Below, piece by piece: positions 1-34,563 of a stretch of 34,563 nucleotides of DNA. A program made the translations under genes and the position numbers. The DNA comes from Polyangiaceae bacterium (GTDB taxonomy: Bacteria > Myxococcota_A > Polyangia > Polyangiales > Polyangiaceae): assembly GCA_020848455.1 (NCBI GenBank), contig JADLAB010000450.1, positions 1-34,563 on the forward strand. The letters run 5' to 3'. Each line of letters starts with the position of its first letter. Position 1 is the stretch's first letter. Below the pieces are notes generated by a model. It did no database searches. It was not told the origin of the DNA and saw only the letters and a program-made list of their open reading frames with translations.

Positions 1-27
1 ACCCTTCGCCCCGCGCAGCCCTTCTGC

Positions 28-33
28 TACTCT
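28..33 (+). promoter_or_regulatory. Possible -10 element (TACTCT) upstream of the nuoI-like gene
   Basis: TACTCT fits the TANNNT pattern of other start-proximal hexamers in this window. It would give a leader of roughly 100 nt. The hexamer 17 bp upstream (TTCGCC) is a poor -35. The first 140 bases otherwise hold no gene I can support. Confidence 0.2.
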
Positions 34-140
34 GTCTCGAGCCCAGGTCGCGAGCGCGGGCGTTGGACGCGCCGCGCGAGCCGGACTAACGAACGATCCC
101 AGCCGCGACGCGTCCGCGCCGACGGCGCCGGAAGGCGAGC

Positions 141-782
141 ATGGAATTCGGCGAGTACCTCAAGAGCATCTCCCGCGCCGCCACCACCATCTTCGAGGGC
201 ATGGCGGTCACGTTCTCGCACCTGTTCCGCGAGCCCATCACGGTGCAGTACCCGGACCGGATGCCGCGGCCGCTGCCGGAGACGCTGCCCGAGCGCTACC
301 GCGGCTTTCTCGAGGTGCAGATGGACATCTGCACCGGCTGCCGCCGCTGCGAGCGCAGCTGCCCCATCGAGTGCATCGCCATCGACCTCACGAAGAACCC
401 GGCGACGAAGAAGCAGGAGCTCACCCGCTTCGACATCGACATGGGTAAATGCATGTACTGCGGTCTGTGCGTCGAGGCGTGCAAGACCGAGTCGACGGGC
501 GCCATCCGCCACACGAAGGAGTTCGAGGGCTCGACCGACACCCTCGACTCCCTCACCTTCCGCTTCATCCCCGAGGGCCAGAGCCACCCGCTCTACAAGG
601 CGCCCAAGGACCCGCGCGAGATCCCGCTCGGCGCCTACGGCCCGTGCGCGCGCGAGGCGCGCGAGCGCGCCATGCGCGACAACCCGGCCGAGCTCGAAGA
701 GCTGCGGGCGCTCTGGGTGAAGGAGCGCGACGCGAACAAGAAGGGCGGCGCCGCCGCCGAGCCCGCCGCCGCCAAGGCCTGA
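141..782 (+). CDS. nuoI: NADH-quinone oxidoreductase subunit I-like 2x[4Fe-4S] ferredoxin (NuoI family)
   Basis: 213-aa ferredoxin-type protein that would pass electrons through two [4Fe-4S] clusters in the peripheral arm of complex I or a related membrane oxidoreductase. Cluster motifs are visible at Cys64/67/70/74 followed by Pro ([12 protein letters not shown]) and Cys104/107/110/114. The second motif is followed by Lys115 instead of the usual Pro. The N-terminal stretch ([20 protein letters not shown]) matches the amphipathic, membrane-contacting start of NuoI. The C-terminus ends in a Lys/Ala-rich tail. Start chosen at ATG 141, with GGAAGG just upstream. No other nuo gene is visible; the next gene starts 24 bp downstream and is unrelated. 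Family assignment is firm, but whether it serves complex I or another hydrogenase-like complex is open. Confidence 0.85.
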
Positions 783-806
783 GCGCACCCCGTCGTCACG
801 CGAGCC

Positions 807-1436
807 GTGAACGTCATCGGCTTCGACGACGGCCCCTTCGGGCACGCGCATCGCGGCGACGTGCTGCTCGTCGGCGCCGTGTGCTCGCGCACGCGCCTCG
901 ACGGCGTGGTGAGCGGCCGGGTGCGGCGCGACGGCCACGACGCGACCCGCCGGATGATCGAGCTCGTGACCGCGGGGCCGTTTCGCGCCCACGTGCGCGC
1001 GGTCTTCCTGCAGGGCATCGCGGTCGCGGGCTTCAACGTCGTCGACGTGCACGCGCTGTCGCGGGCCCTCGCGGTGCCCGTGCTCGTCATCGTACGGCGT
1101 CTCCCGGACCTGGCCGCCGTGCGCCGCGCGCTCTTCAGCACCGACCCGCCCGGACGCCCGCACGTCCGGGGTGCGCGCCGCAAGTGGCGTCTCATCGAGG
1201 CGGCCGGTGCCCTCGAGCCCATCGGCCCCTCGCGCCGCGCCGAGCGCCGCGCCGCCCCGAGCGGCCGACCGGCTCCGGGCCCGCGCCTGTGGATCCAGCG
1301 CGTGGGGGCGTCGGTCGAGGAGGCCCGCCGCCTGCTCGAGGCGACGACGCTCCACGGGCAGCTGCCCGAGCCGATCCGCCTCGCGCACATCATCGCGGGC
1401 GGCATCGCGGACGGTCACAGCCGCGGGCGGGCGTGA
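807..1436 (+). CDS. DUF99 family protein (endonuclease V-like fold)
   Basis: 209-aa protein with the DUF99 signature: an N-terminal GFDDGPF (Asp7/Asp8), a [10 protein letters not shown] segment near 45-54, a hydrophobic strand ending AGFNVVD (74-80), a [11 protein letters not shown] strand (91-101) and a KWRLI segment (126-130). DUF99 is distantly related to endonuclease V, so a nucleic-acid role is plausible, but no activity is established for the family. Starts at GTG 807, 24 bp after the ferredoxin stop. Its TGA (1434-1436) overlaps the GTG start (1433) of the recombinase gene, so translation is probably coupled. The C-terminal third is Arg/Ala/Pro-rich. Function beyond the family name is unknown. 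Confidence 0.8.
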
Positions 1437-2506
1437 GCGCCACCGCGAAACTTGCGGCGCCCGCGCGCGCGGTGCTAGCCATCCACGTGGCCGAAGGCTC
1501 GCTCAGCGGCGCCATCGCGCGCTTCGTCAGCTACCTGGAGGGCGAGCGACGCGCCTCTGCGCACACCGTGGCCGCCTACGCGCGCGATCTGCGCACGCTC
1601 GAGCGCTTCGTCGGCGAGCGCGCCGGCGGCCCGGTGGCGCTCGCCGACGTCGACGCCGGGGCGCTCCGTGCCTGGCTCGCGGCCGTGAGCGCGCACTGCG
1701 TGGCCGCATCGCTGAGCCGCAAGCTCTCCGCGGCACGCGCCCTGTACCGCTACCTGCGCCGCGAACAGCTGTGCGACCACGATCCCTCGCGCGACCTCCG
1801 CATGCCGAAGGTGGTGCGCCGGCTGCCCGCCATGCTCGACGCCGAGGCCGCGGGCGAGCTCGTCACGACCGCCGTCGGTGACGAGGTGCTGGCCCTGCGC
1901 AACGCGGCGCTGCTCGAGACGCTCTACGGCTCGGGCGTGCGCCTGGCGGAGCTCTGCCGGCTCGATCGTGCGAGCATCACCCTCGCGGCCGGCGACGGGC
2001 TCGGCGAGGCGCGCGTGCTCGGCAAGGGGCGACGCGAGCGCACCGTCCCGCTCGGCGGGCGCGCCGTCGAGGCCCTGCAGGCCTACCTCGCCCGGCGCGG
2101 CGAGCTCGTGCGGCCCGACCGGCCCCCGACGGACGCGCTCTTCCTGTCGCGCCGCGGCGGGCGGCTCACACCCCGCATGGTCGAGGTCGTCGTGCAGCGC
2201 GCCGGCGCGCTCGCCACGGGGCGCGCCGATCTGCACCCGCACGCGCTGCGGCACAGCTGCGCCACGCATCTACTCGAGGGCGGGGCCGACCTCCGCAGCA
2301 TCCAGGAGCTGCTCGGCCACCGCAGCCTGTCGACCACGCAGCGCTACACCCACACCTCGGTCGAGCAGCTCGCGCGCGTGTACGACGCGGCGCACCCGCT
2401 CGCGCGACGCGCGCCCGCGACGCCGCGTGACGACGCTCCCGGCCAGGCGCCGGGCAGGGCTCCGCGGGCCCGGGGGCGGCGACCGCGCCGCGAGGGGGCG
2501 CCGTGA
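1433..2506 (+). CDS. Tyrosine recombinase of the XerC/XerD family
   Basis: 357-aa site-specific recombinase, probably of the Xer type that resolves chromosome dimers at dif. The N-terminal SAM-like core-binding domain spans about 23-115 ([20 protein letters not shown]). The catalytic domain carries the full set of residues: Arg170 (GSGVRLAEL), Lys198 ([11 protein letters not shown]), His270 and Arg273 ([10 protein letters not shown]), His296 (LGHRS) and nucleophile Tyr305 (TTQRYTHTS). The open frame continues far upstream inside the neighbouring genes, but GTG 1433 is the natural start: it overlaps the DUF99 stop as GTGA, and the core-binding domain begins soon after. A basic, Pro/Arg-rich tail of about 30 residues follows the catalytic domain and is longer than in standard XerC. 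I cannot tell XerC from XerD by sequence alone. No dif site was recognised here. Confidence 0.92.
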
Positions 2507-4818
2507 CCGAGCCCGTGGCCGCGACGACCGCGACCCGTCCCTCGCGCGTGCCACCCGCCCGCAGCCTGTGGCGTCGCAGCGAGGACGCGCGCCGACGCCT
2601 GGCGGTCGGGGCCGCGGCGGGCTCGCTCGGGTCGCTCGTCCTGGCCGCGGTCGACGCCGCCTGGTCGAAGGCGAGCGGCGAGGTCGGCTACGGTGCGCTC
2701 GTCCTCGGCGACGCCGGGCTGGTCGCGCCGCTGGGTCTCGGCGTCGGGCTCGGCGCGGCGGTCGCGAGCCTCGCGGCGCACGAGCGCGCGCCGACGCTCC
2801 GCGCGCTGGTCGCGAAGCTGCGCGACACGGGCGCGGGGCGTCAGGCAGATCGCGCGGCCTTCGTGGCACTCGCGGCGCTCGGGGCCTTCGCCTGGCTGCT
2901 CGTCGCGGCGCACCTGGCGCGCCACCTCTTGGCTAGCGACCTCGCCCCGCGCTTCGTCGGCCTGGGCATCGCGGCGGGCTCGCTCGGGCTGGCGGTGCTC
3001 GCGGCGTTCTTCGTGCTCGCGCTCACGCCGGGTTTGAAGCGCGCGCTCGCGCGGGTGCAGCCGCGCGTCCGGGCGGCGGTCGACCCCGCGGCGACGCTCG
3101 GCGTCGCCTTGGTCCTCGTCGGGGCCGGGCTCGCCTACGGCGTGTGGAGCGGGGGCCTGTCGGGCGAGGGCGGGCTCTTCGGCATCCTCGGCGTGTTCAA
3201 GCGCCAGGAGCTCGATCTGCGCGCGCCCGGCGCGCTCCTCCCGCTCGCCCTCGGGGCGTACCTCGCGCCGGCGTTGTTCTCGGGTCTGCGGCGGCCCTTC
3301 GTCGCCGCCCTGCTCGCGCTCGCGCCGCTCGGGCTCACGGTGCACGCGGCCACGAGCCTCAGCGCCGCGCCGGACGTGGCCCAGACGCTCGAGCGCGGGG
3401 CGCCCGTGGGCAAGCTCGTGCTGCCGCTCGCGCGCCGGCTCACCGACCGCGACCACGACGGCTACGCCGCGCTCTTCGGCGGCGGCGACTGCGACGACCA
3501 CGACGGCGGCCGCTTTCCGGGCGCCGACGAGGTCGCCGGCAACGGCCTCGACGAGGACTGCTCGGGCGCCGATCTGCCCGTCGAGGCCCTCGCCGAGGCG
3601 CGCGCCGGCGCGAGCCACGGCCCGACGCCGACCCCCGAGGCCGTCGTGGCGCAGGTCCCCAAGGACGGGAACCTCGTCCTCATCACGGTCGACACCCTGC
3701 GCTGGGACCTCGGCTACGCAGGCTACGCCCGGCCCATCACCCCCGCCATCGACGCCTTCGCGGCGCACTCGGTCGTGTTCCAGCGCGCGTACGCGCTCGC
3801 CTCCTACACCGGCAAGAGCGTGGGCCCGATGCTCATCGGCAAGTACGGCAGCGAGACCCACCGGAACTGGGGGCACTTCAACCGTTTCGGCACCGAGGAC
3901 ACGCTCGTCGCCGAGCGTCTCAAGGCCGCGGGCGTGCGCACCGTGGCCGTCCACGGGCACCACTACTTCGGGAAGTTCAGCGCTCTCGATCGCGGCTTCG
4001 ACGTGGTCGACCTCTCGGCGGCGGGCGTGGACACGGGCAAGTGGGCCGTGGACGCGACCATCACGAGCGACAAGATCACCGACGTCGCCATCGCGCGGGT
4101 CGGCGAAGCGGCCGCGAGCGGGCGCTTCTACGCCTGGGTCCACTACCTCGATCCGCACGCCGATTACCTGCCCCACCCGGAGGTGGCGAGCTTCGGCGCG
4201 GCGGCGCGCGACCTCTACGACGCCGAGGTGGCCTACACCGACAAGCACATCGGCCGGCTGCTGTCGTTCATCGCGGCGCAGCCCTGGGCTGCCAAGACCT
4301 CGATCGTGCTGACGAGCGACCACGGCGAGTCCTTCGGCGAGCGGGACTACTGGCGCCACGGTCGCGAGCTCTGGGAGCCGATCGTGCGCGTGCCGCTGGT
4401 CGTGCACGTGCCCGGGGCCGAGCCCCACGCGGTCGACGTGCGCCGGAGCCTCATCGACCTGTGCCCGACCATCGTCGAGCTCATGGGGGTCCCCGGCGCG
4501 AGCGGCCAGGGCGACGACTTCTTCTCCGGCACCTCGCTGCTCCCCGACCTCTTTCCGGCGCAGGGCCAGCCCTTCGCCGCGCGCGACGTGCTCATCGACA
4601 TGCCGGCCGGCCCCTTCAACGAGTCGCGCCGCGCGCTCATCCACGGCGACCTCAAGCTCATCGTGTCGCGCGACGCCCAGAAGGAGCTCTTCGACCTCGC
4701 GACCGACCCCGAAGAGCGCCGCAACGTGTGGGCCAAGCGCAAGGACGAGATCGAGGCCGCGTACGCCGCCAAGAAGGCGAGTCTGCGCGAGGTCAAGGTC
4801 GGACCGGACGACAAGTGA
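2503..4818 (+). CDS. Polytopic membrane sulfatase-like hydrolase with MopE-type Ca-binding motif
   Basis: 771-aa protein of the alkaline phosphatase/sulfatase superfamily. Residues 30-300 hold about six or seven hydrophobic helices. Residues about 313-358 contain an Asp/Cys-rich calcium-binding motif of the MopE/thrombospondin-3 kind ([29 protein letters not shown]). The hydrolase domain runs from about 390 to the end, with metal-binding Asp397 (VDTLRWD), DHGESFGE at 606-613, and [15 protein letters not shown]. The formylglycine motif C/S-x-P-x-R is missing. The matching loop reads [14 protein letters not shown], so Thr436 is the best nucleophile candidate, as in lipid-headgroup transferases and LtaS-like enzymes. 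Starts at GTG 2503, overlapping the recombinase stop, and its own stop overlaps the next GTG. Substrate unknown: sulfate ester, phosphodiester or lipid headgroup are all possible. Confidence 0.85.
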
Positions 4819-5756
4819 CAAGGGGCCGGTCGCGGCGCGAGTCGGCGCAGGGGAACGAGCGGGCAGGCCTGCTGCCCCTGGGCCGGCTCCTTCTGTGCCC
4901 GCTCGGCGCGGCGCTCGTGCTCGTCCTCGGCTGCGCGCGCGGCCCCGCGCCCGAGGCGGGCACCGGGCCCGACGGCAGCGCGAGCGCGAGCGCGGCGGCG
5001 AGGGCGCCCGGCCTCGCGAGCGCGCCGGCGCCGGCTCCCACGGTGCGCGGCAACCTGAAAGTGGCGAGCGTCCCCGAGGCGAAGCGCCACCTGCGCGCGC
5101 TCTACGCGGAGGCGCCCGGCGCGGTCGAGCTCTACGGCGGCTGCGCGCTCGAGGGAGGTCGCGGCGCGGACGCGGGCGCCGACGAGGACGACGAGGCCGG
5201 CAGGCCCGAGCCGCTCGGCATCGCGTCCGCGGGCTGCTGCTTCCGCGGCAAGGTCGAGCTCTCCTGGGAGCATGCCGTGCCCGCCTCCGCGTTCGGGCGC
5301 TCGTTCTCCGCCTGGCGCGACGGCGACCCCGCCTGCGTCGACGCCCGCGGCCGCCACTTCAAGGGCCGCAAGTGCGCGAGCAAGGTCTCGGCCGAGTTCC
5401 GCCGCCTCGAGGGCGACCTCTACAACCTGTACCCCGCGATCCGCGCGCTCAACGAGGCGCGCGGCGATCGGCCGCTCGGCGAGGTCGAGGGCGAGGAGCG
5501 GCGCTTCGGCGCGTGCGACTTCGAGCTCGGCCCCGACGCAGCCGAGCCGCGCCCCGCCGCGCGCGGCGAGCTGGCGCGCGCGTACCTCTACATGGATGCC
5601 GCGTACCCGGGCCTCGGCCTCGTCGGCGCGGAGCTCCGACCGCTCTTGCTGCGCTGGGACGCCGAGGACCCGCCCGACGCGTGGGAGCGCGAGCGCGCCC
5701 GGCGCATCGCGGCCATCCAGGGAAACGAGAACCCATTCGTGGCGCGCGCGCGCTGA
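4815..5756 (+). CDS. Endonuclease I (EndA/NucM family), lipoprotein
   Basis: 313-aa exported nuclease predicted to cut DNA or RNA nonspecifically outside the cytoplasm. The signal peptide ends in a lipobox (VLVLGC, Cys40), followed by an Ala/Pro/Ser linker to about residue 75. The catalytic region shows WEHAVPASAFG (His153), then RRLEGDLYNLYPAIRALNEA and a C-terminal ARAYLYMDAAYPGLGL ... IQGNENPF segment, all typical of the endonuclease I family. The open frame continues upstream through the sulfatase gene, but GTG 4815 (GTGA overlap with the sulfatase stop at 4816-4818) gives a proper lipoprotein signal. The 54-bp gap to the M16 peptidase gene allows cotranscription. A surface lipoprotein nuclease could serve nutrient scavenging or eDNA turnover; this is inference. 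Confidence 0.9.
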   Translation: MTRGRSRRESAQGNERAGLLPLGRLLLCPLGAALVLVLGCARGPAPEAGTGPDGSASASAAARAPGLASAPAPAPTVRGNLKVASVPEAKRHLRALYAEAPGAVELYGGCALEGGRGADAGADEDDEAGRPEPLGIASAGCCFRGKVELSWEHAVPASAFGRSFSAWRDGDPACVDARGRHFKGRKCASKVSAEFRRLEGDLYNLYPAIRALNEARGDRPLGEVEGEERRFGACDFELGPDAAEPRPAARGELARAYLYMDAAYPGLGLVGAELRPLLLRWDAEDPPDAWERERARRIAAIQGNENPFVARAR

Positions 5757-5810
5757 CGGACGTCGCAGCCCACGGGCGCGCGGGGTCGAGACGAACTATG
5801 GAGATGCCCC

Positions 5811-8645
5811 ATGAAGCTCCGGCCCCACCTCCTCGTCGCGTGCTGGCTCGCCATCGGCTGCGGGCCTGCCGTCGGCGGCCCCGCGACTCCACCCGCGCCG
5901 ACCGGCAGCGCCGCGGTCGTCGGCACGGCCGACCCGCCGCTGCCGCTCGACGCGCGCATCACCACGGGGACGCTGGCGAACGGCCTGCGCTACTACGTGC
6001 TCCCGCACCACAAGCCGCTCGCGCGCGCCGAGCTGTGGCTCGCGGTGAACGCCGGGTCGGTGCTCGAAGACGAGGATCAGCGCGGACTCGCGCACCTCGT
6101 CGAGCACATGGCATTCAACGGCACGAAGCGGTTTCCGAAGCAGAGCTTGGTCGACTACATCGAGCGCTCGGGCATGCGCTTCGGGGCCGACCTCAACGCC
6201 TACACGTCGTTCGATCAGACGGTCTACCAGCTCACCGTGCCCACGGACGACCCGAGCGCCGTCGAGACGGGGCTCGACATCCTGCGCGACTGGGCGGGGG
6301 ACCTCAGCTTCGACGCGGACGAGGTCGAAAAGGAGCGCGGCGTCGTGCTCGAGGAGTGGCGCCTCGGCCGCGGGGCCGGCATGCGCCTGTTCGACAAGAA
6401 GGCTCCGGTGCTGCTCCACGACTCGCGCTACGCGACGCGCATCACGATCGGCCTGCCCGAGGTCATCGAGCACGCGCCCTACGACGCCGTGGTGCGCTTC
6501 TACCAGGACTGGTACCGCCCCGACCTCATGGCCGTCATCGCCGTGGGTGACCTCGGCGACCCGGCGGCGATCGTGCGCGGCATCGAGCGCCGCTTCGCGG
6601 AGCTCCCCGCCCCGGCGCAGGCGCGCCCGCGCACCGAGTTTCCCATCCCGCACGACCACGAGCTCCTGGTCGGCGTGGCGACCGACCCCGAGATGCCGAC
6701 CACGCAGATCGAGGTGTACGACAAGCTCGAGCACCGGCCCGAGCGTTCCCTCGGCGACTACCGGCGCTCGATCGTCGAGCGGCTGTTCCACCAGATGCTG
6801 AACGAGCGGTTCCGGGAGATCGCGCGGCGCCCGGACGCGCCGTTCGTGAGCGCGGCCTCGTACTCCGACGAGCTCGGCCGCACCGCGGATGCGTTCGTGC
6901 GCCAGGCGCGGGCCGAGAGCGGTCGCGCCCGCGAGGCCCTCGACGCGCTGCTCGGCGAGATCGCGCGCGTCGAGCGCCACGGCTTCGCGGCGGGCGAGCT
7001 CGGACGCGCCAAGGACAGCCTGATGCGCTCGTTCGAGAAGAGCGCGCACGAGGCCGACAAGACCGCGTCGCGCTCGTTCGCCGACGAGCTCACGCGCCAC
7101 TTCTTCACCGGCGAGGCGATGCCCGGGCGCGAGGCCGAGCTCGACATCGCGGCCAAGCTCGTGCCGACCATCACGCTCGACGAGGAGAACGCGCTCGCCA
7201 GGGGCGCGCACGAGCGCGGGCGCGTGGTGCTCGTCACCGGCCCCGACAAGGAGCCGCTGCCGGACGAGGCGCAGGTCCTCGCCGCCATCGGGCGCGTCGA
7301 AAGGAGCGACGTCGCGCCCTGGGTGGACACGCCGCCGCCCGCGCTCATGGCCGCGCTCCCGGCGCGCGGCACCGTCACGGCCACGCGCTCGATCGCGGAG
7401 CTAGGCGTCACCGAGTGGACCCTGTCGAACGGGGCGAAGGTGGTGGTCAAGCCCACCGACTTCCAGAACGACGAGGTCGGGCTCACCGGCTTCTCGCCCG
7501 GCGGCACCTCGCTCGTGCCCGACGCGGACTTCGCGAGTGCGCGCTTCGCCGCCGAGGTGGTGGGCGAGGGCGGGCTCGGGGCGCTCGGCCCGAGCGCGCT
7601 CGACAAGGCGCTGAGCGGCAAGCTCGTCCGGGCGCGCGCGTGGATCGGCGAGCTCGAGGAGGGCATCTCGGCGGGTGCGTCGCCGGCCGACCTCGAGACG
7701 ATGTTCCAGCTCGTGCACCTGCGCTTCACGGCGCCGCGCAAGGACGCGGACGTGTTCACGGCCTGGCAGGCGAAGAGCCGCGACGCCGCGCGGAACCGCC
7801 GCCTGCGTCCCGAGGCGGCGTTCGGCGAGGACATGGCCGTGCTCGTCTCGGACCAGCACCCGCGCCGCGCGCCGGTGACCCCGGAGGTCGTCGCGGAGGT
7901 CGATCTCGATCGCGCGCTCGCCATCTACCGCGAGCGCTTCGCCGACGCGGGCGACTTCACCTTCGTCATCGTGGGCAACGTCGAGCTCGGCACGCTCCAG
8001 CCGCTGGTCGAGACCTACCTCGCGAGCCTGCCCACGATCCGACGCAAGGAGACGTGGAAGGACGTCGGCGTCCGCTTTCCCAAGGGCCACAGGGAGCTCA
8101 CCGTCAGCGCGGGCAGCGAGCCGAAGAGCTTCGTCTTCTACGAGCGCCGCGCGCCGGAGAAGTGGAGCAAGGACGCCGCGCGCGACCTCGCCGTGCTCCA
8201 GATGCTGCTGTCGATGCGCCTGCGCGAGGTGCTGCGCGAGGACCTGAGCGGTGTGTACGGCGTGCGCGTGAGCGCCTCGCTCGAGCGCCGCCCGCGCGAG
8301 GAGCGCGACCTGTCGCTGTTCTTCGGCTGCGCACCCGGCAGCGTCACGAAGCTGCGCGATGCCGCGCTCGCCGTGGTGGCGGCGGTGCAGAAGGACGGCC
8401 TCGGCGAGGACTACCTCACGAAGGTGCGCGAGCAGCTGACGCGCACCCACGAGAGCGCCGTGCGCGAGAACGGCTTCTGGTTGTCGGCGCTCGCGGACGC
8501 CTGGCGCTTCGGCGACGACCCGAAGGACATCCCCGACCTCGCGCCCGTGCTCGCGCGCGTCACGGCGGCGAACGTGAAGCAGGCGGCGCAGAAGTACCTC
8601 GACGCCAGGGACAGCGCGCTCGGCGTGCTGCGACCGGCGCCCTGA
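5811..8645 (+). CDS. M16 family zinc metalloprotease, lipoprotein (PqqL-like, two-domain)
   Basis: 944-aa pitrilysin-family peptidase, probably in the periplasm or on the outer membrane. The signal peptide has a lipobox at Cys17 (LAIGC). The first M16 domain has the inverted zinc motif HLVEH at 95-99 within GLAHLVEHMAFNGTKRF and a downstream EKERGVVLEEW that supplies the third zinc ligand. The second half, from about residue 525 (VTEWTLSNGAKVVVKPTDF), is the catalytically inactive partner domain, giving the usual length for single-chain M16 enzymes of the PqqL type. Start at ATG 5811, with GGAGAT at 5800-5805 as ribosome binding site. Substrate unknown; the family degrades peptides. It follows the nuclease lipoprotein gene, so the pair could form a macromolecule-digesting surface set (inference). 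Confidence 0.93.
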   Translation: MKLRPHLLVACWLAIGCGPAVGGPATPPAPTGSAAVVGTADPPLPLDARITTGTLANGLRYYVLPHHKPLARAELWLAVNAGSVLEDEDQRGLAHLVEHMAFNGTKRFPKQSLVDYIERSGMRFGADLNAYTSFDQTVYQLTVPTDDPSAVETGLDILRDWAGDLSFDADEVEKERGVVLEEWRLGRGAGMRLFDKKAPVLLHDSRYATRITIGLPEVIEHAPYDAVVRFYQDWYRPDLMAVIAVGDLGDPAAIVRGIERRFAELPAPAQARPRTEFPIPHDHELLVGVATDPEMPTTQIEVYDKLEHRPERSLGDYRRSIVERLFHQMLNERFREIARRPDAPFVSAASYSDELGRTADAFVRQARAESGRAREALDALLGEIARVERHGFAAGELGRAKDSLMRSFEKSAHEADKTASRSFADELTRHFFTGEAMPGREAELDIAAKLVPTITLDEENALARGAHERGRVVLVTGPDKEPLPDEAQVLAAIGRVERSDVAPWVDTPPPALMAALPARGTVTATRSIAELGVTEWTLSNGAKVVVKPTDFQNDEVGLTGFSPGGTSLVPDADFASARFAAEVVGEGGLGALGPSALDKALSGKLVRARAWIGELEEGISAGASPADLETMFQLVHLRFTAPRKDADVFTAWQAKSRDAARNRRLRPEAAFGEDMAVLVSDQHPRRAPVTPEVVAEVDLDRALAIYRERFADAGDFTFVIVGNVELGTLQPLVETYLASLPTIRRKETWKDVGVRFPKGHRELTVSAGSEPKSFVFYERRAPEKWSKDAARDLAVLQMLLSMRLREVLREDLSGVYGVRVSASLERRPREERDLSLFFGCAPGSVTKLRDAALAVVAAVQKDGLGEDYLTKVREQLTRTHESAVRENGFWLSALADAWRFGDDPKDIPDLAPVLARVTAANVKQAAQKYLDARDSALGVLRPAP

Positions 8646-8671
8646 CGAGAGCGCTCGGCAACGGACCATCA

Positions 8672-8692
8672 CGGAGCACCGTGGTGGCTCCG
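8672..8692 (+). terminator. Hairpin downstream of the M16 peptidase gene
   Basis: Inverted repeat CGGAGC (8672-8677) and GCTCCG (8687-8692) with a 9-nt loop, 27 bp after the M16 stop. There is no U-tract, so intrinsic termination is only possible. The rest of 8646-8886 shows no gene I can support. Its open frames read like random GC-rich translation, though one (about 8721-8830) could be a gene remnant. Confidence 0.35.
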
Positions 8693-8886
8693 CTCGGCGC
8701 CCGCGACCCGAGCGATCCGGGCCACGCAGTTCCTGCGTGACGCCGACCCGCTCCTGCGCCTGCTCGGGCTCGCGCACTCGTGGCGCAGCGCCGCAACAGC
8801 GAGCTTCGGCGCGACCGAGGTCGCTGGCACGTGCCCTGCCGCCTCACGCTCGTACGACGCGTGTCGCAGCTCGAAGGAGGGTCCCG

Positions 8887-9458
8887 ATGAGCATCATCAA
8901 GAATCGACACGGCATGAACATCGTCGGGCAAGGTGGCAAGATCATCGTCTTCACGCTGCCGTCCCTGGCGGCAGCGGTGCTGGTGCACGGGTATTTACCC
9001 GGGGTCGCAGCCCTGCCCGAGAACGCCCGTTTCGTCGCGCCCGTGGGGTGCTGCTGGTTCCCGGGCTCATCCTCTGGACAGCTGCCGTCATCCAGCTGCT
9101 CACGGGGTTCCCGAAGGGCAAGCTCGTCACGACCGGCGCCTACGGCGTCGTCCGCAATCCCATCTACGCGAGCGCGACGTTCTTCATCCTCCCCGCGGTC
9201 GCGCTCTTGACGACGACGTGGGTCTACCTCGTCCCCGCCCTGTTTCTGTACGCCGGTGTCTCGATCTTCATCGGCGCGGAAGAGGCGCAGCTCGCGAAGG
9301 CCTTCGGCCGCGAGTACGAAGACTACCGGGCGAGGGTCCACCGGCTGGTCCCGTTCGTGAAGCCTCGCCCGCACCCGCCCTCGTCCGCCGGTCGGGGCGA
9401 GGACGAGCATCACTCCGTGTCCTTCGGCCCAGGGCATGCGCCCTGGGCTCGGCCCTGA
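8887..9458 (+). pseudogene. Isoprenylcysteine carboxyl methyltransferase/PEMT-like membrane protein gene, frameshifted
   Basis: A strong ribosome binding site (AAGGAGG) precedes ATG 8887. The frame starts MSIIKNRHGMNIVGQGGKII and runs through one membrane helix to about 9045, then turns to nonsense and stops at 9210. The continuation is in another frame from 9048 (VLLVPGLILWTAAVIQLL) and carries the family core GAYGVVRNPIYAS, two further membrane helices and the C-terminal EEAQLAKAFGREYEDY. Restoring one G in the run of four G at 9044-9047 joins the halves into one 190-aa protein reading PVG-VLLVPG, the usual size for small ICMT-like proteins. The intact family methylates protein or lipid termini with SAM, but the substrate is unpredictable here. 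Either a real loss-of-function mutation, a homopolymer sequencing error, or (least likely) programmed frameshifting. Confidence 0.8.
9427..9448. terminator. Strong hairpin at the end of the methyltransferase-like gene
   Basis: Perfect 9-bp stem, GCCCAGGGC (9427-9435) with GCCCTGGGC (9440-9448), and a 4-nt loop. It lies inside the last codons of the frameshifted gene, upstream of its stop at 9456-9458, and between two convergent genes. A bidirectional terminator is likely, although no U-tract follows. Confidence 0.5.
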
Positions 9459-9482
9459 GCACGGCTGCTCTGCAACGTGCTC
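9457..9482. terminator. Second hairpin between convergent genes
   Basis: Perfect 7-bp stem GAGCACG (9457-9463) with CGTGCTC (9476-9482) and a 12-nt loop, immediately after the stronger hairpin and 24 bp before the stop of the RRM gene on the other strand. Confidence 0.45.
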
Positions 9483-9506
9483 GGAAGGAGACGACCACGG
9501 AGCTCG

Positions 9507-9977
9507 TCAGCGCTGGCGCTCGGTCGCCACGGTGACGACGATGTTGCGTCCCTTGATGTCGGCGCCATTGAGGGCGGCGATGGCCTTGGGCGCGTCGCGT
9601 CGATCGGCCATGGTGACGAAGCCGAAGCCGCGCGGCGCCCGCGTGTTGCGGTCGACCATGACGACGGCGTCCGCGACCGGCCCGAACTGCCCGAAGGCCT
9701 CGCGCAGGTCGGCCTCGGTCGTCTCCTCGCTGAGCGAGCCGACGAACAGGCGCGCCACGATGCTCGCCGCGGAGCGCGGCACGGCGCTCGGGTTCTCGAT
9801 GTTGCGCATCGCCTCCTCGATGGAGGGCATGTTGCCCTGCACGTCGTCGGCGCTGACGAACTCGGGCTGTCCGGGCGGACGGTCGCGGCGCTGCGCGCGC
9901 TTCTGCGCCTTGTCCTGCGCCTTCTTGGCGAGGTCCATCTCACGCTTGCGCTTGCCGGGCGAGTAGTTGCTGCTCAT
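9507..9977 (-). CDS. RRM-domain RNA-binding protein
   Basis: 156-aa cytoplasmic single-RRM protein. The first 70 residues are charged and low complexity (many Lys, Arg, Gln and Asp). The RRM spans about 75-152 with RNP2 LFVGSL (77-82) and RNP1 RGFGFVTM (116-123), both with the aromatic residues that stack on RNA bases. GGAGG precedes ATG 9977. Bacterial RRM proteins of this kind often respond to cold or act on mRNA; no specific target can be inferred. Unlike the usual glycine-rich tail, this one has its extension at the N-terminus. It is transcribed away from a 339-bp intergenic region. Confidence 0.92.
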   Translation of the reverse strand: MSSNYSPGKRKREMDLAKKAQDKAQKRAQRRDRPPGQPEFVSADDVQGNMPSIEEAMRNIENPSAVPRSAASIVARLFVGSLSEETTEADLREAFGQFGPVADAVVMVDRNTRAPRGFGFVTMADRRDAPKAIAALNGADIKGRNIVVTVATERQR

Positions 9978-10316
9978 GCGGCACCTCCGGGGAGGGTGCT
10001 GGGGAAAACGGTGGAATGATCTGCGTGGAGCAGGAGGGGCCTCGATTCTGATGGGCGCCGGCCCAACGTTGGCGCGCGCTGGCGCCGCCGCTTGCCGACG
10101 TGCTCGGGGTGAACCTTAGCTCACATTCTCCCGGCGCCGCTACCCGGGGCCGTCGTTTGCCGGGCGAGCGCCGATGCTGGCGCCCGCTCCGGGGCGCGCG
10201 GGCGGCGGAGATCGAGCACTTCCGCGGGGCCGATGCGCGCGCCCGCGCTCGGCAGCAGGCGATCTTTCCGGCACGGAGCTTGACGTCCCGCGCGTAGCTG
10301 CGGCACGTAGGATCCC
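9978..10316. other. 339-bp divergent intergenic region between the RRM gene and the GH31 gene
   Basis: No gene is visible. It must hold the divergent promoters. A relatively AT-rich spot at 10109-10124 contains GTGA and TCAC arms 8 bp apart, and its reverse complement offers TAAGGT as a possible -10 for the RRM gene. A small stem GCGCC/GGCGC (about 10167-10182) could fold in RNA. TTGACG at 10280-10285 and TAGGAT at 10308-10313 look like promoter hexamers for GH31, but they are 22 bp apart, so I do not call them a pair. Confidence 0.4.
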
Positions 10317-12821
10317 GTGGGCGCGCGTTCCTTCCCTGGCCGGCTCGTCGCCGTGGCCGTGCTCGGCGCAGCCGGGTGCGCGGCGCCGACCCTGCCGCGC
10401 CCCACGGCCGAGCTCGCGGCGGGCGACTACACGCTCGGGGTCGGGCTCGAGCCCCTCGCGCTGACCCTCCACCGCCGCGGCGACCCGCTCTTGACCTTCG
10501 AGGCCGACGGCTTCGGGCTCGGCGTCGTCGAGGCGCTCGACGACGGCGCCAACTACGACCCGTACCGTGTCTGGGTGCCCGACGCGCTCTACGCGCCGCC
10601 CGCCGGGCTCGCGTGGCTCGCGCCCGAGCGCGCGAGCTTCGCCGCGAGCGAGCCCGGCACGGTGGCGCTCGCGCTCGTCTACCCCGACGGCGAGGAGGCG
10701 ACGCTCACGGCCCGCGCCACGGCGGAGGGGAGCTTCGAGCTCCTGTTCGCGCCCTCGGGCGAGCGCACCGCCTTCGTCGCGCTCGCCGCACACGCGGACG
10801 CGAGCGAGGGCTTCTACGGCCTCGGCGAGCAGTGGGACTCGGTCGATCAGCGCGGCCGGGTGCGCGCCATGCAGCTCGCCGCCGGCGGCGGGACCGAGAG
10901 CGGCACCAACGACGCCCACGCGCCCGTGCCCCTGCTCGTGGGGACGCGTGGCTGGGGCCTCTTCGTCGCCAGCCGCCACCCCGGCGCCTTCGACGTCGCG
11001 ACGAGCGACTCGACCCTCGTCCGGGCGGCCTTCGGCACGGGGCTCGCCTCGCGGGCCGGCCTGCGCTTTCACCTGTTCGGCGCCGAGCACCCGCTCGACG
11101 TGACACGCCACTACTACGACGTGACGGGCTACCCGCGCCTGCCCGCGCGCTCCGGGCTCGGGCCCTGGGTCTGGCGCGACGAGATCGCGGACCAGGCCGC
11201 GGTCGAGGCCGATCTCGACGCCCTGCGCGATCTCGACCTCGCGACGACGGGCTACTGGATCGACCGGCCCTACGCCACCGAGGTGAACACCTTCGATTTC
11301 GCCGCGCCGGCCTACCCCGACCCGGCGGCGATGCTCGACAAGGCGCGAGGGCTCGGGCTCCTGACCGCCCTGTGGCACGTGCCCTACCTCGACGAGAGCC
11401 CGGGACTCGCGACGGCGCCGCTCGTCGCCGAGGCCGAGAGCGCCGGCTACTACCCGCCCGTCACGAGCCTGCCCCTCAACAAGTGGGGCCGCCCCATCGA
11501 CCCGACCAACCCGGCGGCGGTCGCGTGGTGGCGGCAGAAGCTCGGCGCCTACACCGCGCTCGGCATCTCGGGCTTCAAGCTCGACTACGGCGAGGACGTC
11601 GTGCCGGGCCTCACGCAGGCGCGCAACACGTGGGTGTTCGCGGACGGCTCGGACGAGCGCACCATGCAGTCGCTGTTCACGCTCGGCTACCACGACGTGT
11701 ACGCGCCCCTCTTGCCCACCGAGGGGGGCTTCCTGCTCTGCCGCTCGGGCCGCTGGGGCGACCAGGCGAACGGCCCGATCCTCTGGCCGGGCGATCTCGA
11801 CGCCACCTTCGCGCGCCGCGGCGATCCGGCCGACGACGGGGGCCCGTACGTCTCGACCGGTGGCCTGCCGGCGTCGATCATCGCGGGCCTGTCGCTCGGG
11901 CCGTCGGGCTTTCCGTTCTACGGCGCCGACACGGGCGGCTACCGCCACGCCCCGCCCGACAAGGAGCTGTTCGTGCGCTGGTTCGAGCAGACCGCCCTGT
12001 CGACGGTGATGCAGGTCGGCACCGGCTCGAGCGACGTCGCGTGGGAGCCTACGGCCGACAACGGCTTCGACGCCGAGACCCTCGAGCTCTACCGCCGCTA
12101 CGCGCGCCTGCACCTGCGGCTCTGGCCGTATCTCTGGACGCACGCCGAGCGGCTGCGCGACGACGGCCGCCCGATCGCGCGTGCCCTCGGCCTCGCCTAC
12201 CCCGAGCTCGGCGTGCACCCGGACGACGAGTACCTGCTCGGCGACGCGCTGCTCGTGGCGCCGGTCGTCGAGCGCGGCGCGACGGAGCGGACGCTGCACC
12301 TGCCGCCCGGCCGCTGGCTCGACTGGTGGAGCGGCGCGAGCCACGACGGACCGGGCGAGCTCACGGTCCCCGCCCCGCTCGGCGTCCTGCCGCTGTTCCT
12401 GCGCGCCGGCGAGATCGTGCCGATGTTGCGGCCGACCATCGATGCGCTCGAGCCCGTGGCGGACCCGGCGCGCGTCGACTCGTACGCGAGCGCGCCCGGC
12501 CTCGTGTACGCCCGCGCCGTGGCGCGCGTGCCGGCGCACTTCGTGCTGTTCGACGGCGCCCGCCTCGGGCTCGACGTCGGCGGCGCGACGACCACGCTCG
12601 GCTTCGAGGCCGGAAGCGAGCTCGTGCTCGGCGCCGTGCTCGAGCTCCTGGCCGCAACCGCGCCTCAGCTCGTGAGCGCCGCGGGCGTGGCGCTCTCGGC
12701 CGCGTCCGACGTCGGCGCGCTCGAGGCCGCCCCCGGGCCGGGCTTCTTCTTCGACGCCGCTGCGTCGACCCTCTGGGTGAAGGTCGCACCGGGTGTGCCG
12801 GTGGAGGTGAGCGACTCGTGA
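10317..12821 (+). CDS. Glycoside hydrolase family 31 (alpha-glucosidase/alpha-xylosidase-like), lipoprotein
   Basis: 834-aa retaining glycosidase. The signal peptide ends in a lipobox (VLGAAGC, Cys21). A galactose-mutarotase-like N-domain includes EGFYGLGEQWDSVDQRG, followed by the (beta/alpha)8 barrel. The nucleophile is Asp423 in GFKLDYGED and the acid/base is Asp493 in ILWPGDLDATF. GLSLGPSGFPFYGADTGGY and the distal beta domains from about residue 640 complete the family architecture. GTG 10317 is forced because a TAG stop lies three codons upstream in frame. Exact sugar specificity cannot be read. The stop overlaps the GTG of the next gene (GTGA), coupling an exported sugar hydrolase to a cytosolic reductase-like protein, an unexpected partner. 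Confidence 0.93.
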   Translation: MGARSFPGRLVAVAVLGAAGCAAPTLPRPTAELAAGDYTLGVGLEPLALTLHRRGDPLLTFEADGFGLGVVEALDDGANYDPYRVWVPDALYAPPAGLAWLAPERASFAASEPGTVALALVYPDGEEATLTARATAEGSFELLFAPSGERTAFVALAAHADASEGFYGLGEQWDSVDQRGRVRAMQLAAGGGTESGTNDAHAPVPLLVGTRGWGLFVASRHPGAFDVATSDSTLVRAAFGTGLASRAGLRFHLFGAEHPLDVTRHYYDVTGYPRLPARSGLGPWVWRDEIADQAAVEADLDALRDLDLATTGYWIDRPYATEVNTFDFAAPAYPDPAAMLDKARGLGLLTALWHVPYLDESPGLATAPLVAEAESAGYYPPVTSLPLNKWGRPIDPTNPAAVAWWRQKLGAYTALGISGFKLDYGEDVVPGLTQARNTWVFADGSDERTMQSLFTLGYHDVYAPLLPTEGGFLLCRSGRWGDQANGPILWPGDLDATFARRGDPADDGGPYVSTGGLPASIIAGLSLGPSGFPFYGADTGGYRHAPPDKELFVRWFEQTALSTVMQVGTGSSDVAWEPTADNGFDAETLELYRRYARLHLRLWPYLWTHAERLRDDGRPIARALGLAYPELGVHPDDEYLLGDALLVAPVVERGATERTLHLPPGRWLDWWSGASHDGPGELTVPAPLGVLPLFLRAGEIVPMLRPTIDALEPVADPARVDSYASAPGLVYARAVARVPAHFVLFDGARLGLDVGGATTTLGFEAGSELVLGAVLELLAATAPQLVSAAGVALSAASDVGALEAAPGPGFFFDAAASTLWVKVAPGVPVEVSDS

Positions 12822-13873
12822 ACGACTGGATGATCTACGGAGCGAACGGCTACTCGGGGCGGCTCTGCGCCGAGCTCGCGGTGTCTCGGGGCCTGCGCCC
12901 CATCCTCGCGGGTCGCAGGCCCGAGCGCATCGAGCCCCTGGCCAAGCGCCTCGGCCTGCCGTGGCGGAGCTTCGCGCTCGACGAGCCGCGTGGCGTCGAG
13001 GACGGCCTCGCGGGCGTGCGCGTCGTGCTCCACACCGCGGGGCCGTTCTCGGGCACCTCGCAGCCCATGGTCGACGGCTGCCTCGCCGCGCGTTGCCACT
13101 ACCTCGACATCGCGGGCGAGATCCCGGTGCTCGAGGCCCTGCACGCACGCGACGCCGAGGCGGCCGCCGCGGGCGTGTGCCTGGTCTCGGGCATGGGCTT
13201 CGACGTCGTGCCGAGCGACTGCCTGGCGGCGATGCTCGCCACGGCGCTGCCCGACGCGACGACGCTCGAGCTCGCCTTCTACTTCGGCGGCGGGCAGAGC
13301 CAGGGCACGCTGAAGACGGTCGTCGAGGCGCTGCCCGCGGGCGGCACGGCGCGCATCGACGGCGAGATCCGCGACGTGCCCACCGGCTGGAAGGCGCGCG
13401 ACGTCGCCTTCGGCGACCGCACCCGGAGCTGCGTGTCGCTGCCCTGGGGGGACGTCGCGACGGCCTTCTGGTCGACGAACATCCCCAACGTGACGGTGTA
13501 CATGGCGGTGCCGCGCGCCATGCTCCGCGCCTTCCGGCTCGTCGAGCCGGTGCGCGGCGCCCTCGCCTACGAGCCGGTGCAGCGCGCGCTGAAGGGCCTC
13601 ATCGAGCGCGCCGTGCGCAACCCCGACGAGTCGGCGCGCGAGGGCAGCCGCGCCGAGGTGTGGGGCGAGGTGACGAACGCCGCGGGCGAGCGCCGGAGCG
13701 GGCTCATCACGACGCCGAACGGCTACAGCCTCACCGCCGACGCGGCCGTGCAGGGCGTCGCGCGTCTGCTGGCCGGCGGGATGGCGCGCACCGGCGCCTT
13801 GACGCCGTCGCGCGCGTTCGGCGCGGACTTCGTGCGCACGCTTTCGGGGGTCGCCGTCAAGCTCGGCGGCTGA
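12818..13873 (+). CDS. Saccharopine dehydrogenase-like NAD(P)-binding reductase (trans-acting enoyl reductase type)
   Basis: 351-aa protein with an N-terminal Rossmann fold (MIYGANGYSGRLCAELA) and family segments VVLHTAGPFSG and HYLDIAGEIPVLEALH, followed by SGMGFDVVPSDCLA. These match the short saccharopine-dehydrogenase-like group, which includes trans-acting enoyl reductases of lipid and polyketide metabolism, rather than true lysine-pathway enzymes. Start at GTG 12818 overlaps the GH31 stop (12819-12821). Cofactor binding is well supported, but the substrate is unknown. A strong hairpin follows the stop. Confidence 0.85.
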   Translation: MNDWMIYGANGYSGRLCAELAVSRGLRPILAGRRPERIEPLAKRLGLPWRSFALDEPRGVEDGLAGVRVVLHTAGPFSGTSQPMVDGCLAARCHYLDIAGEIPVLEALHARDAEAAAAGVCLVSGMGFDVVPSDCLAAMLATALPDATTLELAFYFGGGQSQGTLKTVVEALPAGGTARIDGEIRDVPTGWKARDVAFGDRTRSCVSLPWGDVATAFWSTNIPNVTVYMAVPRAMLRAFRLVEPVRGALAYEPVQRALKGLIERAVRNPDESAREGSRAEVWGEVTNAAGERRSGLITTPNGYSLTADAAVQGVARLLAGGMARTGALTPSRAFGADFVRTLSGVAVKLGG

Positions 13874-13882
13874 GCGCCTGCG

Positions 13883-13911
13883 CCGGCCCTTTACGCCCGC
13901 GCGCGGGCCGG
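13883..13911 (+). terminator. Hairpin after the GH31/reductase operon
   Basis: CCGGCCC (13883-13889) pairs with GGGCCGG (13905-13911). The loop contains part of a competing perfect 14-bp palindrome, GCCCGCGCGCGGGC (13895-13908). It follows the reductase stop by 9 bp. No U-tract. Confidence 0.45.
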
Positions 13912-13919
13912 GCTACAAC
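13890..13919 (+). promoter_or_regulatory. Candidate promoter of the GNAT gene
   Basis: TTTACG (13890-13895), an 18-bp spacer and TACAAC (13914-13919). The -35 lies within the loop of the preceding hairpin. A short leader with GGGGAG/GGAGAG ribosome-binding sequence leads to ATG 13943. Confidence 0.4.
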
Positions 13920-13942
13920 GCAGCGGGGAGACGGAGAGTCGC

Positions 13943-14452
13943 ATGGACCAGAAGAAAGACGACGCCGACCTCGACCGCGAGCCCGGTGCGCTCGAGACCG
14001 ACGCCGTGGCCGTGCGCGTCCTGCGCCCCGACGATCTCGACGCCATGGTCCGCATGGACCGGCTCATCATCGGGCGCGCGCGCCGCGAGTACCTGAGCCG
14101 CAAGCTCGAGACCGCCCTCAAGGAGTCGATGCCCGTCGTGTCGCTCGCCGCCGAGGTGGACCGCACGTTCGCGGGCTTCCTCATGGGCACCCTCTACTAC
14201 GGCGAGTTCGGAGTGCCCGAGCCGGTCGCCATCCTCGACACCCTCGCGGTCGATCCCGAGATGCAGCGGCGCAAGGTCGCCTCGGCCCTGCTGCGCCAGT
14301 TCCTCGCGAACCTGAGCGGCCTGCGCATCGAGCGCGTCGAGACCCAGGTCGGCTGGACGCAGGTCGATCTCATCGGCTTCTTCGCCCGCGCCGGCTTCGT
14401 CCCCGCCCCGCGCCTGTGCCTCGAGCTCAAGGTCGACGCGACCCGGGTGTAG
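13943..14452 (+). CDS. GNAT family N-acetyltransferase
   Basis: 169-aa acetyltransferase of the GNAT fold. The N-terminal 25 residues are charged and probably flexible. The domain begins VAVRVLRPDDLDAMVRMD. The central beta4/alpha3 acetyl-CoA-binding segment reads LDTLAVDPEMQRRKVASALL (about 92-111), where QRRKVA replaces the common Q/R-x-x-G-x-G/A loop with a Lys at the first Gly. FFARAGFVPAPR near residue 150 is the typical C-terminal element. Substrate unknown (protein N-terminus, amino acid or antibiotic). It is flanked by hairpins on both sides, so probably a single-gene unit. Confidence 0.85.
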   Translation: MDQKKDDADLDREPGALETDAVAVRVLRPDDLDAMVRMDRLIIGRARREYLSRKLETALKESMPVVSLAAEVDRTFAGFLMGTLYYGEFGVPEPVAILDTLAVDPEMQRRKVASALLRQFLANLSGLRIERVETQVGWTQVDLIGFFARAGFVPAPRLCLELKVDATRV

Positions 14453-14458
14453 GCGGAG

Positions 14459-14477
14459 GCGCCCCGCCCGGGGGCGC
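14459..14477 (+). terminator. Hairpin after the GNAT gene
   Basis: GCGCCCC (14459-14465) and GGGGCGC (14471-14477) form a perfect 7-bp GC stem with a 5-nt loop, 6 bp past the GNAT stop. No U-tract. Confidence 0.5.
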
Positions 14478-14514
14478 GCGACGCTTCCCGTCCCATCCAG
14501 GCGCGGGACCGGGT

Positions 14515-14520
14515 TATGCT
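14515..14520 (+). promoter_or_regulatory. -10 element TATGCT giving a leaderless mRNA for the lipoprotein gene
   Basis: TATGCT ends 6 nt before ATG 14527. There is no Shine-Dalgarno sequence in the gap, and a -10 at this distance places the transcription start at or next to the start codon. No convincing -35 is seen. Confidence 0.5.
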
Positions 14521-14526
14521 GCGCGG

Positions 14527-15069
14527 ATGCGTCTCCTCGTCGCCCTCGCTCCGCTCGCCGTCCTCGCTCCGCTCGTCGTGCTCGCGTGCAAGTCGGCAGC
14601 GGACCCCGTGACGCCCGGCCCCGGCACGGGCCCAGCGACCGCCACGGCGGCGGCGAGCGCGGCGCCACCGCCCCTGTCGCCCGAGGAGGAGCTGGCGCAG
14701 AAGGCCGCGCGCGCCAAGCAGAAGCGACAGCAGTGCCTGGCGCTCGCGCGCGTGCTCGGGGAGCACCAGGAGCGCGAGCGCATCGTGAACGCGGCCGACC
14801 CGAAGACGCTCGTCGCGTTCGCCGAGGAGCTCGAGCGCACCGTGCAGGAGCTCGACGCCGCCGGCGTCACCGACCCCGACGTCGCGCCCGGCCGACAGGC
14901 CTACGGCCAGCTCTTGGCGCGCATCGCCGCGTCGTCCCGCGAGGCGGCCGCCGCCAAGACGACGACGGAGGCGCAGAAGACCGTCGACGCGATCCGCAGC
15001 GACACCGCCAAGGAGAGCTCGCTCGTCTCCGGCATCCAGGCGGCCTGCAACAAGCCCCTGCCCGACTGA
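14527..15069 (+). CDS. Hypothetical lipoprotein with helical Ala/Glu-rich body
   Basis: 180-aa protein with a signal peptide and lipobox (LVVLAC, Cys21), a Pro/Thr/Ala linker (about 25-48), then an alpha-helical region rich in Ala, Glu, Lys and Arg (48-175) that could form a coiled coil. A second Cys lies near 73 and a third near 175, so a disulfide is possible. I recognise no family. Start at ATG 14527 gives the lipoprotein signal directly. The likely place of action is the periplasmic face of the inner or outer membrane. Confidence 0.75.
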   Translation: MRLLVALAPLAVLAPLVVLACKSAADPVTPGPGTGPATATAAASAAPPPLSPEEELAQKAARAKQKRQQCLALARVLGEHQERERIVNAADPKTLVAFAEELERTVQELDAAGVTDPDVAPGRQAYGQLLARIAASSREAAAAKTTTEAQKTVDAIRSDTAKESSLVSGIQAACNKPLPD

Positions 15070-15113
15070 CGCCGCGGCGCGCGGCAGGGGCGGAGCGGGC
15101 CGCCGGGGCGTGA

Positions 15114-15119
15114 TAACCT
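15114..15119 (+). promoter_or_regulatory. -10 element TAACCT upstream of the 33-aa ORF
   Basis: TAACCT ends 7 nt before GTG 15127, the same geometry as at the 14527, 22190 and 25615 genes. No Shine-Dalgarno sequence lies between. No clear -35. Confidence 0.4.
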
Positions 15120-15126
15120 CTGGCGG

Positions 15127-15228
15127 GTGAAGCACCTCCACGCGCTCCTGCTGACGCTCGTCACCTTCAACGCGGGCGCCTCCAACGGCGTGCAACCCGG
15201 CCACGGTTACGTGCAGATCAGCTGGTGA
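15127..15228 (+). CDS. Candidate 33-aa secreted or membrane peptide
   Basis: Short ORF starting GTG 15127 and reading MKHLHALLLTLVTFNAGAS followed by a 14-residue Gly/Asn/Gln tail that ends in Trp. The start is basic, then comes a hydrophobic run and an NAGAS segment resembling a signal-peptide cleavage region, which would release a peptide of about 15 residues. Support is a start-proximal -10 hexamer, codon choice matching neighbouring genes and a plausible signal-peptide layout. Against it are the length and the absence of any known family. The next promoter-like hexamer begins at the base after the stop. Could instead be a leader peptide for the downstream gene. Confidence 0.4.
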   Translation: MKHLHALLLTLVTFNAGASNGVQPGHGYVQISW

Positions 15229-15234
15229 TAGGCT
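15229..15234 (+). promoter_or_regulatory. -10 element TAGGCT for the Pro-rich membrane protein gene
   Basis: TAGGCT ends 13 nt before ATG 15248, predicting a leader of only about 6 nt. It immediately follows the stop codon of the 33-aa ORF. Confidence 0.4.
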
Positions 15235-15247
15235 CGCAGCGAGGGTC

Positions 15248-16498
15248 ATGAGCGGCGGAGCACCACCCACGGGTAACGGCGACGGCGGGCACCGGCAGGG
15301 CGGCCCCGAAAGGCCAGCGCCGCGCGAGACCGTGGTGCCGACCCTGGGCTCGGTCGGCGACGTCATCGTGACCGACGCGTCCTCGATCGAGGTGCAGCTG
15401 CGCGGACCGGAGCCTGCCCCGGGGCGACGCGAGCCCCGGCCCGCGCCCCCGTCGTCGCCGGGCGAGCCGTCGGGCGACCCGAGCGCCACGACACCGGCGG
15501 AGAGCCCGCAGCCCTACCCGCCCGCGCCGAGCGACCGCGGCGCGGCGACGCCTGCGCTCGCGCCACCGCTACCCGATGGGCCCGCACCCGTGCTCGCCGG
15601 GCCGCCGCTCGAGCCGGCGTTCCCGCCACCGCGGCCGTACCCGCCCCCGCAGCCGACCACCCCGCAGCCGCCGACCCCGCCGGGCGTCGCGCTCGGGGCC
15701 GTGTGGACCCAGCGCGTCCGCCTGCTCGGGGCCACCGCGCCGCTCGGGCCGCTCGCTGCGGCCGTCACGCTCGTCGCCGTGCTCGCGGCGTTCTTCGTCG
15801 GGCGCGCCTGCAGCGGCGCCGCTCCGGGCGCCACGGCGAGCACGGCGGCGTCGACCTCGGCCTCGGCAGCCGGGCCGAGCTCGCTCGTCGAGCGGGCCGC
15901 ACAGGGCGAGGCCGCGGCCACCGCCGAGCTCGAGGCGCGGCCCGAGGGCTCGCGCTCCGCCCCCGAGGTGGTCGCCCTGTCGCTCGGCGCCGTCGCCCGC
16001 AAGCGCGCCGAGATCGCCGACCTCGAGCAGAAGCTCGCGGCGCAGCCCGAGCTCACGCGCGACCCCAAGGTCCTCACGACGCTGCGCACCTACGCGCTCG
16101 ACCCCGACGTCTTCCGCGAGGCGCTGCGCCAGATCGCCCAGCTGAGGGGCGACGTGGGGCCCGATCTGCTGTTCCAGCTCGCGTCGGGCCCGAAGAGCGC
16201 GACGAGCGCGCTCGCCCAGGCGCTGCTCGCCGCGAGCGACGTCCGCGGCAAGGCGACGCCGGCCCTGGCGCTCGTCTTCGATCTCCGCGACGCCGCGAGC
16301 TGCGAGGCCAAGAAGGAGCTCCTCGGCCGCGCCCTCGAGAGCGCCGACGCGCGCAGCCTGCAGTCGCTCGCGCAGCTGCGCATCAAGTCGGGCTGCGGCC
16401 CGCAGAAGCGCGACGACTGCAACGCCTGCCTGCGCGACGACTCGCGCCTCGAGGACGCCATCACCGCCGCGACGCGCCGCCCCGCACCGAAGCTCTAG
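15248..16498 (+). CDS. Hypothetical Pro-rich single-pass membrane protein
   Basis: 416-aa protein. Residues 1-150 are disordered, Pro/Gly/Ala-rich, with one ordered-looking patch (VGDVIVTDASSIEVQLRGPE, about 36-55). A transmembrane helix at about 167-187 ([19 protein letters not shown]) is followed by an Ala/Ser linker and a helical domain (about 215-416) with four Cys near the end (GCGPQKRDDCNAC). The layout suggests a cytoplasmic disordered arm and an extracytoplasmic helical domain with disulfides, as seen in many myxobacterial envelope proteins. I do not recognise the domain. Start ATG 15248. Confidence 0.75.
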   Translation: MSGGAPPTGNGDGGHRQGGPERPAPRETVVPTLGSVGDVIVTDASSIEVQLRGPEPAPGRREPRPAPPSSPGEPSGDPSATTPAESPQPYPPAPSDRGAATPALAPPLPDGPAPVLAGPPLEPAFPPPRPYPPPQPTTPQPPTPPGVALGAVWTQRVRLLGATAPLGPLAAAVTLVAVLAAFFVGRACSGAAPGATASTAASTSASAAGPSSLVERAAQGEAAATAELEARPEGSRSAPEVVALSLGAVARKRAEIADLEQKLAAQPELTRDPKVLTTLRTYALDPDVFREALRQIAQLRGDVGPDLLFQLASGPKSATSALAQALLAASDVRGKATPALALVFDLRDAASCEAKKELLGRALESADARSLQSLAQLRIKSGCGPQKRDDCNACLRDDSRLEDAITAATRRPAPKL

Positions 16499-16504
16499 CA
16501 ACAA

Positions 16505-16517
16505 GCTCGGCCCGAGC
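16505..16517 (+). terminator. Weak hairpin after the Pro-rich membrane protein gene
   Basis: GCTCG (16505-16509) and CGAGC (16513-16517) with a 3-nt loop, 6 bp after the stop. Short stem and no U-tract. Confidence 0.25.
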
Positions 16518-16543
16518 AGCGGCGCGCACGTACGCCGCCGGGG

Positions 16544-16572
16544 TTGAGTCGCGCGCGCCGCGCCGGCATCAT
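16544..16572 (+). promoter_or_regulatory. Candidate promoter TTGAGT-17-CATCAT, leaderless
   Basis: TTGAGT (16544-16549), a 17-bp spacer and CATCAT (16567-16572), which ends 6 nt before ATG 16579. Spacing is ideal for a housekeeping sigma factor and predicts a transcript starting at the ATG. No ribosome binding site is present, which fits. Confidence 0.55.
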
Positions 16573-16578
16573 CGACGC

Positions 16579-17196
16579 ATGACACGACGAGCGCATGTCG
16601 GGAGCGGTTCGCCACGTCGCTTCTTCGGGATCGCGCTCGCGCTTCTCGGTGCGGCGTGCGGCCAGGCCGAGTCGGACAGGGAGCGCGGTGGCGACACCGT
16701 CGCGTGCCAGCCGGTCGCGATCTCGACCCTGCCGGGCGTGAGCATCCATTTCCTCGCGTCCGACTGCGCCTTCACGCTCGCCGAGGCGGCCGCGGGCATC
16801 ACGGTCGACTACGAGGTGGTGATCGAGAGCGACGTGCCGGGGGTGGTGCCGGAGCCGCAAGACGCGGGCGGCTGCGAGACACCCGGGCCCTCGGGGCTCA
16901 TCCTCCACGAGGTGCTCACCGGGGGCGCGCAGCAGTACTGCCTGTGCGACGTCGGCCTGTGCGCGGTCAATCCGCTTCCGCCGGTGACGCTGGGCGCGGG
17001 CACGAGTCCGGGCGCGTTCGTGTGGCACGGCGAGAACTGGACCGGACCGTCCGACTACGGTGCTCCGAAGGGCGCGCAGTTCCCCGCGGGCAGCTACGAG
17101 CTGACGGTGAGCGCGACGGGGACGGTCACGACGGCGGGCGGCCCACCGCAGAGCTTCGACGCGAGCGGCAGGCTGCCGCTCACGCTCACGCCCTGA
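16579..17196 (+). CDS. Hypothetical lipoprotein, beta-rich, Cys-containing
   Basis: 205-aa protein with a signal peptide (RRFFGIALALLGAAC, lipobox Cys27). The mature part is rich in beta-forming stretches (ITVDYEVVIES, YELTVSATGTVT) and has Cys residues around VACQPV, SDCAF, GGCETP and YCLCDVGLC that may form disulfides. No known family recognised. Ends convergent with metH, with a hairpin between the two genes. Confidence 0.75.
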   Translation: MTRRAHVGSGSPRRFFGIALALLGAACGQAESDRERGGDTVACQPVAISTLPGVSIHFLASDCAFTLAEAAAGITVDYEVVIESDVPGVVPEPQDAGGCETPGPSGLILHEVLTGGAQQYCLCDVGLCAVNPLPPVTLGAGTSPGAFVWHGENWTGPSDYGAPKGAQFPAGSYELTVSATGTVTTAGGPPQSFDASGRLPLTLTP

Positions 17197-17234
17197 CGGG
17201 TACCGGGGCGTGCGAGGGGACCGCCAGCCGCGCT

Positions 17235-17257
17235 CGCGCGGGCGGGCTCCCCGCGCG
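17235..17257. terminator. Bidirectional hairpin between convergent genes (lipoprotein and metH)
   Basis: CGCGCGGG (17235-17242) pairs perfectly with CCCGCGCG (17250-17257) around a 7-nt loop. It lies 38 bp after the plus-strand stop and 1 bp beyond the metH stop (17259-17261). Outer bases extend the pairing. No U-tract on either side. Confidence 0.5.
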
Positions 17258-17258
17258 G

Positions 17259-21107
<3,849 letters not shown>

Positions 21108-21122
21108 GGCGCGGGTTCTCGC

Positions 21123-22082
21123 TCAGGCAGTTCGGGCGGCTCGGGCGCGCACCGTGCGCGCCGCGAACGCGGTGATGACCTCGAAGTGGGGCTTGCGCGA
21201 CTCGCGCGAGCTCACGGCGCAGTGCGACACCACGAGCCCCGCCCCCTCGAGCAGGCGCCGCAGCGCCGCGGGCGTGAAGCCCGCGTTCACGTGGCCGTAG
21301 CGCGCCGCGAGCTCGGCGTGGCGGTGGGCGCGGAGCGCGATGACCGCGAGCACGCCGGCGGGCCTCAGCACGCGCGCCGCCTCGCGCACCACCGTGTCGG
21401 GCGCGGTCGCGTACGCCAGGCTGTTGAAGCACAGGACGGCGTCGAAGCACGGCGACTCGAACGGCAGGGCGTGCATGTCCGCCACCGCGTAGGCCACGTG
21501 CGGGTGGCGCCCGAGCCGGCGCCGCGCCTCGGCGATCATCCGCTCGCTCCGGTCGAGGCAGGTGATGCTCCGCACGCGCGGTGCGAAGAGCTCGGCGATG
21601 GCCCCGTCGCCCGAGCCGACGTCGAGCACGTCGCCCAGCGACACGAAGCCGAGCAGGCCGCGCGCCGTCGCCTCCCAGGTGCGCCCGGGCGAGTAGTGCC
21701 GCTCGAGCTGCCCGGCCACCGAGTCGGGCCAGCTCTGCGCGCCGGCGCGCGCGCGGATGAGCGCCGCCGCGCGCTTCCGGTCCTCGGCGAGCACGGCGTC
21801 GGCGAGCTCGCCCGCCACCGCCCCCCACAGCCGCTGCGCGGCAGGCGGCATCGCGCCGTCGTTGAGCCCGTAGTAGGTCGAGCTCCCGCTCGGCCGGTCG
21901 CGCACCAGGCCCGCCTCCTTGAGCTTGCCGAGGTGCGTCGAGACGCGCGACTGGCCGAGCTCCGTGATCTCGGTGAGCTCGGCCACCGTGTGCGGCGCGT
22001 GGGCCACGAGCGCCAGCAGCCGCACGCGGGTGGGGTCCGCGAACAGCTGCGCGAGGTCGACCGTGGCTTCGAGGCTCGTCAT
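21123..22082 (-). CDS. ArsR-family regulator fused to a SAM-dependent methyltransferase domain (SahR-like)
   Basis: 319-aa fusion. Residues 1-80 form a winged helix of the ArsR/SmtB type (LAQLFADPTRVRLLALV, then TELGQSRVSTHLGKLKEAGLV as the recognition region). No metal-binding Cys box is present. Residues about 120-300 form a class I methyltransferase with motif I DVLDVGSGDG (151-160), an acidic LDRSERMI strand end and a VADMHALPF motif. Such fusions next to methionine-cycle genes are known from SahR-type regulators that sense S-adenosylhomocysteine or SAM; that link is family knowledge, not proof. Being upstream of metH in the same operon, and preceded by a palindrome over its promoter, it probably represses its own operon when methylation balance changes. 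Confidence 0.9.
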   Translation of the reverse strand: MTSLEATVDLAQLFADPTRVRLLALVAHAPHTVAELTEITELGQSRVSTHLGKLKEAGLVRDRPSGSSTYYGLNDGAMPPAAQRLWGAVAGELADAVLAEDRKRAAALIRARAGAQSWPDSVAGQLERHYSPGRTWEATARGLLGFVSLGDVLDVGSGDGAIAELFAPRVRSITCLDRSERMIAEARRRLGRHPHVAYAVADMHALPFESPCFDAVLCFNSLAYATAPDTVVREAARVLRPAGVLAVIALRAHRHAELAARYGHVNAGFTPAALRRLLEGAGLVVSHCAVSSRESRKPHFEVITAFAARTVRARAARTA

Positions 22083-22097
22083 CCGGCGTCGCCAGTC

Positions 22098-22121
22098 ATC
22101 CGCTCATCATGATGTACGGAT
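22098..22121. promoter_or_regulatory. 24-bp imperfect palindrome, probable ArsR-MTase operator
   Basis: Outer arms ATCCG (22098-22102) and CGGAT (22117-22121) plus a perfect central CATCATGATG (22105-22114); only the two positions between arm and centre on each side fail to pair. 20 of 24 bases are symmetric. It overlaps the predicted -10 of the ArsR-MTase/metH operon and lies 16 bp before its start codon. Length and two-part symmetry fit a winged-helix dimer. Confidence 0.7.
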
Positions 22122-22145
22122 ACCAAGCCCGAGCCGACCGGTCAA
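22117..22145 (-). promoter_or_regulatory. Promoter of the ArsR-MTase/metH operon
   Basis: Read on the minus strand: TTGACC (22145-22140), a 17-bp spacer and TATCCG (22122-22117). The -10 overlaps one arm of the palindrome, so a bound repressor would block RNA polymerase. Confidence 0.6.
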
Positions 22146-22176
22146 GGAGCCGGGACACGAACGGCGGCGACCGCGA

Positions 22177-22182
22177 TAGGCT
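22177..22182 (+). promoter_or_regulatory. -10 element TAGGCT, leaderless, for the carbonic-anhydrase-like gene
   Basis: TAGGCT ends 7 nt before ATG 22190, with no Shine-Dalgarno in between. The -35 zone shows only a weak GGGACA (22152-22157). This promoter is about 55 bp from the palindrome, so the ArsR site probably does not cover it. Confidence 0.5.
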
Positions 22183-22189
22183 GTCGGCC

Positions 22190-22657
22190 ATGAGCCACGA
22201 CGCCCCGACCCCGGTCTTCGAGGACGAGTACGACGCGAGCCACCCCGAGGCCCTGGCGCTCTACTGCTCCGACGGGCGCTTCACGCGCGGCGTCGAGCGT
22301 CTGATGCAGCACCTCGGGCACGACCGGCTCGACACGCTCACGATGCCGGGCGGTCCGGCCTTGCTCGAGACGAAGAGCGCCGCCCTCGTCGAGGTGGGCG
22401 CCGTGCGCAGCGCGCTGTCCTTCCTCGTCGACGGTCACCACATCAAGGAGCTGCTGCTGGTGGCGCACGCGGGCTGTGGCTACTACCGGCGGCGCTACCC
22501 CATCCACGAGCCGGCGCAGATCCACGCGCAGCAGCTCGCCGATCTGCGCGCCGCGGCGGCGTGGGCCCGGCGGGCGCTCACCGTCGCGTCCATCGACCTC
22601 TTCTACGCCACGACCGAGCACGGTCGCGTCGCCTTCCACGCGGTGCCGGCCGACTGA
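22190..22657 (+). CDS. Beta-carbonic-anhydrase-superfamily protein, short and divergent
   Basis: 155-aa protein with the zinc-site pattern of beta-carbonic anhydrases: Cys26-Ser-Asp28-Gly-Arg30 (LYCSDGRF) and His93-Ala-Gly-Cys96 (VAHAGCGYY). Zinc ligands Cys26, His93 and Cys96 and the catalytic Asp-Arg pair are therefore all present. It is shorter than usual beta-CAs (about 200 aa) and lacks a recognisable N-terminal dimerisation arm. It could hydrate CO2, or belong to one of the beta-CA-fold groups with other activity. The next-to-last part carries Tyr-rich and Arg-rich loops (YYRRRYP). ATG 22190 is preferred over an upstream in-frame ATG (22109) because of the promoter hexamer just before it and the conserved region starting soon after. 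Confidence 0.7.
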   Translation: MSHDAPTPVFEDEYDASHPEALALYCSDGRFTRGVERLMQHLGHDRLDTLTMPGGPALLETKSAALVEVGAVRSALSFLVDGHHIKELLLVAHAGCGYYRRRYPIHEPAQIHAQQLADLRAAAAWARRALTVASIDLFYATTEHGRVAFHAVPAD

Positions 22658-22693
22658 GACCGGCGGCGCCGCGCGCGCCCCCGCGCGAGCTGC

Positions 22694-22699
22694 TAGCCT
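22694..22699 (+). promoter_or_regulatory. Possible -10 element TAGCCT for the 22740 gene
   Basis: TAGCCT lies 40 nt upstream of ATG 22740, predicting a leader of about 33 nt that contains GAGGTG as ribosome binding site. No clear -35. Confidence 0.35.
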
Positions 22700-22739
22700 T
22701 GGGTGCAGGCTTCGACCTTCGCCGTTCGAGGTGCCCCCC

Positions 22740-23474
22740 ATGCACACTTCCTCTCGCCGGCTCGCGGTGTGCGCGCTCGTGCTCGCCGGTGTCGCCGTGT
22801 CCGTGCCCGCCCTCGGTGCCGACCCCGAGGCGCCCCCGGCGCCCGACTGTCCGCCGGGCGCGGTGTGCGAGGCGGTCGACGTCGGCCCGACCGCGGAGCC
22901 GAAGGAGCCCGCGGAGCCCGAGCTCGCGCCCGACGCGGGCCCCCTCGATGCACCCCCGGTGGTCCCACCGGTCGACGACGCGTATCGCTCGCCGGGCTAC
23001 GATGAGCCGAGCTTCGCCCTCCCACCGGACGCGCCCGCCCGGCTCGACTACGCCGCCGGCGATCCCGTGCCGCCCGGGTACCACCTGTCGGACAGCCCGA
23101 ACGATGTGCTGCTCGTCCTCGGGTGCACGCTCGTCACGGTGAGCTACCTGCCGCCGCTCCTCATCGCGGTGACGGCCGCCGCCACCGAGAACCCCGATCT
23201 GGCGCCGTACATGGTCCTCGGGGTGCCGCTCATCGGCCCGCCGCTCTTCAGCGAGCTCGTCGACGCCAGCCGCCCCGTGCGGATCCTCAACGTCACGGCC
23301 GGCGTGACCCAGGGCGTCGGCCTCGCGTTCATGGGTCTCGCCTTTGCGGCGAGCGAGACGACTCTCTTCCGCGACGATCTCGCGCTCGACCCGAGCCCGC
23401 TCGCGCCGCGCGTCGCGGTCGCGCCCTTCGCGTCCCCGACGGCGGCCGGTCTCGTGGTCGGCGGCACGCTGTGA
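22740..23474 (+). CDS. Hypothetical exported/membrane protein
   Basis: 244-aa protein with a Sec signal peptide (about 1-27, ending PALGA) and a Pro/Glu/Asp-rich low-complexity region with two Cys (DCPPGAVCE, 37-44). A GYHLSDSPND motif (113-122) leads into two or three hydrophobic segments at about 122-147, 155-170 and 183-204. This arrangement (signal peptide, acidic Pro-rich linker, Y-H-x-x-x-S-x-x-N motif, membrane helices) resembles small myxobacterial envelope proteins of unknown role, but I cannot name a family. GAGGTG precedes ATG 22740. Ends convergent with the next lipoprotein gene. Confidence 0.75.
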   Translation: MHTSSRRLAVCALVLAGVAVSVPALGADPEAPPAPDCPPGAVCEAVDVGPTAEPKEPAEPELAPDAGPLDAPPVVPPVDDAYRSPGYDEPSFALPPDAPARLDYAAGDPVPPGYHLSDSPNDVLLVLGCTLVTVSYLPPLLIAVTAAATENPDLAPYMVLGVPLIGPPLFSELVDASRPVRILNVTAGVTQGVGLAFMGLAFAASETTLFRDDLALDPSPLAPRVAVAPFASPTAAGLVVGGTL

Positions 23475-23511
23475 CGGCGCGAGCGCGCCGCGCGCCGCAC
23501 ACCGGCGCCGT
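23474..23511. terminator. Hairpin pair between convergent genes
   Basis: Outer arms ACGGCGC (23474-23480) and GCGCCGT (23505-23511) enclose an inner hairpin GCGCG/CGCGC (23483-23487 and 23491-23495). It fills the gap between the two stop codons. Confidence 0.45.
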
Positions 23512-23954
23512 CAGCCCTTGCGCACGTTGAGGGAGATCTTGTCGATCGCGTCGACGCCATCGCCCGGCTGGGCGGTGACCCGCAGCACGACCTCGCCACT
23601 CTCGGCGAGCCCGGGCAGCTGGCAGTTCATCTTCATCTCGCAGTCGCCGGAGTGCGCGCCGCCGATGTTCGAGGTCGTGCCGCACACCGACACCGAGACG
23701 TCGTTCGTGCTGCAGGACACGTGGCCGATGGTCTTGCCCTCCTGGAGCACGTCGATCTCGTAGCGGACCAACAGGTGCTTCGAGCCGTGCCACTTGCCGT
23801 CGGTGTCCGCCCACAGGGCGAGCCTCTGCGAGGTCACGGGCAGGCGCACCTCGACGGTCCCCGGCCCGTGGAGCTCGGCCGTCACGACGATGTCCCCGCG
23901 GCAGGCGACGAGGCCGAGCGCACACGCGGCGAGCACGAGAGCGGGCTTGTGCAT
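23511..23954 (-). CDS. Hypothetical lipoprotein with beta-sandwich-like body
   Basis: 147-aa protein with a signal peptide and lipobox (ALGLVAC, Cys18). The mature part is made of short beta-type stretches (IVVTAELHGPGTVEVRLPV, LLVRYEIDVLQ, VVLRVTAQPGD) with four Cys around VSCSTNDVSVSVCG and DCEMKMNC, likely disulfides. The frame is open further upstream, but ATG 23954 gives the lipoprotein signal and has a promoter just before it. No family recognised. Confidence 0.7.
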   Translation of the reverse strand: MHKPALVLAACALGLVACRGDIVVTAELHGPGTVEVRLPVTSQRLALWADTDGKWHGSKHLLVRYEIDVLQEGKTIGHVSCSTNDVSVSVCGTTSNIGGAHSGDCEMKMNCQLPGLAESGEVVLRVTAQPGDGVDAIDKISLNVRKG

Positions 23955-23961
23955 GCCGGGG

Positions 23962-23990
23962 AGTCGAGCGCGGCCCCGCCGGGAGGTCAA
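23962..23990 (-). promoter_or_regulatory. Candidate leaderless promoter TTGACC-17-TCGACT
   Basis: On the minus strand, TTGACC (23990-23985), a 17-bp spacer and TCGACT (23967-23962), which ends 7 nt before ATG 23954. Good -35 and ideal spacing; the -10 lacks the conserved A. Confidence 0.45.
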
Positions 23991-24003
23991 GGCGCCCCGC
24001 GCC

Positions 24004-24711
24004 TCAGCCCGCCTCGAGCTCGGCCAGGCTCGTCTCGAAGAAGCTCCGCACCTCGGCCATGAGCTCCTCGATGCCGCGCCCCGCGACCTCGATGGGCGCG
24101 CCATAGCGCACCGAGACGGGCACGCCGTGGCGCATGCTGCGGCCGGCGGCGGGCAGCACGCGGCGCGTGCCGCTGATGGCGATGGGCACGATGGGCGTCC
24201 CGGTCGCGAGCGCGAGGTGGAAGCCGCCCTTCTTCAGCGGGCCGATGGCCCCGGTGCGCGAGCGCGTGCCCTCTGGCGCGATCCACACCGACACGCCGCT
24301 CCGGATCTGCTCGCCGGCACGCTCGAGCGCCTGGACGGCGGCCGAGCGGTTGCCGCGATCGACCTCGACCATGCCGGCGGCGCGCATCGCTCGGCCCCAC
24401 ACGGGCACGCGGAAGAGCTCCTTCTTCGCGACCATACGCAGGCGCGTCGCCGGCACGGTCGCGAAGACGACCGGGATGTCGACGTGGCTCTGGTGGTTCG
24501 ACATGTAGACGAAGGCCCGGCCGGCGGGCACGCGCTCGGTACCCTCCACCGTCAGGGTCACACGGGCGCGCGCCAGCACCCGCTCGCCGAGCGCACGAGT
24601 CCGGCCGTCGATCACCGCCGGATCGATGCGTCCCGTGACGCCCTCGAGAAAGGTCGGCACGGTGACGCGCGCGAGCTCGAAGACCGAGAGCAGACTGAGA
24701 CCGATGCCCAT
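24004..24711 (-). CDS. 1-acyl-sn-glycerol-3-phosphate acyltransferase family protein (PlsC-like)
   Basis: 235-aa membrane-associated acyltransferase that would transfer a fatty acyl chain to lysophosphatidic acid or a similar acceptor. The catalytic HX4D motif is His73-Asp78 (SNHQSHVD). The acceptor-binding motif is EGTRS (147-151). Supporting segments are AKKELFRVPVWGRAMR (95-110) and GTPIVPIAISGTRRVLP. The first 25 residues are hydrophobic enough to anchor it at the inner membrane. Length fits the family. It lies between a crotonase gene upstream and a lipoprotein gene downstream, all on the minus strand, but separate promoter-like sequences suggest independent transcription. Confidence 0.92.
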   Translation of the reverse strand: MGIGLSLLSVFELARVTVPTFLEGVTGRIDPAVIDGRTRALGERVLARARVTLTVEGTERVPAGRAFVYMSNHQSHVDIPVVFATVPATRLRMVAKKELFRVPVWGRAMRAAGMVEVDRGNRSAAVQALERAGEQIRSGVSVWIAPEGTRSRTGAIGPLKKGGFHLALATGTPIVPIAISGTRRVLPAAGRSMRHGVPVSVRYGAPIEVAGRGIEELMAEVRSFFETSLAELEAG

Positions 24712-24724
24712 GGGGTCGGCGCCG

Positions 24725-24755
24725 ATTAGAGCACGGCGCGCCGGCCCCGGGTCAA
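24725..24755 (-). promoter_or_regulatory. Candidate promoter of the PlsC-like gene
   Basis: On the minus strand, TTGACC (24755-24750), a 19-bp spacer and TCTAAT (24730-24725), which ends 13 nt before ATG 24711. TCTAAT differs from TATAAT at one position. The spacer is at the long end. Confidence 0.45.
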
Positions 24756-24771
24756 CGAGCTCCGCCGCCGC

Positions 24772-25473
24772 TCAGGGTCCGACCGGCGGGGTCAGGCGCG
24801 CCATGTCCTCGACGAGGGTGTCGCGCACGTAGCGGATGGTGCGGCCGCGCAGGCTCTGCTTCGTCTTGGCGAAGGCATCGCGCGCCAGCGTGGCGAGCCG
24901 GCTCGCGTGCGCGAGCGCGCGCGGGAGGAGCGCCGCCTCGTCGGCGAGCTCGTCGAGCCAGCCGATGCGCGCCGCCTCGTCGGGGTCGACGACCTTGGCG
25001 AAGAGCGTCGCCGCCGTGAGCTCGCGCGGCTCGAGCCGGTCGCGCGCGAGCTCCATCGCGAGGATCGGCACGGGCATGCCGATCTGCACCTCGTTGAGCC
25101 CGATGCGGTACGCGCCCCGCGCGCCCACGCGCAGATCGCCCGTGAGGACGACGAGCGCCCCGCCGGCGAGGGCGTGACCGCCGCACGCGACGACGAGCGG
25201 CAGCGGCAGGCCGTAGAGGCGCAGGAGCAGCTCGCCCCCGTGGGCCACGAGCGCGCGGGCCGCGTCGACGCCGGTCATCATGGTGCGGAGATCGAAGCCG
25301 GCGCAGAAGCGCCCGACGCGACCCGTGAGCACCACCGCCTTCGCCTCGCGCTCGGCGCGGTCGAGGGCGGCGCCGAGGGAGTCGATCATCGCGTGGCCGA
25401 GCGCGTTGGCCTTGCCGTCGTCCATGCGGATGACGGCGGTCCCGTCCGTGAGCTCGTAGGTCGTGAGTTCCAT
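24772..25473 (-). CDS. Crotonase/enoyl-CoA hydratase family protein
   Basis: 233-aa crotonase-fold protein acting on an acyl-CoA. The oxyanion-hole elements are FCAGFDLRTMM (56-66) and HALAGGALVVLTGD (100-113), followed by YRIGLNEVQIGMPVP. In true enoyl-CoA hydratases two glutamates activate water: the one at GGxxCELA appears replaced by Leu here, while the second (Glu128 in LNEVQIG) is kept. So the reaction may be isomerase-, hydrolase- or otherwise crotonase-type rather than hydration. ATG 25473 is preferred over longer upstream starts because AGGAGGAG sits just before it and the family begins there. A PH-like membrane protein gene diverges 141 bp away. Confidence 0.87.
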   Translation of the reverse strand: MELTTYELTDGTAVIRMDDGKANALGHAMIDSLGAALDRAEREAKAVVLTGRVGRFCAGFDLRTMMTGVDAARALVAHGGELLLRLYGLPLPLVVACGGHALAGGALVVLTGDLRVGARGAYRIGLNEVQIGMPVPILAMELARDRLEPRELTAATLFAKVVDPDEAARIGWLDELADEAALLPRALAHASRLATLARDAFAKTKQSLRGRTIRYVRDTLVEDMARLTPPVGP

Positions 25474-25600
25474 CGCTCCTCCTGCCCGAGCGCCGGCGGC
25501 ACGCGCCGCGCTCCCGGCCGAACCGAGGTACACCGGCCCGCGCGCGCGGGCACGCGGGAAGCGCCGGATGCGCGCCATCGGCAGGGGCACCGCCACGGGG

Positions 25601-25606
25601 TATGCT
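25601..25606 (+). promoter_or_regulatory. -10 element TATGCT, leaderless, for the PH-like gene
   Basis: TATGCT ends 8 nt before ATG 25615. TCGGCA 17 bp upstream (25578-25583) matches a -35 at four of six positions. No ribosome binding site lies between. Confidence 0.5.
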
Positions 25607-25614
25607 CGGGGCCC

Positions 25615-26241
25615 ATGAGCCGCGACACGGACGACTACGCCAAGAAGTTCATGGCCGGCGAGAGCGCGCTCGGGAGCTCGCGCGTGCGCATGCCCGGCTG
25701 GTTCTTCGGCCTGATGGGCGGCTTGGCCCTGCTCACCCTCGTGGCGGGCATCGCCACCCTGGCGACGGCGGGCCTGGCGGGCCTGGTCCCGATCCTGTTC
25801 TCGCTGCCGCTGCTCGTCGTCGTGACACTGCTCTTCTCGCACGTGCGGGTCACCGTGTCGGCGGCGCAGCTCGTCGTGCAGTACGGGCTCTTCGGCCCGA
25901 AGGTCCCGCTCGAGCGCATCACGCACGTGTCGGCCGAGGCCTACGACTGGAAGAAGTTCGGCGGCTGGGGCATCAAGTGGAGCCGCGACGGCACGACGGC
26001 GTACAGCGTCCCGGGCGGCAACGGGCGCGTCGTGCGCGTCCACTACCTCGACCCCAAGGGCAAGGAGAAGAAGGTGGTCGTGAGCGTCGACGACGCCGAC
26101 GGCATGGCGGCCGCCATCCAGCTCGCGCGCGCGGGCCGGACGGCGGGGACCGGGGTGCGCGTCGCGGCGGAGCCCCCGGCCGAGGTCGACGACGCCGTCG
26201 ATGCGGACGCGGCGGACGAGCGCCTCCGGCGGCAGCGCTGA
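25615..26241 (+). CDS. Two-helix membrane protein with bacterial PH-like domain
   Basis: 208-aa protein. A charged N-terminus is followed by two membrane helices at about 29-50 and 53-75. A beta-rich domain (about 76-165) contains VRVTVSAAQLVVQYGLFGPK, then EAYDWKKFGGWGIKWSRDG and TAYSVPGGNGRVVRVHY. The Gly-Gly-Trp-Gly-Ile and AYSVPGG motifs are typical of small PH-like membrane proteins of unknown role. The tail is acidic and charged. Start at ATG 25615. Ends only 5 bp from the stop of the convergent FGE-like gene, so there is no room for a separate terminator. Confidence 0.75.
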   Translation: MSRDTDDYAKKFMAGESALGSSRVRMPGWFFGLMGGLALLTLVAGIATLATAGLAGLVPILFSLPLLVVVTLLFSHVRVTVSAAQLVVQYGLFGPKVPLERITHVSAEAYDWKKFGGWGIKWSRDGTTAYSVPGGNGRVVRVHYLDPKGKEKKVVVSVDDADGMAAAIQLARAGRTAGTGVRVAAEPPAEVDDAVDADAADERLRRQR

Positions 26242-26246
26242 CGGGC

Positions 26247-27464
26247 CTACTTCTTCGGCTTCTTGCCCTTGGGCTTCTTCGGCGCCGCGCCCTTCGGAGC
26301 GTGCTTCGTCTCCTTGGCGTGGCCGAGGACACGCGTCGCGTCGGTGCCGTCGACCGCGGCCGGGCCGAGCAGCGTGCCGCAGAGCGTGTGGCAGCGCACG
26401 TCACCCGCCTTGCAGGTGCACTGCCCCTTGTCCTTCAGATCGAGCTTCTGCCGCGCGTCGGCGACGTCGAAGCCCGCCAGGCGCTCCACCATGTCCCACT
26501 TGTCGCCCTTCCTGATCTGCCCGGGCGTGCGCGGATCGTTCGCGGCGCCGTCGGGCGCGGAGCAGCAGCGAAAGGACAGGTAGTAGTAGTAGAAGCCCTC
26601 GTCGTGCGTGTAGATCTTGGGCCGGCACTGGTTGCGCACGCCCTTGTACCAGGGGCCTCCGGTGTTGACGCTCTCGAACTTCGCGTGCGGCGACTCGGCC
26701 GCGACGACCTCGTCGGCGTTGGCCGGCAAGTCCGCCACGCCGAAGGGGCTCACGCATTGCGGCTGGCTGCCGCTCGGCACGCCGCGCCACAGCCGCGCGA
26801 GCTCGGCCGGGTCGCGCTTGCCGACCTTCTTCATGTTGGGGCCGTCCCACTTGTGATCGCCGTTGCATTTGCGCGCGTCGCGCTCGTAGCCGTACGGGAA
26901 GGGGAGCATGTCGGGCCCCTCGCAGGCGAAGTTCCACTCGCTCTCGGTGCACATGCGCTTGCCGACCGCCGCGCACTTCACCTGCGCCTGGTAGAAGGCG
27001 TTCATCACCTCCGGGCGCACGCCCTTCTTGTTCGGCCACTCGTAGGTGTCGATGCAGTAGCGCTTCTTGACCTTCTGCCCGAGGCAGCGGCTCGTCGGCG
27101 CGAAGCGCTCGCACACGCGCTTCTTGTTCGACTCGTCCCACCACTCCTCGAGGCAGGTGTGCTCGACCTCGGTGCAGTAGTCTCCCTCGACGAGCTGCAT
27201 GCCGTCGGGGCACGACGCCGGTCCCGCCACGGGCGCGGGCGCGGGCGGCTCGACCGCGGCGAGGGCGGTCGGCGGCGGCGAAGGAGCGCTCGCGACCGCC
27301 GGCGCCGCGCTCGCGACCGGGCTCGTGCCCACCCCGAGACCGGGCGCGAGCGCCGCCTGGTCCTGCCCGGCGGGCACGGCGAGAGGCGGCGTCTCGCTCG
27401 TCGGGAGCTGGGCGGTGCACGCCGCGAGGCCGAGCACGAGGGATGGGAGCACGAGTCGCTTCAT
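26247..27464 (-). CDS. Lipoprotein with formylglycine-generating-enzyme (SUMF1)-like domain
   Basis: 405-aa exported protein. The lipobox is LGLAAC (Cys16), followed by an Ala/Pro linker to about residue 82. The SUMF1-like C-type-lectin fold runs from about 83 to 300, with KKRYCIDTYEWPN (133-145), AAVGKRMCTESEWNFACEG (165-183) and a final WYKGVRNQCRPKIYTH ... LSFRCC segment. These match the family core A-x-G-K-R-L-x-T-E-x-E-W. Cys content is unusually high and suggests disulfides. A Lys-rich tail (KKPKGKKPKK) ends the protein. True FGE oxidises a Cys in sulfatases, but many family members are binding or other proteins. No partner sulfatase with CxPxR is in the window, so function is open. Confidence 0.85.
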   Translation of the reverse strand: MKRLVLPSLVLGLAACTAQLPTSETPPLAVPAGQDQAALAPGLGVGTSPVASAAPAVASAPSPPPTALAAVEPPAPAPVAGPASCPDGMQLVEGDYCTEVEHTCLEEWWDESNKKRVCERFAPTSRCLGQKVKKRYCIDTYEWPNKKGVRPEVMNAFYQAQVKCAAVGKRMCTESEWNFACEGPDMLPFPYGYERDARKCNGDHKWDGPNMKKVGKRDPAELARLWRGVPSGSQPQCVSPFGVADLPANADEVVAAESPHAKFESVNTGGPWYKGVRNQCRPKIYTHDEGFYYYYLSFRCCSAPDGAANDPRTPGQIRKGDKWDMVERLAGFDVADARQKLDLKDKGQCTCKAGDVRCHTLCGTLLGPAAVDGTDATRVLGHAKETKHAPKGAAPKKPKGKKPKK

Positions 27465-27515
27465 GGGGGGATCCGGGGCGAAGAACGCCGCTCGGGGAGT
27501 TCATAGTTCACGGCG

Positions 27516-27536
27516 CCCGAAATATCGAATTCCGGG
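27516..27536. repeat. AT-rich imperfect inverted repeat upstream of the FGE-like lipoprotein gene
   Basis: CCCGAAAT (27516-27523) and ATTCCGGG (27529-27536) around ATCGA; 7 of 8 pairs match. It is the most AT-rich spot in the area and lies about 52-72 bp before ATG 27464, with a GAACTATGAACT direct repeat between. A regulator site or promoter is possible. Confidence 0.35.
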
Positions 27537-27560
27537 CTCCCTGCGGCGGCGCACCTCGGC

Positions 27561-27797
27561 TCAGCGCGCCGCGCCCCGGATGCGCGCGAGCACGGCCCGG
27601 GCCGTCGTCGTGAGCCCCTCGGGGTCGAGCGCCGCCTCGAGCGTGCGGAGCTCGCGCGTCGCCGCGAAGGCCTCGCGGCGGCCGTCGACGTCGAGATCGT
27701 GCCAGGCGGGGTGGGCGCACACCCGTCCCCCGGGGTCGCGCGCCCGGTGGGCGCTCGTCACCTCCGCGACGAGCCGGCTCTGGTCGTCGGCGGTCAC
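27561..27797 (-). CDS. 78-aa hypothetical protein translationally coupled to the ECF sigma factor
   Basis: Small protein starting at GTG 27797, whose first bases overlap the TGA of the sigma gene (27796-27794) as GTGA. It is mostly helical and charged. Cys27, His29 and His33 (VCAHPAWHD) could bind a metal, but this is not the H-x3-C-x2-C motif of zinc anti-sigma factors. No family recognised. Position directly after the sigma gene suggests a regulator or partner of the sigma factor. The frame is open upstream, so a slightly earlier GTG (27803) is possible. Confidence 0.6.
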   Translation of the reverse strand: MTADDQSRLVAEVTSAHRARDPGGRVCAHPAWHDLDVDGRREAFAATRELRTLEAALDPEGLTTTARAVLARIRGAAR

Positions 27798-28393
27798 GAC
27801 CACACCTCGGCGAGGCGCACGCCGGCGCGCTCGAGGCAGGCGGCGAGGAGCTTGCGCGCCCGCGCCACGTTCTGGAGGAAGGTGTTGAGCGTCATCCCCA
27901 CGCCCGCCGCGAGCTCGCGGTCGTGCTCGAGCCCGCCCGAGCCGAGCCGCGCCCCGAGGGCCCGTGCGGGGCTGCCGCCGAGCTCGCCGTGACAGCGCCG
28001 GATGCGCTCGCGCAGCCACGGATCGGCCGGCCCCGCCTCGAGCGCGCGCTCGGCCGCGGCGGGGTCGCCGGGATCGCCGGGCTCGCCGCCCCCGAGCGCG
28101 ACCTCGGGCACGACGCGCCCCGCCGCGAGCCGCCGCCACTCGCTCACGGCGGCGTTGCGCGCCACGCGCACGGCGAAGCGCACGAGGGCGTTCGGCCGCC
28201 CGTCCGGCACCAGGCGCGGCGCCGTGTTCCACACGCGGAGCAAGCTCTCCTGCAGCACCGCCTCGACGTCCACCTCGGCCGCGAAGGAGGCGAGGCTCGC
28301 GCGTAGCCGCCCCTCGGCCCCGGCGAGCCAGCGCGCGAAGGCGTCGGCGTCGCCGGTGGCGATGGCGGGCAGGTGCTCGTCGAGGTCGATCAT
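27794..28393 (-). CDS. ECF-type RNA polymerase sigma factor
   Basis: 199-aa sigma-70 family protein with regions 2 and 4 only. Region 2 lies at about 15-85 with DVEAVLQESLLRVWNTA (42-58), the core RNA-polymerase and -10 contact segment. An acidic/Gly-rich linker runs about 95-122. Region 4 (about 128-187) has the helix-turn-helix ELAAGVGMTLNTFLQNVARA (160-179), followed by KLLAACLERAG. It would direct polymerase to a small regulon. ATG 28393 overlaps the stop of the upstream VIT-vWA gene as ATGA, and its own stop overlaps the 78-aa gene. No classical membrane anti-sigma gene lies beside it. Confidence 0.88.
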   Translation of the reverse strand: MIDLDEHLPAIATGDADAFARWLAGAEGRLRASLASFAAEVDVEAVLQESLLRVWNTAPRLVPDGRPNALVRFAVRVARNAAVSEWRRLAAGRVVPEVALGGGEPGDPGDPAAAERALEAGPADPWLRERIRRCHGELGGSPARALGARLGSGGLEHDRELAAGVGMTLNTFLQNVARARKLLAACLERAGVRLAEVWS

Positions 28394-30951
28394 GGAAGAA
28401 GCGCGATCACCACTTGTCGCCCGGCGCTCCGGAGCTCGAGGCTCTCCGGGCGCACGATCCCGTCGGTGCCGCCCTCGAGCCGGGAGCGCGCCCGAAGCGC
28501 GAGCCGGACCGTCACGCCCGCGGCGAGCGCGCCCGCCCGGGTCGTCCGCTCCACCACCACTTCGGCCGCCACGCGCGTCCCGTCCGCGAGCACGACGACC
28601 ACCGCCTCGGGCGCCCACTCGAGCGCCTCGGGCAGCTCGAGCTCGACCACGAAGCGCGCGTCGTCGTGGACGACCACGCGCCCCGCCACCGCGAGCGGCG
28701 CCGCCTCGCCCGCCGACAAGACCCGGCGGAGGCCGTCAGCGACGCGCCCGAAGAGGCCGCCCTTCGCCTTCGGCTTCTGCGGCTCCGCGGCCGCCGGCTC
28801 GGCCGGGGTCGGGCGCGCGCGCGGCCGACCTGCGGCCCGCGCGGGACGCGGCGGCTCGAGCTCCTCCCGCATCTCGCGCTCCTCCTCGAGCTCGGCGAGC
28901 TCGAGGAGCGAGAAGAGCGCGTCGGCGTGGGGCGCCTCGCTTGGCGCGGGTGGCGCGTAGCCCTGCGCCGGGGCCGCGCCGGGCGCGAACACCGCCTGCG
29001 CGGGCCCACCGGCGAGCGCGTACCCGGCGAGCGCAGGTCGCGCGGCGCGCAGGCCGAGCCCCTCGGCGCTCATGCCGTGCGGCAGCTCCTGCGGGATGGT
29101 CGTGCGCCGGGTCGGGTCGCGCGGATCGACCGTGCGCTCCGTGCTGACGGCCACCCACGAGGTCATGCGCGTCGCGAGCTGGAACGCGAGGCCGAGCTCC
29201 TCGATCGCCCGCTCGACGCCGCGCTCGCCCGCGGCAGCCTGCATCTCGAGATCCTCGACCGCCTCGCGCCCGTAGAGCGCCGCGATGCCGCGCGCCCCGT
29301 CACCGGCGCCGACGGGCGCGACGACGAGCCGCTGCTCGAAGCGCCCGCTCGCGGTGCGGCCGCTCACGCGCAGCTCGCCGCCCTCGGGCTCGAGCTCGAG
29401 CGACACGAGCGCCGGCGCCCCCGCATGGAGGTCGGGCAGCTGCCGCGGAGCGTGCGCCCGGAGCGCCGAGCCCGCGACCTCGAGCTCGACGACGAGCGGT
29501 GCGGCCGTGTGCGCGCAGAGGCGCAGGGCCGCGCGCTCCGGATCCTCGCCGAGCCCGATGACGGTCTCGACGCCGCGGCCGGCGCGCGCCGCGCCGAGCG
29601 TGAGGGTGCGGTTCACGGCCGAGCCGACGCCGACCGAGTGCACGCGCGAGCGCCCCTGAGAGCCCGCCAAGCGCTCGAGCACGGTGCGCACGATCTCCTG
29701 CTCGAAGCCGATGAGCCCGTCGGTGAAGAGCACGATCTGCCGCTGCGCGTCCGCGCGCAGCGGCTCGAGCGCGGCGAGGATGCCCGCCTTCATCTCGGTC
29801 CCGCCCTCGGCGCGGAGCGCGCGGAGCCACTTCTCGGCCTCCAGGCGCAGGGACGCGGTGACACGCTCGGCGCGCGGGCGGAAGCGGCGGGGCGCGTTGC
29901 CGAAGGCGATCATCTCGAGCGAGTCGTCGGCGTCGAGGGTCGCGAGCAGGGCGAGCCCCACGCGCCGCACCTGCTCGAGCGGCTCGCCGTGCATCGAGCC
30001 CGAGGCGTCGACGAGCAGCGTGAGATCGCGCGCCACGCGCGCGCCGACGGTGTCCGCCGCGGGCGGCACGAGCGTGAGCAGGCCGTAGGCGTGGCCGTCC
30101 ATGGGCGCCCCGGCGGCCGGGCGCGCCGTGACGAGCCGCGCCCCGACCTCGTCCGTCGCGACGGGCCAGCGCACCACGACGTCGCGGTCGAGGCGCGCGC
30201 CGCGCTCGTCCGCGAACGCGACCTCGAAGGCCCCATCGCGCCCCGTGACCGCGAGCGCGTGCGAGGGCGAGGCCACGCGCGCGTCGGCCGCGACGGCCGT
30301 GTGACTCGCTCGCGCGCCGTCCGCGCGCGCCCGCACCGGCCGGCCGAGCGCATCGCCGACCCGCAGGCAGAGGGTCGCCCGCACCGGCAGGGGCCCGTCC
30401 GCGACGTCGACCGTCACGCGCGCGCCGTCCGCGACCCGGCCGCCGGCGCCGAGGTAGCGCGGCGCGACCACGGTCGGGAAGCGCCACTCCCATTCGCCCT
30501 CGGCGAGCCAGCGGAGCTTCTGATCGACGACGATCGCGGCGACGATGTCGCTCCCGGGCGGCACGTTGCCGATCTCCTGGCGGAACAGGCTCGACCGGTC
30601 CTGCTCGAGCAGGGCCGCGCTCTGCCCGGCGAGCACCGCCTCCTCGAAGCGCTCGCGCGCGCGCCGCTTCTTGTCGACCTCGCCGACGATGCGGCGGCCG
30701 TCGAGCTCGAACGAGAACCCCGAGACGGCGCCCTCGGCCGGCAGTGGCAGCTCGTAGCTCACCGACAGCGGCTCGGTGAACGGGTTGTGGAAGTGCTGCG
30801 TCACGACGACGCGGGCGATGCCGGCGGCAGCCTCGACCTCGAGGCCGACCGCGCGGAGCGGTAGCTCGCGGCCGTCGGCCGTGACGAGGCGCCCGCCGTT
30901 CGAGGCGTGGGGCGAGTGCGGGGCGGCAAGATGGGTCGCGGGCAGGGTCAT
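28390..30951 (-). CDS. VIT and von Willebrand factor A domain protein
   Basis: 853-aa protein. The VIT domain (about 15-145) includes RVVVTQHFHNPFTEPLSV and GRRIVGEVDKKRRARERFEE. The vWA domain (about 305-480) has the MIDAS motif Asp315-Ala-Ser317-Gly-Ser319, then GGTEMKAG and LFTDGLIGF. A long C-terminal part contains ERAIEELGLAFQLATRMTSW (about 590-610), typical of inter-alpha-trypsin-inhibitor-like bacterial proteins, plus a Glu/Pro/Ala-rich linker (about 665-735) and a basic patch (KPKAKGGLFGRVADGLRRVL). No signal peptide or membrane helix is evident at ATG 30951, so it may be cytoplasmic. GGAGG precedes the start. Its stop overlaps the sigma gene start by 4 bp, which argues for a shared function. 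Confidence 0.9.
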   Translation of the reverse strand: MTLPATHLAAPHSPHASNGGRLVTADGRELPLRAVGLEVEAAAGIARVVVTQHFHNPFTEPLSVSYELPLPAEGAVSGFSFELDGRRIVGEVDKKRRARERFEEAVLAGQSAALLEQDRSSLFRQEIGNVPPGSDIVAAIVVDQKLRWLAEGEWEWRFPTVVAPRYLGAGGRVADGARVTVDVADGPLPVRATLCLRVGDALGRPVRARADGARASHTAVAADARVASPSHALAVTGRDGAFEVAFADERGARLDRDVVVRWPVATDEVGARLVTARPAAGAPMDGHAYGLLTLVPPAADTVGARVARDLTLLVDASGSMHGEPLEQVRRVGLALLATLDADDSLEMIAFGNAPRRFRPRAERVTASLRLEAEKWLRALRAEGGTEMKAGILAALEPLRADAQRQIVLFTDGLIGFEQEIVRTVLERLAGSQGRSRVHSVGVGSAVNRTLTLGAARAGRGVETVIGLGEDPERAALRLCAHTAAPLVVELEVAGSALRAHAPRQLPDLHAGAPALVSLELEPEGGELRVSGRTASGRFEQRLVVAPVGAGDGARGIAALYGREAVEDLEMQAAAGERGVERAIEELGLAFQLATRMTSWVAVSTERTVDPRDPTRRTTIPQELPHGMSAEGLGLRAARPALAGYALAGGPAQAVFAPGAAPAQGYAPPAPSEAPHADALFSLLELAELEEEREMREELEPPRPARAAGRPRARPTPAEPAAAEPQKPKAKGGLFGRVADGLRRVLSAGEAAPLAVAGRVVVHDDARFVVELELPEALEWAPEAVVVVLADGTRVAAEVVVERTTRAGALAAGVTVRLALRARSRLEGGTDGIVRPESLELRSAGRQVVIALLP

Positions 30952-31107
30952 GGCGTCACGTCCTCCGTGGTGGGCGGGCCGGCGGCCCGCGCTCTCGGGC
31001 GACCAACGCGAGGCACCCCTCGGTGGTGACGGAAAAAGCGACCGGCGGATTCGTGCCGTCCTCCCGCGGGCTCGCACCCCCGCCGGGGCGCAGGCGCGCG
31101 CCGCACG

Positions 31108-32802
31108 CTACGCGATGCCGAGCGCCGCGAGCACGGCCTCGCCGGCGGCGATGCCCTCGGAGGCCGCGCCCTCCATGAAGCCGAGGTTCTCGATGGACGT
31201 ATGCTCGCCGCAGAAGAACACGTTGCCCTGCGGCTCGCGCTCGTAGCCGCAGATGTCCTGCGTCTGGCCGACCCGGTAGTAGGAGTACGAGCAGTTGAAG
31301 CGCCGGTCGATGTGCGCCTTGGTCTCGGCGCACTTGCCGTTCCACAGGGCCGTGAGCCCCGGGAACACGGGCTCGATCTGCGCGAGGAAGGCCTGCGCGT
31401 CGGCGACGACGTCCGGATCGCCGCTGTTGCCATACGGGTGCGCGAGCGCCGTGGCGCCCGCCGCGTCGCCGCCGTTGTAGCCGACCAGGATGCCGCTCGT
31501 GCCCGCCTGACCGCGCGTGGGGTCCCACGAGAGCTGGTAGCCGGTGTCCGAGTAGCTCGAGCCGTTGCCGATGCCCCAGGCGCCCGCCTGGTTCCAGAGC
31601 CGCGCCGTGAATTGCAGCTGGAGCTTGCAGTTGCGCCCCTGCCCCTGCTCCATGATCGCCTGCTCCTTCAGCGCGTCGAAGCCCGCGGCCGAAAAGTCGC
31701 GCGTGCGGAGCGCGCCGAACGGAATGGCGAGCACGACGTAGTCGGCGCGCACCTCCTCGGTGCCTCCGTCCGTGTCGAAGGAGAGCGTGTAGCTGCCGTC
31801 CGCCTCCATGCGCAGCGCCTGGAACTCGAAGCCGAGCTTCACGACGTCGCCGATGCCGAGGTGGTCGCCGATGGCGCGCGGCAGCTGATCGATGCCGCCC
31901 GCGAGCCGGTACTGCTCGTCCGACTCGCCGAGCACCGACAGGGTGGCCGACGAGCCCGACAGCATGCTGATGAGGTTGAGCGAGCTCTGATCGGTCGTCT
32001 CGGCGCCGTACTCCATGCAGTAGGCGGCATCGAGCAGGCGGCCGAGCCGCGAGGTGTGGCCGCCGGGAACGCGGCTCTCGATCCAGTCGTAGATGCTGAG
32101 GTCGTCGAGGACGCGCCCCGCCGGCGTCACCGTGTCGAAGGTGACGGGCCAGCCCGCCGCATCCGCGTCGGCCATCAAGGCGTCGTAGATCGCCGCGAAG
32201 TCGGTGTCGGCGTCGGCCTGCGTGTAGTAGCCGCCGTTGAAGTACCAGGTCTCGGTCGAGCCCACCGGCTGCGCCGCCAGGGCGTCGGTGAGCGCGAGCC
32301 CGAAGCGCTGCGCGAGCGCGTGGATCGTCGTGTGTCCCGAGTCGATGAGCTCGCCGTAGATGTCGGTCACCTGGCCGTCGCTCCACGACATCGAAGGCGC
32401 GGTACCCGGCGCGACGTGGCAGCTGTTGCAGCCCGTGGGCTCGCTGCCGCGCTCGGTCACCATGCGCCCCCCCACGCGGTGCGTGAACATGTCGTACACG
32501 GTCGCCGCGACGCCCTTGTCGCGCAGCGTGAGCGCCGCCGAGAGCCCGGCGATGCCCGCGCCGACGATCGCGATGCGCGGCGCGCCCGGCGTCGGCGCCG
32601 GCGTCGTCTCGTCCTTCTTGCAGGCCGCGAGCGTCGCGACCGCCGCCGACCCGAGGAGCAGATCGCGGCGCGTCGTGCCCCGCTTCACGGCGGCCTCGGC
32701 GCGCTCGTGGCGCACCACGTCGACGGGCACCCTGCGGTGCAGCGCGAGGCGGTGCTCGGCGGCGAGCCGGCGGATCTGGCTGAGGAGCGGGGTACGAGGC
32801 AT
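31108..32802 (-). CDS. Flavin-dependent amine oxidase family protein, Tat lipoprotein, with CXXCH motif
   Basis: 564-aa exported flavoenzyme. A 40-residue basic N-extension precedes a twin-arginine signal (TTRRDLLLGSAAVATLAAC; Arg45-Arg46, lipobox Cys61), so it should be folded with FAD in the cytoplasm and exported. The FAD-binding motif is IAIVGAGIAGLSAAL (77-91). Family segments GELIDSGHTTIHALAQRF and the C-terminal GNVFFCGEHTSIENLGFMEG are those of flavin monoamine oxidases. An insertion before GELIDSGH contains GCNSCHVAPG: Cys125-x-x-Cys128-His129, a heme c attachment pattern. AAAGGGAG precedes ATG 32802. Likely substrate is an amine or amino acid, not identifiable here. Confidence 0.88.
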   Translation of the reverse strand: MPRTPLLSQIRRLAAEHRLALHRRVPVDVVRHERAEAAVKRGTTRRDLLLGSAAVATLAACKKDETTPAPTPGAPRIAIVGAGIAGLSAALTLRDKGVAATVYDMFTHRVGGRMVTERGSEPTGCNSCHVAPGTAPSMSWSDGQVTDIYGELIDSGHTTIHALAQRFGLALTDALAAQPVGSTETWYFNGGYYTQADADTDFAAIYDALMADADAAGWPVTFDTVTPAGRVLDDLSIYDWIESRVPGGHTSRLGRLLDAAYCMEYGAETTDQSSLNLISMLSGSSATLSVLGESDEQYRLAGGIDQLPRAIGDHLGIGDVVKLGFEFQALRMEADGSYTLSFDTDGGTEEVRADYVVLAIPFGALRTRDFSAAGFDALKEQAIMEQGQGRNCKLQLQFTARLWNQAGAWGIGNGSSYSDTGYQLSWDPTRGQAGTSGILVGYNGGDAAGATALAHPYGNSGDPDVVADAQAFLAQIEPVFPGLTALWNGKCAETKAHIDRRFNCSYSYYRVGQTQDICGYEREPQGNVFFCGEHTSIENLGFMEGAASEGIAAGEAVLAALGIA

Positions 32803-32864
32803 GCGGGCTCCCTTTCGGCGCGGGCCCCTCCGGCGACCGCGCGGCAATGCAAAGGCTTATCGGG

Positions 32865-32896
32865 CACTTACCCGACACGCCACTTTACCGACGCGC
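32865..32896. repeat. Two adjacent 16-bp direct repeats upstream of the amine oxidase gene
   Basis: CACTTACCCGACACGC (32865-32880) followed directly by CACTTTACCGACGCGC (32881-32896); 13 of 16 bases match. They lie 63-94 bp upstream of ATG 32802 in an otherwise gene-free 184-bp stretch, a place where an activator could bind. TTGCAT and TAAGCC are nearby on the minus strand but do not form a clear promoter pair. Confidence 0.5.
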
Positions 32897-32898
32897 GC

Positions 32899-32991
32899 CT
32901 CGGCTCGGCAAGGACAAGTCGCGCCGTCGGAGCCGCTCGGCTCGGCTGCGACTCCTGCGGGGGGCGGGTCGCGCCGTCGGGGCCGCTCAGC
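32899..32991. repeat. Imperfect tandem duplication at the 3' end of the PLP-enzyme gene
   Basis: GTCGCGCCGTCGG followed by NGCCGCTCNGC occurs at 32918-32941 and 32968-32991, 22 of 24 bases identical and 50 bp apart. A shorter CTCGGCTCGG precedes each copy (32899-32908, 32936-32945). The second copy covers the stop codon of the PLP-enzyme gene (32987-32989). Confidence 0.6.
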
Positions 32992-34342
32992 CGGCCGGCG
33001 GCTCCTTCAGCTGCTTTCGGATCTCGCGCACGGTGTCGATCTCGTGTCGCACGAAGGGCAGGCCGTTCTTGAGGAGGCCCGCGGCCTTGTTCTTGATGAG
33101 GTAGCCGATGCGGCGCGCGTTCGAGGCGCTCGTCTTGGCGCTCTCGGGCAGGACGCCGAGCATCTTGCCGATCATGGCGAGCGCCTCGAGCGTGTAGCCC
33201 ATCTCGTCCTTCGTGTGCGCCGCGGTCACGTTGCAGCGCAGCCGCTCCGTCCCGGGCGCGACGCCCGGCGACACGAACGGCATCATGATGACCTCGGCCG
33301 CGTGGAACAGGTACGCGCCGAACATGAGGGTCTTCATCTCGTCCTTGACGAAGATGGGCGAGATGTGGGTCGTGCTCTCGCCGAGGTCGAAGCCGAGCTC
33401 CTCGAGCCCGCCGCGGAAGAAGCGCGCGTTGTCCTCGAGCTTGCGGAACAGCGAGTGGTCGGTCGAGATGATGTCGAGCGCCGCGAGCGCGGCCTCGCAC
33501 TGCGCGAGCGGCAGGGTCGCCGAGAACAGGAACGAGCGCGCCGTCAGCTTCAGGTAGTCGATGAGCGTCTGGTCGGCGCACACGAAGCCGCCGACCGTCC
33601 CGAACGACTTCGAGAAGGTACCGATCAAGAGATCGATCTCCCCGACGAGGCCCGACAGCTCACAGACCCCGAGCCCCGTCGGCCCGAGCGCCCCGAGCCC
33701 GTGCGCGTCGTCGAGCACCACGACCGCGCCGTGCTTCTTCGCGACCGCGACCATGTCCGCGAGCGGCGCCAGATCGCCGTCCACGCTGTACAGGCCCTCG
33801 ATGACGACCATCTTCTTCGGGTGCGACGCGCTCGCGAGGATCGAGTCGAGGTGCTTGACGTTGTTGTGCTTGCAGAAGCGCACCTCGAGCTCGGGGCTCT
33901 TGCCCTGCGCCATCAGCACGCCGTCGATGATCGAGGCGTGGCTCAGCTTGTCGAGCACGACCGTGCACTCGTCGTCGAGGAAGGTCTGCAGGACGCCGAC
34001 GAGGGCCTGGTAGCCGGTCGTGAAGACCGCGCAGCCCTGGTAGTGCGTCCACTTCGCCAGCCGCTCCTCGAGCAAGAGGTGCCGCACGCTCGTCGCCTGC
34101 GGCCGCGCGCTCCCGAGCCCCGTGCCGTAGCGGCGCGTGCCGGCGATCGCGGCCGCGATGAGCTTCGGGTGCTGCGACAGGCCGAGGTAGTCGTTCGAGG
34201 TGAAGTTGACGTAGCTCCCCGCCCCGACCTTCACGCGCGGCCCGACGTTCTCGAAGGGCCGGAAGAACGGGAAGGCCTTCTTCGCCTTCGCCTCCTCGAT
34301 ACGGCGGAGCATCTCGGTCGTCTGATCGTGGAGCCAGCTCAT
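32987..34342 (-). CDS. Alpha-oxoamine synthase family PLP enzyme (BioF/KBL/SPT-like)
   Basis: 451-aa fold-type I PLP enzyme that condenses an acyl-CoA (or acyl-ACP) with an amino acid, releasing CO2. Motifs: FTSNDYLGLSQHPKL (about 58-72), VVVLDDAHGLGALGPTGLGV for PLP stacking and binding, GTFSKSFGTVGGFVC with the Schiff-base Lys, and GTERLRCNVTAAHTKDEM near the end. The core resembles 8-amino-7-oxononanoate synthase, glycine C-acetyltransferase and serine palmitoyltransferase, which cannot be told apart safely here. A C-terminal tail of about 65 basic residues exceeds the BioF/KBL length. With sphingolipids common in these bacteria, SPT is a fair possibility. ATG 34342 is chosen; an earlier in-frame ATG (34375) gives an unlikely extension. 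Confidence 0.85.
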   Translation of the reverse strand: MSWLHDQTTEMLRRIEEAKAKKAFPFFRPFENVGPRVKVGAGSYVNFTSNDYLGLSQHPKLIAAAIAGTRRYGTGLGSARPQATSVRHLLLEERLAKWTHYQGCAVFTTGYQALVGVLQTFLDDECTVVLDKLSHASIIDGVLMAQGKSPELEVRFCKHNNVKHLDSILASASHPKKMVVIEGLYSVDGDLAPLADMVAVAKKHGAVVVLDDAHGLGALGPTGLGVCELSGLVGEIDLLIGTFSKSFGTVGGFVCADQTLIDYLKLTARSFLFSATLPLAQCEAALAALDIISTDHSLFRKLEDNARFFRGGLEELGFDLGESTTHISPIFVKDEMKTLMFGAYLFHAAEVIMMPFVSPGVAPGTERLRCNVTAAHTKDEMGYTLEALAMIGKMLGVLPESAKTSASNARRIGYLIKNKAAGLLKNGLPFVRHEIDTVREIRKQLKEPPAG

Positions 34343-34393
34343 GGTCGAGTCCCGGGGGCCAGGGCGACCGGCCAACTCCGATCGCGCGAGCCG

Positions 34394-34422
34394 CCGCTAC
34401 GCCCGCGTCCGGGTGCCGTCAA
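34394..34422 (-). promoter_or_regulatory. Candidate promoter of the PLP-enzyme gene
   Basis: On the minus strand, TTGACG (34422-34417), a 17-bp spacer and TAGCGG (34399-34394), about 50 bp before ATG 34342. No gene is visible in 34343-34563. Confidence 0.45.
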
Positions 34423-34563
34423 GATCGCGCATCGGGTCGGGTCGCCCGGGGCGAGGGGCGTGCGGCGCGACGCGGCGTGGGCCCCGCCCCCGACTCGCGC
34501 TGCGGCGCGGGCAAGTCGGCAGCTCGATGTGCGAGCTCCTCCGCCCGCGTCCTCGCGCTCGAC

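Follow-up and report, generated by a model that had tools for sequence, protein, structure and literature searches.

What does the palindromic sequence in front of a methionine synthase operon do in a Polyangiaceae bacterium? The question was raised by an earlier note on a 34,563-nucleotide stretch of this genome (contig JADLAB010000450.1; hereafter the window), which had placed a 24-bp palindrome over the promoter of a gene fusing an ArsR-type regulator to a methyltransferase, followed by metH. Our analysis indicates that the palindrome very probably serves this ArsR-methyltransferase/metH operon as its operator, overlying the promoter. The features concerned, from high to low coordinates, are the following:

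22140..22145, minus strand: -35 box TTGACC; 47 of 64 orthologs, where about 1.5 are expected, have TTGAC at most 45 bp 5' of the operator, for the most part at one of two set distances.
22117..22122, minus strand: -10-like element TATCCG, overlapping one operator arm and separated from the -35 box by a 17-bp spacer.
22098..22121, no strand: predicted SamR-type operator, an imperfect 24-bp palindrome with four conserved ATC/GAT triplets and a single exact genome match.
21123..22082, minus strand: samR-like gene, 319 aa, encoding an ArsR-family HTH domain (residues 16-61) and a class I SAM-dependent methyltransferase domain (about 150-250).
17259..21107, minus strand: metH, B12-dependent methionine synthase, 1282 aa (TIGR02082, PRK09490, five Pfam domains).

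The fusion protein matches the Pfam families HTH_5 (6e-14) and Methyltransf_11 (5e-23), and its AF2 model (pLDDT 82.6) combines a winged-helix region with a methyltransferase region. Both of its properties described in the earlier note, the missing metal box and the intact SAM-binding motif, were upheld. The HTH domain contains no cysteine and the cysteine metal site of metal-sensing ArsR/SmtB proteins is absent, the only cysteines of the fusion (175, 212, 218 and 288) all lying in the methyltransferase part. The cofactor site of the methyltransferase domain is, to judge from its residues, intact: G158, D159, G160, D177, D202 and M203 do not vary among 40 orthologs, and comparison of the model with SAH- or SAM-bound methyltransferases, the best solved structures, gave Z about 20. 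A search by sequence found no solved structure of such an ArsR-methyltransferase fusion. Few stretches of the family are as well conserved as the linker WPDSVAGQLERHYSPGRTWE (residues 118-137); model confidence is low over residues 116-131 despite this conservation, and the linker may become ordered upon ligand or DNA binding.

The window reads ATCCGCTCATCATGATGTACGGAT at 22098-22121. The position of the palindrome and its overlap with the -10 were as the earlier note had given them, but only 10 of the 12 pairs are self-complementary, the centre CATCATGATG being perfect. By itself this symmetry is unremarkable and not significant, as expected by chance at the GC content of the window (74%), where 24-mers this symmetric are common: the window holds 19 with 10 of 12 pairs, and 30 simulations under a first-order Markov model gave 15.1 on average. 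Unlike symmetry, sequence conservation is significant and provides the decisive evidence for the 24-mer. Upstream of the fusion gene, orthologs from both Myxococcota and Lysobacterales retain the core ATCNNNNNATCNNGATNNNNNGAT, and the conserved element common to the two can be written ATC-N5-ATC-N2-GAT-N5-GAT. Its triplets ATC, ATC, GAT and GAT, at operator positions 1-3, 9-11, 14-16 and 22-24, are nearly invariant over 63 loci. The site lies just 5' of the gene in 63 non-duplicate fusion orthologs, well above the shuffles of each upstream region that served as its control, although the scoring is somewhat circular, the weight matrix having been trained on the clear cases. At six fusion loci, all gammaproteobacterial to judge from their record titles (L053, L057, L059, L074, L079 and L087), the motif is absent from the 170 bp examined. 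In the 9.2-Mb genome of the host, the core has one exact match, at the focal site, and no match with one mismatch, where 0.06 core matches are expected from the trinucleotide frequencies of the window. Because the core is kept across two phyla and occurs once in 9.2 Mb, the site is more than a product of chance.

The promoter TTGACC-17-TATCCG proposed in the earlier note for the fusion and metH has the coordinates claimed for it, reading on the minus strand from TTGACC (22145-22140) through TATCCG (22122-22117) towards the fusion ATG at 22082. Its -35 element recurs far above expectation, with 19 of 28 myxococcotal orthologs (0.6 expected) and 28 of 36 others (0.9 expected) having TTGAC at most 45 bp 5' of the operator. 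TATCCG agrees with TATAAT at only three of six positions; it recurs in equal register at L010 and L014, with similar sequences at L020, L021 and L035. Since the -10 is weak, we are unsure of the exact promoter geometry at the focal site. In most orthologs the distance from TTGAC to the first base of the operator is either 24 bp, as at the focal site, which puts the -10 inside the operator, or mostly 29-32 bp, with the -10 (GACAAT or CACAAT in many Lysobacteraceae) ending directly before the operator. In the latter arrangement the operator overlies the probable start of transcription together with the ribosome-binding region. Both spacings would fit a repressor competing against RNA polymerase. 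The intergenic region is shared with a divergent gene on the plus strand (22190-22657), a putative carbonic anhydrase (Pro_CA_2) that is present in the sister genome at L038 and was not found at L039.

The other member of the operon is well defined: metH exceeds the cut-offs of both NCBIfam TIGR02082 and PRK09490 and has all five Pfam domains. Its start lies 15 bp from the stop codon of the fusion, and the order fusion then metH holds in nearly all ortholog loci. The host assembly (9.2 Mb in 742 contigs, given as 96.5% complete) has as its nearest named relative a Myxococcales MAG with 96% protein identity. As metE was not found in this assembly, MetH is apparently the sole methionine synthase of the host. 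Riboswitch control was rejected, as neither the window nor the ahcY, metK and metF loci gave an Rfam riboswitch match.

The earlier note had further predicted a regulon with copies of the palindrome near other genes of the methionine cycle. For the host this did not hold: no focal-type site was found at ahcY, metK or metF, and none of the 25 core sites with two mismatches in the genome scores above 11.1, whereas the focal site reaches 26.5, so that a genome-wide regulon was rejected. The regulon in the host looks like a single operon, samR-metH only. Outside the host genome, in G020, a SamR-type site (L153:4782-4805) precedes a stand-alone second metH (62.7% identical) that has no adjacent fusion gene, the leader running for roughly 165 bp before the MetH match; the site thus seems to track metH, beyond the regulator gene. 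In Luteimonas mephitis, a second site lies 5' of a transporter gene of the Na+/H+ antiporter family, which we take to include the methionine transporter MetT, and this transporter may be of the MetT kind. Together, the second metH of G020 and this transporter suggest that the site is tied to the pathway, beyond autoregulation. Among 19 relatives, no good site was found at ahcY, metK or metF except at ahcY of G010, where an ahcY-linked ArsR-methyltransferase (L160:443-1300; 32% identity to the focal protein, on a long branch) follows the SamR-type site ACCCTTTCATCCGGATTGACGGAT (score 19.8).

Other sites in relatives were noted in passing. A perfect 24-bp palindrome, ATCCGCTCATCCGGATGAGCGGAT, lies about 1 kb 5' of an encapsulin gene in G048 (L145:4337-4360). 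In G066, a strong second site (L237:4263-4286, score 29.1) precedes a 321-aa ORF and a PMT-type glycosyltransferase; the ORF has no Pfam match, and no methionine link was seen. Exact core matches in G009, G017, G028, G031, G049 and G050, as well as in G040 (C13) and G041 (C2, C18, C85 and C147), were set aside as chance-like, since the majority are internal to ORFs and no recognised methionine gene was seen next to any of them.

Could the fusion nevertheless be SahR itself, responding to SAH and repressing the SAM cycle as a whole, with the palindrome as a SahR box? The two share family, pathway, autoregulation and metH as a target, and the core regulon of SahR includes ahcY and metH (PMC4239095). 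The SahR motif is described as a 20-bp palindrome; the focal motif spans 24 bp. However, the focal box is lacking at ahcY, metK and metF, and the host encodes another ArsR-methyltransferase directly 5' of ahcY (L233:4008-5189, G000:C11), 37% identical to the focal protein where aligned. An ArsR-methyltransferase stands directly before ahcY in most of the relatives examined. In a tree of ArsR-methyltransferases made without a verified SahR sequence, these ahcY-linked proteins form one clade, with a fully supported main group inside it, separate from the focal protein. Their promoter-operator is also different, TTGCAT-N17-TATA enclosing YAT-N4-AT within the spacer; in the host copy, TTGCATCTATCTACAAGAATGCATATAG, the two boxes fit and the spacer part fits less well. 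By its position, the ahcY-linked fusion looks like a SahR-like regulator placed for separate control of ahcY. The comparison with SahR-type regulators in the earlier note pointed to the right kind of protein, but the fusion is closer to SamR, a distinct clade, and the SahR-like protein of the host is the one adjoining ahcY. We regard the focal fusion being SahR itself as improbable.

We give less credence still to the fusion being an active methyltransferase, acting for instance on arsenite or a metabolite, with autoregulation in addition, as in ArsRM, and an incidental link to metH. The SAM site is intact, H264, G268, E294, P298 and F300 are invariant outside the cofactor motifs, and a bifunctional ArsRM has been published (PMC10190100). 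Set against this are the cysteine-free HTH domain, the absence of ars genes among the window ORFs scanned, and the very constant partnership with metH, including the trans target in G020. That the palindrome arose by chance or for structural reasons and has no regulatory role is hardly credible, for common as such symmetry is at 74% GC, this reading is contradicted by conservation over two phyla, the single core match in 9.2 Mb and the fixed distance to the -35 box.

The reading that we prefer, and hold with high confidence, is that a SamR-type repressor, the ArsR-methyltransferase fusion, uses the site as an autoregulatory operator and controls both its own gene and the neighbouring metH. Dimers of the regulator would bind ATC-N5-ATC-N2-GAT-N5-GAT over the -10 and the transcription start, and bound dimers would block RNA polymerase, resulting in repression. 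The methyltransferase domain would act as sensor of a methyl-cycle nucleoside, whose identity and direction of action we infer. SAM as co-repressor is our first guess, although it could fall either way; SAH as inducer comes second, a real possibility but a lesser one. When methyl supply is short, the operon would be expressed and MetH would remake methionine from homocysteine, while the paralogous SahR-like fusion would control ahcY separately. Speculatively, Myxococcota might read SAM and SAH separately through a SamR-type regulator (24-bp operator, metH) and a SahR-like one (distinct operator, ahcY), the cell gauging its methylation potential by two one-ligand repressors; we see this as possible rather than probable.

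Among solved structures, the best Foldseek match of the fusion model is a Rv2258c-type winged-helix methyltransferase solved with SAH bound (5f8e). Identity is about 19% and the whole-chain rmsd 13-15, so that only the methyltransferase domain is safely comparable.

The closest known system is SamR, a distant SahR homolog predicted for Xanthomonadales only, lying beside metH with a 24-bp palindrome and an unknown effector (Leyn et al. 2014, PMC4239095). In that work SAM was argued to be the effector, as SAM-cycle genes except metK fall outside the regulon, and the delta-proteobacterial set lists Desulfovibrionales and Desulfuromonadales (PMC4239095). Searches of an open library of papers turned up neither experimental work on SamR nor measurements of binding or expression for any member. 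As in SamR, the ArsR-type regulator gene adjoins metH, and a 24-bp palindrome lies upstream of the two. The focal protein is about 50% identical to box-carrying Lysobacteraceae proteins, one of them from Stenotrophomonas, and falls on the Lysobacteraceae side of the tree, away from the ahcY-linked paralogs; the focal and Lysobacteraceae loci share the 24-bp core. In contrast to the published Xanthomonadales regulon, that of the myxococcotal host is narrower, with one site in the genome and none at metF or metK. The SamR-type gene is patchy in Myxococcota: at the threshold applied, 27 of the 237 genomes have it. Myxococcotal and gammaproteobacterial proteins group largely apart in the tree, which does not suggest recent transfer. 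On sequence grounds, the focal unit is thus a SamR-type member, new for Myxococcota. It would extend SamR, predicted until now only in Xanthomonadales, to another phylum with an operator core almost unchanged, and the focal site supplies an exact operator prediction open to testing. With a SamR-type and a SahR-like regulator in the same genome, a question that dates from 2014, namely whether SamR senses SAM or SAH, can be approached by a clean comparison.
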